From Halalkaliarchaeum desulfuricum (GTDB taxonomy: Archaea > Halobacteriota > Halobacteria > Halobacteriales > Haloferacaceae): DNA of 64,000 bases. Location of the stretch: contig NZ_CP025066.1 of assembly GCF_002952775.1 (NCBI RefSeq), positions 310,001 to 374,000 of the forward strand. Direction: 5' to 3'. Shown piece after piece: positions 1 to 64,000 of this stretch; position 1 is the stretch's first letter, and each line of letters opens with the position of its first letter. The notes under the pieces were generated by a model. It was not told the origin of the DNA, did not search any database, and saw only the letters and a program-made list of their open reading frames with translations. The position numbers and the translations under genes are program-made.

Positions 1-33
1 CCAGGACACATCAGCGTCGTCGAACTCGTCCAT
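1..33 (-). CDS. Possible 5' end of a gene leaving the window
   Basis: On the minus strand an ATG at 33 opens an acidic reading frame (MDEFDDADVSW) that runs off the window after 11 codons. A GGTGA-like ribosome-binding motif lies just before it and a TTTACT-like TATA element lies about 25 nt upstream. The acidic start is typical of haloarchaeal proteins, but the piece is far too short to name, so this is a guess from context. Confidence 0.3.
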   Translation of the reverse strand, partial: MDEFDDADVSW

Positions 34-101
34 GGTCACCGGCCCAGCGCCAGCAGTAAAGCGGTTCGCATCCAGGTTCGTCTCTCCGGAAGGCGCTGTT
101 C

Positions 102-1412
102 TCACTCGGGGGCGTGACGGTGGAGCCACAGCGCACACCCGATCGTCGCCAGCCCGGCGACCGCCGCAATCGCGAACGCAACGCGGTAGCCGGTGACAGT
201 GTACACCCGGACGCCGCCGACGATGTCCCCGGTCCAGTAGGTGTCGAGCACGATTCCCATGAGCGTCGGGAACGCCGCGGCGCCGAAGAAAGACGCACCG
301 TTTATCGTGCCCAGGGAGATGCCGCTGGCCCGTTCTTCGTGACGGCGTTTGATCATCGGATACGTGAGAACGAACGCACCCAGCAACGCCCCGGCGACAA
401 AGAACGCGATCCCGACGACGAAAAGCGGCGGAGTCCCGAGCAGCGCGATCACCCCGAGCGTCGCGGTGTAGACGACGGTTCCGGCCACCACGAACTCGGT
501 CCGGTGTCCGATCCGATCCGAGAGTCGGCCGATCGCCGGCGGACCGACGACGATCCCGACCCCGCCCAGCAGGGTGACCGTGGAGGCGACCGTCACCGAC
601 GTGTCGTACAGTTGCACGACGTACGGGATGCCCCAGAGACCGAACAGCGTGAGGTTGATCCCCCCGGTGACGAAAAGCAGGGCGCTGACAACCCACGTCC
701 AGGGATCCCGCAGAACCGCCGAAACGAACCGCCGGGCTTCCCCGAGCGTGATCCGTGAGCGTTCGGGGATTCCCTCGATCGGCGGAAACCCCGCCCGTTC
801 TGGCGAGTCACGGACGAAAAGGAGCGTCGCGACTGACAGTCCCAGTCCAACGACCGCGAGCCCGAGAAACGACGTCCGCCAGCCGGCAGCGTCGACGAGC
901 AGCGCGAACGGCGTCGTCGCGAGGATGCCCCCGACCCCGCCGACGGCAAACGAAAGCCCGTTCATCGTGCCGAACTCGTCGGGTCGAAACCAGTTCGCGC
1001 TGAACCGCAGCATCGACACGAAGATGACGCTGCCGCCGAGACCGATCAACAGTCGAGCCCCCACGGCGGGTCCGTACGTAGACGCCAACGCGAACCAGAT
1101 CGCGCCCACGTTCATCACGGCCGCCCCCGCAGCCGCGGTGATACGCGGGCCGACCCGGTCGACGAGTACGCCGGTCGGGATCTGCATCACCGCGTAGACG
1201 AAGAAGAAGACGGCGTGCAGCGTACCCAGTTGTGCGCCAGTCGTTCCCAGCGAACCCATCAAGGAGTCCGCGATCACTGCGGTCGACAGCCGATAGACGT
1301 TCACGAGCAGGAACGTCGCCGCGATCAGCCCCCACAACAGCCAGCGGAATCGGCGGGCCGACTGTCGGGAGTCAGACGCCAGGAGAGAAAGGGAGGTCGA
1401 TCGACGTGTCAC
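102..1412 (-). CDS. MFS transporter
   Basis: This is a 436-aa major facilitator superfamily carrier with about 12 hydrophobic segments. The family hallmark loop between helices 2 and 3 is visible as GVLVDRVGPR (about residue 82), and the equivalent loop in the second half is GRLSDRIGHR. A charged N-terminal tail (MTRRSTSL...) precedes the first helix. The substrate cannot be read from the sequence. The gene stands alone, 240 nt downstream of the halocyanin gene, with an AT-rich stretch in that gap which may hold its promoter. Anion, organic acid and drug carriers all fit. Confidence 0.88.
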   Translation of the reverse strand: MTRRSTSLSLLASDSRQSARRFRWLLWGLIAATFLLVNVYRLSTAVIADSLMGSLGTTGAQLGTLHAVFFFVYAVMQIPTGVLVDRVGPRITAAAGAAVMNVGAIWFALASTYGPAVGARLLIGLGGSVIFVSMLRFSANWFRPDEFGTMNGLSFAVGGVGGILATTPFALLVDAAGWRTSFLGLAVVGLGLSVATLLFVRDSPERAGFPPIEGIPERSRITLGEARRFVSAVLRDPWTWVVSALLFVTGGINLTLFGLWGIPYVVQLYDTSVTVASTVTLLGGVGIVVGPPAIGRLSDRIGHRTEFVVAGTVVYTATLGVIALLGTPPLFVVGIAFFVAGALLGAFVLTYPMIKRRHEERASGISLGTINGASFFGAAAFPTLMGIVLDTYWTGDIVGGVRVYTVTGYRVAFAIAAVAGLATIGCALWLHRHAPE

Positions 1413-1589
1413 GGTCCGAGTGTCCGCGTGGAATACAAAGGAGTTGTCGATGACGACCGCTCCCTGGATTCACAAAACGTCGGGGGAAGGAGTGGGGAGC
1501 AGACGGCGTCCCGAAGACGCCGTAGGCGCTGTCGGCACCTCCGTGCCGGAAGGGGAATCGGAAGGGAATGGACGCACAGGTGCCGACAT

Positions 1590-1622
1590 GGTATTGTATA
1601 TATTGTACATTAATATAACTTT
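1590..1622. promoter_or_regulatory. AT-rich element, possible promoter
   Basis: A sharply AT-rich stretch (TATTGTATATATTGTACATT and following bases) lies in otherwise GC-rich DNA between the halocyanin stop and the MFS start. It contains a short dyad, TGTA-TATATTG-TACA. If it is the MFS promoter, the transcript would have a leader of roughly 180 nt. Function is inferred from composition and position only. Confidence 0.35.
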
Positions 1623-1655
1623 CGGGGTCGTCCACTGGCCGGACAAAGCTGCCGC

Positions 1656-2111
1656 CTACACCACGGTGACTGCGCCTTTCATCCCCACTGCTTCGTGGGG
1701 CGTACAGACGTACAGATACGTCCCGGTTTCCTCGAAGGTGTGGCTGAACTCGTGACCGGCTGCAGCGGTCGTCTCCGACTCGAAGGCACCGTCCTCCTCG
1801 ACGACGTTGTGGTCGCCGCCCTCGCCGGTCCATTCCCAGACCACGCGGGTGCCGGTCGAGATCTGGACGGCGGGCGGCTCGAACTGGAGTCCGTCGCCGG
1901 CGCCGACGTCGATGCGCACTTCGCCTTGGTCCGTGGCGTCGACTGTCCGGTCGTAGTTCGGCACGTCGTCGAGATACCCTCCGTAGTCGGGCTCCTCGTC
2001 GACGTAGTCGTCCTCGCCATCGTTTCCGTTGCCTGCACAGCCGGCGAGCGAGGCTGCGAGTGCAGCGGCGCCCGCGGCTCGAAAGAACGTTCGTCTGTCG
2101 GTCGAATACAT
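1656..2111 (-). CDS. Halocyanin-like blue copper lipoprotein
   Basis: This 151-aa protein is probably a type 1 copper electron carrier of the plastocyanin/halocyanin family, anchored outside the membrane. The N-terminus has a twin-arginine motif (DRRTFFRAAG) and a lipobox, LAGC, so it is likely exported by Tat and lipid-modified. An acidic linker follows. The copper ligands are all present: His in GGDHNV, then Cys, His and Met in YVCTPHEAVGM near the C-terminus. It is transcribed divergently from an HTH regulator gene. It may donate electrons to a terminal oxidase, but no oxidase gene lies nearby. Confidence 0.93.
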   Translation of the reverse strand: MYSTDRRTFFRAAGAAALAASLAGCAGNGNDGEDDYVDEEPDYGGYLDDVPNYDRTVDATDQGEVRIDVGAGDGLQFEPPAVQISTGTRVVWEWTGEGGDHNVVEEDGAFESETTAAAGHEFSHTFEETGTYLYVCTPHEAVGMKGAVTVV

Positions 2112-2215
2112 CTGTTATTCTATTGGTTCCAGAAGGACAAAAGCCTGGTGCCGGTCGGACCGTTCGCCCGGAACATCGGCGCGGCAACGCACCGACGCCG
2201 GCGGGTTCGGACGGA

Positions 2216-2225
2216 CAAACTTATC
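2216..2225 (+). promoter_or_regulatory. TATA-type promoter of the HTH gene
   Basis: AAACTTATCG lies 27-36 nt before the ATG at 2252, the spacing expected for a leaderless haloarchaeal transcript. It supports the chosen start of the HTH gene. Confidence 0.55.
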
Positions 2226-2251
2226 GCCCGGGGTGTCAAATGAAAGGGTAG

Positions 2252-2635
2252 ATGGTCCGGAACGCGTCGGGACGGGAGAGACAACCGGAGCCCGGCCCGG
2301 AGATTGTTCTCGACGCACTGGCCGACGATGCGGCACAGGCGATCATCAGCGAACTCGAGGAACCGATGACCGCGAGCGAGTTGTCGGACGCCTGTGATAT
2401 CCCACTCTCGACGACGTATCGGAAGCTGGAGCTATTGACCGACGCTGCCCTCCTGACGGAGACGACGGAGATACGGCGGGACGGACAGCACACGACGAGA
2501 TACTCGCTCGCGTTCGACGAGGTCAGGGTTCGACTCACCGAGAACCGTTCGCTCTCGGTCGAGGTCGAAGCCAGAGACCGCGGACGTGACGAGCGACTCG
2601 CACAACTGTGGAAGGAGGTGCAAGAAGAAACATGA
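2252..2635 (+). CDS. Winged-helix HTH transcriptional regulator
   Basis: This is a 127-aa DNA-binding protein of the ArsR-like winged-helix type common in haloarchaea. Residues 20-60 read as helix-turn-helix (VLDALADDAAQAII, then TASELSDACDIPLSTTYRKLELL), followed by a wing (ETTEIRRDGQHTTRYSL) and a charged C-terminal helix. The stop overlaps the start of the next gene (ATGA), so the two are translationally coupled. The pairing with a small membrane protein suggests a membrane-associated sensing or self-regulated unit. The signal is unknown. The divergent halocyanin gene is a plausible target. Confidence 0.85.
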   Translation: MVRNASGRERQPEPGPEIVLDALADDAAQAIISELEEPMTASELSDACDIPLSTTYRKLELLTDAALLTETTEIRRDGQHTTRYSLAFDEVRVRLTENRSLSVEVEARDRGRDERLAQLWKEVQEET

Positions 2636-2916
2636 TAGAATCCATACTCTGGGACGTTATCCTCGTAGTGTCACAAACCGCTATCGTCGTTCTCGGCGGC
2701 AGCATAAGCTACTTCGCGTACAAGGCGTACAACCGGACGGCAAACCCCGCGCTTCGGGCGCTCTCGATCGGCTTCGCGATCGTGACGATCGGCGCGGTTT
2801 CCGCGGGAGTCTTGCATCACCTCCTGAACATCGGGTTGGAGGCCGGCATCGCGATAAATAGCATTCTGACGGCGATCGGGTTCGCGGTCGTGACCTACTC
2901 GTTGTACGTCGAGTGA
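2632..2916 (+). CDS. Small membrane protein (DUF7521-like)
   Basis: A 94-aa protein with about three transmembrane helices: residues 7-27, roughly 45-65 and 70-90. It starts at the ATG at 2632, which overlaps the stop of the HTH gene (ATGA). A longer frame beginning upstream would only read through the HTH gene. Haloarchaeal genomes often pair such a protein with an ArsR-like HTH protein, and I associate it with the DUF7521 family from memory. The role is unknown. It may hold or sense something at the membrane for its partner regulator. Confidence 0.78.
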   Translation: MIESILWDVILVVSQTAIVVLGGSISYFAYKAYNRTANPALRALSIGFAIVTIGAVSAGVLHHLLNIGLEAGIAINSILTAIGFAVVTYSLYVE

Positions 2917-2922
2917 CCCAAG

Positions 2923-2971
2923 ACAGAACAGGCAAAACAGGCAGAACAAGCAGGACAGAACAGACAGACGG
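2923..2971. repeat. Degenerate short tandem repeat between convergent genes
   Basis: About five imperfect 9-10 bp copies related to AGAACAGGCA fill the space between the converging 3' ends of the small membrane protein and the MFS gene. Read on the minus strand it is pyrimidine rich (CTGTTCTGCCTGTT). It may act in termination or be slippage-prone DNA. Confidence 0.6.
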
Positions 2972-2979
2972 ACACAGCG

Positions 2980-4281
2980 TCACGGTTTCGCGGAGCTTCG
3001 ACCGGGAACGAACGTCCCGGTTTCCGTTCGGACGCCGACGAGCAACACCCCACCGGCGAGGAGCGGAATCACCGCACAGGCGGCATAGACCGGGGCGAAC
3101 CCGACGATTTCGACGAGCGGTAGCGACACCATCGGACCGAGCCCACCCCCGATATCTCCGAACACGTTGTTCGTCCCCGTCGCGCGACCCATCCGTTCGT
3201 TGGGCGTCAGATCCGCCAGAAGCGCCATCAGTGGACTGCTCGTCCCGCCCTGGCCGGCACCGATGAACAGACACGAAAGTGCGAGTTCGAATAGCGTTCC
3301 AGCCCGTGCAAGCAGGATGAATCCGAGAAAGGAAACGACGAGGAATCCAACGAGCACAGGGGTTCTGGCGCCGTAGACGTCGCTGAGACGACCGCCGGCG
3401 ATCGTCATCGCACCGGCGGCGAGCACGGTTCCAGCCATAAAGATCCCCGAGGTCCCCTGGGCGTCGAGGCCGAACACGGCGATGTCGTTCGCCCCGAGGA
3501 ACAGCACGAGCGTCGCAAACAGCGCCCCGATGTACGCGAAATACAGGCCGAAGTTGACGACCCCGACGGTGACTGCGGGGACGCTCAGGTCGACGTCCCA
3601 TGGCTTCACCGAGGTCGACCCCCCGCCTTCGACGTGCGTCTCGGGGACGATCAGATACGCGATCAGCGACGCGAGCAGTGCAAAGAGGGCGGCGACGATA
3701 AACGCCGTGGCGTTGCTGTACACTGCGCTCACGACGCCTCCGAGCACCAGTCCCGCGGGGAATCCGAGGGTGATCCCCGCGCGGACGACACCCATGTTTG
3801 TCCCGCGGTCGCCGGCATCGCTCACGTCGGCCGCGATGGTGTAGGCGGTCGCAAACACCAGGGCACTGCCGAGCCCCCACAGGATTCGGGCCACCATGAA
3901 CCACGTTTCGGGTGCGAGCGCGAACGCGACGAGGATCGACGCTCCCGGCGCAGGGTCGGGGACCAAAAGCGCCACCACGTAGCCGAACGTGGCGACGCCC
4001 TCGATGACGAGACCGATCACGAACGGTTTCCGGGTCCCGACCCGATCGACGAAGGCGCCGGCCGGGGCGTTGGCAACGAGCCTGACGAACCGGTTCGCCG
4101 AGAGGATCAACCCGACCATGAACGCCGATATCCCCAGCACCACTCCCAGGTTCGGAAGGATGGGGAAGACGACGCCCCCGCCGAAACCGACGAAGAACGT
4201 CGAGATGATGACGGCCGCGATAATTCGTCGATTGGAAACGGAATCCGACGTCGACGGTTCGGTGGTGGTGGTATCGGACAT
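2980..4281 (-). CDS. MFS transporter (efflux type)
   Basis: A 433-aa major facilitator with about 12 membrane helices. Signature loops are GAFVDRVGTRKP after helix 2 and GRLSDVYGARTP in the second half. The N-terminal tail is Thr/Ser rich (MSDTTTTEPSTSDS) and cytoplasmic by prediction. It starts only 9 nt after the stop of the MATE gene, so the two are probably one transcript: two different efflux pumps made together. A multidrug or metabolite exporter is the best guess. The substrate cannot be told. Confidence 0.88.
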   Translation of the reverse strand: MSDTTTTEPSTSDSVSNRRIIAAVIISTFFVGFGGGVVFPILPNLGVVLGISAFMVGLILSANRFVRLVANAPAGAFVDRVGTRKPFVIGLVIEGVATFGYVVALLVPDPAPGASILVAFALAPETWFMVARILWGLGSALVFATAYTIAADVSDAGDRGTNMGVVRAGITLGFPAGLVLGGVVSAVYSNATAFIVAALFALLASLIAYLIVPETHVEGGGSTSVKPWDVDLSVPAVTVGVVNFGLYFAYIGALFATLVLFLGANDIAVFGLDAQGTSGIFMAGTVLAAGAMTIAGGRLSDVYGARTPVLVGFLVVSFLGFILLARAGTLFELALSCLFIGAGQGGTSSPLMALLADLTPNERMGRATGTNNVFGDIGGGLGPMVSLPLVEIVGFAPVYAACAVIPLLAGGVLLVGVRTETGTFVPGRSSAKP

Positions 4282-4290
4282 GATCGATCC

Positions 4291-5790
4291 TCAGTCGCTC
4301 GGGGTAGCCGGCACGGACGGTCGGTCGTCGACGACGTTCGACGTCCAGGTTCCCCGCGAGAACCACAGCGCCGTCGTCGCAAGCGAGCAGACGTACGAAA
4401 CCACGAACGCGTACCAGACGCCCGTAATCCCCATGCCGAAGACCGACAGGAGGACGTACGCCACGGGGATTCTGAACAGCCACAGCTCCTGAATCGAAAA
4501 CACCATCGCGGTCCGGGTGGATCCGGCACCCCGAAACGCGCCGAGCAGGATCTGGAACGCACCGAGGAACACGTACGACGGGCCGGCGATCGTAATAAAG
4601 GCCGCACTCATCGCGATCACCTCGCCGGCGTTCGGCGTCGTCTCGTCGATGAAGAAGCCGGCGATCGCCTCCGCGAACGGATACGCCAACGCAACCACCG
4701 CCACGAAGACGGCAACGACCATCCCGACGCTCAACGCCACGGCCCGCTTCGAGCGCGCGACCTGTGAGGCGCCGAGGTTCTGTCCCACCACGGTTTCGGT
4801 GCCGCGGGCGAGCCCGAGCGCCGGCAGAAACAGGATCGACGAGAGCCGCGTGGCGATCCCGTAGGCCGCCACCGCGTCGGTGCCCGCAAGCGCAACCACG
4901 GCGGTGAGGACGGTGATGCCGAACGCCCGGACGCCCTGCTCGACCGCAGTCGGCCCCCCGATGTCGAGGATCCGACGGACGGTCTCGAGCTTCAAGATCA
5001 GGTCCGAAAGCGACGGCTGGAGGCCGACCCGGCCGCTGAACAGCAGGTACAGGCCGATGAACGCCGCGAACCCGCGAGAGAAGACTGTCGCGTACGCGGC
5101 GCCGGCGACCCCGAAGCCCGCAAAGCCGGTTTCGGCGAGCAACGCCGCGCCCAGCGACTCGAGTCCGACCCACGAGAAGACGGGGTTGCCCTCGAATCCG
5201 AGAATGAGAAACGGATCGAGAACGACGTTGAGCGTCACCGATATCGCCATCAAATAAAGCGGTGTGCGGGTGTCCCCCCATCCCCGGGAGAGCGCGTCGT
5301 AGATGAAAAACCAGAACATGAACACGACGCCGGCGAAGATGATCCGGGTGTACTCGACGGCGAAGACGTACGCGTCACCGCCCGGCTGTGCGCCGATCAG
5401 CCGAATCATGTCCGGGGTGAAGATCCACCCGAGCACGCCGAACGCCAGCGCGACGACCGTGACGAACGACAGCGTCTGCCCGGCGACGTGATGCGACTGG
5501 GCGAAATCCTTCGCCCCTTTGTGCTGGGCGATCAGAACGGTTCCGGCGACGGTGAGTCCGCCGCCGATGCTGACCATCAGGAAGACGACCGCCCACGAGT
5601 ACGACAGCGCCGCCACCGCGTCCGATCCCAGTCGACCGACCCAGTAGGTGTCGGCGACGTTGTACGCCACCTGGAGCACCTGCGAGCCGACAATCGGAAG
5701 CGAGAGCAAAAGCAGCGGACGAAACAGGGCGCCGTCAATGACGTTCACCGACCGGTCGCGGCCCGTATCGGGCCGACCCCCGTCCGTCAT
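4291..5790 (-). CDS. MATE family efflux transporter
   Basis: This 499-aa protein belongs to the multidrug and toxin extrusion family, which exports compounds in exchange for Na+ or H+. About 12 hydrophobic segments are visible. The N-terminus of the membrane part (PLLLLSLPIVGSQVLQVAYN, then VADTYWVGRLG) is the conserved MATE opening, repeated in the second half near IGGPTAVEQGVRAFG. It is the first gene of a probable MATE-MFS operon. A perfect palindrome 39-56 nt upstream of the start suggests local repression, although no regulator gene lies next to it. Confidence 0.92.
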   Translation of the reverse strand: MTDGGRPDTGRDRSVNVIDGALFRPLLLLSLPIVGSQVLQVAYNVADTYWVGRLGSDAVAALSYSWAVVFLMVSIGGGLTVAGTVLIAQHKGAKDFAQSHHVAGQTLSFVTVVALAFGVLGWIFTPDMIRLIGAQPGGDAYVFAVEYTRIIFAGVVFMFWFFIYDALSRGWGDTRTPLYLMAISVTLNVVLDPFLILGFEGNPVFSWVGLESLGAALLAETGFAGFGVAGAAYATVFSRGFAAFIGLYLLFSGRVGLQPSLSDLILKLETVRRILDIGGPTAVEQGVRAFGITVLTAVVALAGTDAVAAYGIATRLSSILFLPALGLARGTETVVGQNLGASQVARSKRAVALSVGMVVAVFVAVVALAYPFAEAIAGFFIDETTPNAGEVIAMSAAFITIAGPSYVFLGAFQILLGAFRGAGSTRTAMVFSIQELWLFRIPVAYVLLSVFGMGITGVWYAFVVSYVCSLATTALWFSRGTWTSNVVDDRPSVPATPSD

Positions 5791-5828
5791 TCGATCGAAT
5801 CACCACCGGTCGGGCCGACCCATCTCAT

Positions 5829-5846
5829 TGACTGATTAGTCAGTCA
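5829..5846. promoter_or_regulatory. Palindromic operator candidate upstream of MATE
   Basis: TGACTGA-TTAG-TCAGTCA is a perfect 7-bp inverted repeat with a 4-bp centre. It lies 39-56 nt before the MATE start and covers the best AT-rich TATA candidate (GACTAATCAG on the minus strand). This geometry fits a TetR-like or MarR-like repressor blocking transcription of an efflux operon. The binding protein is unknown. It is also about 110 nt upstream of the PLP enzyme gene on the other strand. Confidence 0.55.
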
Positions 5847-5953
5847 GCCCGGTTCAAATGTATTTCGTTTCGAAGGGCACCCGACAATCGACCAGGGCCG
5901 ACACGACGGCAAGAACGGAAAGAGTCAGGGCGCCTCGCGTGCACGTCTCGTCC

Positions 5954-7168
5954 ATGAACAATAAACCGCCAGCCGGACGGGACGTAACACCCCCATCGGC
6001 GATCGACAGCCCGTACGACATCGAAACCCGCGCGATCCACGCGGGACAAGAGCCCGACGCGGAGACTGGCGCGTTGATGACGCCGATTTATGCCAACTCG
6101 ACGTACGAACAGGACGCACCCGGCGACCATCGCGGCTACGAGTACTCCCGGACCGGGAATCCGACCCGGTCCGACCTGGAAGCGAACCTGGCGTCCCTGG
6201 AAAACGGAAGCCACGCTCGATGTTTCTCCTCGGGAATGGGCGCGATCAACACCGTCTTGAATCTGCTGTCTGCGGGGGATCACGTCGTCGCCGGCGACGA
6301 CGTGTACGGCGGCACCCACCGGATCCTGACGGGTACCTACGAGCAGTACGACGTTGAGACGACCTTCGTCGACACGACCGACCACGATGCCGTCCGCGAG
6401 TCGATGCGCGAGGGGACGGAACTCGTGTGGGTCGAGACGCCGACGAACCCGCTGATGCGCGTGAACGACATCGCTGCGCTCTCGGAGATTGCCGACGAGT
6501 ACGACGCACTGTGTGCTGTGGACAACACGTTCGCGACCCCGTACCTCCAGCGTCCACTGGAGCACGGCGCCGACATCGTCTGTCAGTCGCTGACGAAGTA
6601 TCTCGGCGGTCACTCCGACACCGTCGGCGGCGCGTTGATCGTCGACGACGCCGAACTCGACGAGGAGATCGGCTACTACCAGAACGCGGTCGGGGCGACG
6701 CCGGGACCGTTCGACGATTTCCTCGTGTTGCGGGGGACGAAGACGCTGCCCGTGCGCATGGACCGTCACTGCGAGAACGCCCGCGAACTCGCACAGTGGC
6801 TCGATGAAAACGAGGATGTCGACCACGTGTACTATCCCGGGCTGGAATCGCATCCTCAACACGAACTCGCCGCCGCACAGATGGACGACTTCGGCGGCAT
6901 GCTCTCGTTCGAATTCGATGGTAGCCTCGAGGAGGCGTCGACCGTCGTCAGCGAAACAGAGGTGTTCACGCTCGCAGAGTCGCTCGGCGGCGTCGAGAGC
7001 CTCATCGAACAGCCGGCAGCGATGACCCACGCCGCAGTTCCCCGGGAGGAACGGCTCGCCGCCGGACTGACCGATGGACTCATCCGCGTGTCGGTCGGGA
7101 TCGAGTCGATCGACGATCTGAAGCGTGACCTGGAGTCGGCGTTCGATGCGGCAAGAACGCAGAGATAG
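5954..7168 (+). CDS. Trans-sulfuration PLP enzyme (cystathionine gamma-synthase/lyase family)
   Basis: This 404-aa PLP enzyme belongs to the Cys/Met metabolism family (cystathionine gamma-synthase, gamma-lyase, O-acylhomoserine sulfhydrylase). The N-terminal signature ETRAIHAGQEPD and the substrate loop YANSTYEQDAPG are clear. The PLP-binding lysine is in SLTKYLGGHSD (about residue 215). ESLIEQPAAMTHA and GLIRVSVGIE near the end are also typical. I chose the ATG at 5954 because the family homology begins just after it, and the 32 upstream codons look like non-coding DNA. Gamma-synthase and gamma-lyase cannot be separated by sequence alone. Confidence 0.93.
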   Translation: MNNKPPAGRDVTPPSAIDSPYDIETRAIHAGQEPDAETGALMTPIYANSTYEQDAPGDHRGYEYSRTGNPTRSDLEANLASLENGSHARCFSSGMGAINTVLNLLSAGDHVVAGDDVYGGTHRILTGTYEQYDVETTFVDTTDHDAVRESMREGTELVWVETPTNPLMRVNDIAALSEIADEYDALCAVDNTFATPYLQRPLEHGADIVCQSLTKYLGGHSDTVGGALIVDDAELDEEIGYYQNAVGATPGPFDDFLVLRGTKTLPVRMDRHCENARELAQWLDENEDVDHVYYPGLESHPQHELAAAQMDDFGGMLSFEFDGSLEEASTVVSETEVFTLAESLGGVESLIEQPAAMTHAAVPREERLAAGLTDGLIRVSVGIESIDDLKRDLESAFDAARTQR

Positions 7169-7240
7169 CGATCCGGAGGCAACCGCGAACGGGCTGCCGA
7201 GTGACACACCTTCTTGTGGACGCTTCTCGAACGGAGGAGC

Positions 7241-8188
7241 ATGACCGAAATCGCCGTGTTGCGACAGCACATCCACGGCCTGCCGGCGGAGACGTACGCG
7301 GCGGAGCTCCGGGATCGACTCCCCGACGCGGACGTCCGGATCGCAAAAACCCCGGCGGAGGAGCGGGAACTGCTCGAGACCGCCGAGATCGCGACCGGAC
7401 TCCAGCTTTCACCGGAGGAACTGGAGGCGGCGCCGTACCTGGAGCTGTTCGCGTGTGTGTACGCCGGAACGGGCCACCTGGAACTGGACGCGTTCCGCGA
7501 GCGCGACGTCGCGGTCACCAACGGATCCGGCGTGCACGGCCCGAACATCGCCGAGTACGTGATCGGCTCGATGATCGTCTTCGCCCGGGATTTCAAGCAG
7601 GCCTGGCGACAGCAGGAGCGCCGGGAGTGGCGGAGCTTCCCCACCACGGAGGTTCACGGTTCCACGGTGACGGTGGTCGGCCTGGGCGCGATCGGCGAGG
7701 CAGTGGTCACGCGGCTCGAACCGTTCGGTGCGGAACTGCTCGGCGTTCGGTACAGCCCCGAAAAGGGCGGGCCGACCGAGGAGGTGTACGGGTTCGACGA
7801 GGTCTACGAGCCGCTCTCCCGGTCCGATTACGTCGTGCTGGCGTGTCCGCTCACCGAGACGACGGAGAACCTCATCGACGAGGAGGCGCTGCGGACGATG
7901 CCGACCGACGCGGTGCTCGTCAACATCGCCCGCGGGGGGATCGTCGACACCGATGCGCTGGTTCGACGACTCCGCGTGAGCGGGCTCCGCGGGGCCGCCC
8001 TCGACGTTACCGACCCGGAACCGCTCCCGGAGGATCACCCGCTTTGGAGCTTCGGAAACGTCCACATAACTCCACACAACGCGGGGCACACGCCCGAATA
8101 CTTCTCTCGGGTGGCGGATATCCTCGCCGACAACGTCGAACGGATCCGCGAACGCGGATACGAGGATCTCAAAAACCAGGTCGTATAG
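7241..8188 (+). CDS. D-isomer-specific 2-hydroxyacid dehydrogenase
   Basis: A 315-aa NAD(P)-dependent dehydrogenase of the phosphoglycerate/lactate dehydrogenase group. The nucleotide-binding glycines are in VVGLGAIGEAVV (about residues 146-157). The catalytic triad is visible: Arg in NIARGGIVDTD, Glu in TDPEPLPEDHPLW, and His in ITPHNAGHT. The ATG at 7241 is preferred over a TTG nine codons upstream because AGGAG-like bases precede it. The 2-oxoacid substrate is not known; glyoxylate or hydroxypyruvate would be usual. It follows the PLP enzyme by 72 nt and could be cotranscribed. Confidence 0.9.
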   Translation: MTEIAVLRQHIHGLPAETYAAELRDRLPDADVRIAKTPAEERELLETAEIATGLQLSPEELEAAPYLELFACVYAGTGHLELDAFRERDVAVTNGSGVHGPNIAEYVIGSMIVFARDFKQAWRQQERREWRSFPTTEVHGSTVTVVGLGAIGEAVVTRLEPFGAELLGVRYSPEKGGPTEEVYGFDEVYEPLSRSDYVVLACPLTETTENLIDEEALRTMPTDAVLVNIARGGIVDTDALVRRLRVSGLRGAALDVTDPEPLPEDHPLWSFGNVHITPHNAGHTPEYFSRVADILADNVERIRERGYEDLKNQVV

Positions 8189-8233
8189 CAGGGCACCTCG
8201 CAGGTTCGGAACGGGAGTGCAGTGTCACTCTCG

Positions 8234-9187
8234 TCACAGCCAGGAGCGCTCTCCGAGGAGGCGCTCGTCGACCTCGATGCGGGACAGCCCCAGCTCCCGC
8301 GCGTGTGAAACCACCTCGCGGTACTCCTCGGATCTGATGCCGCGACTCAGTTCCTCGTACTGTCCCGGCTCGCTCGCGCGGTACGCCGGCCGGTACTGCG
8401 ACATGAGGTTGACGTACGTCTCCCTGGAGAGCTCTTCGGCGATGAACGTCAGCACCTGCTTCGAGCTCTCGACGTGGTTCGGCATCACGAGATGGCGCAC
8501 GAGCATCCCCTCCACGGCGAGCCCGTTCTCCAGCCGGAGATCGCCGACCTGCCGGTGCATCTCGCGCAGGGAGTCTCTGGCGTTCTCCCAGTAGTTGGGC
8601 GCCCCGGAGTATCTCGCGGCCGCGTCGTCGTCGGCCCACTTCACGTCGGGCATGTAGACGTCGATGATCCCCTCGAGGAGTTCGACGGTTTCTGCGCGCT
8701 CGTAGCCGCCACAGTTCCAGACGATCGGGATATCGAGGCCCCGATCGCTGGCGATTTTCACCGCCTCCGCCAGGTCCGGGGCGAAGTGGGTCGGCGTGAC
8801 GAAGTTGATGTTGTGACAACCTTTCGACTGGAGGGACAGCGCCATCTCTGCGATCTCTTCGGCCGTGACCTCCCTGCCGACTCCCTCCTGGCTGATCTCG
8901 TAGTTCTGGCAGAACACACACCGGAGGTTGCACCACGAGAGGAATATTGTCCCGCTGCCGCGGTGTCCCGAAAGCGGTGCCTCCTCCCCGCGGTGGGGGA
9001 ACGCCGAGGAGACGACGGGCGTGTCGTCGGCCCGACACCGCCCCAGCTCCCCGGCCGTTCGGTCGACCTCGCATGCGTGAGCGCACAGATCACACTCCCC
9101 GTACCGTTCGCGGAGCCGATCGACCCGGCTGCTGAACTCGGCGTCCGAGAGTCGCCGGTAGTTCGGGACGGTCGCGGTGTCGCTCAT
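8234..9187 (-). CDS. Radical SAM protein, PflX-like (COG1313 type)
   Basis: A 317-aa radical S-adenosylmethionine protein related to activating enzymes of glycyl radical proteins. The 4Fe-4S motif C-x3-C-x2-C is CNLRCVFCQN (about residues 89-98), and extra N-terminal cysteines CDLCAHACEVDR (about residues 31-42) mark the COG1313/PflX group. The likely start is the ATG at 9187; the upstream 20 codons look untranslated. No glycyl-radical enzyme lies nearby, so the substrate is unknown. In haloarchaea the protein is widespread and may modify a protein or an RNA. Confidence 0.85.
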   Translation of the reverse strand: MSDTATVPNYRRLSDAEFSSRVDRLRERYGECDLCAHACEVDRTAGELGRCRADDTPVVSSAFPHRGEEAPLSGHRGSGTIFLSWCNLRCVFCQNYEISQEGVGREVTAEEIAEMALSLQSKGCHNINFVTPTHFAPDLAEAVKIASDRGLDIPIVWNCGGYERAETVELLEGIIDVYMPDVKWADDDAAARYSGAPNYWENARDSLREMHRQVGDLRLENGLAVEGMLVRHLVMPNHVESSKQVLTFIAEELSRETYVNLMSQYRPAYRASEPGQYEELSRGIRSEEYREVVSHARELGLSRIEVDERLLGERSWL

Positions 9188-9303
9188 ACAAGATGTAGAT
9201 GTGCTGCACGGATAGGCGTGTTGTCGTTTCCCACAGTGTGGGGACATCCGTGCCCCGGATTCGGACGTGGGGATCCGTCAGGGATACGCTCCGCTCGGCC
9301 GAA

Positions 9304-9309
9304 TTTAAG
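9304..9309 (+). promoter_or_regulatory. TATA box of the AI-2E-type permease gene
   Basis: TTTAAG in GAATTTAAGTATC lies 24-29 nt before the ATG at 9333, the spacing of a leaderless promoter. Confidence 0.55.
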
Positions 9310-9332
9310 TATCGGGTCGACGCAGTGGGAAT

Positions 9333-10325
9333 ATGAACACCCAGCGCGCATTCCTCATTCTCCTGATTGCGCTTTCGGCGCTGGCGACGCTCGCCGTGGT
9401 GATGCCGTTCCTCCAGTACATTCTCGCGGCGGTCATCCTCGGGTACGTACTGTACCCGCTCCAGCGGCGGCTTGCACCCAGCGTCGGCGAGCGTGCGGCA
9501 CCGATCCTGTTGATATTTGGGGCGTTCTTCGTCGCCGGTGTTCCGCTCTTGTACATCTTTCTGATATTCATTCGGGACCTGCAGGCGTTTGCCCAGGGGG
9601 AAACCGGTCTCCAGTTGGGCGAGATCGAGGCGACGATCGCCGATCTCACGGGCGTTGAAGTCGACCTGCGTGCGGCCGTAATCGAAACTGGTGACAACCT
9701 GATCGACGCGCTGTTCGGCAGTATCTCGGAGGTGTTTACGGTCGCGCTTCACGGCGCGCTGGGTGTCGCGCTTGTACTGTTTATCGTCTACTACGTGCTC
9801 CGGGACGGCGAGGAGTTCGTCGGGTGGCTCCACACGATCATCCCCCTGTCGCCGCCGATGACACGGAAGCTGTTCGATCGGATCCACCGGACGACGTGGG
9901 GAGTGGTGATCGGTCACATCTTCGCGGCCGTGCTCCAGGGAATCGTCGCCGGGATGGGTCTCTACTTCGCGGGGCTTCCCCGTCCGGTGTTCTGGACCAC
10001 AGTGATGATCGTACTCGCGTTGCTGCCGCTGATCGGCGCGTTCCTGGTGTGGGGCCCGGCGGCCGGCTACCTGGTGTTGATCGGCGAACCCGCGACGGGG
10101 CTGTTGCTCGCGCTGTACGGCGTGTTCGTGGTGAGCATGATCGACAACTACGCGCGCCCGATCGTCATCGACCAGCAGGCCCGACTGAACCCGGCGGTGA
10201 TACTGATCGGGGTGTTCGGCGGCGTGTTCACGCTGGGATTCACGGGCCTGTTCGTCGGGCCGATCGTCATCGCCGTGTTCGCGGCGACGCTCGTCACCTT
10301 CAGGGACGAGTACGACCGCTTATAA
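9333..10325 (+). CDS. AI-2E family (PerM-like) membrane transporter
   Basis: A 330-aa integral membrane protein of the AI-2 exporter superfamily. Helices occur at residues 5-45 (two closely spaced), around 60-80 and about 145-165, with four to five more in the C-terminal half. The conserved segment DNYARPIVIDQQARLNPAVI and the end LFVGPIVIAVFAATLVTF are diagnostic. Members export signalling molecules or act as Na+/H+ antiporters in some haloarchaea; this one cannot be assigned. The last codons and the stop lie inside a perfect 19-bp tandem duplication. Confidence 0.88.
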   Translation: MNTQRAFLILLIALSALATLAVVMPFLQYILAAVILGYVLYPLQRRLAPSVGERAAPILLIFGAFFVAGVPLLYIFLIFIRDLQAFAQGETGLQLGEIEATIADLTGVEVDLRAAVIETGDNLIDALFGSISEVFTVALHGALGVALVLFIVYYVLRDGEEFVGWLHTIIPLSPPMTRKLFDRIHRTTWGVVIGHIFAAVLQGIVAGMGLYFAGLPRPVFWTTVMIVLALLPLIGAFLVWGPAAGYLVLIGEPATGLLLALYGVFVVSMIDNYARPIVIDQQARLNPAVILIGVFGGVFTLGFTGLFVGPIVIAVFAATLVTFRDEYDRL

Positions 10326-10345
10326 GGAGTACGACCGCTTATAAG
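10308..10345. repeat. Perfect 19-bp tandem duplication across a stop codon
   Basis: GAGTACGACCGCTTATAAG occurs twice head to tail (10308-10326 and 10327-10345). The first copy encodes the last residues EYDRL and the TAA stop of the permease gene. The second copy is downstream and would repeat the same ending, so the duplication leaves the protein unchanged. Confidence 0.9.
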
Positions 10346-10355
10346 GAGAACGCGA

Positions 10356-10529
10356 TCACTCGCCGGCCTTCGACTGCCACTCGTAGTCGCGCCGTTTGGC
10401 GGACTTTCCGAAGCCGCACGAACTGCAGACTTTCTTTTTCGTGTGGTAGGATTTTTCGCCACAGCGTCGACATTTGACGTGTGTCGTTTTGTTCTTCTTG
10501 CCCTGGCTGGGAGTCCCTGCGCCGGTCAT
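10356..10529 (-). CDS. rpl37e: 50S ribosomal protein L37e
   Basis: This 57-aa basic protein of the large ribosomal subunit reads [20 protein letters not shown] at the start. It carries the zinc ribbon of the family: CRRCG and CSSCGFG (about residues 20-24 and 35-41), then [10 protein letters not shown]. Length and motifs match L37e closely. Its ATG overlaps the stop of the Lsm gene by 4 nt, so the two are coupled; this Lsm-L37e pair is a well-known archaeal operon. The basic character stands out among its acidic neighbours, as expected for an rRNA-binding protein. Confidence 0.96.
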
Positions 10530-10753
10530 GTGCTTATCGTCACGACGTTATCGCCGCGTATAATGGTTGTGTCTTGGACCGCCTCGCCCGGCTCGTCTGC
10601 GAACGCCTCGACGTCGTCGACCGCCTCGAGGACGAGGTTCATGTGCTGGTCGTATCCCGCAAGGATGCCGTGGTAGATCGCCCCGTCCTTGAGCTGAATC
10701 GTCACGGTCGCCTGCAGGGTCTCTTCGAGCACGTCCAGGGGTCGTCCACTCAT
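10526..10753 (-). CDS. lsm: Sm-like archaeal RNA-binding protein (Lsm)
   Basis: A 75-aa Sm-fold protein, expected to form a heptameric ring that binds U-rich RNA and small RNAs. The Sm1 motif is [20 protein letters not shown] with HMNLVLEAV following, and Sm2 is [11 protein letters not shown] at the C-terminus. Length and layout match archaeal SmAP1. The gene is first in a two-gene operon with rpl37e, and a TATA element lies about 22 nt upstream of the ATG, so the mRNA is likely leaderless. Confidence 0.95.
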
Positions 10754-10774
10754 GGATTGAACCCCACGATATTC

Positions 10775-10786
10775 AGTATTAAACGT
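10775..10786 (-). promoter_or_regulatory. TATA box of the lsm-rpl37e operon
   Basis: On the minus strand CGTTTAATACTG lies 22-33 nt before the lsm ATG at 10753, a typical leaderless spacing. Confidence 0.6.
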
Positions 10787-10814
10787 ACCGGAGGCAGTTC
10801 GGTAGTTGTCGACA

Positions 10815-11417
10815 TCAACGGTCGTGGCCGTCGTCCTCGTCCGATCCCTCGGCCGAAACGACTTCCTTGCCCGTCTCCCGGGGCACGACCCGTCGGTCGG
10901 CGTCCTCCCACTCCCGGTCGAGTTGCCGCCCCTCGAACAACCGATCCAGGAAGACGGCGAGCCCGGCGACCTCCGAGTGGGGCTGGTTCGTCACGCCGAC
11001 GTTGTAGTCGGCCCGCTCGTACAGTTCGAACGGGACTTTCTCGCCGCCGACGACGATCAAGAGCGGCTCCCCGTCGTCCATCCCATCGTCGTCTCCACCG
11101 TCGTCGGATCCGTGCTGTTCCCTGATCTCCGCTTCGACCTCCTGGATCGGTTCGCCGTACATCGTGAGGTGGACGACGATCCCGGCCCAGTCGCGAACGA
11201 TCGCCCGCTGGTCGTCGCGGAGTTCGGAGACGAAGGGGCCGCCGAAACGATCGGTGACGCTGTCGACGGTCTCCTTCGACTGGGTCGCGTTCGACGGGAA
11301 GATCACTCGATCGGCCCCGAGTGCTCGGGCGGTGAGTCCCACGTGTGTGGTCATGCGGTCGTCCCGACCCGGACGATGGCCGTACCGGAGCACGACGACC
11401 TCGGGATCTCCCTGCAC
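10815..11417 (-). CDS. trm56: tRNA (cytidine(56)-2'-O)-methyltransferase
   Basis: This 200-aa SPOUT-fold enzyme 2'-O-methylates C56 in the T-loop of archaeal tRNAs. The N-terminus EVVVLRYGHRPGRDDRMTTH and the segment VGLTARALGADRVIFPSNA match the family. LIVVGGEKVPFELYERADYN with GVTNQPHSEVAGLAVFLDRL form the SAM-binding knot. The start is a GTG at 11417, three nt after the serS stop: the homology starts there, and the longer frame upstream is out-of-frame serS sequence. An acidic insert (SDDGGDDDGMDDG) sits in the middle. It is probably cotranscribed with serS. Confidence 0.93.
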   Translation of the reverse strand: MQGDPEVVVLRYGHRPGRDDRMTTHVGLTARALGADRVIFPSNATQSKETVDSVTDRFGGPFVSELRDDQRAIVRDWAGIVVHLTMYGEPIQEVEAEIREQHGSDDGGDDDGMDDGEPLLIVVGGEKVPFELYERADYNVGVTNQPHSEVAGLAVFLDRLFEGRQLDREWEDADRRVVPRETGKEVVSAEGSDEDDGHDR

Positions 11418-11419
11418 GA

Positions 11420-12802
11420 TCAGTTCCCGTCGCCGCGACCCAGCGCCGACTCGCCGACCGAGTCGTGACCCTCGATCAGTTCCTGACCGTCCATGTACGG
11501 CCGCAGTGCTTCCGGCACTTCGACGGTGCCGTCCTCGTTTTGGTAGTACTCGAGGATCGCCACCATCACCCGGCCGATCGCGGTGCCGGAGGCGTTGAGC
11601 GTGTGGAGATGTTCGGCCGACTCGTGGTGTTCGCGCCGGAACCGGATCCCCGCCCGTCGCGCCTGGAACGCCTCGAAGTTCGACGCGCTGGACACCTCGA
11701 GCCACCGTCCGCCACGGTCCGGGCCGTCGGGCATGTCGTCGGCGGGCGCCCACACCTCGACGTCGACGGTCTTCGCGGAGGCGAACGTCAGATCCCCCGT
11801 ACATAGGTCGAGAGTCCGGTACGGAAGCTCCAGCCGGTCGAGCACCGCACACGCCTCGTCGATGAGCGCCTCCAGCCGGTCGTCGCTGTTCTCGGGCCGG
11901 ACGAAGTTGACGAGCTCGACCTTGTTGAACTGGTGGACGCGGACGATTCCCCGGGTTTCGGTGCCGTGTTCGCCCGCCTCGCGCCGGAAGTTCGGGGTGT
12001 ACGCCTGGTACTTCAGTGGGAGGTCCTCATCGAGGAGGATCTCCTCGCGGTGCATGTTCGTCACCGGCACCTCCGCGGTGGGACACAGCCACAGGTCGTC
12101 GTCGTCGTACTCGGCGTGTTCGTCGCCGCCGATCCGGTAGGCGTCGTGGTTGAACTTCGGGAGCTGACCCGTCCCGCGCATCGACGAACTCTTGACCGGG
12201 ATCGGCGGGAAGAGGTCGTGATACCCCTGCTCGCGGTGGACGTCCATCATGAACTGGATCAGCGCGTGCTCGAGGCGTGCGCCGTCCCCTTTCAGGAAGT
12301 AGAACCCGGATCCGGTCGTCTTGGCGCCGCGCTTTTCGTCGAGTATCTCCAGCGTTTCGCCCAGTTCGTAGTGGGGAACCGGATCCGCCGGGATCTCCCG
12401 GAGGTCCTCGAATCCTGCTCGGCGACGCTCGACGTTGTCGGACTCGTCCTCGCCGACCGGCACCGACTCCTGGGGGATCTGCGGAAGTTCCAAAAGCAGT
12501 TGCTCGAGTTCCGTCTCGAGTTCGTCGGCGCGGGCTTCGAGTTCGGAGAGTTCCTCCTTGAGCTCGCTGGACTCCTCGATCGCCTCCTGGGCTTTCTCCT
12601 CGTCGCCTTCGGCTTTCAGCTCGCCGATGCGGCTGGAAACCTCGTTTCGCCGGTGTCGGAGGTCGTCCCCCCGGGCCTTCAGCTCGCGCCACTCCTCGTC
12701 GATCTCGAGGATCCGGTCGAGATCGACGTCCTCGGTACCGCGGGCAGCGAGCGCCTCACGGACGGCGTCCGGGTTCTCCCGGACGAACTGTCGGGTCAGC
12801 AT
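11420..12802 (-). CDS. serS: Seryl-tRNA synthetase
   Basis: This 460-aa class II aminoacyl-tRNA synthetase charges tRNA-Ser. The N-terminal long coiled-coil arm is seen at about residues 30-105 (RGDDLRHRRNEVSSRIGELK and a Glu-rich stretch), followed by the catalytic core with FPPIPVKSSSMRGTGQLPKF, TPNFRREAGEHG and the C-terminal motif 3 region SGTAIGRVMVAILEYYQ. I start it at the ATG at 12802, where the conserved MLTRQFVRENPDAVREAL begins. It is the bacterial/common SerRS type, not the rare methanogen type. A tRNA-Ser(CGA) gene lies about 8 kb away. Confidence 0.97.
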   Translation of the reverse strand: MLTRQFVRENPDAVREALAARGTEDVDLDRILEIDEEWRELKARGDDLRHRRNEVSSRIGELKAEGDEEKAQEAIEESSELKEELSELEARADELETELEQLLLELPQIPQESVPVGEDESDNVERRRAGFEDLREIPADPVPHYELGETLEILDEKRGAKTTGSGFYFLKGDGARLEHALIQFMMDVHREQGYHDLFPPIPVKSSSMRGTGQLPKFNHDAYRIGGDEHAEYDDDDLWLCPTAEVPVTNMHREEILLDEDLPLKYQAYTPNFRREAGEHGTETRGIVRVHQFNKVELVNFVRPENSDDRLEALIDEACAVLDRLELPYRTLDLCTGDLTFASAKTVDVEVWAPADDMPDGPDRGGRWLEVSSASNFEAFQARRAGIRFRREHHESAEHLHTLNASGTAIGRVMVAILEYYQNEDGTVEVPEALRPYMDGQELIEGHDSVGESALGRGDGN

Positions 12803-12891
12803 GGGCGTTCCTTCTGCGGGGACTCGGAAAATCGTATCGGGTCTGTAGTGTACCGACACGCCCAAGGGGCGTGCTCCCGCGAGTGACGCCT

Positions 12892-13647
12892 ATGGAAGAC
12901 ATCGAGATCGAATGCGTGGCCGACGCCGAGATCGGAGATCCCGTGCTCGTCGAGGGGCTCCCGGGAGTCGGACACGTCGGGAAGCTCGCGGCCGAACACC
13001 TCCTCGAGGAGTGTGACAGCCAGCTCGTGCGGCGGGTGTATGCGACCGACTTCCCGCCGCAGGTGAACGTCGACGAGGACGGCGTCGCGGACCTCGTCTG
13101 TGCGGAGTTTCACGCGATCGAAACCGAGGGCGCCGACCTGCTCGTGTTGACCGGGGATCACCAGGCGTCCTCGAACGAGGGCCATTACCGGCTCACCGAC
13201 GCGTTCCTCGACATCGCCGAGGAGTTCGGCTGCGAACGTGCCTTCGCGCTCGGAGGCGTCCCGACCGGAGAACTCGTCGAGGAGTACACGGTGCTGGGTG
13301 CCGTCTCCGACGCGGAACTGCGCGGGGAACTGGAGGATGCCGGCGTCGAGTTTCGCCCCGACGAACCCGCCGGCGGGATCGTCGGCGTCTCCGGACTCCT
13401 GCTCGGGCTCGGAAAACGCCGGGGAATCGAGGCGACGTGTCTGATGGGCGAAACCAGCGGCTACCTCGTCGATCCCAAAAGCGCACGCGCCGTACTGGAG
13501 GTGCTGGAAGCCGCACTGGAGTTCGAACTGGGATACGAACAACTCGAGGACAGGGCCGAGGAGATGGAGGAAGTCGTCGGCAAGATCCGGGAGATGCAGG
13601 AGGGAGGCTCCGGGATCCCCGACGACGAACTCCGATACATCGGCTAA
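12892..13647 (+). CDS. PAC2 family (proteasome assembly chaperone-like) protein
   Basis: A 251-aa protein of the PAC2 family, named after a eukaryotic proteasome assembly chaperone and common in archaea. The conserved opening DPVLVEGLPGVGHVGKLAAE and the TGDHQASSNEGHYRLTDAFL region are clear. Later come GGVPTGELVEEY and LLLGLGKRRGIEATCLMGET, which resemble an ATP-grasp-like or nucleoside-binding fold in the family. The ATG at 12892 is the best start. Function in archaea is unproven; a PAN gene 6 kb downstream makes a proteasome link attractive but indirect. Confidence 0.87.
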   Translation: MEDIEIECVADAEIGDPVLVEGLPGVGHVGKLAAEHLLEECDSQLVRRVYATDFPPQVNVDEDGVADLVCAEFHAIETEGADLLVLTGDHQASSNEGHYRLTDAFLDIAEEFGCERAFALGGVPTGELVEEYTVLGAVSDAELRGELEDAGVEFRPDEPAGGIVGVSGLLLGLGKRRGIEATCLMGETSGYLVDPKSARAVLEVLEAALEFELGYEQLEDRAEEMEEVVGKIREMQEGGSGIPDDELRYIG

Positions 13648-13711
13648 TGGTGACAGCGCAGAAACGGGCCACTCCGGCACACATATGAGCGTCGTTACGG
13701 TACCTACTGGT

Positions 13712-13801
13712 ATGACGAAACGAGACACGACAGCGGCGGCAGACGGAACCCAACGGTTCCGCCCCGCCGACACGGAACGCGGGAGGGATCGACCGCGATG
13801 A
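13712..13801 (+). CDS. Possible 29-aa leader ORF of the thiolase operon
   Basis: A short frame, MTKRDTTAAADGTQRFRPAD and nine more residues, ends in a TGA that overlaps the thiolase ATG (ATGA), the same coupling used between genuine genes in this window. It has no recognised domain and is rich in Arg, Thr and Asp. It could be a translated leader or chance. No homology can be judged here. Confidence 0.3.
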   Translation: MTKRDTTAAADGTQRFRPADTERGRDRPR

Positions 13802-14964
13802 CGGCGGTTCGAGTCGCGGGCGTCGGGTTGACCCATTTCGGACAGATCCCGGAGCGAACCGGGCGGGACCTGTTCGCGGAGGCAAGTCAGTTGGCGTTCG
13901 AGGACGCGTCAGTTCCCCGCGAGGACGTCGCCCAGCTCAACTACGGCAACTTCATGGGCGCGCTCGCGGAACACCAGGGACACCAGGCGCCGCTGATGGC
14001 CGAGGCGGCCGGACTCGACTGCCCGGCGACCCGATACGAGGAGGCGTGCGCCTCCGCGGGCGTGGCAGTCAGGGAAGCCGTAAAGACCGTCCGAAGCGGC
14101 GAGGCCGACGTCGTGGCCGTCGGCGGGATGGAACGGATGACGAACCTCGGCACCGCCGGTGCGACCGAGGGGCTCGCGATCGCCGCAGACGACCTCTTCG
14201 AGGTGCGCGCGGGGATGACGTTCCCCGGGGCGTACGCCCTGATGGCGTCGGCGTACTTCGACGAGTACGGCGGCAGCCGGGAGGATCTGGCTCACGTCGC
14301 CTCGAAGAACCACGGCAACGCTGTCGAGAACGAGTACGCCCAGTACCAGCGGGCGGTGTCCGTCGAGAAGGCGATGGATGCCCCACCGGTCGCGGAGCCG
14401 CTTTACCTGTTCGACTGTGCGCCGATCACCGACGGCGCCGCCGCGCTGGTGCTCGTCTCCGACGATTACGCCGAGGCGAACGACCTCGACGCTCCGGTCG
14501 GGATCGTCGGCAGCGGCCAGGGCACCGACAAAATGGCGCTCCAGGATCGCGACGACCTCGCGTGGACGCCCGCGACCGAGCAGGCGGCGGAGATGGCCTA
14601 CGCCGACGCCGCGATCGAGGCCGACGACGTCGAACTCGCGGAGGTGCACGACTGCTTTACTATCGCGGAGGTGCTGGCGCTGGAGTCGCTGGGGCTTTAC
14701 GAGCCGGGCCACGCGATCGGAGCCGCCCGCCGCGGGGAGACGGCCGCCGACGGCGACCTCCCGGTGAACCTCTCGGGGGGGCTGAAGGCGAAAGGACACC
14801 CGGTCGGGGCCACCGGCGCCTCGCAGGTGGTGGAGATGACCCGCCTGCTCAGAGGGGACCACCCGAACAGCGACGCCGTCGACGACGCCAGGCTCGGGAT
14901 CACCCACAACGCCGGCGGGACGGTCGCGAGCGCTGTGGTTCACGTACTGGAGGTGCTCGCATGA
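13798..14964 (+). CDS. Thiolase family protein (acetyl-CoA C-acetyltransferase-like)
   Basis: This 388-aa thiolase probably condenses or cleaves acyl-CoA; the archaeal branch makes acetoacetyl-CoA for mevalonate or breaks down 3-ketoacyl-CoA. The nucleophilic Cys is in YEEACASAGVAVREAV (about residue 83). HDCFTIAE and the catalytic His in GGLKAKGHPVGATG are present, and the C-terminal motif is THNAGG, where many bacterial thiolases have a second Cys. This is the SCP2-thiolase-like pattern. It overlaps the DUF35 gene by 4 nt, a pairing known to form a thiolase/HMG-CoA-synthase/DUF35 complex in archaea, although no HMG-CoA synthase gene is next to it. Confidence 0.92.
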   Translation: MTAVRVAGVGLTHFGQIPERTGRDLFAEASQLAFEDASVPREDVAQLNYGNFMGALAEHQGHQAPLMAEAAGLDCPATRYEEACASAGVAVREAVKTVRSGEADVVAVGGMERMTNLGTAGATEGLAIAADDLFEVRAGMTFPGAYALMASAYFDEYGGSREDLAHVASKNHGNAVENEYAQYQRAVSVEKAMDAPPVAEPLYLFDCAPITDGAAALVLVSDDYAEANDLDAPVGIVGSGQGTDKMALQDRDDLAWTPATEQAAEMAYADAAIEADDVELAEVHDCFTIAEVLALESLGLYEPGHAIGAARRGETAADGDLPVNLSGGLKAKGHPVGATGASQVVEMTRLLRGDHPNSDAVDDARLGITHNAGGTVASAVVHVLEVLA

Positions 14965-15422
14965 CCGAGCGAAACGACCGCCTCCGCACAGACGGCGGCG
15001 AGGAGCAGGGCGACGGCGGGGACGAACCCGGCGACGGCGGGGACGAACCCGGCGACGCTGGCTTCGACGAATGGCTCGCGGCGATCGACGACGGGGAGGG
15101 CTACTACCTCGAGTCGCCGACCGGCGAGGGATCGCTGCCGCCGCGCCGGATCTGTCCCCACAGCGGCTCTACTGACATCGAAGAGAAACCGCTCCCCGAG
15201 ACGGGAACGATCGAAGCCGTCACCGTCGTCCACGTCGCCTCGCCGCAGTTCGCCGAGGACACGCCGTACGCGACTGCCGTAGTCGACTTCGGTCCGGTCC
15301 GACTGACGGGCGTCGTTCGGGGGGTCGACCTCGAGGCTGTCGAAACCGGAACGACGGTCGAACCGAGCGTAGAGGAGCGCGAGACGACGGGCGATCCGCT
15401 TTTGGTGTTCAGGCCGGTCTGA
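14961..15422 (+). CDS. DUF35 OB-fold protein with degenerate zinc ribbon
   Basis: A 153-aa partner of the thiolase. Residues 1-33 are a hydrophilic leader with a repeated GDGGDEPGD element. The DUF35 part begins near FDEWLAAIDDGEGYY and carries the OB-fold strand pattern GTIEAVTVVHVAS ... GVVRGVDLEAVETGTTVEPS. Normally a rubredoxin-like ribbon with two C-x2-C pairs precedes the OB-fold. Here only RICPHSG remains, with one cysteine, so zinc binding looks lost. The OB-fold should still bind CoA or dock the thiolase. Translation is coupled to the thiolase through ATGA. Confidence 0.82.
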   Translation: MTERNDRLRTDGGEEQGDGGDEPGDGGDEPGDAGFDEWLAAIDDGEGYYLESPTGEGSLPPRRICPHSGSTDIEEKPLPETGTIEAVTVVHVASPQFAEDTPYATAVVDFGPVRLTGVVRGVDLEAVETGTTVEPSVEERETTGDPLLVFRPV

Positions 15423-15460
15423 ATCGACATCACGAACAGATCGTCACCGCGGGCAGGTCT

Positions 15461-16387
15461 TCACTCGCTTTCCATCGACGTCCGGATTTCGTCGACAAAC
15501 TGATCGGGATACTCGACGTGCGGGAGCAGTTTCGCGTCGTCGAAGACGACGAGCCTGGCGTCGGCGGTTTCGGCGATCTCCCGGCCACGCGACAGCGGCG
15601 ATACCTCCGCCTCGCGGCCCCAGATCACGGTCGCCGGGACGTCCAACTCCGCGAGCGCGGCCCCGAGGTCGATGTCGACGTTGAGATACCCCGAGAGGAA
15701 CGCCGCCGGGGCGAACCGTGCGTTCGGACGGTGTCCTGTCTGCCATTCGTACTCGACCCACTCGTCGGTGAGCTTCGCGGGGTCGTAGTAACCGTGGTCG
15801 GCGTTGAAGTACCGGATCGCCGGCTCCGAGACCGAGAGATTGAACAGCGCCTCACCGATCACTGGCGTCCAGAGCAGCTCCCGGAGCCAGGCTTTCGGCG
15901 GCTCCGGGCCGCCGGTGGCGGAGGGACAGACCAGAAACAGCCGGGAGACGTCGACGTCTTCGGCGGCGGCGACGGCGTAAGCTCCCGTAAGCGACGACGC
16001 CAGGACCGCCGGCTCGTCGTACGGCTCGAGGAACTCGCGGATGAAGTCGACGTACAGCTCCGGCGTATAGTCGATCCGCGGACGGTCAGAACAGCCGAAG
16101 CCCGGGAGGTCCGGCGCGACGACGTGATACTCCTCGGCGAGGCGGCCGAACACCTCGCGCCACTCGCCGCTCGACGCGACGGCGCTCGTCCCGTGAAGCA
16201 GCACCAGCGTCGGGTCGCCTGGATCGCCCGCGAGGGTGTGTGCGATCTCCATGCCTCGCCAGCGGTAGCTCCGCTGCTCGCCGGGCAACGGCGGATCGAG
16301 CGGTTCGGTTCGTCGAAGTCCCCGGTTCGTGGCGGCAAGCGCTCCAGCAGCGAGCGTGGCGTAGCTCGCGATTCGACGGAAATTCAT
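15461..16387 (-). CDS. Alpha/beta hydrolase
   Basis: A 308-aa alpha/beta-fold hydrolase. The oxyanion-hole motif is LLHGTSAVASSGEW (about residue 64). APDLPGFGCSDRP is the usual turn. The nucleophile elbow is ASSLTGAYA, with a Ser in place of the common Gly before the nucleophile. The acid is probably Asp/Glu in VIWGREAEVSPLS and the histidine is in LLPHVEYPDQF. A short N-terminal segment (YATLAAGALAA) could be a membrane anchor or weak signal. The ester or amide substrate is unknown. The gene converges with the thiolase operon. Confidence 0.88.
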   Translation of the reverse strand: MNFRRIASYATLAAGALAATNRGLRRTEPLDPPLPGEQRSYRWRGMEIAHTLAGDPGDPTLVLLHGTSAVASSGEWREVFGRLAEEYHVVAPDLPGFGCSDRPRIDYTPELYVDFIREFLEPYDEPAVLASSLTGAYAVAAAEDVDVSRLFLVCPSATGGPEPPKAWLRELLWTPVIGEALFNLSVSEPAIRYFNADHGYYDPAKLTDEWVEYEWQTGHRPNARFAPAAFLSGYLNVDIDLGAALAELDVPATVIWGREAEVSPLSRGREIAETADARLVVFDDAKLLPHVEYPDQFVDEIRTSMESE

Positions 16388-16495
16388 GCCCGAACGTTAG
16401 TTCGCCAACAGCTTATATCCGGCCGTTCCCGAGCGGGAACACCCGTCAGTATACGAACGCGAACACCGATCGAACGGAGGAGAAAGACAGCCGGC

Positions 16496-17350
16496 TCAGT
16501 ACTCGTAAAAACCCCGTCCCGTCTTCTTCCCGAGATCGCCCGCTTCGACTTTGCGCTTGAGGAGATACGCCGGCCGATATCTGTCGCCGAGCTCTTCCTG
16601 GAGCGTTTCGCTCGCGTGCAGACAGATGTCGAGCCCGATGTGGTCCGCGAGCTCCAGCGGGCCCATCGGAACGTTCGTCCCGAGTTTCATTCCGGCGTCG
16701 ATGTCCTCCTTCGTCGCCACGCCCTCGTCGTACGCCCGGATCCCCTCGTTGATCCACGGCATCAAGATCCGATTGGTCACGAAGCCGGGTTTGTCGTCCG
16801 ACTCCCAGGTCTTCTTTCCGAGCGCCTCTGCGAACGCGTGGGCGAACGAGGCCACCTCCTCGTCGGTGTGTTCCCCCACGACGACCTCGACACCCTCCAT
16901 AAGCGGGACCGGGTTCATGAAGTGGAGCCCGACGACGAGCTCCGGGCGATCGGTGGCGGCCGCGACCGACGTGATCGAAAGGGTCGAGGTGTTGGTCGCG
17001 AGCACGACGTCGTTCGGGAGCTGTTCGTCGAGCGCCTCGAACACGTCGCGCTTGATGTCGAGTTCCTCGACGACTGCCTCGACGACGACATCGGATCCGG
17101 AAAGTTCCTCGAGTTCAGTTACACCGGTGATTCGCGACTGGATTTCCGCGGGCGAATCGTCGAGTCGATCCTTCCCCGCGAGGCGTTCGAGGCTCGAGTC
17201 GATTCGATCGAGCCCGTCGTGGACGTACTCCTCGGTTACGTCGCGCATCACGACGTCGTAGCCGGCGGTCGCTGCGACCTGGGCGATCCCGCTGCCCATC
17301 GTTCCCGCGCCGACGACGCCGACAGTACCGATTTCGGATAGTCCGCGCAT
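16496..17350 (-). CDS. hbd: 3-hydroxyacyl-CoA dehydrogenase
   Basis: This 284-aa NAD-dependent enzyme oxidises 3-hydroxyacyl-CoA (or reduces acetoacetyl-CoA). The Rossmann motif VGVVGAGTMGSGIAQVAATA is at residues 9-28. The catalytic His is in VVGLHFMNPVPLMEGVEVV (about residue 138), and the C-terminal domain ends in KKTGRGFYEY, all standard for the stand-alone HBDH family. It follows the thiolase region, so beta-oxidation or butyrate-type metabolism is a fair inference. Five 14-15 bp direct repeats lie just upstream of its TATA element (CTTACTATCC, about 22-31 nt before the ATG). Confidence 0.94.
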   Translation of the reverse strand: MRGLSEIGTVGVVGAGTMGSGIAQVAATAGYDVVMRDVTEEYVHDGLDRIDSSLERLAGKDRLDDSPAEIQSRITGVTELEELSGSDVVVEAVVEELDIKRDVFEALDEQLPNDVVLATNTSTLSITSVAAATDRPELVVGLHFMNPVPLMEGVEVVVGEHTDEEVASFAHAFAEALGKKTWESDDKPGFVTNRILMPWINEGIRAYDEGVATKEDIDAGMKLGTNVPMGPLELADHIGLDICLHASETLQEELGDRYRPAYLLKRKVEAGDLGKKTGRGFYEY

Positions 17351-17380
17351 GTTCGGCGTTGCGAGCGGACGGATAGTAAG

Positions 17381-17453
17381 CGTGGTGTCCTCGGCGTGGT
17401 GTCCTCGGCGTGGGATCCCCCTACGTGGGATACCCCGGCGTGGGATCCCCCGG
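17381..17453. repeat. Five imperfect 14-15 bp direct repeats upstream of hbd
   Basis: Units start at 17381, 17395, 17409, 17424 and 17439. The first two are CGTGGTGTCCTCGG, the next three are CGTGGGATCCCCC-type variants. They lie between the signal peptidase stop and the hbd promoter, with the core-promoter-proximal edge just upstream of the hbd TATA element. They might be a regulator-binding array or simple slippage DNA. Confidence 0.75.
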
Positions 17454-17492
17454 TGTCGAATCCGCAGAAACGACGGAATCGAGGACTGCTAC

Positions 17493-18650
17493 TCACTCGT
17501 ACAGCGACCGGAGGATCCGCCGATACCGCCGTCCGCGGGGTTTTCGGTTCCGATCGCGGATCCGTCCGGTACCGAGCAACAGCCGTCCGACCCCGTAGAT
17601 CCCGCCGGCGAGAACGGCGTTTATGACGACGAGCGGGAGCCAGGGATGGATCCGGTACAGCGTGTCGATCACCGGAGCGGGCAGGACGGCGAGATAGCGT
17701 CGTTCGGTAACGAATCGCCGATATGCACCGGTCTCCTCGGGTGCAGACAGCGTGAGCGTCGCCGTGGTCTCGACCCGGGAGCCGACGTAGGTGTACTCCG
17801 GCTCGACGGCTACCCCCTCGCTTGCGGGTTCGAGGTAGACGTGGACCGGCACCAGTCCGGCGTTGGGTACGAGATACGGAAGTTCGGAGGCTGTACCCCG
17901 CTCGATGACGGTGGGGTTTTCGGACTCGAACTCCGCGGAGACGATCGTGAACTGCTCTGTTCCGGCCGGAACGATCATCGCGGCTGTGGCGGTGATCACG
18001 AGGACGAGCGCGAGCACGAGAAGCAGGGTCCGGGCGGACGTCCCCGTGTTCCGAGTGCGCTCTCGGAGTCGCTTTTTTCCCGCCGAGCCGAACAGCAGGT
18101 AGTCGGCCGCGTACGCCAGGACCGACAGCGCAAACAGCACGTACGCGATCCCCTGTGGCCCGAGCAACGCCCGCGTTCCCAGCGCCGCCGCAAGCTGGCG
18201 CTGAACCGTCTCCAGCCCCGCTTGCAGACCCATCACCGCCGTTCCGAGATGCGGGATGACGACGACCGATCCGCCGAACTGGAGCGCTGTCGCGACCACC
18301 TGTGCGTCCCGCACGACCGGCTCGTCACCGTCCTGATCGGTAAACGGGTTGGCGTCCCCGCGGGTGATGTACCCCTGCTCGGTGACCTCGACGACGCGGT
18401 GGGTGGTGAGCCCGCCGCCCTGGATCTCCTCGGCGTGGAAGACGATCACGTCACCCTGCTGTATCTCGCCGGATAGCTCCGCCGGAACCGCGACGAATCC
18501 GTCCCCCGGTTCGAGCGTCGGCTCCATGCTGCCCGTCTCGACGAAGCTCAACAGGATCGGCTGGCCGAGCAACTGCCCGGCGACGAGGGCGATGACGACC
18601 ACCGCGAGCGTGAGCTGAAGCGTCACCGAAAGCGCGCGTTTGAGATCCAT
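17493..18650 (-). CDS. Signal peptidase I (archaeal/SipW type, S26B)
   Basis: A 385-aa membrane protease that removes Sec signal peptides. An N-terminal anchor spans about residues 9-33. The catalytic Ser is in ETGSMEPTLEPGDG (about residue 41). The general base is His in LTTHRVVEV rather than Lys, and Asp lies in TRGDANPFTDQDG, the Ser-His-Asp arrangement of ER-type enzymes. The second half is unusual in length: it has three more helices and an extracellular beta-rich region with ATLTLSAPEETGAYRRF, likely the DUF5305-like domain seen in some haloarchaea. I chose the ATG at 18650. The promoter TATA (CTTATAGT) is about 50 nt upstream. Confidence 0.9.
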   Translation of the reverse strand: MDLKRALSVTLQLTLAVVVIALVAGQLLGQPILLSFVETGSMEPTLEPGDGFVAVPAELSGEIQQGDVIVFHAEEIQGGGLTTHRVVEVTEQGYITRGDANPFTDQDGDEPVVRDAQVVATALQFGGSVVVIPHLGTAVMGLQAGLETVQRQLAAALGTRALLGPQGIAYVLFALSVLAYAADYLLFGSAGKKRLRERTRNTGTSARTLLLVLALVLVITATAAMIVPAGTEQFTIVSAEFESENPTVIERGTASELPYLVPNAGLVPVHVYLEPASEGVAVEPEYTYVGSRVETTATLTLSAPEETGAYRRFVTERRYLAVLPAPVIDTLYRIHPWLPLVVINAVLAGGIYGVGRLLLGTGRIRDRNRKPRGRRYRRILRSLYE

Positions 18651-18773
18651 CCGGAATTGGTCCCCCGAGGCGTCGTGCGAGTGATCGGCGGCCGGGACTA
18701 TAAGCACCCTGCCCGATGCGGGATGGACGCCCCGCTCGAGAAGAGGACAGACACACGCGTCGACCCAAAGGCA

Positions 18774-18781
18774 CATTTAGG
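18774..18781 (+). promoter_or_regulatory. TATA box of pan
   Basis: CATTTAGG lies 25-32 nt before the pan ATG at 18806, the leaderless spacing. A second AT-rich block (AAACTTAGG) follows closer to the start. Confidence 0.55.
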
Positions 18782-18805
18782 CAGGAGACAAACTTAGGGT
18801 AAGAG

Positions 18806-20029
18806 ATGTCCCGGAGCCCGTCGCTCCCCGACCGCCCGCGCCTGGAACTCGACCCCGAGATGAGCGACGCGGAGCGGCTCGACGCCATCCGCGAGCACTA
18901 CAGGCGCATCGTTGGCGTAAACGAGGAGCTGGAACAACGGCTGGCACAGACGCGGAGCCGTCGGGAGCAGCTCCGCGAGAAGGTAGACAGGTTGAAGCGG
19001 CGCAACGAAGCGCTGAAAACCTCAGCGCTGTACATCGCCAGCGTCGAGGAGTTGACCGACGACGGCGTGATCATCAAGCAACACGGCAACAACCAGGAAG
19101 TGTTGACCGAGGCGACCCCGAAGCTCGAGGACGCCCTGGAGGCGGGCGACAGGGTCGGAATCGACGACTCGTTCGGCATCCAGACGCTGCTGGACGACGA
19201 AACCGACGCCCGGGCACAGGCGATGGAGGTCGAGGAGTCGCCGGACGTGACCTACGACGACATCGGCGGGATCGACGAACAGATCCGGGAAGTGAAGGAA
19301 GCAGTCGAGGACCCGCTTTCCCACCCCGAGATCTTCGAGACCGTCGGCGTGGAACCTCCCTCGGGCGTGCTGTTGCACGGCGCACCGGGGACGGGCAAGA
19401 CGATGCTCGCGAAGGCGGTCGCAAACGAGACGGATGCGACGTTCATCAAGATGGCCGGCTCCGAGCTGGTACGGAAGTTCATCGGCGAGGGCGCCCGGCT
19501 GGTCCGTGACCTGTTCGACCTGGCGGCCGAGCGGGAGCCGGCAGTGATCTTCATCGACGAGATCGACGCGGTGGCCTCCAAACGGACGGACTCGAAGACC
19601 TCCGGCGACGCGGAGGTCCAGCGGACGATGATGCAACTGCTCTCGGAGATGGACGGCTTCGACGACCGGGGCGAGGTGCGGATCATCGCCGCCACAAACC
19701 GGTTCGACATGCTCGACGAGGCGATCCTGCGGCCCGGGCGGTTCGATCGGTTGATCGAGATCCCCAAACCCGATGAGGACGGCCGGCGGAAGATCCTCGA
19801 GATCCACACGCGGGAGATGAACGTCGACGACGACGTCGACTTCGCCGATCTCGCATCGAAGCTGTCCGACTACTCTGGGGCCGATATCGAATCGCTGGTG
19901 ACCGAGGCGGGAATGTTCGCGATCCGGGACGGCCGGACGACAGTGGAACGCCGGGACTTCGAGGACGCCATCGAGAAACTCGACCACACCGACGACGGAC
20001 CCGACGGCGTCGTCCACTACCAGTACTGA
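18806..20029 (+). CDS. pan: Proteasome-activating nucleotidase (PAN)
   Basis: This 407-aa AAA+ ATPase unfolds proteins and feeds them to the 20S proteasome. An N-terminal coiled coil (about residues 25-75: [20 protein letters not shown]) is followed by an OB domain and the AAA module: Walker [14 protein letters not shown], Walker [13 protein letters not shown], the second region of homology [18 protein letters not shown] and the pore loop [12 protein letters not shown]. The C-terminus is HYQY, close to but not a strict hydrophobic-Tyr-X docking motif. It is divergent from the signal peptidase gene. Confidence 0.96.
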
Positions 20030-20099
20030 CGCCGGCGCCACGATCGTTTTCTCGTCGCGGAACGCAACTCCTTAACCCGTCGCCGACCCAGATCAGGTG

Positions 20100-20579
20100 A
20101 TGAATCGGATCCACGTCGCCGGCGGCGTCGGGGTCGCCCCAACGGAGATGGCCGCCTACGATGCGGCGCTTGCCGACGCGAACCTCCACAACTACAACCT
20201 GGTTCGCGTCTCCTCTATCGTCCCCGCCGGGGCGGCGGTCGAACGCGTCGACCGGGCGCCGGATCTCGGGCCGGCCGGCAACCGCCTCACCGTCGTGGAA
20301 TCGCGGATCACGGCCCCACCGGGGGCGAGCGACGACCCGCTCGTCGCCGGACTCGGATGGGCGACGGGTCCCGGACCGGGGCTGTTTTACGAGGCGACCG
20401 GGCGGGACCCGACGGCGGTCCGACGGGAACTCGAGGACGGCCTCGACGCCGGGAGCGAACTCCGGGACTGGGCGCTGCCGGACCGGGAGTTCGAGGTGAC
20501 GACCGCTCGCCCCGAAGACGGCGCCTGGACGACCGTCGTCACGGTCGCGGTGTACGGCGAGAGCGAGCCGGTGCTGTAG
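20100..20579 (+). CDS. pdaD: Pyruvoyl-dependent arginine decarboxylase
   Basis: A 159-aa self-processing enzyme that makes agmatine from arginine. Cleavage at the Ser-Ser bond in LVRVSSIVPAGA (about residues 38-39) would give the pyruvoyl cofactor; the flanking LHNYNLVRVSS is typical. GWATGPGPGLFYEATG is the conserved glycine-rich loop. In archaea agmatine is needed for agmatidine at the wobble C of tRNA-Ile2, so the gene is essential in some species. The ATG at 20100 is preceded directly by an in-frame GTG. Arginase and ArgF are elsewhere in the window. Confidence 0.95.
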   Translation: MNRIHVAGGVGVAPTEMAAYDAALADANLHNYNLVRVSSIVPAGAAVERVDRAPDLGPAGNRLTVVESRITAPPGASDDPLVAGLGWATGPGPGLFYEATGRDPTAVRRELEDGLDAGSELRDWALPDREFEVTTARPEDGAWTTVVTVAVYGESEPVL

Positions 20580-20614
20580 ACCACCTTTGCTGCGGTCGCT
20601 CGCCGGTCGGCTCG

Positions 20615-20625
20615 TTCAAATCCCC
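20615..20625. repeat. T-arm-like fragment downstream of tRNA-Ser
   Basis: TTCAAATCCCC is the T-loop plus 3' stem strand of a tRNA. It lies 64 nt beyond the 3' end of tRNA-Ser and on the opposite strand, flanked by GCTCGC-rich sequence (CTGCGGTCGCTCGCCGG and AGCTCGCTCGAG). The same fragment occurs in each 125-bp unit next to tRNA-Thr. Confidence 0.6.
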
Positions 20626-20688
20626 GGCGTCAGCTCGCTCGAGTGGACAACGGACGTACCTGTCGCTACCCAACCTACTCCCTGAAAA

Positions 20689-20773
20689 CGCCGAGGGGGA
20701 GATTTGAACTCCCGAGTCCTGACGGACAGTTGCTCTCGAGGCAACCGCCTTGGCCGGGCTAGGCTACCTCGGC
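20689..20773 (-). tRNA. tRNA-Ser (anticodon CGA)
   Basis: The 85-nt gene folds as a class II tRNA. The acceptor stem is GCCGAGG/CCTCGGC, the anticodon stem GTTGC/GCAAC encloses loop CTCGAGA (anticodon CGA, reading UCG), a long variable arm TGTCCGTCAGGACTC follows, and the T-arm is GGGAGTTCAAATCTCCC. The discriminator is G73, as expected for serine. No CCA is encoded and no intron is seen. SerS is encoded 8 kb away. Confidence 0.95.
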
Positions 20774-20842
20774 TCGTTTGTAATTCCGCGGCGGGACGTT
20801 TTAAGACTTACCAACGACGCCGATCGGAGCCCGTCGTCGACG

Positions 20843-21490
20843 TCACAACCGGTCGTCGATCGCCTCGGCGATCGCCTCGAACTCCGGGCTCACCTGCTGA
20901 TCGTCGACGAACACCGTGGGCGTTCCGCTCACGCCCCTGTTTACCCCCTCCTCGCGGTCGGCACTCACCACCGCTTCGTAGGGTTCGAACTCCGCGTCGG
21001 CGATGGCGAGACAGCCGTCGTCGCCGATTGCCTCGGCGTGCTCGCCGATCGCCTCGTAGGAGTAGTCGTCCCCTCGAAGCTGTTCGAAAAGCAGCGTCGA
21101 GTACTCGAAGTAGGTTTCGTCGTCGAACCGGTCCTGGATCCCCCGAGCGGCATTTGCGATCGGCTCCGACCATTCGCCGTCCGCCGGGATCGGGAAGTCG
21201 TACTGGCGAAACTGGACGAGCCCCTCGTCGACGTACTCGGAACGGAACTCGGGGAACTCATCGAGTTTGAACGTCGCACAGTGCGGACAGGCGAAGTCGT
21301 CGAACGCCGAGACGACGACATCGGCGTCGTCGGGGCCCAGCGTCGGCCGGTCGAGGTCGGTCACCGGGTCCGGTTCGGTCAACTCGCAGTCGTGTGACTG
21401 ATCCGCGCCGCCGAGACAGCCCGCGACGGCGACGGACGTCGCCCCGCCGAGTGTCGCAAGCACTGCCCGCCGGGAGACGGTACGCTCCAT
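20843..21490 (-). CDS. DsbA-like thioredoxin-fold lipoprotein
   Basis: A 215-aa extracytoplasmic thiol-disulfide protein. The N-terminus has a twin-arginine motif (VSRRAVLATLGG) and the lipobox VAGC, so Tat export and lipid anchoring are likely. The DsbA/DSBA-like thioredoxin active site is CPHC in DDFACPHCATFK (about residues 68-71), with the cis-proline loop in VSGTPTVFVDDQ. Another Cys (GDDGCLAIADAEF) sits in the helical insert. It may form disulfides in exported proteins or reduce them. The partner redox protein is not in the window. It starts 82 nt before the small protein on the same strand. Confidence 0.9.
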   Translation of the reverse strand: MERTVSRRAVLATLGGATSVAVAGCLGGADQSHDCELTEPDPVTDLDRPTLGPDDADVVVSAFDDFACPHCATFKLDEFPEFRSEYVDEGLVQFRQYDFPIPADGEWSEPIANAARGIQDRFDDETYFEYSTLLFEQLRGDDYSYEAIGEHAEAIGDDGCLAIADAEFEPYEAVVSADREEGVNRGVSGTPTVFVDDQQVSPEFEAIAEAIDDRL

Positions 21491-21551
21491 ACGCGAGTGT
21501 CGGTGCGGGCGAACTTAACGCCTGCGAGCTGTTCTCCTCTGAATCGAAAAT

Positions 21552-21593
21552 CAGTCGTCAGTTGTCAGTCGTCAGTTGTCAGTCGTCAGTTGT
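21552..21593. repeat. Three perfect 14-bp tandem repeats at a gene end
   Basis: CAGTCGTCAGTTGT is repeated exactly three times (21552, 21566, 21580). Read on the minus strand it is ACAACTGACGACTG. The gene-proximal copy encodes the last residues of the 57-aa protein; the stop codon straddles the junction with the next copy. Confidence 0.9.
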
Positions 21594-21752
21594 TTCTTCG
21601 GACACGGTCTGGACCTCCTGGAGCAGCCGGTGGAGCGGGAACCGCAATCCGATCCGATTGGCGAGGAGTGCGATCGGGAACAGGACGATCCCGACCGCGA
21701 CGGTCAGTTGGTGGACAGCGAGCATCACGGCACTGCGTACGCGTTCGATCAT
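21579..21752 (-). CDS. 57-aa single-pass membrane protein
   Basis: This short gene encodes MIERVRSAVMLAVHQLTVAV and 37 more residues. A hydrophobic segment at about residues 9-31 should span the membrane, followed by a basic stretch (ANRIGLRFPLHRLL) and an acidic tail (EEVQTVSEETTDD-like). Codon use (third-position GC) is like that of the neighbours, and an AT-rich promoter region (TATATATGGG on the minus strand) lies about 25-30 nt upstream of its ATG. I recognise no family, but such small one-helix proteins are common in haloarchaea. Confidence 0.6.
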   Translation of the reverse strand: MIERVRSAVMLAVHQLTVAVGIVLFPIALLANRIGLRFPLHRLLQEVQTVSEETTDD

Positions 21753-21957
21753 TGCCTACCCGGCGGTGGGTGCTCACCCATATATAAAGGTGTCGAGAGG
21801 CAGGCGTCAGTTACCCCTCCGCTGTCTTTCGGTTTTCTGGATTCCGGCTGTATTCGGGTAGAAGATCGTCGCCAGTCGTTTCACAGTCAATCACCTGGAG
21901 TAGCTTTCGGGTGGATATCCGTAACTTATCGCGAATGAAACCGTCTCGTGCGCCTCT

Positions 21958-21999
21958 CGAACGGGGAAGTTCGGGGCTCGAACGGGGAAGTTCGGGGCT
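21958..21999. repeat. Perfect 21-bp tandem duplication
   Basis: CGAACGGGGAAGTTCGGGGC plus one T occurs twice in direct tandem (21958-21978, 21979-21999), about 65 nt before the DUF555 gene start. A partial third copy (CGAGCTCCCGAA) follows. The DUF555 gene starts downstream of it, so the repeat is in the upstream region. Confidence 0.85.
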
Positions 22000-22063
22000 C
22001 GAGCTCCCGAAACATGGTCCGCGAATCGTAAGACACGACCCTCCGGGTCTCGTTGAACGTCGT

Positions 22064-22426
22064 ATGAGCAATTACCTCGTTGCGATGGAGGCGGCCTGGC
22101 TGGTTCGCGACGTAGAGGACATCGACGACGCGATCGGCGTGGCGGTAAGCGAGGCTGGACGGCGCCTCAACGAACAGGACAAAGAGTTCGTCGAAGTCGA
22201 GGTCGGGGTGACGACCTGTCCCGCCTGCGGGGAGCCGTTCGATTCGGCGTACATCGCCGCGGAGACGGCGCTCGTGGGGCTGTTGCTGGAAATCGAGGTA
22301 TTCAACGCCGAAGGCGAGGAACACGCCAGCCGGATCGCGAAAAGCGAGGTCGGCGGCGCGCTCCGCGACGTCCCGCTTTCGGTCATCGAGGTCGTCCAGA
22401 CCGAGGCCGACGAGGACGACGAATAG
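22064..22426 (+). CDS. DUF555 (UPF0212) family protein
   Basis: A 120-aa conserved archaeal protein of unknown function. It starts MSNYLVAMEAAWLVRDVEDI and contains a C-x2-C pair in TTCPACGEPFD (about residues 51-57), which may bind a metal or zinc with other ligands. The C-terminus is acidic (TEADEDDE). The frame extends upstream without a stop, but that part covers the tandem duplication and has no homology, so the ATG at 22064 is chosen. The gene precedes cysS by 74 nt on the same strand and could be cotranscribed. Confidence 0.87.
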   Translation: MSNYLVAMEAAWLVRDVEDIDDAIGVAVSEAGRRLNEQDKEFVEVEVGVTTCPACGEPFDSAYIAAETALVGLLLEIEVFNAEGEEHASRIAKSEVGGALRDVPLSVIEVVQTEADEDDE

Positions 22427-22500
22427 CGGGGAGTCGCTCCCGGCCACGATTCCACGATTATTCGACGCTTTCAAACGCGCGCCGTGGGTAGAGGCTCCCG

Positions 22501-23979
22501 ATGACCCTTTCGGTGACAAACACCCTGTCGGGCGAGCGCGAGGCGTTCGAGGTCGACGACGGCGAAGTGCTGCTGTACGTCTGCGGGCTGACGGTTTCGG
22601 ACGACGCCCACCTCGGCCACGCCCGGGCGTGGGTGCACGCCGACATCATCCACCGGTGGCTCGAGTATCTCGGCTACGACGTCCGCCACGTGGAGAACGT
22701 CACCGACGTCAACGAGAAGATCACCGCGCGGGCGGGGGAGCGCGACGACTGGGACACCGAGGCGGACGTGGCCCGCCACTTCACCGCGGATATCTTCGAG
22801 GACATGCGCGGGCTGAACCTCCTGCGCGCGGAGGTGTATCCACGGGTCTCCGAACACGTCCCCGAGATCATCGATCTGGTCGAGACGCTCGTCGACCGGG
22901 GGTACGCCTACGAGTCGAACGGTTCGGTGTACTTCGACGTCACACAGTTCGAGAGCTACGGCGACCTCTCCAACCAGGAGCTCGAGGAACTGGAAGCTCA
23001 GGGCGAGCCCGACGAACGCTCCGAGAAGCGACACCCCGCCGACTTCGCGCTGTGGAAAGCCGACGGCGTCAGCGAGTCGGCGGTTCGGGAGCACCGGAAA
23101 CACGAACACGAGGGAGCGCTTCCGACCGGACAGACCTGGGATTCCCCCTGGAGTGACGGCAGACCCGGCTGGCACGTCGAGTGCTCGGCGATGTCGATGA
23201 CACACCTCGGAGAGACGATCGATGTCCACATGGGCGGGCGCGACCTGGTGTTTCCCCACCACGAAAACGAGATCGCCCAGAGCGAGGCCGCAACCGGCGA
23301 GGAGTTCGTGCGCTACTGGCTCCACAACGGCCTGCTCGAAACCGAAGGCGAGAAGATGAGTTCGAGTCTGGGCAACTACTGGACTGTCTCCGACGCGCTC
23401 GAGAAGTTGGGTGTCAACGTTGTTCGAACGTTCTATGCGGGGGCGCAGTACCGAACCGATCAGGCGCTCTCCGAGGACGCACTCGAGGAAGCCGAGGAAC
23501 GGTTCGAGCGTCTCCAGCGAGCCTACGAGACCGCCGTGGCGGCGGCCGACTCGGTCGACGCGGTGACGAAAGCCGAAGACGAGGCCCTCCGGGACGCCGT
23601 CGAGGCGACGCGGACGGAGTTCGAGGCGGCGATGAACGACGATTTCAACGTCCGCGAGGCGACGGCGGCGATTTTGGACCTCGCCGCCGCAGTCAACCGC
23701 CACGTCGAATCGAACGAGACGTACGACTACCCGGGACTCCGGCGGTCGATCGAGACCCTCGAAACGTTCGGGGAGGGCGTCCTCGGTCTCCAGTTCGACG
23801 CCGTCGACGACGGCGACGCCACGCTGGCGGGCGAGCTCGTCGAACTCGTGTTGGAGATCAGAGAGCAGGAACGCCAGGCCGGAAACTACGAGCGTGCCGA
23901 CCAGTTGCGCGACGCCCTCGACGAGGCAGGAATCGAAGTCGAGGACGCCCCGGACGGACCGACCTACCGGTTCGAGTGA
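22501..23979 (+). CDS. cysS: Cysteinyl-tRNA synthetase
   Basis: A 492-aa class I synthetase that charges tRNA-Cys. The HIGH-type motif is DDAHLGHAR in [19 protein letters not shown] (about residues 24-42). The zinc/substrate site includes Cys and His in the segment [19 protein letters not shown] and [13 protein letters not shown]. The KMSKS-type signature is [12 protein letters not shown]. The C-terminal DALR-like domain (residues about 360-492) is helical and Glu rich. The start agrees with the family N-terminus [12 protein letters not shown]. The gene ends immediately before a duplicated 15-mer. Confidence 0.97.
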
Positions 23980-24017
23980 TGCAACCGCGGATCGACCGAG
24001 GTTGCAACCGCGGATCG
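23980..24017. repeat. Duplicated 15-mer after the cysS stop
   Basis: TGCAACCGCGGATCG occurs at 23980 and again at 24003, the first copy directly abutting the cysS TGA. The pair forms a direct repeat with 23-bp period. Confidence 0.8.
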
Positions 24018-24066
24018 GTCGGGCCGGCGACAGCTATTTTCCCGACGGTAGCGTATTCCGTATCCA

Positions 24067-24573
24067 ATGATCGTCGAGCGCGTCGGGGAGTATCGCAGGC
24101 GAATTCACGCCGAACTCAAGCGGGCATTCGCCGACGAGCACACGCCCCGCGAAGTCGCCGGAAGCTTCGCGGTGGGAGTGTTCATCACGATGTTGCCGAC
24201 CCTGGGGACAGGGCTGATACTCTTCGTCGTACTCGTCGCGCTCTTCAAGTCGATCAGCAAGATCGCCCTGTTCGCGTCGGTGCTCGTATTCAACCCGGTC
24301 GTCAAGTGGGGGGTTTACGCTGCTAGCTTCTCGCTGGGCACGCTGCTGCTCGGACCAGTCGAAGGTGTTACGATGACCGACGTCTCGCTTTCGGCCGGAC
24401 CGGAGATCGTCGTCAGGCTGCTGGTCGGTAATCTGATCCTCGCGGTCGTCGCGACGGTCCTCGGCTACGTCGTCGTCTACCGTCTCGTCGTTTCCTACCG
24501 GGAGCAACTGGAACCGCTGGAGGAGGCGATCGAGGAGGTCGTCGACCGGACGCTGGACCCGGACGCAGCCTGA
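24067..24573 (+). CDS. DUF2062 domain membrane protein
   Basis: A 168-aa integral membrane protein of the DUF2062 family. The signature is TPREVAGSFAVGVFITMLPT followed by LGTGLILFVVLVALFKSISK; three to four helices are visible, the last with LLVGNLILAVVATVLGYVVV. The N-terminus (MIVERVGEYRRRIHAELKRA) is an amphipathic cytoplasmic helix, and the C-terminus is acidic. In bacteria the domain can be fused to glycosyltransferases. In this organism it stands alone and its role is unknown. Confidence 0.87.
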   Translation: MIVERVGEYRRRIHAELKRAFADEHTPREVAGSFAVGVFITMLPTLGTGLILFVVLVALFKSISKIALFASVLVFNPVVKWGVYAASFSLGTLLLGPVEGVTMTDVSLSAGPEIVVRLLVGNLILAVVATVLGYVVVYRLVVSYREQLEPLEEAIEEVVDRTLDPDAA

Positions 24574-24585
24574 ATCCGCGCGGGA

Positions 24586-24639
24586 CTAACTGGTAGCTAA
24601 CCGGTGCTAGCTGGTGACTAGCTGGTGACTAGCTGGTGA
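24586..24639. repeat. 11-bp tandem repeat across the DUF357 stop codon
   Basis: Three perfect copies of CTAGCTGGTGA (24607, 24618, 24629) follow two degenerate ones (24586, 24597). CTA is the TAG stop on the minus strand, so each copy offers the same stop; the one at 24629 is used by the DUF357 gene. Confidence 0.88.
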
Positions 24640-24913
24640 ACAGGTCGCTGTCCTCGGGAACCGAAAACAGCCCCATCCTCACGCCACAGTCGAGCCACCC
24701 GTAGCCGTACGAGTACGACGCCAGTGCGTTAACCGGGTCGTCCTCCTCCCTGAAGTGACGGCCGTCCTCGAGGTAGGATTCTGCCATTTCCCGACAGCCA
24801 CTCGCGGCCTCGTCGAGGGGCGTCCCCTCGGGGACGGCCCGATCGGCGACGTCGAGCGCGTCGGCGAGCATCCGTTCGTATCGATCGACCTTCTCCTCGA
24901 GTTTCGCGGGCAT
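24629..24913 (-). CDS. DUF357 domain protein
   Basis: A 94-aa all-helical protein of the archaeal DUF357 family. It reads MPAKLEEKVDRYERMLADAL at the start, then an ASYSYGYGWLDCGVRMGLF segment typical of the family near the C-terminus. The start at 24913 is chosen since the frame upstream has no homology. The protein is probably cytoplasmic and small enough to be a subunit or adaptor; its function is not established. Its stop codon lies in a tandem repeat. The thymidine kinase gene is divergent from it. Confidence 0.85.
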   Translation of the reverse strand: MPAKLEEKVDRYERMLADALDVADRAVPEGTPLDEAASGCREMAESYLEDGRHFREEDDPVNALASYSYGYGWLDCGVRMGLFSVPEDSDLFTS

Positions 24914-25024
24914 ACCTCGAATGAGTAGGGCGATCCCGATAGACGTTCCCCCGGAGATCGATTGTCTCTTCGTCCGATGTATCCCTTCGAAACTGTTTTG
25001 CTCGTGGCCGAATCGCCCGTACCT

Positions 25025-25657
25025 ATGCACGCCATCACGCGCTCGGGGTGGATCGAGGTAATCACGGGGTCGATGTTCTCTGGGAAGACCGAGGAACTGC
25101 TTCGGCGGCTACGGCGTGCCGATATTGCGGGCCAGGAGATCGTCGCGTTCAAGCCGGCGATCGACGACCGATACGGCGAGTCGACGATCGGCTCCCACAA
25201 CGGGCGCCAGTGGGACGCACGGATCGTCCCCAACGAGGGCGAGGAGGTGTGGGAGCTGTACGACCGATACGACGGGGAGGAAGTCGTCGCGATCGACGAG
25301 GCCAACTTCTTTTCCGGCGAACTCGTCGAGGTTTCCCAGACACTTGCGTCGGAGGGCGCACGCGTCATCGCCTCGGGGATCGACCAGACGTTCCGCGGGG
25401 AGCCGTTCGATCCGGTGCCGCGCTTGATGGCCGTCGCGGAGTACGTCGACAAGCTCCAGGCGATCTGCTCGGTCTGTGGCGAGCCAGCCACCCGAAACCA
25501 GCGGCTCATCGACGGCGAGCCCGCCCACCGGGACGACCCGACGATCCTCGTCGGTGCGGAGGAATCCTACGAGGCCAGATGCCGGGACTGTCACACCCTC
25601 CGGACCGGACCGCGGGAAGAACAGGCCGAGCGATCCGCCCCCGAAGCTGACGAGTGA
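25025..25657 (+). CDS. tdk: Thymidine kinase
   Basis: This 210-aa type II thymidine kinase makes dTMP from thymidine and ATP. The P-loop is GSMFSGKTEELLRRL (residues about 14-28). DEANFFSG is the Walker B-type Asp region. The lasso and zinc domain have CSVCG and CRDCH (two C-x2-C/H pairs). The start is the ATG at 25025, where homology to the family begins (MHAITRSGWIEVITGSMFSG). The C-terminal tail is acidic, as is usual in haloarchaea. Confidence 0.95.
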   Translation: MHAITRSGWIEVITGSMFSGKTEELLRRLRRADIAGQEIVAFKPAIDDRYGESTIGSHNGRQWDARIVPNEGEEVWELYDRYDGEEVVAIDEANFFSGELVEVSQTLASEGARVIASGIDQTFRGEPFDPVPRLMAVAEYVDKLQAICSVCGEPATRNQRLIDGEPAHRDDPTILVGAEESYEARCRDCHTLRTGPREEQAERSAPEADE

Positions 25658-25718
25658 CACGCTCCACTGGCGAACGGAACGAGTAACCGTCATACGGTTC
25701 CGGCACGTAACCGGGACA

Positions 25719-26330
25719 GTGACGACCTGGATCGACACCCCGGAGGGGGGACGGGACCGCGGTCCACGGGCGCTCGTTCGCGCCTGGATCGAAGTGCTCG
25801 TCCGCCCGCGTCGGTTCTTCGTGAGCGCGATCGCCCCGGCCGACCAGGCGCCGGCGCTTTTCTTTGCGATGGCCGTGGCAGCGACCTCGATCGGGGGGCT
25901 GTTCCTCGCCGTCCCCAGTCTGCCCCCGACGGTCGCGGGCAGTCCCCTCGTCGGCGGTGCCGTCCTGGGTGGCTTCCTGGTGTTGCTCGTGACGCCAGTG
26001 ACGTTACATCTGACTGCCGCGATCGGAACGATCGTGCTCGTCGTGCTGGCTCCCGATCGGGGCGGCGTCAGTGAAACCGTCCAGCTCGTGGGATACGCGA
26101 GTGCCCCGCTGGCGCTGGTCTCGGTCCCGGTCGCGCTCGTCGGAGTCCCGGTCGCCACCGCGGTGTGGGCCGGGATGGCTTACGCTGCGGGACTGCTGAT
26201 CGTCGGGATCGCTACGAGACATCGGACGGGGACGGTCCGTGCGGTGCTCGCTGCGGTCCCGCCGGTCGTCTTCGCGGGCGCAGTCGTCACCGCAGTTCGG
26301 GTCGGGAACGCCGTCGTGTTTGGCGGTTGA
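25719..26330 (+). CDS. YIP1 family membrane protein
   Basis: A 203-aa protein with about five hydrophobic helices, of the haloarchaeal YIP1-like family. The characteristic start MTTWIDTPEGGRDRGPRALV continues to RAWIEVLVRPRRFFVSAIAP, and the first helix begins at about residue 45. The start codon is GTG at 25719; the longer upstream frame is inside the thymidine kinase gene. Eukaryotic Yip1 proteins act in membrane traffic, but the archaeal role is unknown. It lies 61 nt after tdk on the same strand. Confidence 0.85.
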   Translation: MTTWIDTPEGGRDRGPRALVRAWIEVLVRPRRFFVSAIAPADQAPALFFAMAVAATSIGGLFLAVPSLPPTVAGSPLVGGAVLGGFLVLLVTPVTLHLTAAIGTIVLVVLAPDRGGVSETVQLVGYASAPLALVSVPVALVGVPVATAVWAGMAYAAGLLIVGIATRHRTGTVRAVLAAVPPVVFAGAVVTAVRVGNAVVFGG

Positions 26331-26440
26331 ACGGGCACCTCCGCGCGGTTGTGACGGGGAAACGAGCCAACCGCTCCCGTGTATCATCCCGCGCGGGCTT
26401 TCGACAACCGTTTTAGGCCGCGGCTATTTGTTCCGTTCAA

Positions 26441-28711
26441 ATGGGTTCGTGTATCATCTGTGGTGCGTCTGTCGACGGACGAATCTGCGACAGCCACCAA
26501 GAAGACGTCGTTTTCGAATTTCGTGGAGACTCCCCGGACCAGCTGGTTCCGGGTCGATACTACCGTGGCACCGTCGACGGCTACGCCGACTTCGGCGTGT
26601 TCGTCGATCTCGCCCCCGGTGTCACCGGACTGTTGCACCGCAGCGAGCTCGACCGCCGGCTGGAGTCGCTCGACTGGGAGCCCGGCGACACGGTGTTCGT
26701 CCAGGTGAAGAACGTCCGTGACAACGGCAACATCGATCTCGGCTGGTCGATCCGGCAGGAGAAGCGGGAGTTCCGGGGCGCGCTGGTTCAGGACGGCGAA
26801 ACCGATCGGGAACCGGAGCCGGAACCGGAACCAGAACCGGAACCGGAACCGGAATCGGAACCGGTACCAGAACCGGAACCGGAACCGGAATCGGAACCGG
26901 AACCGGAAACCAGCGACCGAGAGCAGACGGAATCGGACGTCGAGAAGGAGACGGTAACCGGCGGTCAGGACGTGGTGACACCGACCAGTAGCGGCAAGGA
27001 CGGGGGGACAGCCGACGACCGGCCGACCTCCCGGAGCACCGAACCCGACGACACCGGTGATGACGGGGCGACGGAAGCGTCGGAAGCGTCCGGCGATGCG
27101 GGTGCGACTGCGGTCGCGAAACCGGAGTCGGGAGCCGAACCATCAACAGAAGCCGAATCATCGGCCGAACCCGCAACCGGAGCCGAATCCACGGCCGAGG
27201 TCGAACCAGGAACCTCCATCGAACGGGTGTCCATCGAAGAGCTGTCGGACGCCGTCGGCGAGACGGTCCGGCTCGAGGGGGAGATCGTGAGCGTGCGTCA
27301 AACGGGCGGACCCACGGTGTTCGAACTCCGCGACGAAACCGGCGTGGTGGACTGTGCCGCGTTCGTCGAACCCGGCGTCCGCGCGTACCCGGACGTGGGA
27401 GTCGACGACGTCGTGCGGCTCGAGGGCGACGTGGAGCTCCGGCGCAACGAGATCCAGGTCGAGACCGGCGCGCTCGTCGCGCTCGAGGATGACGACCGCG
27501 AGGAGGTGGTCCAGCGGCTCGAAGACGCCCTGGCCGCGAAGGCACGCCCGGACGCCTTCGAACCCATCGGGGACCACGAGACGGTCGAGACGCTACGCGA
27601 GCCGATCCTGGACGCAGCCGAGGCGCTCCGCCGGGCCGTCCTCGAGAGCCGGCCGATCGTCGTCCGACATCCGGCGACGGCGAACGGCTATCTCGCCGGC
27701 GCCGCCGTCGAACGCGCGGTGTTGCCGCTCGTGGCCGAGGAGTACACCGGCTCCGACGCCGAATATCACTACTTCAAGCGCCGCCCGCTGGAGTCGTCGG
27801 TGTACGACATGGACGACGCGACGATGGACGTCACGCGGATGCTCCAGGACCGGGACCGGCACGACGAGAAGCTCCCATTGTTTCTCCTGCTGGGTGCGGG
27901 AGCGACCGCCGAGTCGGAAGACGGGCTGGACCTGCTCGACATCTACGACGCCACGCGGGTCGTCGTCGACTCCGAGCCGGCGGACCCGGAAGCCGGCGAC
28001 CACGCCGCGGTGCTGGTCGCACCCGAGGAAGACGACGGCGCCCTGTCTGTAGGCACACTCGGCTCGGAACTCGCCGCGACGATCGACGCCGACGCCAGGG
28101 ACGAACTCCGCCATCTCCCGGCGACGAGCTACTGGGAGGAGGCGCCGGAGGCGTACGCCGAGGTGGCCGACGAGGCCGGCTACGACGCCGACAAGCGGCG
28201 GGACCTCCGCGAGGCGGTCGCACTGGAGGCGTACTATCAGTCCTACGAGGACAAACGCGAACTGATCACGGACCTCCTGTTCGGCGAGGGAAGCGAGGAT
28301 CTCGCCGGGCACGTCGCCGAGCAGTTCCGCGTGAAGGTCGACACCGAGGTGGCGACCGCTCGAGAGAACCTCGATCGAACCGCCCGCGGCGGGGTCGAGT
28401 TCGCGCTGCTGGACACCGACGCCTACACCCACCGGTACGACTTCCCCCCGACGTCGCTGCTTCTCGACGAACTGCACCGTCGGGAGCGAACCGACGGGGC
28501 GTTCGCGACGGTCGGCGTCGGTACCGACGAGCTGTTCGTCCGGTCGACGTTCGATCTCGACCTCCGGGCGGCCGTCGACACCGCCAGAGAGACCGTTCCC
28601 GAGGCGGATCTCGGGGTCGCAGACCTTCGCGACGGGCGCGTGGAGTTCCTGGCCGGCCGTCGGGACGACGCCCGGGACGCGATCGTCGACGCCATCGTCG
28701 ACCAGGCCTGA
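26441..28711 (+). CDS. DHH/RecJ-like exonuclease with S1 and OB domains
   Basis: A 756-aa archaeal single-strand-specific nuclease-like protein. Order: a zinc finger at residues 4-19 (CIICGASVDGRICDSH); an S1 RNA-binding domain at about 30-110 (GRYYRGTVDGYADFGVFVDL); a long acidic Glu-Pro linker at about 125-260; an OB domain with ETVRLEGEIVSVRQTGGPTV (about 265-345); and a DHH phosphoesterase-like part from about 380 on. The Glu-Pro tract is coded by a 6-bp repeat (GGAACC) at 26810-26909, which could vary in length. Related archaeal RecJ proteins act with GINS in replication or in repair. TATA at 26409-26416 supports the ATG at 26441. Confidence 0.9.
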   Translation: MGSCIICGASVDGRICDSHQEDVVFEFRGDSPDQLVPGRYYRGTVDGYADFGVFVDLAPGVTGLLHRSELDRRLESLDWEPGDTVFVQVKNVRDNGNIDLGWSIRQEKREFRGALVQDGETDREPEPEPEPEPEPEPESEPVPEPEPEPESEPEPETSDREQTESDVEKETVTGGQDVVTPTSSGKDGGTADDRPTSRSTEPDDTGDDGATEASEASGDAGATAVAKPESGAEPSTEAESSAEPATGAESTAEVEPGTSIERVSIEELSDAVGETVRLEGEIVSVRQTGGPTVFELRDETGVVDCAAFVEPGVRAYPDVGVDDVVRLEGDVELRRNEIQVETGALVALEDDDREEVVQRLEDALAAKARPDAFEPIGDHETVETLREPILDAAEALRRAVLESRPIVVRHPATANGYLAGAAVERAVLPLVAEEYTGSDAEYHYFKRRPLESSVYDMDDATMDVTRMLQDRDRHDEKLPLFLLLGAGATAESEDGLDLLDIYDATRVVVDSEPADPEAGDHAAVLVAPEEDDGALSVGTLGSELAATIDADARDELRHLPATSYWEEAPEAYAEVADEAGYDADKRRDLREAVALEAYYQSYEDKRELITDLLFGEGSEDLAGHVAEQFRVKVDTEVATARENLDRTARGGVEFALLDTDAYTHRYDFPPTSLLLDELHRRERTDGAFATVGVGTDELFVRSTFDLDLRAAVDTARETVPEADLGVADLRDGRVEFLAGRRDDARDAIVDAIVDQA

Positions 28712-28807
28712 ACAGGCCGGTCGACTCGGTGGGATCGCCGGCGGTCGCGGTCGGCGCGACGGCCCGCAACGACACCCTTATTCGCTTCACGCCGTGACTG
28801 TGTGCCG

Positions 28808-30529
28808 ATGAGTACCGACGCCGACGACGCCGACGACGTCGACGCCGACGATGTCGACGAGACGCACACGCAGGTGTGTAAAGAGCTCGTCGAGCGGATC
28901 CTCGCGGGCGAGGTCGACCGGGAGAACCTCGAGTCCGCCAAGCTCGACGTCTGCTCGGCCCACTCGGCGTCGACGGTGCCGAAAAACACCGAGCTTCTGG
29001 ATCACGCACCCGACGACCGACGGGAGGTAGTGAAGGCGGTGGTCCAGCGCAAGCCGGTCCGGACCGCGTCGGGCGTCTCCCCGGTGGCGATCATGACGTC
29101 GCCACAGCTGTGTCCACACGGGAAGTGTCTCTACTGCCCCGGCGGGCCGGCCTCGGAGTTCTCCTCGGCGCAGTCGTACACCGGCCACGAGCCCGCCGCC
29201 GCGCGGGGAAAACAAAACGAGTACGATCCCTACGGCCAGGTGACCCTCCGTCTCGAACAGCTCCGGGCGATCGGCCATCCGGTGGACAAAGTCGAGCTGA
29301 TCGTCATGGGCGGAACGATGACCGCACGCAGCCACGACTATCAGGAGTGGTTCCTCAAGCGGGCGCTGGAAGCGATGAACGACTACGACGTCGAATCGGA
29401 TCCCCAACCCGCCCAGGACCGCAGTTTCAAACCCGACCCCGATGAGTACGAGTTCCGGTACTTGGAGGACGTGATCGCGGAAAACGAGACCGCCGACGTC
29501 CGAAACGTCGCCACGACCTTCGAGACGAAGCCCGACTGGTGTGACCCCGAACAGATCGACCGGATGCTGGACCTGGGCGGCACGAAAGTCGAGGTGGGCG
29601 TCCAGACCACCTACGAACGGATCAACCGGGAGATGCACCGGGGACACGGAATCCAGGCGTCGAAGGACGCCAATCGACGGCTCCGGGACGCCGGCTTCAA
29701 GGTCGGCTTCCACATGATGCCCGGCCAGCCCGGGATGACCGAGGAGATGTGCCGGGAGGACTTCCGCCGGCTGTTCGAGAGCCCGGAGTGGCGGCCCGAC
29801 TACCTGAAGATCTACCCCACACTGGTCGTGAAGGGAACGAGGGTGTACGACATGTGGAAACGCGGGGAGTACGAACCGCTCTCGAACGAGGAGGCCGCCG
29901 ACGTCGTCGCCGACGCGATGGGAGAGATCGCGCCATACACCCGCCTCCAGCGCGTCCAGCGGGACATCCCGGCCGACTTCATCGAGGCCGGCGTCTGGAA
30001 GTCGAACCTCAGACAGCTGGCACGACAGCGCGCCGAAGAGAAGGGAATCGAACCGCGGGACATCCGCGCCCGCGAGGTGGGGATGAACGACGCCGATCCG
30101 GATCCGGACGACATCGAGTTCGACGTGCGACAGTACGAAGCCGGCGGCGGCACGGAACACTTCATCAGCTTCGAGGACGCGAACCAGGACCTGCTCGTGG
30201 GGTTCTGTCGGCTCCGGTTCCCCTCCTACGCCCCCGGCCAGCCCGGCGCACCCGAGGGTGCAGACGATCCGGTCCGTCGGGAGCTCGAGGACGCCGCGAT
30301 CGTGCGGGAGCTCCACGTGTACGGCAGCGAGGCCGCGCTCGGCGACGAGGGCGACTGGCAACACCGCGGCTACGGTCGGCGACTGATCGAATCGGCCGAG
30401 GAGATCGCCGCAGACGCCGGCTTCGAGAAGCTCAGCGTCCTCTCGGGGATCGGCGTTCGCGAATACTACCGGGAGAAGCTCGGCTACCACCAGGACGGTC
30501 CGTACGTTTCTAAGCGGCTCGATGGGTAG
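28808..30529 (+). CDS. elp3: Elp3, radical SAM / GNAT tRNA-modification enzyme
   Basis: A 573-aa archaeal Elp3 that adds the carboxymethyl group to U34 of tRNAs. The radical SAM cluster cysteines are in CPHGKCLYCPGGPASEF (about residues 100-116), with GHEPAAARGKQNEYDPY after it. The C-terminal GNAT domain includes VRELHVYGSEAALGDEGD and HRGYGRRLIESAEEIA, the acetyl-CoA loop. The start is the ATG at 28808, two codons inside a slightly longer frame. The N-terminal 20 residues are an acidic Asp repeat. Confidence 0.95.
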   Translation: MSTDADDADDVDADDVDETHTQVCKELVERILAGEVDRENLESAKLDVCSAHSASTVPKNTELLDHAPDDRREVVKAVVQRKPVRTASGVSPVAIMTSPQLCPHGKCLYCPGGPASEFSSAQSYTGHEPAAARGKQNEYDPYGQVTLRLEQLRAIGHPVDKVELIVMGGTMTARSHDYQEWFLKRALEAMNDYDVESDPQPAQDRSFKPDPDEYEFRYLEDVIAENETADVRNVATTFETKPDWCDPEQIDRMLDLGGTKVEVGVQTTYERINREMHRGHGIQASKDANRRLRDAGFKVGFHMMPGQPGMTEEMCREDFRRLFESPEWRPDYLKIYPTLVVKGTRVYDMWKRGEYEPLSNEEAADVVADAMGEIAPYTRLQRVQRDIPADFIEAGVWKSNLRQLARQRAEEKGIEPRDIRAREVGMNDADPDPDDIEFDVRQYEAGGGTEHFISFEDANQDLLVGFCRLRFPSYAPGQPGAPEGADDPVRRELEDAAIVRELHVYGSEAALGDEGDWQHRGYGRRLIESAEEIAADAGFEKLSVLSGIGVREYYREKLGYHQDGPYVSKRLDG

Positions 30530-30531
30530 CG

Positions 30532-31191
30532 TTACTGGCTGTGAGTTGCGGGGCTGCTGGAGTTCCGGCGGCGAGTGACTCGCCCGGCAACGAACAGTGG
30601 GAGGCTGCAAATCGCGGTGATCGGGATTGTCACGAGTACGACCGGGAGGGTAAAGAGCAAAGCGAGAATCAACCACCCTCCCTCAAGGAGGGCGAGGAGC
30701 AGAATGCCGACGAGCATTATGAGCGGAATTACCCCTATTCCTGCGAGTACGAGATAGCGGTGTGTTCGTTTTTCGGCAACCCCGAGGGGGAATAACCAGG
30801 CAGCAACGTAACAGACGTAAACAGGAGCAGGTGCCAGCAGGTCGGGTCTGATCGTGCTTTCGCGGAGGACATCGGGCACGGAAACGACCACGACGCTCGA
30901 GACGAACGCGACAGCTGCGATACCGAGAGTTCTCCGAAACGACAGCCGCGGCAGCCATTCAGTCCGGTTCCGCATGATGAGGACAGCGCCGAAGCAGAGA
31001 TGAATCACACCGAGGCCGGCCGCTGCCCAGCCGATGAGGTCAACGGCGTCCCCCGGCAGTCCTCCAATAGAGACGCCGGGAACAGCAGGAAGCTGGGCGA
31101 TACCGAGCCAACCGATCCCGATGACTACCAACCCGACGCCAGCCCATCGGCGGAACCGATCGAAATACTGTTGGACAGACTCTCCAGGCAT
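30532..31191 (-). CDS. Uncharacterised multi-pass membrane protein
   Basis: A 219-aa protein with six or so hydrophobic helices: about residues 18-40, 52-75, 83-105, 119-137, 142-165 and 170-198. The N-terminus (MPGESVQQYFDRFRRW) is amphipathic, and the C-terminus is basic and polar (RRRNSSSPATHSQ). I recognise no family or motif. It lies just 2 nt from the end of elp3 on the other strand and is followed upstream by repeat DNA. The translation looks like real coding sequence because hydrophobic blocks are regular and codon bias is GC-ending. Confidence 0.7.
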   Translation of the reverse strand: MPGESVQQYFDRFRRWAGVGLVVIGIGWLGIAQLPAVPGVSIGGLPGDAVDLIGWAAAGLGVIHLCFGAVLIMRNRTEWLPRLSFRRTLGIAAVAFVSSVVVVSVPDVLRESTIRPDLLAPAPVYVCYVAAWLFPLGVAEKRTHRYLVLAGIGVIPLIMLVGILLLALLEGGWLILALLFTLPVVLVTIPITAICSLPLFVAGRVTRRRNSSSPATHSQ

Positions 31192-31310
31192 GCCACTCGA
31201 TCACGAGTGGTACTCATTCGGCCGACGGATAACGGTTCGCGTTACTCAAACGTCGGATTGGCCCACGGAATGACTCGGTTGATCGGACAGTCAGACCAGG
31301 GCGATGTGAT

Positions 31311-31730
31311 TCTTCGGTCTCGCTTCGCTCGACCAGCAGAGCCAGGGCGGGGATTGTGAACCACGCCGAGACGGTCCTGCTCGCTTCGCTGCGCGGGCTG
31401 CGACTCGTCTCATTCAAATCCCCTTCAGGGGTGGCTCTTCGGTCTCGCTTCGCTCGACCAGCAGAGCCAGGGCGGGGATTGTGAACCACGCCGAGACGGT
31501 CCTGCTCGCTTCGCTGCGCGGGCTGCGACTCGTCTCATTCAAATCCCCTTCAGGGGTGGCTCTTCGGTCTCGCTTCGCTCGACCAGCAGAGCCAGGGCGG
31601 GGATTGTGAACCACGCCGAGACGGTCCTGCTCGCTTCGCTGCGCGGGCTGCGACTCGTCTCATTCAAATCCCCTTCAGGGGTGGCTCTTCGGTCTCGCTT
31701 CGCTCGACCAGCAGAGCCAGGGCGGGGATT
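31311..31730. repeat. Perfect 125-bp tandem repeat array leading into tRNA-Thr
   Basis: Three identical 125-bp units start at 31311, 31436 and 31561. A fourth, partial unit (31686-31730) runs straight into tRNA-Thr and loses identity inside the tRNA. Each unit thus holds the last 16 nt of the tRNA (acceptor strand and part of the T-arm, 31340-31355 in unit 1) plus the 3' flank, a GCTTCGCT-rich part, and an inverse T-arm-like TTCAAATCCCC. The unit length is not a multiple of three and no stable reading frame exists, so it is non-coding. Confidence 0.95.
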
Positions 31731-31788
31731 TGAACCCCGGAAGTCTCGATTACAAGTCGAGTGCATGAACCACCCATGCTCCCCTGGC
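31715..31788 (-). tRNA. tRNA-Thr (anticodon UGU)
   Basis: A 74-nt gene folds as a normal class I tRNA: acceptor GCCAGGG/CCCTGGC, D-arm GCAT...ATGC, anticodon stem CTCGA/TCGAG with loop CTTGTAA (anticodon TGT, reading ACA), variable loop ACTTC, T-arm CGGGG TTCAAAT CCCCG, and U73. No CCA is encoded and no intron is visible. Its 3' end is duplicated in the adjoining repeat array. Confidence 0.95.
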
Positions 31789-31863
31789 ACGTCGTCGCCG
31801 TGCAGGCGTTTCTACTGTGTCCTCCTTTGAGTCTCTGTCGTTTTTCGCCACCGAACGACGGTG

Positions 31864-32349
31864 TCACTCCTCGAGTCGCTTTTCGAACTCGATCCGGTGT
31901 GGCCTGTAGCCGTGCCGCCGGTAAAACCGACGTGCGCCCTCGTTTTCGGCCATGGCGTCGAGCGACACCGCCTCGGCCCCCGCCTCCCGGAGTGTCCCTT
32001 CGGCGGCTTCGAGGAGCTGTGACCCGACACCGCGATTTCGAGCTTCGGGGCGAACGTAGAGGTTGTCCACGATTCCGCGGGCGACGTCCTGGCGATAGCG
32101 CCCCGTCTCCATCGAGAACATGACGAATCCCAGAGGCTCTTCGAGGTCCTCGGTCGCGGGTTCGTCGCCCTCCGGACGCGCAACCAGAACGGTGCCTGCG
32201 ACGACTCCCCGTCCGATGACCTCGCGGATCAGGTCCCGGTTCGCCTCCGAAAACAGATGCGAGTCGTACGCGCGCTGCTCGGCGGCGAGTTCGACCCACC
32301 AGTCCGCGAGCAGATCCACCTCCGACAGCGTGGCGGGTTCGACGTTCAC
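31864..32349 (-). CDS. GNAT family N-acetyltransferase
   Basis: A 161-aa acetyl-CoA-dependent acetyltransferase. Motif A is visible as IVDNLYVRPEARNRGVGSQL with LLEAAEGTLREAGAEAV following, and YRRHGYRPHRIEFEKRL is the family C-terminal strand. The start at 32349 is supported by a TATA-like TCTTATTAGG about 18-28 nt upstream. The substrate (an amine or protein N-terminus) is unknown. It is divergent from the XPB gene, sharing the short intergenic region with it. Confidence 0.88.
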   Translation of the reverse strand: MNVEPATLSEVDLLADWWVELAAEQRAYDSHLFSEANRDLIREVIGRGVVAGTVLVARPEGDEPATEDLEEPLGFVMFSMETGRYRQDVARGIVDNLYVRPEARNRGVGSQLLEAAEGTLREAGAEAVSLDAMAENEGARRFYRRHGYRPHRIEFEKRLEE

Positions 32350-32410
32350 GGAGCCGAATTGGGAGAGACGCCTAATAAGACTGGCCGGAGAACGCGTCCG
32401 ACTGCGGCGA

Positions 32411-32422
32411 CGAAACTTTATC
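32411..32422 (+). promoter_or_regulatory. BRE/TATA promoter of xpb
   Basis: CGAAACTTTATC, a near-consensus haloarchaeal BRE plus TATA element, lies 23-34 nt before the GTG at 32445. It supports a leaderless message beginning with GTG. Confidence 0.7.
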
Positions 32423-32444
32423 GGCGGCAGTCGTTCTCTACAGC

Positions 32445-33809
32445 GTGGCGATCGAACTCCGATACCGGGACGGGACGATCCACCTCGCCGACGGGGAGGA
32501 CGACCGCTCTTCCGACCTCGAATCCCTCCCCGGTGTCGAACCGGATCCGCGATCCGGCGGCTACCGTGCGCCGGCCTACCGGTACGCCGATCTCCGTGAC
32601 GCCATCGAGAAGGGTGGGCTGCCGTACGAGGAACGAGTGTTCGACGCTCGCGGCGGGGACTCGCTCGACCTTGCTACCGACTACCGGCTCCGGGAGTACC
32701 AGACCGACGCACTCGACGCCTGGGAGGACGCCGGACGACGCGGCGTGATCGAGCTCCCGACCGGCAGCGGGAAGACCGTGATCGCGATCGCTGCGATCGC
32801 GGCGGTCGGGCGCCCCACGCTGGTGGTCGTTCCTACAATCGACCTGTTGAACCAGTGGGAACGAGAGCTCGAACGGGAGTTTTCGGTGCCGATCGGCCGG
32901 TTCGGCGGCGGCGAGCAGCGACGGGAGCCGATCACCGTGTCGACGTACGACTCCGCGTATCTCCGGGCCGACGACGTCGGCGACGCCTTCGAGTTCGTCG
33001 TCTTTGACGAGGTTCATCACCTCGGCGGCGAGGGATACCGCGACATCGCTCGGCTGCTCCCGGCGCCGTATCGGCTGGGATTGACGGCGACGTTCGAACG
33101 CCCGGACGGCGCCCACGAAGTCATCGCCGACCTGGTCGGCGACCGGGTGTACCGGCTCGACATCGACGACCTCGCGGGCGATCACCTGGCGGCCTACGAC
33201 ATCAAACGGATCGAAGTCGAACTCACTCCCGAGGAGCGACAGGAGTACGAGACGGCACAGGAGACGTTCGTCGACTACCTCAAGTCGACGAACCTCCAGT
33301 TACGCAGCGGCAGCGACTACCAGAAGCTGGTGCTTCGCTCGGGCAACGATCCCCGAGCGCGGGAGGCACTGCTCGCCAAACAGCGGGCGCGAAACGTGAT
33401 GATGAACGCCGACGCGAAGGTCGACGCGCTCGAACGGGTTCTCGACCGGCACCGTGGAGACCGGATCATCGTCTTTACCGCCCACACCGAACTGGTGTAC
33501 CGACTCTCCCGGCGGTTCCTCTTGCCGGCAATCACCAGCGAGACCGGGGCGACGGAGCGCCGGCAGATCCTCGAACGCTTCAGGGACGGCGACTACTCGC
33601 GGGTCGTCACCGCGAACGTGCTCGACGAGGGGGTCGACGTCCCGGACGCGAACGTCGCGGTCGTGCTGTCGGGATCGGGCAGCGAACGCGAGTTCACCCA
33701 GCGCCTGGGGCGGATCCTCCGGCCGAAGGATGACGGCGGGCGGGCGCTTTTGTACGAGGTAGTGAGCGACGAAACAGCCGAGGAACGGGTCGCCAGCCGG
33801 CGGCGATAG
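32445..33809 (+). CDS. xpb: XPB/Rad25-family DNA helicase
   Basis: A 454-aa superfamily 2 helicase, the archaeal XPB homologue. After a damage-recognition-like N-terminus it has Q-motif-like RLREYQTDALDAWEDA, Walker A LPTGSGKTVIAIAA, Walker B VVFDEVHHLGG (the DEVHH form of XPB), LGLTATFERPDG, and motifs V-VI in DEGVDVPDANVAVVLSG and EFTQRLGRILRPK. The start is GTG. In archaea XPB acts with the nuclease Bax1 for repair of bubbles; here bax1 is 1.9 kb away behind a three-gene cassette. Confidence 0.93.
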   Translation: MAIELRYRDGTIHLADGEDDRSSDLESLPGVEPDPRSGGYRAPAYRYADLRDAIEKGGLPYEERVFDARGGDSLDLATDYRLREYQTDALDAWEDAGRRGVIELPTGSGKTVIAIAAIAAVGRPTLVVVPTIDLLNQWERELEREFSVPIGRFGGGEQRREPITVSTYDSAYLRADDVGDAFEFVVFDEVHHLGGEGYRDIARLLPAPYRLGLTATFERPDGAHEVIADLVGDRVYRLDIDDLAGDHLAAYDIKRIEVELTPEERQEYETAQETFVDYLKSTNLQLRSGSDYQKLVLRSGNDPRAREALLAKQRARNVMMNADAKVDALERVLDRHRGDRIIVFTAHTELVYRLSRRFLLPAITSETGATERRQILERFRDGDYSRVVTANVLDEGVDVPDANVAVVLSGSGSEREFTQRLGRILRPKDDGGRALLYEVVSDETAEERVASRRR

Positions 33810-33833
33810 CTCCTCCGGAAGCTGGAGGAACCT

Positions 33834-34241
33834 TCAACAGTCGACAGCGATGCCGTCCCGCGGGTCGCCGTCCGCTTCGAATCCCTCCGTACGGTAGACC
33901 GTCTCCGCTTCGTCGACGAAGTAGTGCGCCTCAACCAGGTAATCGACGTGTTCGTCCGGCCCCTCCTCCTGGGTTCTGGTGGCGCCGAAGGCGGTTTCGA
34001 GCTCGAAATACGCTCCGCCATCGCGAGTGTCGCTGTCGACGACGGCCGGGTCGAGCGGGTCGTCGATCGTCAGGTCGGGGTCGTCCAGTAGTTCGGTTTC
34101 GATGTGTTCGATCTCGCAGTCGATCACCCGGTCTTCGACGGTGGCGGGGTCGACTGTGTTCTCGGGACCGTTGCCCAGACAGCCAGCGAGGAGCGTCCAG
34201 CCGCCGGCCCCGATCGTCGCGAGCGCAGTTCGCCGGTTCAT
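33834..34241 (-). CDS. Hypothetical Tat lipoprotein
   Basis: A 135-aa secreted protein with a twin-arginine start (MNRRTALATIGAGGW) and lipobox LLAGC at about residues 17-21. The mature part is acidic and has two Cys (VIDCEIEHIE and the C-terminal VDC), which may form a disulfide. No domain is recognised. It is the last of three genes on the minus strand between xpb and bax1. A cell-envelope role is inferred from the signal only. Confidence 0.72.
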   Translation of the reverse strand: MNRRTALATIGAGGWTLLAGCLGNGPENTVDPATVEDRVIDCEIEHIETELLDDPDLTIDDPLDPAVVDSDTRDGGAYFELETAFGATRTQEEGPDEHVDYLVEAHYFVDEAETVYRTEGFEADGDPRDGIAVDC

Positions 34242-34323
34242 ACGTGTCGCTACTGGGGCGACAAATAAAGGATTCCTGAAGGCTCAAACAGTTGCTGTCG
34301 TCTCCCGGCGGTATCGACGGACG

Positions 34324-34995
34324 TCACAGCGGTATCGGAATCCAGTCGAGGTAGCGCAACACCAGTTCGGGCGGGAGTATCGGGTCGTGAAGGACTAGCC
34401 AATCGAGCAACACGAGTCCACAGCCGTGGGCGACCACGGATGGGAGAATCGAGTTCGCGTCGTAATCGACGGCACCGAACAGCACGTCTGTCGGGCCCGA
34501 CAGGAGGAACTCGATGGGTGGGCTGTGTCTGTGGATGAGTATGTATACGATCGGGCTGATGAACACGCACTTGAATCCGATCTCCCGGACACCGACACAC
34601 AGCAATCCCCGAAAGTACGTTTCAGTTGCCAATGCGAGTATAAAAAGCTGAACGGCGTGTGGAATAAACGCCCCGAGCTCGGGGGTCACATACCAGATCG
34701 GATAGTGCTGTCGGATCGTCGGCAGCGTCGAACCGACCAGGTAAAACGGGAGGACAAAAAGCGATAACGCGATCGTGTTCCGTATCGCTCGTCGATCGAC
34801 CCGCCAGCCGAGATGTCTCCCGGCCGCGATCCCGAGTGTGCCCGGAATGATGAGGTAGATAACCGTGTCACGAATGACCCGTTCGGTCATCGTGGACGTA
34901 CTCGTCAGTTCCCAGAGAATCACGATGATCCCGCCAGTTACGAGTGACGCCGCTATCCATCGGCGTCCCGTGAGGTTGTCAGCTACCGTCGTCAT
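34324..34995 (-). CDS. CPBP-like intramembrane protease homologue
   Basis: A 223-aa protein with about seven helices. Segment LALATETYFRGLLCVGV matches the EExxxR motif region of CPBP (Rce1-like) proteases, but the first Glu is Thr. A second motif is seen in SPIVYILIHRHS (the F/x3-H region), and VVAHGCGLVLLD gives the third, with its His. The first glutamate is normally catalytic, so activity is uncertain; it may be a pseudo-enzyme. CPBP proteins often protect against or process peptides such as bacteriocins. It starts 81 nt from the end of the neighbouring lipoprotein gene. Confidence 0.65.
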   Translation of the reverse strand: MTTVADNLTGRRWIAASLVTGGIIVILWELTSTSTMTERVIRDTVIYLIIPGTLGIAAGRHLGWRVDRRAIRNTIALSLFVLPFYLVGSTLPTIRQHYPIWYVTPELGAFIPHAVQLFILALATETYFRGLLCVGVREIGFKCVFISPIVYILIHRHSPPIEFLLSGPTDVLFGAVDYDANSILPSVVAHGCGLVLLDWLVLHDPILPPELVLRYLDWIPIPL

Positions 34996-35076
34996 CTACA
35001 GTCTCCCGATGTTGGTCGATCCGGTGGCCCAGCTACGGTCGGGAGTTCCGTCTGCGACGTATTATACATCTTCGAA

Positions 35077-35577
35077 TCACTCGGCTGTATGCACGGTCGC
35101 GTCGATGACACCGTCGGCGGCGAATCGCTCGTACTCGACCCCGGGACGCAGCTCGTAGCTCTCGACATCACCAGCAGCCACCGTGATTTCGCGGGTCACC
35201 ACAAATTCTTCCTCGCCTGCGAACACCCTGACAATGAGTCGACCATCCCGCTCGTTGTCGGCGACATTTTCGACGACGACTGTCACCAGCAGCATCTCCT
35301 CCTCGTCCGCTTCGAAGTCGACAGAGTCGACCCGAAGATCTCCCGGGGGATCGGTGGGTTCCGGATCGTCCTCTTCGTCGGGATCGTCCGGCGTGTCGCC
35401 CTCCTCGTCGGTTTCCCTGTCCTCCCCTGCCGGATCGACGTCTTCCTCGAGGGACTCCTCCCGGGGAGCGTCGGGTGGGGTCCGGGGTCCCGTCGGTGAC
35501 CGCTCGTCACCGATACAGCCCGCCACCGACCCAGCGAAGAGTGCGGCACTCGTCCCGAGGAGTCGACGCCGTCGCAT
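35077..35577 (-). CDS. Hypothetical Tat lipoprotein with acidic linker
   Basis: A 166-aa protein. The ATG at 35577 gives a twin-arginine-like start (MRRRRLLGTSAALFAG) and lipobox VAGC at about residues 17-20. A Glu/Asp/Pro-rich linker of about 55 residues follows (EEDVDPAGEDRETDEEGD and on), then a beta-rich domain (LLVTVVVENVADNERDGRL, then GVIDATVHTAE at the end) that could be an immunoglobulin-like fold for extracellular binding. The longer frame upstream has no signal and would overlap the bax1 promoter. Function unknown. Confidence 0.72.
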   Translation of the reverse strand: MRRRRLLGTSAALFAGSVAGCIGDERSPTGPRTPPDAPREESLEEDVDPAGEDRETDEEGDTPDDPDEEDDPEPTDPPGDLRVDSVDFEADEEEMLLVTVVVENVADNERDGRLIVRVFAGEEEFVVTREITVAAGDVESYELRPGVEYERFAADGVIDATVHTAE

Positions 35578-35666
35578 ATCCACTCGTTTCGGGTTCCGGT
35601 ATGAAAACACTCCGGCCTCGCCGGTCCGACGGCGCGTTCGAGCGCGGTCGGTGCCGCGAACGGTAC

Positions 35667-35677
35667 CATATTTATCC
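35667..35677 (+). promoter_or_regulatory. TATA box of bax1
   Basis: CATATTTATCC lies 22-32 nt before the GTG at 35699, matching leaderless spacing and supporting the GTG start. Confidence 0.6.
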
Positions 35678-35698
35678 GGCAATCCCCTAGCCTGGACC

Positions 35699-37249
35699 GT
35701 GCTGCGAAAGGAGTTGCTCCGGGTTTCCCGGGCCGGCGGCGGCTATCATCCACAGTTCGTGGGACGGGAGGAGCGACCCCTCGCCGCACGCGCGATCGGG
35801 ACATACCAGGGCCACGTCGGCGAGCGTCGCGAGCGTCTCGACGCCGCGATCGAGGAACTCGAGCGGGAGTCGGACGACTTCAAGCTCGTCCGGGGGTTCG
35901 CATCGCTGCTCGACCGGGAGGCTGTCTTCGAGACCCGCGCGCCGATCCCTCCGGAGCGCGCCCGTCGGGTTGCATTCGAACGTGCAGAAGCCGTCGGAGT
36001 CGCAACGGAACAGGAGCGATCGCGAGCCCGTTCCGACGCCGCAGAACGCCTCGGCGTCGATCCCGACGACATCGAGCAGTCGCTGTACGCCGATCGAGAG
36101 CCGAACCAGTACCTCGCGTCCTTCGAGAGTCCGTGGAGTCCCGACGAGTTGCTGGACCGCTACAACCTCTCGCTGGCCCAGACCGCGCTGTTCGACGCGA
36201 CCGAGGTCCGGATCGAAAGCAGCGATCCCCGCAGGCTCGTGTCGGCGGTAAAGCGGCTCGGGCTCCTGTACGAACTCCGGAACACCGAAGTCGGGCGTAC
36301 GCTTTTCGTCACCGGTCCGGACGCGCTGTTCGGCCGGACCCGTCGCTACGGCACCGCGTTCGCCCGGTTGCTCGCTTCGGTCGCAAGCGCCGAGGAGTGG
36401 TCGCTGCGGGCGACGATCGACGACCGGGGGACCGAACGCGAGCTGAAACTGGAAACCGGAGACGTGGTTCCGCCCACCGGGGAGCCGATCGCGGAGCCGA
36501 CCTACGACAGCGGCGTCGAGGCAGACTTCGCTGCGCGGTTCGAGGCGCTCGACCGTCCCTGGCAGCTCCGTCGGGAGCCGGAGCCGCTGTCGGTCAACAC
36601 GAGCGTGATGATCCCGGACTTCGCGTTCGATTACGAGCACGCCGACTTCCGGGTGTTCTTCGAGGTGATGGGCTTCTGGACGCCGTCGTACGTCGAAAAG
36701 AAGCTCGATCAGCTGGCGAACGTCGAGGACGTCCAGCTGCTGGTCGCGGTCGACGAGACGCTCGGACTCGATCCGGAATCCTCGACCGAACGGCGGACGG
36801 AAACGGGCGAGGCGGCGGCGGAGGTGAAAGCCCGGGACCACCGCGTCGTCACCTACTCGGGGAGCGTCCGCGTGAAGGACGTCGTCGACGTGCTCCGCGA
36901 ATACGAATCCGGGTTTATCGAACGCGAGGCCGAGCGCGTCCCGGAGGAGGTGGTTCCCGATGCCGACGTCATCTCCCTCGTCGAGGTCGCCGCCGAATTC
37001 GGCGTCAGCGTCGCCGCCGTCGAGGAGAAGGCGTTTCCGGAGCATCGAGTCGTCGGGCGAACCCTGGTCCGGCCGGCGGTCCTGTCGGAGATCGACGAGA
37101 ATCTCGAACCGGGGCAGTCACTGGCGGACGTGGAGTCAATTCTCGAGTCCAGGGGGCTTTCGGACGCGAGCGCGGTGCTGTCTACACTCGGCTATCGGAT
37201 CGAATGGGAGGGTCTCGGCGGCGGTCGACTCCGTCGGCGAAAGAAGTGA
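35699..37249 (+). CDS. bax1: Bax1, XPB-associated nuclease (DUF790)
   Basis: A 516-aa archaeal DUF790 protein; the family member Bax1 binds XPB and cuts DNA 5' to bubbles. It starts MLRKELLRVSRAGGGYHPQF (GTG start). The nuclease-like part includes VMIPDFAFDYEHADFRVFFE, where PDF and the Glu residues fit a PD-(D/E)XK-type site, and FWTPSYVEKKLDQL, whose lysines complete it. The C-terminal 150 residues are helical and acidic. In other archaea the gene follows xpb directly; here a minus-strand cassette separates them, yet each keeps its own promoter. Confidence 0.9.
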   Translation: MLRKELLRVSRAGGGYHPQFVGREERPLAARAIGTYQGHVGERRERLDAAIEELERESDDFKLVRGFASLLDREAVFETRAPIPPERARRVAFERAEAVGVATEQERSRARSDAAERLGVDPDDIEQSLYADREPNQYLASFESPWSPDELLDRYNLSLAQTALFDATEVRIESSDPRRLVSAVKRLGLLYELRNTEVGRTLFVTGPDALFGRTRRYGTAFARLLASVASAEEWSLRATIDDRGTERELKLETGDVVPPTGEPIAEPTYDSGVEADFAARFEALDRPWQLRREPEPLSVNTSVMIPDFAFDYEHADFRVFFEVMGFWTPSYVEKKLDQLANVEDVQLLVAVDETLGLDPESSTERRTETGEAAAEVKARDHRVVTYSGSVRVKDVVDVLREYESGFIEREAERVPEEVVPDADVISLVEVAAEFGVSVAAVEEKAFPEHRVVGRTLVRPAVLSEIDENLEPGQSLADVESILESRGLSDASAVLSTLGYRIEWEGLGGGRLRRRKK

Positions 37250-37320
37250 TTCGGCGGTTCCGCCCGGAATCACTGGTACAACCCGAGCGTTGAAACCCGA
37301 AGACGCGACGACACCGTGCC

Positions 37321-38088
37321 ATGTCCAGCGAACTCAGACTGTTCGCGGGGGAGTGTACGACCACGTTCGAGGGCACCCGGTCGAGAACACAGCACGGATA
37401 CGTCGTCGTGATGGTCAAGCCCGACGACACCGTGCTGGTCCACGACGCGGACGGCTACCAGCCGGTCGCGTGGCTAACCAGACCCGATGAGGCGACAGTC
37501 GAGCATCACGGCGACGGGACGGATACTGGAGACGCCGAGTTCACGATCACTGCCCGGACCGGCGACCAGAACCTCACCGTCGAGTCGTGCGGGAAAGGGG
37601 CCGTCCGAACGATTCCGGTCGGGGAAGCGGGAGTTCCGGTGGGCGACTGCGTCGAGTCCGACTGTGCGGGAACGCTTGCGAGAACCGGCGGAGACGTCGC
37701 CTGCGTCGACTGTGGGATGCGCTACGGGCTGCCTGCTGGGGCAACTGTGCTCGAAAAGCGGTGTGACGACTGCGGGCTCCCGCAGATCCGGGTGGAGCGA
37801 GGCGAGACGTTCGAAGTGTGTCTCGATTACAGCTGCGAGTCGCTGAACGACCGGATCCGGGAACGATACGATCGCGCGTTCGACTGTCCCGACTGCGATA
37901 GCGACCTCCGGATCCGGGTCACGGACGGCCGCCCGTTTTTCGGCTGCGAGGGCTATCCCGACTGCGAGACCGCCTTCTCGATCCCCGCCGGCGTCGTCGT
38001 CGGCCTGTGCGACTGCGGGCTCCCGGTCTTCGAGACGGCGACCGGACAGCGCTGTCTCGACGGGACCTGCGACAGCTACCGCGAGTGA
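37321..38088 (+). CDS. NucS N-terminal-like domain fused to topoisomerase-type zinc ribbons
   Basis: A 255-aa protein. Residues about 1-95 resemble the N-terminal, DNA-binding domain of the mismatch endonuclease NucS (MSSELRLFAGECTTTFEGTR, then VKPDDTVLVHDADGYQPVAW). Instead of the nuclease domain, residues 105-255 hold four C4 zinc ribbons of topoisomerase I type, with Cys pairs in CVESDC/CVDC, CDDC/CLDYSC, CPDC/CEGYPDC and CDC/CLDGTC. No catalytic residues remain. A DNA-binding role near repair genes is a fair inference. Confidence 0.78.
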   Translation: MSSELRLFAGECTTTFEGTRSRTQHGYVVVMVKPDDTVLVHDADGYQPVAWLTRPDEATVEHHGDGTDTGDAEFTITARTGDQNLTVESCGKGAVRTIPVGEAGVPVGDCVESDCAGTLARTGGDVACVDCGMRYGLPAGATVLEKRCDDCGLPQIRVERGETFEVCLDYSCESLNDRIRERYDRAFDCPDCDSDLRIRVTDGRPFFGCEGYPDCETAFSIPAGVVVGLCDCGLPVFETATGQRCLDGTCDSYRE

Positions 38089-38165
38089 CACCCGATCGCG
38101 ACCGCAACGGCGTGCCGGTGCGACCGGACCGGTGGTCATAAGCGGCCGCCGGTCCGGGATCCCGT

Positions 38166-39272
38166 ATGCAGATCCACGGAACCCTGCACGACGGGGAGGT
38201 CCACGTCGGCGGGGACGCGCGCCAGCGCTTCTACGACGCCAGGGGGTATGGTCGACCGCTGGGGGGCAACGACATCGCCCTCACCCGGGTCGAGGCGGCA
38301 CACCTGCTGTTTCGGGGTGATCTCGACGGCGTCGAGGTCGACGGGCAGTCGTTGGCGTTCGAGGAGTTCTTCGTCGACGCCGCCGCGGCGGGCGACCGGT
38401 TCGCGCTCCGCTTTCTGGTGTATGCGGACCTCCGGGAGCGCGGGTTTTATCTCTCGCCGGTTCGGGACGGGTGGCCAGGCGAGCGGGCGCTCGATCCCGA
38501 CGCGCCGGGACGAGCCGATTTCGCCGTGTACGATCGAGGCGATGGACCGCCGAACGGATCGGTGGCGTACCGGGTTCGGGTCGTCGGCGAGCGAGAGCGG
38601 CTTCCGGCAGTCGAGCTGTCGGGCGTGCTCGCGATCGTCGACGAGGAGAGCGATCTCACCTACTTCGAAACCGGGACGCAGGCGTTGGACGGATCGACGA
38701 CGTACGAACTCCCGGCGACGATCGGGGGAGTGCTGCTGGAGGATCGGGTCGTCGTCTGGGACGCTCCCGAACCGCTGTACGAGCGGGGTTTTTACGGCCA
38801 GCCGCTGTCCGGCCGGACCGGCCCCGTCGAGGACGCGCTCCAGCTGTCGCTGGTCGAGGCGGCCTCCCTCGCAGCCGAGGGGGTGCTGTCGCTTTCTGCC
38901 GTGATCGGTGGGGACGAGTCGACGAACGACTCCCCGGCGCTCGCGTCGATCGTCGAGCGGGGACGCGATGTCGAGGGCGACCGGTTCGATCGGCGGCTCC
39001 GAGTGTACCGGCAACTCAGGGACGCAGAGATCGTTCCGAAGACTGGATTCAAATTCGGCGCCGACTTCCGCACGTACGCGAACGTGGAGTCGGTCGAGGA
39101 GCTCCCTCACTCGGAGGCGCTCGTTCGAGTGTTGCCGCCGGAGCACGTCTTCGACCCGCGCGAACTGTCGCTGGACGTCCGGCTGGCGGGCGGCGTTCGC
39201 AAGCGAATGGTTTTTGCGTTGACCGACGGGAGTACAGTCGAGTACCGTTCGGTAGCTCGACTCACGCCATGA
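38166..39272 (+). CDS. endA: tRNA-intron endonuclease
   Basis: A 368-aa splicing endonuclease that cuts bulge-helix-bulge motifs in archaeal pre-tRNA and pre-rRNA. It is the fused, tandem-repeat form: two similar halves, as in haloarchaea. The catalytic residues lie in the second half: Tyr in GADFRTYANV, His in PHSEALVRVLPPE and Lys in GVRKRMVFALTDG. The first half keeps the fold without the triad. A TATA-like CATAAG lies about 25-29 nt before the ATG. It sits 13 nt before trpS, a conserved pair whose tRNA-Trp often carries an intron. Confidence 0.95.
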   Translation: MQIHGTLHDGEVHVGGDARQRFYDARGYGRPLGGNDIALTRVEAAHLLFRGDLDGVEVDGQSLAFEEFFVDAAAAGDRFALRFLVYADLRERGFYLSPVRDGWPGERALDPDAPGRADFAVYDRGDGPPNGSVAYRVRVVGERERLPAVELSGVLAIVDEESDLTYFETGTQALDGSTTYELPATIGGVLLEDRVVVWDAPEPLYERGFYGQPLSGRTGPVEDALQLSLVEAASLAAEGVLSLSAVIGGDESTNDSPALASIVERGRDVEGDRFDRRLRVYRQLRDAEIVPKTGFKFGADFRTYANVESVEELPHSEALVRVLPPEHVFDPRELSLDVRLAGGVRKRMVFALTDGSTVEYRSVARLTP

Positions 39273-39285
39273 CCGGAGCCCAACC

Positions 39286-40863
39286 ATGACCGACGAGACC
39301 GAAGCCACGGACGGAGGCAGCGACACGGCAGCCGGCGCGGACGACCTGGCGCTGGACCCGTGGGGTTCCTCGACCGTCTCGGATTACCGGAAGCTGTTCG
39401 AGGAGTTCGGCATCGAAGAGTTCGAGGAGGTCCTGCCGGGAGTGCCGGACCCCCACTACCTGATGCGCCGGGGCGTCATCTTCGGCCACCGGGAGTACGA
39501 TCGGGTCGCCCGGGCGATGGCAAACGACGAGCCGTTCGCGGCGCTGTCGGGCTTCATGCCGACCGGCGACCCCCACATCGGCCACAAGCTCGTGTTCGAC
39601 GAGTTGATCTGGCACCAGGAACAGGGCGGGGACACCTACGGTCTCATCGCGGACCTGGAGGCCCACTCCGCGCGGGGGATATCCTGGGAGGAGATCGACG
39701 AACACGCCCGCAACTATCTGCTGTCGTTGATCGCGCTCGGGTTCGACCCCGAAGAGGGCGAACTCTACCGGCAGGCGGATAACACGGAGGTTCGGGATCT
39801 CGCCTTCGAACTCGGCTCGAAGGCCAACTTCTCGGAGTTCCAGGCGATCTACGGCTTCGGCGGGGACACCAGCATCTCGCACATGCAAAGTGTCGTCACC
39901 CAGATGGCCGACATCCTCTACCCGCAGCTGGCGGAGCCGAAGCCAACGGTGATCCCGGTCGGACCGGATCAGGATCCACACGTCCGGTTCGCCCGCGATC
40001 TGGCCGCGCGATTGCGCTACTTCGGGATCACGGAGGCGTTCGCGAGCTTCGAGGTCGACCCCGACGAGCGCGGACTGCTCTCTCGGGCGTACGAGGCGCT
40101 GTCGCGAGACGGTTCCGCGGACGACGGCTCCGACGAACCGCCGCGGTGTGAGGACGCAGCCGACTGGCTCGAAACGAACCAACAGGAGTCACCGGTACGG
40201 GAGTCGGTGGTCGGGAAGCTCCGGGCCGCCGGGAAAGAGCCCCTCCGGCCCCGGGTTCGGTTCCTCGACCGCAACGCCACCGACGAGGCGTTCGAGGCGC
40301 TGATCGAGGCGGTAGAGGGCGACAAGCGCGTCTTCGACGAGCACGTCGACAGCTTTGACCTGTCCCGACCGGAGGCCGAGGAGCTCGCCCGCGAAATCGA
40401 GATCGACCACGGCGGGTACGGGTTCATGCTCCCCTCGTCGATCTACCACCGGTTCATGACGGGGCTTACGGGCGGAAAGATGTCATCGTCGATCCCCGCG
40501 AGCCACATCTCGTTGCTTGATGACCCTGAGGAGGGGTACGAGAAGGTGAAGGCGGCGACCACCGGGGGGCGCGAGACCGCCGAACTACAGCGCGAACTCG
40601 GCGGCGAGGCCGACGACTGTCCAGTGTATGAACTGTATGCCTATTTGCTGGCCGGCGACGACGACGAGTTCGCTACCAGGGTGTACGACGAGTGTGTCGG
40701 CGGGGAGCGGCTCTGTGGCGGCTGCAAGGAACAGGCCGCCGAACTGATGCGGGAGTTCCTCACAGAGCACCAGGAAAAGCGCGAAGAAGCAGAAGAGATC
40801 CTGGAGGATCTGGACGTCGAACTCGAGGCAGAACGGCGAGGCGTTCCCGGCGACGAGCACTGA
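39286..40863 (+). CDS. trpS: Tryptophanyl-tRNA synthetase
   Basis: A 525-aa class I synthetase. The HIGH motif is PTGDPHIGHKLVFDELI (about residue 89), and the KMSKS-type signature is GGKMSSSIPAS. IYGFGGDTSISHMQSVVTQ and PVGPDQDPHVRFARDLA are the tryptophan/ATP pocket of the archaeal-eukaryal type. An acidic, Asp/Ser-rich insert lies at about residue 280-300 (GSADDGSDEPPRCEDAAD). The C-terminal CGGCKEQAAELMREFLTEHQ helix is usual. It follows endA closely, in what looks like an operon. Confidence 0.96.
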   Translation: MTDETEATDGGSDTAAGADDLALDPWGSSTVSDYRKLFEEFGIEEFEEVLPGVPDPHYLMRRGVIFGHREYDRVARAMANDEPFAALSGFMPTGDPHIGHKLVFDELIWHQEQGGDTYGLIADLEAHSARGISWEEIDEHARNYLLSLIALGFDPEEGELYRQADNTEVRDLAFELGSKANFSEFQAIYGFGGDTSISHMQSVVTQMADILYPQLAEPKPTVIPVGPDQDPHVRFARDLAARLRYFGITEAFASFEVDPDERGLLSRAYEALSRDGSADDGSDEPPRCEDAADWLETNQQESPVRESVVGKLRAAGKEPLRPRVRFLDRNATDEAFEALIEAVEGDKRVFDEHVDSFDLSRPEAEELAREIEIDHGGYGFMLPSSIYHRFMTGLTGGKMSSSIPASHISLLDDPEEGYEKVKAATTGGRETAELQRELGGEADDCPVYELYAYLLAGDDDEFATRVYDECVGGERLCGGCKEQAAELMREFLTEHQEKREEAEEILEDLDVELEAERRGVPGDEH

Positions 40864-40889
40864 CGTCGGACGATCGAACCCGACGTCTG

Positions 40890-42185
40890 CTACAGTTCGT
40901 TCACGAGGTCGATCACGTCACCGATCGCCTCTGCATATCGGCGTGCCCCTTCGTACAGAAGCAGCGCCCTATCGAGTTGCATCGCCCACTCGCTATCGTC
41001 GACTGTGTGGGCGTCCTCGATGAGGCCATCCAACCGGCTGTCGGTCCGTCGCAGCGCACCGAGCGGAACGGCTGCAAACAGTGACACAAGCGGATCCTCG
41101 GTACCGAGATACTGTTCGACCACATCGATCGTAGCCTGCTTCTCCTCGCGAAGGTCCGCGGGCTCCGCCCCGAGTTCGTAGTCGTACTCCTCCCACCAGA
41201 TGAAGTCGGGGACGTCCGCAAACGCCCCGTACAACGGCACGGTCGGGAGCAATAGTGCGTATGTGAAGGCTGCGCGTGCAAAGTCACCGTCTTCGAGAAG
41301 TCCTCTTGCGATCGACGGAGTTGCACCGAGGTTCCGCATGGACCGTTGCAATGGCGTCGTGGCCGAGAACACGAACGTCGACCTGGCGTCGTCGATTCCG
41401 GAGACATCGTGATGATCGGGGGCGTCTTCCCTGCGCCGGTCGTATTCGGCGACGAGTCCGTCGGCAATCCGCTGGACATCGTTGGCGTAGTCCGTTCCAT
41501 TCCGGGCAGTGGCGAACGCTTCGGCGTCTTCGATCGCCGCCGTCGCTCGTTCGAGTTCTCGCCACCGGTGTGCGTATTCGTCTCTCTCACCTGCATTCTC
41601 GAGGTGACTCTCGGCAGCGCCGACCAGTGACTCGATAGTTGCACCAGCAATGATAGACTCCCCGAGCGTGGTTCCCTGGTAGGGGACTGCGAACGAATCG
41701 ATGCGCTGGCCAACGATCGCAGACCGTTCCTGGAAGGTCTCCGGAGGAAGTTCTTCGGGTGACTCGTAGGCGAGGATCCCGGCGAGACGCCCCCGAACCC
41801 GGCGATACGTGAAAAGCGCCTGCCGGTTGGCGTAATGCATGGCTGGAGCGCCACGTGGCCAGATGGTCACGTTTTCGGGGGCCCTGTCGGCCAGCCGGGT
41901 CCGGAGATTTTCGATGAACTCCTCGGAATATCGATCGTACGGCGGTTCGAGACGCGCTTCGATCTCTTCGAACCGCTCGTCTGTCCGGTCGTATGACGCT
42001 TCGAGCAGTGACGGGGTGATGATCGGGTCGTCTTCGATTCTCGGAACCTCGCTTTCGACGACGTTGTCGAGTGCGCGTATCGTCGGAAGCCGTCCGAGTC
42101 GCCGCCGTTGCCAGTAGCCGACGCCGAAAACGCCGGCGCCGGCAGCGGCTGTCGCAGCGAGGAGGTGTCGTCTGTGGAGGGCCAT
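40890..42185 (-). CDS. Hypothetical 431-aa protein with N-terminal membrane anchor
   Basis: Starts MALHRRHLLAATAAAGAGVF with a twin-Arg-like pair and a hydrophobic segment (about residues 8-24), so it may be Tat-exported or membrane anchored. The remainder is helical and acidic, with three hydrophobic helical stretches near 290-330 (FTYALLLPTVPLYGAF) and Trp-rich FIWWEEYDYELG. No known domain is recognised. A longer frame upstream passes through unrelated genes and is rejected; the ATG at 42185 has a TATA-like CTTTTAAGTATTC about 30-40 nt upstream. It converges with trpS. Confidence 0.7.
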   Translation of the reverse strand: MALHRRHLLAATAAAGAGVFGVGYWQRRRLGRLPTIRALDNVVESEVPRIEDDPIITPSLLEASYDRTDERFEEIEARLEPPYDRYSEEFIENLRTRLADRAPENVTIWPRGAPAMHYANRQALFTYRRVRGRLAGILAYESPEELPPETFQERSAIVGQRIDSFAVPYQGTTLGESIIAGATIESLVGAAESHLENAGERDEYAHRWRELERATAAIEDAEAFATARNGTDYANDVQRIADGLVAEYDRRREDAPDHHDVSGIDDARSTFVFSATTPLQRSMRNLGATPSIARGLLEDGDFARAAFTYALLLPTVPLYGAFADVPDFIWWEEYDYELGAEPADLREEKQATIDVVEQYLGTEDPLVSLFAAVPLGALRRTDSRLDGLIEDAHTVDDSEWAMQLDRALLLYEGARRYAEAIGDVIDLVNEL

Positions 42186-42217
42186 GGCAGCACCCGTGAG
42201 ATTATCGCGCCGAATAC

Positions 42218-42820
42218 TTAAAAGGAAACGTCGGTTTCGATGTCCTCGGTCGCCTCCTCCAGGCCGTCCTCGTGGGCGTCCTGGGCGAGCGGCCCCTCGA
42301 TGTCCGCGTCGGTCAAAAGCCCCCGGAACTCGTCGCGGAACCGATCGTTCGCCCGGGTCGACTCCATGTCGGCGTCCACGACCGCAGAATATCGCCGCAC
42401 AGTTTCCTCGTCGGCGTCGAGCGTTTCGATCCGCGTTTCTATCGGTGCGTCGTCGGCGTGGAGCTCCATAAGCGTCTCCAGTTCGAACGGCGCCTCCCGG
42501 TCCCCGTCGGTGACCAGATGGAGGTCCATCCGGGCACGGAACACCTCCTGCGGCTCGGTTCCGAGGTGCTCCGCGATCGTGTCGTCGGCGGCGCCGTCGA
42601 AGTGGCACCGAACGACGTCGACGAGTTCCCCGTCGGACAGCGACGAGTCGAACTCGTACCGCTCCCGCATCGTCCCGACGAGCTCGGACACCCGCTCGAG
42701 GACCGCCCCCTCGTCCCCGTCGGTCAACGAACCGGGCGACTCCATCTGGGTTTCCGTCACCGATTCGGAGCCGGTGGCGTCGATGAAGATCTCCCGTAGC
42801 TCTTCGGTCTTTTCGTCCAT
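42218..42820 (-). CDS. Conditioned medium-induced protein 4-like
   Basis: A 200-aa acidic protein resembling haloarchaeal conditioned-medium-induced protein 4 (CmI4), described as rising with cell density. It starts MDEKTEELREIFIDATGSES and has a likely helix-turn-helix-like stretch (DVVRCHFDGAADDTIAEHLG and TEPQEVFRARMDLHL), so it may bind nucleic acid. The C-terminus is Asp/Glu rich. A TATA element (CTTTTATATG on the minus strand) 22-32 nt upstream points to a leaderless message. I name the family from memory. Confidence 0.72.
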   Translation of the reverse strand: MDEKTEELREIFIDATGSESVTETQMESPGSLTDGDEGAVLERVSELVGTMRERYEFDSSLSDGELVDVVRCHFDGAADDTIAEHLGTEPQEVFRARMDLHLVTDGDREAPFELETLMELHADDAPIETRIETLDADEETVRRYSAVVDADMESTRANDRFRDEFRGLLTDADIEGPLAQDAHEDGLEEATEDIETDVSF

Positions 42821-42842
42821 GGCTCCGAAAAAACGTGTCGTA

Positions 42843-42852
42843 CATATAAAAG
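42843..42852 (-). promoter_or_regulatory. TATA box of the CmI4-like gene
   Basis: CATATAAAAG (minus: CTTTTATATG) is 23-32 nt before the CmI4-like ATG at 42820. It also lies 50-60 nt upstream of bioY on the other strand. Confidence 0.6.
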
Positions 42853-42902
42853 GTTGCTGTTCGAATCACAGGGTTCAAGCGCGTCCCGAAAAACGGGCAT
42901 CC

Positions 42903-43484
42903 ATGGCAACGAGGGCCGAATCGGTCGAACTCGTCGAGGAAGGCACCGTCACGAACCTCGCCAGAGCCGGGCTGGTCGCCGCGCTGGTCGGGGCGTTCGC
43001 GTACGTCGCGATCCCGACGCCGTTCTCGCCGGCTCCGGTGACCCTGCAGGTGCTCGGGGTGTTTCTCGCCGGCATCCTGCTGGGACCGGCGTGGGGCGGG
43101 TTCTCGATGGTGCTGTACCTGTCGGCCGGCGCGCTGGGGGCGCCGGTGTTCGCCGGCGGCACCGCGGGCCTCGGCGTACTGGTCGGAGAGACAGCGGGCT
43201 ACCTGTGGTCGTACCCGATCGCAGCCGCCGTCGTCGGCGCGATCGTCCACCGTGGAATCGAACCCCGTCCACCCAAAGAGGCGAGCGTCGCCCTCCTCGT
43301 CGGCGCCATGGTCGCAGGCGTCGTCGTCATCTACGGGATCGGGACCGTCGTGATGGCGGCCGTGCTCGGGCTCACGCTCGTCGAGGCGTTCCTCCTGGGG
43401 GCGGCCGCTTTCGTCCCGTTCGAGGCCGCGAAGATCGCCGCCGCCGTCGGGATCGTACACTCGGATCGCCTCGCAGCGGTTTGA
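42903..43484 (+). CDS. bioY: BioY biotin transporter substrate-binding protein
   Basis: A 193-aa integral membrane protein, the S component of a biotin ECF transporter. Six helices are apparent; the signature is the conserved stretch PTPFSPAPVTLQVLGVFLAG with ILLGPAWGGFSMVLYLSAGA (residues about 40-80). It is followed by GLGVLVGETAGYLWSYPIAA. The next two genes code for the ATPase and T component, so the module is complete. The organism therefore takes up biotin; no synthesis genes are in the window. Confidence 0.95.
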   Translation: MATRAESVELVEEGTVTNLARAGLVAALVGAFAYVAIPTPFSPAPVTLQVLGVFLAGILLGPAWGGFSMVLYLSAGALGAPVFAGGTAGLGVLVGETAGYLWSYPIAAAVVGAIVHRGIEPRPPKEASVALLVGAMVAGVVVIYGIGTVVMAAVLGLTLVEAFLLGAAAFVPFEAAKIAAAVGIVHSDRLAAV

Positions 43485-43529
43485 ATCGATGACTCGACTG
43501 TCGCCGACGCGGGGTCGGACTGATCGCGG

Positions 43530-44258
43530 ATGATCGAAGCCCGAAACGTCACCGTGAGCTACGACGACGTCGTCGCCGTCGACGGTGTCACGCTCCGGGT
43601 CTCCGACGGCGAATTCCTCGCGCTGGTGGGGGCGAACGGCTCCGGAAAGACGAGCCTCGTGCGGACGTTCAACGGACTCGTCGCGCCCCACGAGGGGGAG
43701 GTCCGCGTCGACGACCTGGACGTCGGATCGAACCCAGTCGCCGCCCGGACTGCCGTCGGGATGGTGTTTCAGGACCCCCGCGACTGTTTCGTCGCGGCAA
43801 CCGTCGGCGACGATGTCGCCTTCGGGCCGGAGAACCTCGGCCTTCCCCGTCCGGAGATCCGCGACCGCGTTGAATCGGCGCTTGCAGCCGTGCGAATGGA
43901 CGGGCGAGAAGCCGAACGGATCGACGCGCTGTCCGGCGGCGAACGCGCCAGGGTCGCGATCGCTGGGGCACTGGCGATGGAGCCGGCCCACCTCGTCCTC
44001 GACGAGCCGTTCGCCGGGCTCGATGCGCCGACGCGGGAGACCGTCCGGGACCGGCTCCGGGCGCTTCATCGGGACGGAACTGGGGTGGTCGTCGTGACAC
44101 ACGAAGTCGGTAGCGTGATCGAACTGGCCGACCGCGTCGTCGCGCTCGCCGACGGGGAGATCGCGCTTGAGGCGGACGTGAGCGGGGACGCAGCTCCCGA
44201 TCCCGCGGTCGCAGATCGGCTGACAGCCCTCGGCGTTCCCCTGCACGAGCATGAGTAG
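43530..44258 (+). CDS. ecfA: ECF transporter ATP-binding protein
   Basis: A 242-aa ABC ATPase that powers biotin uptake. Walker A is GANGSGKTSLVRTF (residues 34-47), Q-loop FQDPRDCF, signature LSGGERARVAIAGALA, Walker B HLVLDEPFAGLD, and switch His in VVTHEVG. It lies 45 nt after bioY and overlaps the EcfT gene by 8 nt. In standalone biotin systems this component is called BioM. Confidence 0.95.
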   Translation: MIEARNVTVSYDDVVAVDGVTLRVSDGEFLALVGANGSGKTSLVRTFNGLVAPHEGEVRVDDLDVGSNPVAARTAVGMVFQDPRDCFVAATVGDDVAFGPENLGLPRPEIRDRVESALAAVRMDGREAERIDALSGGERARVAIAGALAMEPAHLVLDEPFAGLDAPTRETVRDRLRALHRDGTGVVVVTHEVGSVIELADRVVALADGEIALEADVSGDAAPDPAVADRLTALGVPLHEHE

Positions 44259-44982
44259 CGTGCTCCAGTATCGTCCCGAGGACACGATCGCACACCGTCT
44301 GGATCCGCGGGCGAAACTCGCCGCCCAGATCGCGTTCGTCGCCACCGCGTACGCCTACACCACGCCGGAGGGGTTGGCGGCGCTGACGTTCGTCGCGCTC
44401 GCGACGCTTTTCGCCGCCGGCACCGGCCCGCTCCACACGCTGTACGGCTTCCGGTTCGCGCTTCCGTTTCTGGTCGTGGCGCCGATCGTCGCCGGCGTCA
44501 CCGTCGGCCCGCCGTGGTTCTCGATGGGCGACGCGTTCGTCACCGGCCTGGCCTCCTACCGGGTTCTGCTCGTGTTGCTCGTGAGCGCAGCGTACGTCCG
44601 GTCGACGTCGATCCGGGAGTCACGGGCGGCGATCCAGCGGACAGTTCCCGGCCGTCCGGGTCAGTTGCTCGGCGTCGGCGTCGCCGTCACGGCTCGATCG
44701 CTGCCGCCGTTGCGGCGGGAACTGCTGGCCGCGCGACGGGCAATGCGTGCCCGCCTGGGCGAGAACCGGTCGCTCCGCGAGCGGATGGGTCTGCTTGCCG
44801 TCGGTGGCGTCTCGCGAGCCCTCTCCAGGGCGGACCGGCTCGCGCTCGGACTTCGGGCACGGTGTTTCTCCTGGAATCCGACGCTTCCGGCGCTTTTGTT
44901 CTCGCCGGTCGATTACCTGCTGACTCTGGGATCAGTGGTCGTTGTCGCGTTCGTTCTCGTAGATAATTCACCAATATTTTAG
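44251..44982 (+). CDS. ecfT: ECF transporter T component
   Basis: A 243-aa transmembrane protein linking the ATPase to BioY. It has about five helices. The coupling helices carry ARS/ARG-like Arg-rich motifs: TARSLPPLRRELLAARRAMR (about residue 148) and RADRLALGLRARCFSW near the end. The ATG lies inside the ATPase gene, so translation is probably coupled. In the biotin system it is called BioN. Confidence 0.92.
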   Translation: MSSVLQYRPEDTIAHRLDPRAKLAAQIAFVATAYAYTTPEGLAALTFVALATLFAAGTGPLHTLYGFRFALPFLVVAPIVAGVTVGPPWFSMGDAFVTGLASYRVLLVLLVSAAYVRSTSIRESRAAIQRTVPGRPGQLLGVGVAVTARSLPPLRRELLAARRAMRARLGENRSLRERMGLLAVGGVSRALSRADRLALGLRARCFSWNPTLPALLFSPVDYLLTLGSVVVVAFVLVDNSPIF

Positions 44983-45060
44983 ACCCTAATAAACCACCTA
45001 CTTAATCACATTAATAGAATCTTGGCAAGATTTAACCTGTGCGTGACCACGTGAGCATAT

Positions 45061-47217
45061 ATGACGATTCTACAGGCGGCGACCCGCGAAACGTACTGGA
45101 CGATCAGTCCGACCGGCAAGGCGGTGTTTTACTTCCTCGCCGCGGTCGCGATCCTGATCTTCCTGTACGGGGCCTACGAGCGAGTCACCCGATACACGAA
45201 GGGATCGGAGGATCCGATCCCGCGGCTCGACGACCTCCCCGGACGCATACTGGATGCGACGAAGATGGTCGGATCGAACGAGAAACTGTTCGATCGGGAC
45301 GTCTACGCCGGGATAATGCACACGTTCATCCTGTGGGGGTTCCTGGTGCTTCTCATCGCGACGTCGATCCTGGCGTTCGACGAGTACGGCTGGCAACTGC
45401 TTCTCGGCGAGTCATTCTGGGTCGGTGACTTCTATCTCTCCTATCAGTTCGTCGTCGACCTGTTCGGCCTCCTGTTCGTCGTCGGGCTGGGAATGGCCAT
45501 CTGGCGGCGGTACAGGAACCGTGACGGCCGCGTCTGGGGCAAACACACCGACCTCGACGACGACTTCCTCGTGTGGTCGCTGTTCTTCCTGGGTGTGGGC
45601 GGTTTCCTCGCGCAGGCGCTTTCGATCATCGGTCAGCCCCAGCGCGCAAACGAGATCGTCAGCTTCGTCGGCTACGGGATGGCACAGGCGATGATGGCGG
45701 CGGGGGTCACCCCCGAACTGGCGGCGACCGCGTACTGGTGGACCTGGTGGTCCCACGCGATCGTAGCGCTGGCGTTCATCGCGTGGATCCCGTACGGCAA
45801 GCCGCTGCACATCCTGTCGTCGTTCGCGAACGTCGTCGCCAAAGACGAGAAGGCGGGCACGCGCCTACCGAACGTGCCGGCCGACCTCGAGGAGACCAAC
45901 GCCGAATCGATCGACGATTTCACCTGGAAGGAACTGCTCGACCAGGACGCGTGTACGAAGTGCGGTCGGTGTTCGTCGGTGTGTCCGGCCAAGGCCTCCG
46001 GACGGCCGCTGGACCCGCGGGACGTCATCCTCGATCTGAAGACGTACCGGGAGTCGCTCGACGGCGACAACGGCGGCGAGGAGGTCCCGATCATCGCCGA
46101 CGGCGGGGTGATTCAGCCGGAGACGATGGAGTCGTGCATGGCGTGTATGGCGTGTATGGACGCCTGTCCGGTCGAAATCGAGCACCTCTCGTCGTTCACG
46201 CGGATGAACCGACAGATCACCGACGAGGGGATGGTCGATCCGAGCATGCAGGACGTGTTCGGCAACGTGATGCAGCGGGGCAACACGTTCGGCAACCAGC
46301 AGAGCGCCCGCGCCGACTGGGCCGACGAACTGGAGTTCGACCTCGAGGACGCCCGCGAGGAGGAAGTCGAGTACCTCTGGTACGTCGGCGACTACCCGAG
46401 CTTCGACGACCGGAACAAGAAAGTCGCCCGGGCACTGGCCCGGATCTTCGAGGCGGCCGACGTGGAGTTCGGCATCCTCTTCGAGGACGAGAAGTTCGAC
46501 GGCAACGACATCCGCCGGGTCGGCGAGGAGTTCCTCTACCTCGAACTCGCGGGCCACCACGTCGAGACGTTCGAGGAGTGTGACTTCGAGAAAATCGTCT
46601 GTACCGACCCCCACGCGTACAACACGATGAAAAACGAGTACCCCGAGGTCGACTTCGCGGCCTTTGCCGACGATCCGGTGATGCCGTTCGAGTACGACGA
46701 ACAGTGGAACGCCGACGGCGCCGTCGACGTGCTCCACTGGACGCAGGTGGCCGAGGAGCTCGTCGCCGACGGTCGACTCGACCTCTCGGGAGCCGAACTG
46801 GACTACACCGTCACCTACCACGATCCGTGTCACCTCGGCCGGATGAACGACGAGTACGAGGCGCCTCGGGAGGTCATCCGCGCGACCGGCGCCGACCTCC
46901 ACGAGATGCCGCGCAACCGGAACGACTCCTACTGCTGTGGCGGCGGCGGCGGAGGGCTCTGGCTCGACATCGACGAGGAGACGAAACCCAGCGAGGAGCG
47001 TCTCCGCGAGGCGCTGGAGGACACCGCCGCCGGCGACACCGTCGAGAAGTTCGTCGTCGCCTGCCCGATGTGTACCACCATGTACGAGGACGGCCGCAAG
47101 ACCGGCGGCTTCGAAGAGGAGATAGAGATCGTCGACGTCGCCGAACTGCTGATCGAAGCGCTCGAGGCGAACGGCACGCTCGAGATCGGAGAGGAAAGCG
47201 GAGAGGCGGCGGCCTGA
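45061..47217 (+). CDS. HdrD-like Fe-S oxidoreductase with NarI-type membrane domain
   Basis: A 718-aa protein. The N-terminal 260 residues are a NarI-like membrane domain of five to six helices, with His residues in GIMHTFILWGF and WWSHAIVALAFIAW that could bind heme b. Two 4Fe-4S motifs follow: CTKCGRCSSVCPA and CMACMACMDACPV. The C-terminus has a CCG domain: DPCHLGR, CCGGGGGG and CPMCTTMYE, as in heterodisulfide reductase D and lactate or glycolate oxidases. It likely moves electrons between a soluble donor and menaquinone. It stands alone, preceded by an AT-rich region with several TTAATA-like boxes. Confidence 0.9.
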   Translation: MTILQAATRETYWTISPTGKAVFYFLAAVAILIFLYGAYERVTRYTKGSEDPIPRLDDLPGRILDATKMVGSNEKLFDRDVYAGIMHTFILWGFLVLLIATSILAFDEYGWQLLLGESFWVGDFYLSYQFVVDLFGLLFVVGLGMAIWRRYRNRDGRVWGKHTDLDDDFLVWSLFFLGVGGFLAQALSIIGQPQRANEIVSFVGYGMAQAMMAAGVTPELAATAYWWTWWSHAIVALAFIAWIPYGKPLHILSSFANVVAKDEKAGTRLPNVPADLEETNAESIDDFTWKELLDQDACTKCGRCSSVCPAKASGRPLDPRDVILDLKTYRESLDGDNGGEEVPIIADGGVIQPETMESCMACMACMDACPVEIEHLSSFTRMNRQITDEGMVDPSMQDVFGNVMQRGNTFGNQQSARADWADELEFDLEDAREEEVEYLWYVGDYPSFDDRNKKVARALARIFEAADVEFGILFEDEKFDGNDIRRVGEEFLYLELAGHHVETFEECDFEKIVCTDPHAYNTMKNEYPEVDFAAFADDPVMPFEYDEQWNADGAVDVLHWTQVAEELVADGRLDLSGAELDYTVTYHDPCHLGRMNDEYEAPREVIRATGADLHEMPRNRNDSYCCGGGGGGLWLDIDEETKPSEERLREALEDTAAGDTVEKFVVACPMCTTMYEDGRKTGGFEEEIEIVDVAELLIEALEANGTLEIGEESGEAAA

Positions 47218-47251
47218 TCGGGTGTTTATTACCGATATTTTTCGGCGATAA

Positions 47252-50547
<3,296 letters not shown>

Positions 50548-50548
<1 letters not shown>

Positions 50549-53013
50549 TGAGTTCCGAGATATCCGACCCCGACGACGATCACGCAGCGGAGGTACAGGT
50601 CGCCCGCATCGAAGACGAGATGGAGCAGTCGTACATCGACTACGCGATGTCGGTGATCGCGGGCCGAGCGCTGCCGGACGTCCGCGACGGCCTCAAACCC
50701 GTCCACCGACGCATCCTGTATGCGATGCACGAGGCGGGCGTGACGAGTCGGGCGAGCCACCGGAAGTCCTCCTCGGTGGTCGGGGAGACGATGGGTGATT
50801 ACCACCCGCACGGTGATTCGGCGATCTACGACACGCTCGCCCGGATGGCCCAGGACTTCTCGATGCGGTATCCGCTGGTGGACGGCCAGGGGAACTTCGG
50901 CTCCGTCGACGGCGATCCACCGGCCGCGATGCGGTACACCGAGGCCCGGATGGCCCCGATTGCAGAGGAGTTGCTTGCAGACCTCGACCGGGATACCGTC
51001 GACTTCTCGTCGAACTACGACGACCGGCTCGAGGAGCCGGATGTACTGCCTGCGGCGTTCCCGAACCTGCTGGTCAACGGCTCTTCGGGGATCGCCGTCG
51101 GAATGTCGACGAACATCCCGCCGCACAACCTCGGCGAGGTGATCGACGCGACGATCCACCTGATCGACCACCCCGACTGTACGGTCGAGGACCTGATGGA
51201 GCACGTTCCGGGGCCGGACTTCCCGACCGGGGCGAACATCGTCGGCCGCAATGGCGTCTACAAGGCGTACAAGACCGGCCGCGGAAAGATCCGGGTGCGA
51301 GCCGAGTTCGAGGTCGACGAGGAGGACGGACGGATCGTCATCACGGAGCTCCCCTTCCAGCAGAACAAGTCCCGGCTGGTCGAACGGATCGCCGACGACG
51401 TAAACGAGGGGACGATCCCGGGGATCCGCGACCTCCGCGACGAGTCCGACCGGGACGGTATCCGGATCGTAATCGAACTCAAGCAGAGCGCGATGCCGGA
51501 CGTGGTGAAAAACCAGCTGCTGGACAACCATCTCGAGCGAACGTTCGGCGTGATCAACCTCGCGCTGGTGGACGGCGCACCCCAGGTGCTCACGCTCAAA
51601 GAGACGCTCCAGGAGTATCTCGACCACCGGCGGGAGGTCGTCCGGCGACGCTCGCAACACGAACTCGAAGAGGCCCAGGACCGCGCACACATCCTCGAAG
51701 GACGGCTCCGGGCGCTCGAGAGCGTCAACGACGTCGTGGAGATCATCCGGAACGCGACGGACCGCGACGCGGCCAAGTCGGCGCTGCGGGAGGAGTACGG
51801 CTTCTCCCAGCCCCAGGTCGAACACATCGTCGCGATGCAACTCGGCTCGCTCACCTCGATGGAGGCCGAGGAGATCGAACGCGAGTACGAGGACATCCAG
51901 GCTCGAATCGAACGCCTGAACGAGATCCTCGAAGACGAGTCGGAACTGCTCGGCGTCGTCGAGGGCGAACTCCGGGAGATCAAAGAAGAGTACGACGACG
52001 AACGCCGCACTGCATTCGTCGAGGACGACGGCACCGTCACCCACGAGGACCTGATTCCGGAAGCGGAGATGGTCGTCACGATGTCGGAGGACGACTACAT
52101 AAAACGGATGCCGCTGTCGACGTTCACGGCACAAAACCGCGGCGGAAAGGGCATCATCGGCACGGATCTCAAAGAGGGTGACAGCGTCTCGTCGGTGTTC
52201 GTCGCGAACACCCACGATCTCCTGTTGGTCTTTACCACCCACGGCCAGATCTACGAACTCAAGACATATCAGATACCAGAGATGTCGAGGACCGCCCGGG
52301 GCAAGTCCGCGGTAAATCTGTTGGACCTCGAGGACGGCGAGGAGATAACCGCGGTAGTGAACACCGACGAACTGTCAGACGAGCAGTACCTGACGATGGT
52401 GACCCGTGGCGGCTACGTGAAACGGACCTGCGCGAGCGAGTTCGGACACATTCTCTCGACGGGGATCCGCGCGATCAGCCTCGAAGACAGCGACGAGTTG
52501 GTCGACGTCGAGGTGACCGACGGCGATACCGACCTCGTGATCGGTACGCGCGGCGGGATGTCGATCCGGTTCGACGAAGAGGAGGTCCGACCGATGGGAC
52601 GAAACGCCCGCGGTGTCCGCGGAATACGTCTCGAGGAGAGCGACCGCGTTGCCGGGGTAGCGGCGGTGGATCCGGACCGTCACAGCTGGGTGTTGACGGT
52701 GACCGAAAACGGGTACGGCAAGCGCAGCGACATCGACGCCTACCGCGTACAGTCGCGCAACGGCAAGGGGCTCATCGACATCAAAACGAACGAACGCAAC
52801 GGCGAAGTCATCGGGATCGCAACGGTCGGCCCGGGCGATCATCTGGTGACGATGAGCCGCGGGGGACAGATCATGCGTACCCGGGTGGAAGACTTCTCGA
52901 TCGTCGGTCGAAACACGATGGGCGTAACGGTGATGGAAGTCGTGGCGGACGACCGCGTCGCCTGCATGGAGGTCGTCCCCGCCGAGACGATCGACCCGGA
53001 CGACGACGAATAG
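50548..53013 (+). CDS. gyrA: DNA gyrase subunit A
   Basis: An 821-aa type IIA topoisomerase subunit. The catalytic Tyr is in [18 protein letters not shown] (about residue 131), within the winged-helix domain that starts [20 protein letters not shown]. The coiled-coil and C-gate region is Glu rich (residues 360-490), and the C-terminal beta-pinwheel repeats begin at about 510 with GRIEL-like [18 protein letters not shown] and [10 protein letters not shown], the last being the GyrA-box (QRRGGKG form) that wraps DNA. The ATG overlaps the gyrB stop (TGATG). No intein is seen here. Confidence 0.97.
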
Positions 53014-53052
53014 CTCCGAAAACCACCATTCCGCTATCGGAGCGATCTGTTG

Positions 53053-53958
53053 CTACAGGACGCGTTTTCCGAACGCGCTGGCGGCGAGTTCGGTCGCCAG
53101 TTCTGCGGTCTCGTTGTGCTGGTCGAGCGTCGGGTTCACCTCGACGAGTTCCATCGAACGGAGCACGCCGGTGTCGGCGACCATCTCCATCGCGGAGTGG
53201 GCCTCCCGGTAGGTGACTCCGCCCCGAACCGGCGTGCCGACCCCGGGGGCGACGTTGGGATCGAGCCAGTCGAGATCCAGGCTGACGTGGAGCCCGTCGA
53301 CTCCCTCGGTCGCGATCGACAGCGCCTCTTCGACGACGTCGGTGATGCCGTGCTCGTCGATGTCGGACATGGTGTAGGCGGCGAACCCACGTTCGCGGAG
53401 CAGTTCCTGCTCTGCGGGGTCGACGCTCCGAAGCCCGACGAGCGCGATGTTTTCGGGAGACAGCCGCGGCGCGTTCGCCCACTCCGTGTCGGCGAACTCG
53501 TCGATACCCAGCGCCGCCGCGAGGGGCATTCCGTGGATGTTGCCCGACGGCGAGGTCGCCGGAGTGTTCAGGTCGGCGTGGGCGTCGAACCAGACGGCGC
53601 CGACGTCCGCCTCGCGTGCGGTTCCCGAAAGCGAGCCGATGGCGACGCTGTGGTCTCCACCGAGCACGAGCGGCGTCTCACCGTTGGACAGCGCTCGTGC
53701 CACCTCGTTTCCTAGCTGTCTCGAGACTGCAGCCGTCTCCCCGAGAAACTTCGCGCGACCGTCCGGGGGTGCGTCCGCGTCCGGATCCCGCTCTTCTGCC
53801 CGTGGGACAAAGAGGTCACCGCCGTCCATGGGTTCGGTGTCCGCCGACTCGAGTTCGTCGGCGAGCCCTGCATAGCGGATGGCGGACGGTCCCATGTCGA
53901 CACCGCGTCGGTTCGCGCCGAAGTCCGTCGGCGCTCCGATGATCCGGACGTTCCTCAT
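53053..53958 (-). CDS. rocF: Arginase
   Basis: A 301-aa ureohydrolase that splits arginine (or agmatine) using two Mn ions. Metal motifs are GGDHSVAIG, DAHADLNTP, and SLDLDWLDPNVAPGVG. The loop SGNIHGMPLAAALG is the arginase-type signature rather than the agmatinase type, and a GVDMGPSAIR start is normal. Urea and ornithine would be the products. It is not linked to argF or pdaD, each in a separate location. The gene is followed by gyrA in convergent orientation. Confidence 0.9.
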   Translation of the reverse strand: MRNVRIIGAPTDFGANRRGVDMGPSAIRYAGLADELESADTEPMDGGDLFVPRAEERDPDADAPPDGRAKFLGETAAVSRQLGNEVARALSNGETPLVLGGDHSVAIGSLSGTAREADVGAVWFDAHADLNTPATSPSGNIHGMPLAAALGIDEFADTEWANAPRLSPENIALVGLRSVDPAEQELLRERGFAAYTMSDIDEHGITDVVEEALSIATEGVDGLHVSLDLDWLDPNVAPGVGTPVRGGVTYREAHSAMEMVADTGVLRSMELVEVNPTLDQHNETAELATELAASAFGKRVL

Positions 53959-54073
53959 GGTTCGTGTCGGACACTCCGACAGCTTGAACCTCCCGGTCGG
54001 GCGCGCGATAGACGCCTGGAGCCGGTGCGGGCGTCAAGTTCATACCGTCCCGTTCCCAACGAACGGACAGGAA

Positions 54074-54556
54074 ATGCGGCGTGACTACTTCGAACTGGAC
54101 GTCCAGAACGTCGACTGGGTCGGGGAGGACGGAGAGCCGAAAAAGCCGTTCGTCCGCATCGACTTCCACGGCCCCGAAAGATTACTCAGAGAACAACTCG
54201 CCGACGTCGACGAAGGCGACGGGGAACTGCTCGAGGCGGAGAACGTCGACGTCTCCTTCCGGCTGCTCGAGACCCACGATAACGACCCCGACGCCGAGGG
54301 GGTGGTGAGCGTGACCAACAGGCTCACCGGCGACTTCGTCTTCGAACTCAACGCCACGGCCGGGGACGTGCTCCAGTTCATCCGCGCCGCACGCGAGTAC
54401 GGCCGCTCTGCCGACTCCGACGGCCAGTACCGCATCGAGATCGATTTCGAGGGATCACCGCTCGTCGAGTACGAGAAGGACACGTTCCTCGTGTACGACG
54501 CCGACGGCAACCTGCTTCGACGCGAGAGCCTCATCCCCTCCGGGATCGAGCTGTGA
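54074..54556 (+). CDS. Conserved haloarchaeal protein of unknown function
   Basis: A 160-aa acidic soluble protein, start MRRDYFELDVQNVDWVGEDG. It shows alternating beta strands (PFVRIDFHGP, VSFRLLETHDN, VVSVTNRLTGDFVFEL) and one helix (AGDVLQFIRAAREYG), and ends in LLRRESLIPSGIEL. I recall a haloarchaea-specific family with such a start (possibly DUF5793). Its stop overlaps the start of the UDG-like gene by 4 nt (GTGA), so a shared role is likely. The ATG at 54074 is chosen since the frame upstream lies in the rocF promoter. Confidence 0.75.
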   Translation: MRRDYFELDVQNVDWVGEDGEPKKPFVRIDFHGPERLLREQLADVDEGDGELLEAENVDVSFRLLETHDNDPDAEGVVSVTNRLTGDFVFELNATAGDVLQFIRAAREYGRSADSDGQYRIEIDFEGSPLVEYEKDTFLVYDADGNLLRRESLIPSGIEL

Positions 54557-55188
54557 GAAACGTCACGGACAGGCAGCGGAACCCGTTCGGAATGGCCCCG
54601 CCGTGCGATCGCTACGTTCCGGGGTACGGCGACGCGAACGCCGACTTCCACGTCGTCGGCGACCACCCCGGCGTCCACGGCGGCGTCGAGACCGGTGTAC
54701 CGTTTACCGGCACCGCGTGGTCGGAATCGTTCCTCGCGACGCTCGTCGACGCCGGCCTTCTCCTCGACGACGATCCCGAACGCCCCCAGGTGGCGGCGAC
54801 GTTCTGTTCGTACCTCCACACCTGCGTTCCCGACGGCGAACCGCCGACACCGGGGTCGTACGCCGATATGGAGCGGTTCTTCGACGCGGAGCTGCGGGCG
54901 ATCGCCGCCCACGTGCTGCTCCCGGTCGGCCAACGGGCCACCGAACACGTGCTCGAAACATACACCGCCAGAGATCCAGAACTCGCCCGGGAGATGGATC
55001 GGATCCACGGAACGGAGCTGCACGGATCCGGCTTCCTCGTCGTGCCGATCAAGGAGCCGGCCGACTGGACGGACAGCGACGCCGACTGGCTCGTCGAGGC
55101 GCTCGTGGCGCTGCAGTCGACAGACTACCGGCGAGAGTCCGATCTCGGCCGGTTCCTCCCCGGTGGAGATCCGTATTTCGTCAGATGA
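54553..55188 (+). CDS. Uracil-DNA glycosylase superfamily protein
   Basis: A 211-aa protein resembling the haloarchaeal uracil-DNA glycosylase-like family. It has the front segment PPCDRYVPGYGDANADFHVV with GDHPGVHGGVETGVPFTGT, which corresponds to the UDG motif 1 loop (GDxPG) with a substrate-binding Phe. The C-terminal motif HGSGFLVVPIKEPADW is unlike the classic HPSP, so base specificity is uncertain. No FeS cysteines are seen. The start codon is GTG within the overlap GTGA with the previous gene. Confidence 0.72.
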   Translation: MRNVTDRQRNPFGMAPPCDRYVPGYGDANADFHVVGDHPGVHGGVETGVPFTGTAWSESFLATLVDAGLLLDDDPERPQVAATFCSYLHTCVPDGEPPTPGSYADMERFFDAELRAIAAHVLLPVGQRATEHVLETYTARDPELAREMDRIHGTELHGSGFLVVPIKEPADWTDSDADWLVEALVALQSTDYRRESDLGRFLPGGDPYFVR

Positions 55189-55473
55189 CATACGTCCGTC
55201 CACGCTCCGTTCCTACGCCGATAAGTGACCGTACGCCCGAATTAACCCCGTATGAGTTGTCATTCAATTACATATCTCTCCACTGTCGGTGAATGTTTCC
55301 ACGAAAGAAGGTATAAACTTCACATCACCCTACGCCTCTGATGGCGCGATGAAATCGCGCCGGCACGGACTAGTGCTCCAGTGGCTTGGTCAGTCAATCG
55401 ACCGTTTCAGGTCGTCCTCCCGGCCCGTCGGTCGGGAGGATCCGTGTTACCACGGACGCGGTCTAGCCGACAA
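55189..55473. other. Intergenic region with two hairpins
   Basis: About 285 nt without a gene. Two perfect hairpins stand out: GGCGCGAT-GAA-ATCGCGCC at 55343-55361 (8-bp arms, 3-nt loop), and TCCTCCCG...CGGGAGGA at 55415-55440 (8-bp arms). An AT-rich patch (55255-55320) precedes them. They could end transcription from the UDG gene or the DnaJ gene, or form an unannotated RNA. No tRNA fold and no longer frame is supported. Confidence 0.5.
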
Positions 55474-56763
55474 CTATCCTGCCCGAAGATATCTCCCGAC
55501 GTCGACGAGGAACGCCACGACCGCCCCGACCGGAATCACAACGAGCAAAAGCGCCGTCGCCGCGACCGGGACGCCCTCGGCCAACACCGCGGGAACAGAG
55601 ACGCCCGCCGCCGCGAACGGAATCTCGCTCGCCAGCACGAGCCACACCGCAGGGAAAAGCGCCGCGACGCCGTACAGTCGGGCGGTGCCGCGACCGAACC
55701 GGAGCACCGTCGTGCCGACTGTCAACGGCAGGAGAGCGACCCCTGCAGCGAACGCGATTCCGGTTACCGATACCGACGATGCCAGAACGTATCCGATCGG
55801 ATCAGCGAGACCGGCGCTCGCGAACAACGTCTCCAATGGTGCGACCGTAAATCCGTTCACGAGGGAGGCGAGAACGGAAGCGTTGGCGAAGAGATACGCG
55901 AAAAGCCCCGCGAGATACGCGAAAAGCCCGACGAGGGACGCGTACAGGCCGCGGCGGAGGCCGACCCGGTGGGGGTTGACCTGTTCCGTCTCGCCGTGTG
56001 CGTCCGGTGCCGTCGCCGAATCTCCCACAGCGGCCCCAGCCTCCGTCGCGTTCGCCGTCCCCGTCGCGTTCGTCGTCCCCGTCGCGTTCGCCGTCCCCGT
56101 CGCGTTCGCCGTCCCCGTCGCGTTCGGCGCCGCGCCGTTCGTTCGCCGATCGGCCGTTCCGACTCCCGCCGAATTGCGTCCACCCCCAGGAGCTGTCGAA
56201 CCGGACGTCTCCGTCGTGGATCCGCGGGTCGACGCGTTGCCGCCGGTGGTCGACCCGGAAGTTGTCGACCCTGAAGTTGCCGATCCGGAAGTTGTCGACC
56301 CGGTAGCCGCCTTCGAGGCCGTCGAGGTCGTCGTCGAACGGCCGGCGGTCGAAGCCGTCGCCGCGGAACTGTCCGCGTTGGCCGTGCGGCCGTCCCATCT
56401 GCTCGATCCGCCGGCTGACCCGGTAGATCGGGCGGTCGCTTCGGTCCCGGCGGCAGCCGAATCCGTCCCCGATGAGTCCGCACCGTTCGACCCGTCGTCG
56501 ACAGTCGAGACGACGGTCGTCGGAAGCCCGCCGAGCTGTTCCCGGACGTACGACCGGTGGCCGAGTCGGTCGTACCGTGCCCGCTCTTTCGGGTTCGAGA
56601 GCGTCTCGTAGGCGCGCTTTACGACCTTGAATTGGGCGTCTGCGTTCTCCCTGTCGTTGACGTCGGGATGGTATCGGCGGACTGCTCGCCGATACGCGCG
56701 TTTCAACTCCTCGTCGTCGGCGTCCTCGTCTACCCCCAGCAGATCGTAGAAGTCCGCCGACAT
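55474..56763 (-). CDS. Membrane-anchored DnaJ-domain protein
   Basis: A 429-aa protein. Residues 1-68 are a J-domain (FYDLLGVDEDADDEELKRAY) with the HPD motif in YHPDVNDREN and LSNPKERARYD. A long Thr/Ser/Ala/Gly linker follows (about residues 80-270), with tandem TTSGS and NATGTA units. The last 150 residues have about four helices (for example GLYASLVGLFAYLAGLFAYL). The J-domain should be cytoplasmic and call DnaK to the membrane. The start may be one codon earlier (Met-Met). Family homologues exist in haloarchaea, but the linker is highly variable. Confidence 0.85.
   Translation of the reverse strand: MSADFYDLLGVDEDADDEELKRAYRRAVRRYHPDVNDRENADAQFKVVKRAYETLSNPKERARYDRLGHRSYVREQLGGLPTTVVSTVDDGSNGADSSGTDSAAAGTEATARSTGSAGGSSRWDGRTANADSSAATASTAGRSTTTSTASKAATGSTTSGSATSGSTTSGSTTGGNASTRGSTTETSGSTAPGGGRNSAGVGTADRRTNGAAPNATGTANATGTANATGTTNATGTANATEAGAAVGDSATAPDAHGETEQVNPHRVGLRRGLYASLVGLFAYLAGLFAYLFANASVLASLVNGFTVAPLETLFASAGLADPIGYVLASSVSVTGIAFAAGVALLPLTVGTTVLRFGRGTARLYGVAALFPAVWLVLASEIPFAAAGVSVPAVLAEGVPVAATALLLVVIPVGAVVAFLVDVGRYLRAG
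56045..56127. repeat. 18-bp coding tandem repeat in the DnaJ linker
   Basis: Four copies of GTCGCGTTCGCCGTCCCC (one with a T change) and a partial fifth run from 56045 to 56127. On the minus strand they code for NATGTA-type units, so the linker holds NAT five times. Confidence 0.9.
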
Positions 56764-56886
56764 CATCTGGAGGTGGATTGAGAGTCCGCCCGTTTCAACG
56801 TACCTCCCAAAATATCAATACTGAAATTGAGAGGCATTCATAGGGCTTTCCGTACGTTCATATTCGTTCCCGTCCGATCGAGAGAC

Positions 56887-57918
56887 GTGCAGCGAATACA
56901 GCTCGGCAACACCGTGTTCGAGGGCGAAAACGATGTCTACGTGTTCGACGGCGAGACGACGGCGTTGATCGACACCGGCGTCTCGCTGCCGGCGGTGCGG
57001 GACGAACTGCGGTCGGGGCTTTCGGATCTCGGCATCTCTTTCGGCGACGTCGACGAGATCTTTCTCACCCACTGGCATCCGGACCACTCGGGGCTCGCGG
57101 GCGAGATTCAGGCGGCCTCCGGCGCGACCGTCCGGATTCACGGGGCGGACGCGCCGCTCATCGACGGCAGCCAGCAGTCGCTTTTGGAGGATCCCGCCGC
57201 ACAGCGCGCCCAGTTCGACGCCTGGGGGTTGCCCGAAGCACCGAGAGCGGAACTGCAGGCGTTCCTCGGAAACGTGATGGAGGACCTCCGCGGCGAACCG
57301 GTCGACACCACGCCCCTCTCGGACGGGGAGACGTTCGCGGTGAACGGCACGCAGTTGACGGCAGTCCACCTGCCGGGACACACGGCCGGAAGCGTGGCCT
57401 ACGAGTTCGAGACCGAGGAGGGGGACCCGTCGAACCGCGCCGATCGGACCCGGAGACGCGAGGCGTTCGTCGGCGACATCATCCTGCCGGAGTACACCCC
57501 GAACGTCGGCGGTGCCGACACTCGCGTCGAGGATCCGCTCGGGACGTACGTCGAGAGCCTGGTTTCGATCCTCGAGCGGGACTGGAGCCGGGCGTGGCCG
57601 GGGCATCGATACCCAATCGACGACCCCGCCGCCCGCGCGGCGACGATCCTCGAACACCACCGCCGACGAACCCAGCGAGTCGTCGACAGCCTCCGGGAGG
57701 AGGGACCGGCCGATGTCTGGACGATGTCGGCGCGGCTGTTCGGCGACCTCGAGAACATCCACATCCTCCATGGCCCCGGCGAGGCCGCCGCCCATCTCGA
57801 CCACCTGCAGCGGGCCGGAATCGTCGAACGCGACGACGACGGGGAGTACACGCTCTGCTGTGAGTCGCCCGACGTCGACGCGCTGTTCCCGGCACCGGCA
57901 CGGAGTTCGAACGCTTAA
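56887..57918 (+). CDS. MBL-fold metallo-hydrolase
   Basis: A 343-aa metallo-beta-lactamase-fold enzyme. The metal-binding motif HxHxDH is THWHPDHSGLAG (about residue 65). Further ligands are His in LPGHTAGSVAYEF and Asp in FVGDIILPE, and a final His in WPGHRYPID. A winged-helix-like C-terminal part (RRTQRVVDSLREEGPADVWT, then AAAHLDHLQRAGIVERD) may be a DNA-binding or dimer domain, as in the LACTB2 group. The start is the GTG at 56887 where homology begins (MQRIQLGNTVFEGENDVYVF). The substrate is unknown. Confidence 0.87.
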   Translation: MQRIQLGNTVFEGENDVYVFDGETTALIDTGVSLPAVRDELRSGLSDLGISFGDVDEIFLTHWHPDHSGLAGEIQAASGATVRIHGADAPLIDGSQQSLLEDPAAQRAQFDAWGLPEAPRAELQAFLGNVMEDLRGEPVDTTPLSDGETFAVNGTQLTAVHLPGHTAGSVAYEFETEEGDPSNRADRTRRREAFVGDIILPEYTPNVGGADTRVEDPLGTYVESLVSILERDWSRAWPGHRYPIDDPAARAATILEHHRRRTQRVVDSLREEGPADVWTMSARLFGDLENIHILHGPGEAAAHLDHLQRAGIVERDDDGEYTLCCESPDVDALFPAPARSSNA

Positions 57919-57950
57919 CCGCGGCCGACACCCAGAGGCGATCGCCGGCG

Positions 57951-59183
57951 CTACCGCCCGTCCTCGACGAGCGACTCGACGTATCGATCCACGTGCCGAT
58001 CCATGCGTCGCTTGAATCCCGCCTGTCTCGCGAGCCGATCCAGTTCCCGGGAGACGTAGGTACCGTACTGGAGCGCCTTCTTCTCGGCCGTCCATACCGA
58101 TCTCGGAACGTCGTCGGTCTCCTCGGCGAACCGACGGAGTGCGGCCTTCCGAGTCCCGCCTGCGACGAGCAGGTCCCCGGGCAGCCGGAGCGCCGCATCT
58201 ACCACCCGGTCCTGGAGGAACGGCGCGACGACGTCGACGCCGGCCGCACGGATCGCAGGCACATCCCGGGCAAGCTGATCGGGCAGCGTCTCTATCGTCT
58301 CCCGCACCGCCCCTCGAACCGTCCCCGCGTCGACCCGGTGATCGTCGGCCGGGTCGACGACCTTCGCGTAGCCGCCGAACAGCTCGTCGGCCCCCTGTCC
58401 GACCGCGAGCAGTTCGTAGCCGTCGGCCGCCGCGCGCTCGGCGACGATCGACAGCGGGATCGCGATGGCGACGTCCATGGCGTTCGTCCGTCCCGTCGCG
58501 GAGACGACACGCGGGACCCAACTGCGGAGCGTTTCGTGTGTGAGTTCGATCACGCGCAGGTCCCCGAGCCGGCCCATGGCGTCGGCCGCCTCCCGTGCGG
58601 CAGCGACGTCGTGACACCCCTCGAACCCGACGACGTACAGCGGGGCCTCCGGATAGCCGGCCGCCACGAGCGCCGAGTCGATCCCGCCCGAGAACGCGAC
58701 GGCGATGTCGTCCTCCGAATCGGCGGCTGCCCCTGACGGCCCGCCATCGTCCCTTTCGATCCCGAGCGCCGGAGCCAGCGTCCCCTGAAGCCGTTCGAGT
58801 GCGGCGCCGGCCGCGTCCGGCGACCGCGTCGGCAGGGTCCAGCACTGCGTTCGGTTCGACCACTCGCCGTCGCTGTCGGGCGACCACGTGACGCCGGCGG
58901 GAAACAACAGCGGATCCTCCAGCGCCGCCGGCTCGAACGCCCAGTCGACGGTTTCCGGACGAGAGGCTGGCCCGTCTGCTTCCGATGTCTCCCAATTCGG
59001 CTGACGCTCGAGAAACAGCGGTTCGCGTCCCAGAACGTCCCGAAACAGGGTCGCGTCGACTCCCCCCGAAAAGCCGGCGAGCGACGGCGGATACCCCCGG
59101 CGGGCGCCGGGAAGCGGCTCGCGATCCTCGATGGCCCGCCGAACCGTCGACGGGTCGGCACCGCGAACGTCGGTTCGGGTCAT
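57951..59183 (-). CDS. Asparagine synthase-like ATP-pyrophosphatase
   Basis: A 410-aa haloarchaeal asparagine-synthase-related protein. The PP-loop for AMP formation is AVAFSGGIDSALVA (residues 162-175), and GQGADELFGGYAKVVDP plus DVVAPFLQDRVVDAALRLPG and AEKKALQYGTYVS follow as in AsnB. The N-terminal 140 residues resemble only the end of a class II glutamine amidotransferase domain, with no Cys2 nucleophile, so glutamine hydrolysis is unlikely. It probably uses ammonia or another amine and makes asparagine or a different amide. The start is the ATG at 59183. Confidence 0.83.
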   Translation of the reverse strand: MTRTDVRGADPSTVRRAIEDREPLPGARRGYPPSLAGFSGGVDATLFRDVLGREPLFLERQPNWETSEADGPASRPETVDWAFEPAALEDPLLFPAGVTWSPDSDGEWSNRTQCWTLPTRSPDAAGAALERLQGTLAPALGIERDDGGPSGAAADSEDDIAVAFSGGIDSALVAAGYPEAPLYVVGFEGCHDVAAAREAADAMGRLGDLRVIELTHETLRSWVPRVVSATGRTNAMDVAIAIPLSIVAERAAADGYELLAVGQGADELFGGYAKVVDPADDHRVDAGTVRGAVRETIETLPDQLARDVPAIRAAGVDVVAPFLQDRVVDAALRLPGDLLVAGGTRKAALRRFAEETDDVPRSVWTAEKKALQYGTYVSRELDRLARQAGFKRRMDRHVDRYVESLVEDGR

Positions 59184-59205
59184 GCCAGGATAGTGCCCAT
59201 CCGGT

Positions 59206-59904
59206 TCACCCGCGGACGGTCCCGAGGAGTTCGTCAACCCGACGGTGAAGCCGGCGCTTCGCCCCGCCGGCGGCCTGCCGGAAGCTGATACGCCAGGGGG
59301 TGCGCTTCCCGACGACGCTTGTTTTCCCCGCCGCGACCGCCTCGAGGATCGCCCCGGACGTCCGGGCGTCGGCGTCGACATCGGTGACCGCCTGACCGAC
59401 CATCTCGGAGATGTGCGCGTCGCTGCCGGCAGTCATCGAAAGCCCGCGAGCCCGGGCGAACCGTTCGGCCTTGCGGTTCGCCCGACCCGTGAGCAGCCGG
59501 GAATTGTACACCTCGATCGCGTCGGCGCCCGCGAGCTGGTCGTCGGTGACATATGCTGCGACCCCGTGACGCGACTTCTGGAACGGGTGGGGAATCACGG
59601 CGATCCCACCCTGTTGGCGGATGCGGTCGAGCGTCTCGTCGTACGGGAGACCTGCTGGAACGAGCTCCTCGACACCCAGCGCGAGGACGTGTCCGACCGC
59701 ACAGGTCACCTCCATACCCGGAATGCCGACGAGGCCATACTCCGGTGCCAGCTCGGCGGCCTCGAGGCTCGCGTCGATTTCGTCGTGGTCGGTGACAGCG
59801 AGCGCGTCGAGCCCGACGGCCTCCGCCTGCCCGAGGAGGAGTTCCACCGGATCCCGTCCGTCGTGAGACAGCGACGAATGCGTGTGTAACTCGACCGATA
59901 ACAC
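59206..59904 (-). CDS. PHP-domain phosphoesterase
   Basis: A 232-aa PHP family metal-dependent phosphoesterase. All motifs are seen: HTHSSLSHDG (residues 7-16), VTDHDEID, GMEVTC, IPHPF in VIPHPFQKSRHG, and SDAHI. The start is the GTG at 59904, where the family begins (MLSVELHTHS). The frame upstream of it has no homology. It lies 22 nt before the AsnB-like gene on the same strand, so the two are probably cotranscribed. The substrate may be a nucleotide such as pAp or a histidinol-phosphate-like compound. Confidence 0.9.
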   Translation of the reverse strand: MLSVELHTHSSLSHDGRDPVELLLGQAEAVGLDALAVTDHDEIDASLEAAELAPEYGLVGIPGMEVTCAVGHVLALGVEELVPAGLPYDETLDRIRQQGGIAVIPHPFQKSRHGVAAYVTDDQLAGADAIEVYNSRLLTGRANRKAERFARARGLSMTAGSDAHISEMVGQAVTDVDADARTSGAILEAVAAGKTSVVGKRTPWRISFRQAAGGAKRRLHRRVDELLGTVRG

Positions 59905-60002
59905 GAGTGCGGGTAGGAACGGTGACTTAAAAAGAATCACGGTACCGGCCCCTGATCGGGGATCATTCCCTCGGGGGAACGCACGTTCGTGCATATAGAA
60001 AA

Positions 60003-60010
60003 GCATTAAT
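60003..60010 (+). promoter_or_regulatory. TATA-like promoter of purL
   Basis: GCATTAAT lies 26-33 nt before the purL ATG at 60036; a second AT-rich block (CATATAAG) is directly before the start. Either could be the TATA box of a leaderless mRNA. Confidence 0.5.
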
Positions 60011-60035
60011 TCGCTGTATCTGACCATATAAGTGG

Positions 60036-62273
60036 ATGAGTCTCTCCGATTCGGATCACGAGCGCATCACCGCCGAACTGGGCCGGGAGCCGACGCCGGT
60101 CGAGGCGGCGCTTTTCGAGAACCTCTGGAGCGAACACTGCGCGTACCGCTCCTCCCGGCCGCTTTTGGGCGCGTTCGAGAGCGAGGGACCCCAGGTGGTC
60201 GTCGGCCCGGGGGACGACGCCGCAGTCGTCGCAGTGCCGTCCCCGGAGGCGGCAACGCGTCCGCCGGGCGAGCGGAGCGAGGACGACTACACGGACACGT
60301 ATCTCACGTTCGGCATCGAGAGCCACAACCATCCCTCCTACGTCGATCCGTTCGACGGGGCCGCGACCGGGGTGGGCGGGATCGTCCGGGACACCATGAG
60401 CATGGGAGCGTACCCGATCGCACTGGCGGACAGCCTCTACTTCGGCTCGTTCGATCGAGACCACTCCCGATATCTCTTCGAGGGGGTCGTCGAGGGGATC
60501 AGCCACTACGGAAACTGTATCGGCGTCCCGACGGTCGCCGGGAGCGTCGACTTCCACGAGGGATACGAAGGGAACCCCCTCGTGAACGTCGCCTGCGTTG
60601 GCCTGACCGACGCCGACCGGTACGTCACCGCTGAAGCACAACAGCCGGGGAACGCGCTCGTGCTGGTCGGGAACGCCACCGGCCGGGACGGACTCGGCGG
60701 CGCGTCGTTTGCCTCCGAGGACCTCGGGGAGGACGCCGAGACGGAGGATCGGCCGGCAGTCCAGGTCGGGGATCCGTACGCCGAAAAGCGGCTCATCGAG
60801 TGCAACGAAGCGCTTCTCGATGCGGAACTCGTCGTTTCGGCCCGCGACCTGGGTGCGGCGGGACTCGGCGGAGCTTCCTCGGAGCTGGTGGCGAAAGGCG
60901 GACTCGGTGCACACATCCAGCTGGAACGGGTCCACCAGCGGGAGCCGAACATGCGACCACTCGAGATCCTGCTTGCTGAGTCCCAGGAGCGGATGTGCTA
61001 CGAGGTCCGACCCGAAGACGTCGACCGGGTTCGCGAACTCGCCGAACGGTTCGATCTGGGCTGTTCGGTTATCGGGGAGGTCACCGAGGGGAACTACGTG
61101 TGCACGTTCGCAGAAAGCGAGGAGGGAGGCGAACGACAGGGAGACGACGCCGAACGAGAGACCGTCGTCGACGCTCCCGCCGAGTTCCTCGCTGACGGTG
61201 CGCCGATGAACGACCTTCCGATGACCGAACCCGAGACGCCCTCCCGGGAGCTCCCCGACGTCTCCCTGGAGACGGCAGTCGACGAGGTGGTTTCGAGTCC
61301 GACGACGGCCAGCAAGCGGTGGGTGTACAGGCAGTACGACCACGAGGTAGGGGTTCGGACGGCGGTGGGCCCCGGCGCGGACGCGGCTGTACTTGCGCTT
61401 CGAGAACTCGCCCCCGAGCCCGACGAGAACGCCGGCGACGGCGTCGGGCTCGCGATTACGGCGGGCGCGAATCCGAACTGGACGAGCACTGCGCCATACG
61501 ACGGCGCCCGGGCGGTCGCCATCGAGAACGCCGCAAACCTCGCTGCCGTCGGCGCCCGCCCGCTCGCCGCCGTCGACTGTCTCAACGGGGGCAACCCCGA
61601 AAAGCCGGACGTGTACGGCGCGTTCGGGGCAGTCGTCGACGGGCTCGCCGACGCCTGTGCCGGGCTCGACGTGCCTGTCGTCGGCGGCAACGTCTCGCTG
61701 TACAACGACTCGGCGGCGGGCCCGGTGCCCCCGACGCCGACGCTCGCGATGATCGGAACGAAACGCGGCTACGACGCGCCCGGGATCGAACTCTCGGGGC
61801 GGCCGGACACGGAACTGCTCGTCGTCGGGAAGGGATCCGATCGCCTGGGGGGCGCCGAGTATCTCGTCCGGTGTGGGGGGAGCGATCGGTTCCCGGCGCT
61901 GCCGGCGGATCCGGCCGACGCCGTGGAAGCGCTGGCGACGGTCGCCTCCCTTGAATCGACAGTCGCTGCCCACGACGTGAGCCACGGCGGGCTCGTCGTC
62001 ACGCTCGCGGAGATGGTGACCGACGAAGCGGGCGTCGACGTCTCGCTTCCGGACCGGACCGCGGCGTTCGAGGAGGCGCCAGGACGGCTCGTCGTGGAGA
62101 CGACCGACCCGGACGCAGTCAGGGGGGCTGTCGGGGACACCGTCCCGGTGGAATCTCCGGGGGAGCCCACAGACGTCGGTCGCTTCTCTCTGTCCGTGGA
62201 CGGCGAGACAGTGACGCTGTCTGCCGTCGAGATCGCCACAAAACGGGCGGTCATCGAACGGGAACTCTCATAG
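60036..62273 (+). CDS. purL: Phosphoribosylformylglycinamidine synthase subunit PurL
   Basis: A 745-aa ATP-dependent enzyme of purine synthesis, acting with PurQ and PurS (small-PurL type). Early motifs are [20 protein letters not shown] and [20 protein letters not shown] with [14 protein letters not shown]. The C-terminal half has [20 protein letters not shown] and [18 protein letters not shown]. An acidic inserted segment ([20 protein letters not shown]) lies at about residue 365. PurQ and PurS are not in the window. The start at 60036 matches the family N-terminus [20 protein letters not shown]. Confidence 0.96.
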
Positions 62274-62333
62274 CCCGGAGTTTCGGCGATTTGAGACGTG
62301 CCTGGTTCGACCGCTGTGAACTTTTCTTTCGAA

Positions 62334-62347
62334 GTAATAATAATAAG
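62334..62347 (+). promoter_or_regulatory. AT-rich promoter of argF
   Basis: A run of TAATAATAATAAG lies 24-38 nt before the argF ATG at 62371. It is the most AT-rich stretch of the region and fits a TATA box of a leaderless transcript. Confidence 0.5.
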
Positions 62348-62370
62348 CAATACGACACAACTTCCGAACG

Positions 62371-63258
62371 ATGCACCAGTTGATCGACATCCACGACCTG
62401 ACCCGCGAGGAGATCGAATCGCTGTTCGAATGCACCGATCAGATGAAATCCACGCCGGTGAAGTTCTCCTCGGCGCTGAAAAACAACACGCTCGTAATGC
62501 TGTTTGCGAAACCCTCGACGCGGACGCGGCTGTCCTTCGAAACCGGAATGACAGAGCTCGGCGGTCACGCCATCTTCTTCGAGATGGGGGAGTCCCAGCT
62601 CGGGCGGGGCGAGCCGATATCAGACACGAGCAAAGTGATGTCCCGGTACGAGGACGCGATCATGGCCCGGCTATTCGATCACGAGGAGATCGTCGAACTG
62701 GCCAAACACGCGACCGTTCCGGTCATCAACGGCTTGACCGATTTCCTCCATCCGTGTCAGGCACTCACCGACCTGTACACCCTGTACGAGCGGGACCTGT
62801 TGGACACCGTCGCGTTCGTGGGTGACGGGAACAACGTCGCCCACTCATTAATGCAGGCCTGTGGAAAGCTGGATGTGTCCTGTCGCGTCGCCACACCCCC
62901 GGAGATGGAGCCCGACGAAACGATCCAGAACCGGGTTCGCGACGCCGACGTGGTGGTCACAAACGACCCCTACGAGGCCGTCGACGGGGCCAGCGCGGTG
63001 TACACCGACGTGTGGGTGAGCATGGGCGAAGAGGAACAGCGCGAGGAGAAACTCGCCGCGTTCGAGGGGTATCAGGTCGATCGAGATCTGATGGACGCCG
63101 CCCGCGATGACGCCGTGTTCATGCACTGTCTCCCGGCACATCGCGGCGAGGAAGTGAGCGCCGAAGTCATCGACGGCCCACAGTCGATCGTCTTCGATCA
63201 GGCGGAAAACAGGATGCACGTCCAGAAAGCGCTGCTGTACACGCTGCTCGAGGAGTGA
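62371..63258 (+). CDS. argF: Ornithine carbamoyltransferase
   Basis: A 295-aa enzyme that makes citrulline from ornithine and carbamoyl phosphate (or the reverse in arginine fermentation). The carbamoyl-phosphate motif is KPSTRTRLSFETGM (about residues 47-60), followed by HPCQALTDLYTLYE and the ornithine motif DVWVSMGEEEQ. MHCLPAHRGEEVSAEVIDG holds the conserved HCLP. The layout is the family standard. It is convergent with the GTPase-like gene 8 nt away. Anabolic or catabolic use cannot be read from the sequence. Confidence 0.95.
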   Translation: MHQLIDIHDLTREEIESLFECTDQMKSTPVKFSSALKNNTLVMLFAKPSTRTRLSFETGMTELGGHAIFFEMGESQLGRGEPISDTSKVMSRYEDAIMARLFDHEEIVELAKHATVPVINGLTDFLHPCQALTDLYTLYERDLLDTVAFVGDGNNVAHSLMQACGKLDVSCRVATPPEMEPDETIQNRVRDADVVVTNDPYEAVDGASAVYTDVWVSMGEEEQREEKLAAFEGYQVDRDLMDAARDDAVFMHCLPAHRGEEVSAEVIDGPQSIVFDQAENRMHVQKALLYTLLEE

Positions 63259-63265
63259 AAACTGG

Positions 63266-64000
63266 CTACAGACCCAGAACGTCTGCGTGCTCTTCGAGGA
63301 CGGCTTCGAAGTCGAGGTCGCCCCTTTCCTCGATCTCATAGCGAACGCGCACGATCGGCGTGTCGACGTCGACGATCTTCGAGAGGTCGATGGGCGTGCC
63401 GGCCAGGACGACATCACAGTCGACGTTCGCGATCGACTGCTCCAACTCGGCGAGCTGTTGCTCGCTGTATCCCATCGCCGGGAGGACGTTACCGAGGTGG
63501 TCGTAGTCCTCGAACACGTCGGCGATGCTGCCGACGGCGTGCGGGCGAGGATCGACGACTTCCCCCGCCCCGAACTGCTCGGCCGCGATCGACGCTGCAC
63601 CCACCGAGGTTCCGCCGTGGGTGAGCGTGGGTCCGTCCTCGACGGCGAGAACGCGGGCGTCCTTGACCGCCGCCTCGTCTTCGACGGTGATGACGGAGTC
63701 GGCGTGGATGATGCCGGCGTCGGGGTTCGCGGACTCGACGTTGTCGACGATCGTCTGGATGTCTTCCTCGTTTGCGGTGTTCTCCTTGTTGATCACGACG
63801 TAGTCGGCGATCCGGAGGTTCGCCTCGCCAGGATGATACCGCAGTTCGTGCCCCGGCCGGTGGGGATCAGCGAGCACGAAGTGAACGTCGGGAACGTAAA
63901 AGGGGAGTTCGTTGTTGCCGCCGTCCCACAGGAGGATATCGGCTTCCTCCTCGACTTCCGCGAGGATGTCCTCGTAGTCGACCCCCGCGTAGACTACGTG
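63266..64000 (-). CDS. Predicted GTPase, cyclic 2,3-diphosphoglycerate synthetase-like (partial)
   Basis: The C-terminal 244 codons of a gene whose start lies past the window. It contains EADILLWDGGNNELPFYVPD, then LADPHRPGHELRYHPGEANL, YVVINKENTANEEDI and LTHGGTSVGAASIAAEQFGA, as in the COG2403 family of P-loop proteins related to cyclic 2,3-diphosphoglycerate synthetase. The Walker A part is beyond the edge. It converges with argF with only 8 nt between the two stops. The actual substrate in haloarchaea is unknown. Confidence 0.8.
   Translation of the reverse strand, partial: HVVYAGVDYEDILAEVEEEADILLWDGGNNELPFYVPDVHFVLADPHRPGHELRYHPGEANLRIADYVVINKENTANEEDIQTIVDNVESANPDAGIIHADSVITVEDEAAVKDARVLAVEDGPTLTHGGTSVGAASIAAEQFGAGEVVDPRPHAVGSIADVFEDYDHLGNVLPAMGYSEQQLAELEQSIANVDCDVVLAGTPIDLSKIVDVDTPIVRVRYEIEERGDLDFEAVLEEHADVLGL

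Follow-up and report, generated by a model that had tools for sequence, protein, structure and literature searches.

A perfect 125-bp tandem array at a haloarchaeal tRNA-Thr gene as a member of a class-wide family of tRNA 3′-end hairpins with signs of mobility

The tRNA-Thr(UGU) gene of Halalkaliarchaeum desulfuricum carries at its 3′ end a perfect 125-bp tandem array that belongs to a class-wide family of tRNA 3′-end hairpins with signs of mobility, an assignment that replaces an earlier reading of the array as stacked attachment-site remnants. We give a probability of about 0.7 to the array being the tandem amplification of one of these Halobacteria-wide elements, which are cargo-less hairpins of ~90–180 bp. 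Behind this reading stand the anatomy of the units, their cognate ends, compensatory changes in the hairpin, differences between sister species and the presence of the same core at different tRNAs, all of which we observed.

The window, that is, the whole 64,000-nucleotide stretch analysed, comes from a genome that consists of a single contig of 3,313,120 bases. Within it, positions 31311–31730 on the minus strand form a direct repeat of 125 bp that extends over 3.36 periods with every copy identical. Tandem Repeats Finder reported 31311–31736 with a period of 125 and 3.4 copies at 99%, and a comparison at lag 125 gave 295 consecutive identical positions (31311–31605 against 31436–31730, 100% identity), a run that chance cannot give; both agree with the perfect 125-bp tandem repeat of the preliminary description. 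The tRNA-side end of the array falls within the intact tRNA-Thr(UGU) gene that anchors it by its 3′ end (31714–31788, minus strand; ARAGORN (tgt); Rfam tRNA, 51.9 bits). The last 16 nt of this tRNA, AATCCCCGCCCTGGCT, occur four times, at 31715–31730 in the tRNA itself and at 31590–31605, 31465–31480 and 31340–31355, so that each unit does contain them as had been claimed. The array copies of the T-loop read GTTCACAATC where the tRNA has GTTCAAATC, with one extra base (GTTCAC-AATC), which makes the ‘inserted G’ noted earlier on the plus strand correct.

On the strand of the tRNA, each unit is made up, in this order, of a trailer, an inverted T-arm GGGGATTTGAA, a core GACGAGTCGCAGCCC...GGACCGTCTC and a directly repeated tRNA 3′ end. 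Unit 1, the tRNA-proximal one (31590–31714), carries all these parts, including a direct T-arm/acceptor copy, and is identical to units 2 (31465–31589) and 3 (31340–31464); the three, all on the minus strand, match our covariance model R1 at 31600–31673, 31475–31548 and 31350–31423, respectively. The trailer palindrome GGTCGAGCGAAGCGAGACC lies at 31691–31709, 31566–31584, 31441–31459 and 31316–31334, and its congeneric counterpart has GATC/GATC for GGTC/GACC, a paired change. The inverted T-arm copy, which across units is cognate to the host tRNA, occupies 31663–31673, 31538–31548 and 31413–31423; the conserved hairpin core GAGACGAGTCGCAGCCC...GGACCGTCTC, which is supported by structure and covariation, occupies 31618–31661, 31493–31536 and 31368–31411; and the directly repeated T-arm and acceptor 3′ strand, GTGGTTCAC-AATCCCCGCCCTGGCT with its T-loop one base longer, occupies 31590–31614, 31465–31489 and 31340–31364, all of these features again on the minus strand. 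The lag-125 comparison places a partial fourth unit, trailer palindrome only, at 31311–31339 (minus strand), with unique flank beyond, and it leaves no cargo between the tRNA-end copies of the array. The truncated end is thus the tRNA-distal one, inside the fourth trailer, and the three hairpin cores and four trailer palindromes, all identical, bear out the earlier count of three copies and a fourth partial one. An Rfam search of window positions 30900–32100 gave no match to the RtT family up to an E-value of 5. Elsewhere in the window, a probable decayed unit, tentatively assigned, lies at 20555–20625 (minus strand) behind tRNA-Ser(CGA) (20689–20773) and retains the inverted T-arm and the left hairpin half (GGGGATTTGAACGAGCCG...CGGCTCGCTC), the 3′-end copy being gone. 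A separate repeat at 26809–26908 consists of the hexanucleotide GGAACC (16.7 copies) within a 756-aa open reading frame (26441–28711, plus strand), where it encodes a Pro-Glu repeat.

A BLAST search of its own genome with the array turned up weaker matches, the majority of which stand immediately behind other tRNA genes. A copy of the tRNA’s own 3′ end (at least 13 nt) lies no more than 700 nt downstream of 17 of the 42 tRNA genes examined in H. desulfuricum and 19 of 42 in the congener (genome G001), that is, 36 of 84 when pooled or ~40–45% per genome, as compared with the ends of other tRNAs in the same downstream regions, which were found in 13 of 1460 and 19 of 1472 comparisons (32 of 2932, ~1%). 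A search of named haloarchaeal genomes with a pattern that combined the inverted arm with the core’s left half and included no tRNA position identified 23 loci (in Natrinema, Natronococcus, Halovivax, Halobaculum, Haloferax and others), every one of which lies just downstream of a same-strand tRNA gene; the tRNAs include those for Lys, Gly, Phe, Ser, Cys, Met and Val. An exact cognate 3′-end copy of at least 12 nt is present in 22 of these 23 arrays; at L226 it sits in the neighbouring unit, and L218 has a degenerate copy only. With R1, whose T-arm consensus brings some bias to tRNA loci and which leaves the acceptor copies outside the model, all matches in the H. desulfuricum genome at E < 0.05 are behind a tRNA except two behind a 48-nt tRNA-Leu remnant, and tRNAs with cognate copies accompany 25 of 25 further class-level loci and 28 of 30 phylum-level loci, the two exceptions being L238, behind a partial tRNA-Val, and L239, whose tRNA has no exact copy. 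The one-base T-loop insertion seen in the array recurs in 17 of the 66 copies scored, about a quarter. Homogeneous tandem arrays are also common, such as four copies of 156 bp behind tRNA-Pro(CGG) in H. desulfuricum and four of about 87 bp behind tRNA-Leu(CAA) in G001.

At a presence cut-off of E ≤ 1e-4, R1 detected the element in 234 of 242 Halobacteria genomes and 69 of 74 genera. A phylum-wide draw gave 50 of 53 Halobacteria and none of about 242 Halobacteriota outside the class, the split being one in which 225 negatives are not itemised and class is read from table order. Our search of the literature, which covered open-access papers, found no description of such a family, and we provisionally regard it as apparently new to the literature. 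This spread bears on two simple accounts of the array. Slippage or unequal crossing-over of a chance segment at one tRNA would yield perfectly identical copies in tandem and so explain the copy number; it does not explain why the same structured unit recurs at dozens of tRNAs in nearly all Halobacteria, and such an isolated duplication is highly improbable. We attach equally little weight to an assembly artefact, in which the copy number would reflect collapsed or expanded reads: zero divergence between copies is what this would produce, but the single-contig genome speaks against it, as do similar arrays in many independent assemblies, whose units often differ from one another, and the unit would be real even if its exact copy number were wrong.

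Two further observations concern related sequences. At L031 and L060, behind Arg tRNAs of H. desulfuricum, and at L162 in G001, we noted a second type of 3′-end copy with a CCCCGCTCGC...GCGGGG-type hairpin and no inverted T-arm. In some haloarchaea the inner core AGTCGCAGCCC...GGAACGTCT is additionally found at dispersed sites that are not near tRNAs, where different stems flank it (L111, L115–L118, L121, L122, L136–L139, L141 and L142); the dispersed loci tested had no match in Rfam. These copies with other flanks suggest that the association with tRNAs may not be intrinsic to the core.

Given an alignment of 36 units (A1) and no structure, RNAalifold chose a 14-pair hairpin that combines the inverted repeat of the T-arm with a stem that varies, an internal loop that is conserved (TCGCAG / ACCGT) and a GC stem. 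Paired bases fill 96.4% of the cells at these positions, compared with at most 53% for control partners slid along the alignment, and 35 cells are altered on both sides, compared with 7.9 in shuffles, none of 500 of which reached this number. Specifically, the variable stem takes the forms CGAG/CTCG, GAAG/CTTC, CCAG/CTGG and GGAG/CTCC. The inverted arm follows the host tRNA as well: its T-loop heptamer matches its own tRNA at 98% and other tRNAs at 63%, and at the stem positions the match to its own tRNA is better than to others, which none of 2000 permutations equalled. The covariation and the cognate inverted arm together indicate that it is the folded single strand on which selection, or else a copying process, acts. 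We base the case for structure on covariation, since DNA folding of a single unit was only mildly better than that of shuffles (z of −1.5 for the whole unit and −2.4 for the core). Rfam contains no matching family besides tRNA. We also considered whether the antisense T-arm might belong to a C/D or H/ACA guide RNA and set this aside, as the linker adjacent to the arm varies too much to hold a box motif. Integron attC sites were likewise weighed on account of the hairpin and array plan, and we make no claim of kinship with them. One unit, L251 in genome G038, behind tRNA-Ser(GGA), has a core in reverse orientation within its T-arms, the arrangement that recombination between the inverted arms would be expected to produce.

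At the orthologous tRNA-Thr site of the congener, where the flanks can be aligned, we found one trailer and a left-half remnant with no 3′-end copy; the array is therefore variable within the genus, and the recent or ongoing duplication proposed in the preliminary description gains support. At tRNA-Met the two species form a filled and an empty site that differ by about one unit, and at tRNA-Pro(UGG) and tRNA-Gly(GCC) an additional unit in the congener lies between the tRNA and the unit common to both species. One of the G001 units at Gly(GCC) looks like a chimaera of those beside it. The tRNAs that bear units are not the same set in the sister species. A 48-nt core behind Pro(UGG) in G001 has an identical counterpart behind Lys(CUU) in H. 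desulfuricum (G000) and one that is 96% alike behind Trp, and the core type CCTACCAGTCGCGCGCAGCG...CACGTCTGG lies behind many different tRNAs in G001; such nearly identical cores behind different tRNAs indicate movement. Core similarity between the species averages 0.45 for the same tRNA and 0.11 for different tRNAs. Because same-tRNA cores are on average more alike, yet cores are common to different tRNAs, both inheritance and movement contribute. We consider the existence of the family of tRNA 3′-end hairpins, together with its mobility, highly probable.

The conservation of structure is also expected of a functional RNA, and to that extent it counts against a mobile element. The unit could be transcribed with the pre-tRNA and serve in processing, as a decoy or in regulation, by analogy with the annotated RttR small RNA of E. 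coli, whose tyrV/rttR repeat has the same anatomy. A role of this kind would suit the conserved internal loop with its compensatory changes and the nearly fixed orientation of units behind tRNAs. We nevertheless judge it unlikely, given that unit-bearing tRNAs differ between sister species and copy number ranges from none to several, that the core inversion at L251 would hardly be tolerable in a dedicated RNA, and that no Rfam family matches.

Integration classically targets the 3′ ends of tRNA genes (PMC8371274), and this is the point from which the attachment-site reading starts: viruses or plasmids would have integrated there repeatedly by means of a tyrosine integrase, and the units would be joined att arms after loss of cargo or would have come from attP-only minicircles moved in trans. 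Serial integration would likewise leave extra units on the tRNA-proximal side, as some are. No tyrosine integrase (PF00589) was matched in the window’s stretch of the genome, in line with the absence of a nearby integrase gene reported earlier. The same genome does contain a genuine provirus, of ~29 kb, in tRNA-Leu(UAG) (C1:2306800–2336270): behind the tRNA comes unit-free sequence that contains an integrase gene at 2335007, and the far end of the provirus bears a 48-nt partial tRNA-Leu and two units, one of which has the core type found directly behind Leu(UAG) in the congener. The tRNA remnant and the two units beyond it indicate that the provirus displaced existing units by its ~29 kb and did not create them, and in its appearance it is unlike the array. 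R1 had no match at the genome’s own integrase loci, nor in that portion of the Leu(UAG) provirus which was searched. An integrase-bearing element of ~3 kb in genome G241 has tRNA-Gly(UCC) and its unit on one side and, on the other, a partial tRNA of 43 nt that carries an identical unit (L316, 1054–1177 and 4093–4216; 124 bp, 100% identical), which favours the attachment-site reading and suggests that integrase-bearing elements may carry units around.

Other searches concerned enzymes and possible sources of the core. Among 13 genomes, tyrosine integrases and Y1 transposases occur both with and without the elements, and their correlation is thus uninformative. A Y1 (IS200/IS605-type) transposase gene (C1:3279886–3280212, minus strand) lies ~190 bp upstream of a tRNA-His that bears three units. 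Viral contigs were tried as a source of the core and discarded, as all 20 matches to a 16-mer of it were chance matches within unrelated sequence. A distant search for the core found nothing convincing in phages and partial matches in a few haloarchaeal plasmids. Such absence of the core, apart from chance, from phage records and viral contigs tells to some degree against attachment-site remnants. The logic of the att site itself also speaks against them: each integrase supplies an att of its own and is restricted to a single tRNA, whereas here one core type is found at many tRNAs with cognate ends, and a minicircle would bear the end of its donor tRNA and could hardly serve many others. We therefore rate the attachment-site reading as improbable, and stacked remnants are not the best description of a conserved hairpin with an inverted T-arm at dozens of tRNA genes.

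We favour a non-autonomous hairpin element combined with unequal recombination. Against this count that no mobilising enzyme could be linked to the elements and that assemblies show neither circular nor excised forms. The core would be a mobile hairpin with the universal T-loop sequence TTCRAATC as its insertion site. The direct 3′-end copy may derive from the target, through extension of the hairpin’s GTTCAAATC end along the target tRNA and trailer, and the inverted arm could be kept matched by hairpin-templated (quasipalindrome) correction. With two copies present, unequal homologous recombination would multiply the unit, which could give the three identical copies at tRNA-Thr. The tRNA would stay functional throughout because a complete copy remains upstream, and an element that always leaves the tRNA intact could have many safe insertion sites. 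This particular copying route for the target-derived ends is tentative, and we would sooner bet against it than for it. We speculate further, with somewhat less conviction, that mobile hairpins across the class might have new ends supplied by the target tRNA, for example by a single-stranded hairpin primed on the T-arm, with the E. coli tyrT repeat as a distant case.

Structured units stand behind tRNA genes in nearly every haloarchaeal genome examined, yet without an Rfam family, and they confound annotation in that false attachment sites and spurious ORFs appear in the surroundings of tRNA genes. If the units take their ends from the target when they move, few mobile elements would avoid harm in this way. 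The units also make an old oddity, the E. coli tyrT repeat, open to comparative study.

The closest known counterpart is indeed tyrT/tyrV of E. coli K-12 MG1655 (rttR small RNA, tpr), whose sequence we read directly. Three tandem 178-bp units stand behind tRNA-Tyr at tyrV/rttR, each ending with an exact 19-nt copy of the tRNA 3′ end, and all three contain GGGGAAGGAT, the tRNA end in inverted form, upstream of GC-rich hairpins; at this locus (L290, E. coli K-12 1285700–1287500) the T-arm half AAGGTTCGA is followed by ~68 nt of hairpins before AATCC. The window’s array and the E. coli repeat therefore share tandem units of similar size, a cognate 3′-end copy, and an inverted copy with hairpins, but the E. 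coli repeat stands at one locus, differs in sequence, with another core, and includes the encoded CCA in its copies, whereas haloarchaeal units occur at many tRNAs. The att duplications of integrases, for example those of SNJ2-type haloarchaeal elements, likewise duplicate a tRNA 3′ end, leave the gene intact and can place extra units next to the tRNA; the haloarchaeal units differ in having no cargo or integrase, in their hairpin core and inverted T-arm, and in that one core type is found at many tRNAs with cognate ends in place of one tRNA per integrase. REP, BIME and MITE-type elements resemble the units in being short, cargo-less, multicopy and hairpin-forming, with apparent lineage-specific bursts. 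In contrast to these, no parent transposon was found for the haloarchaeal units, which lie at tRNA 3′ ends and have ends that follow the host tRNA and not the element.
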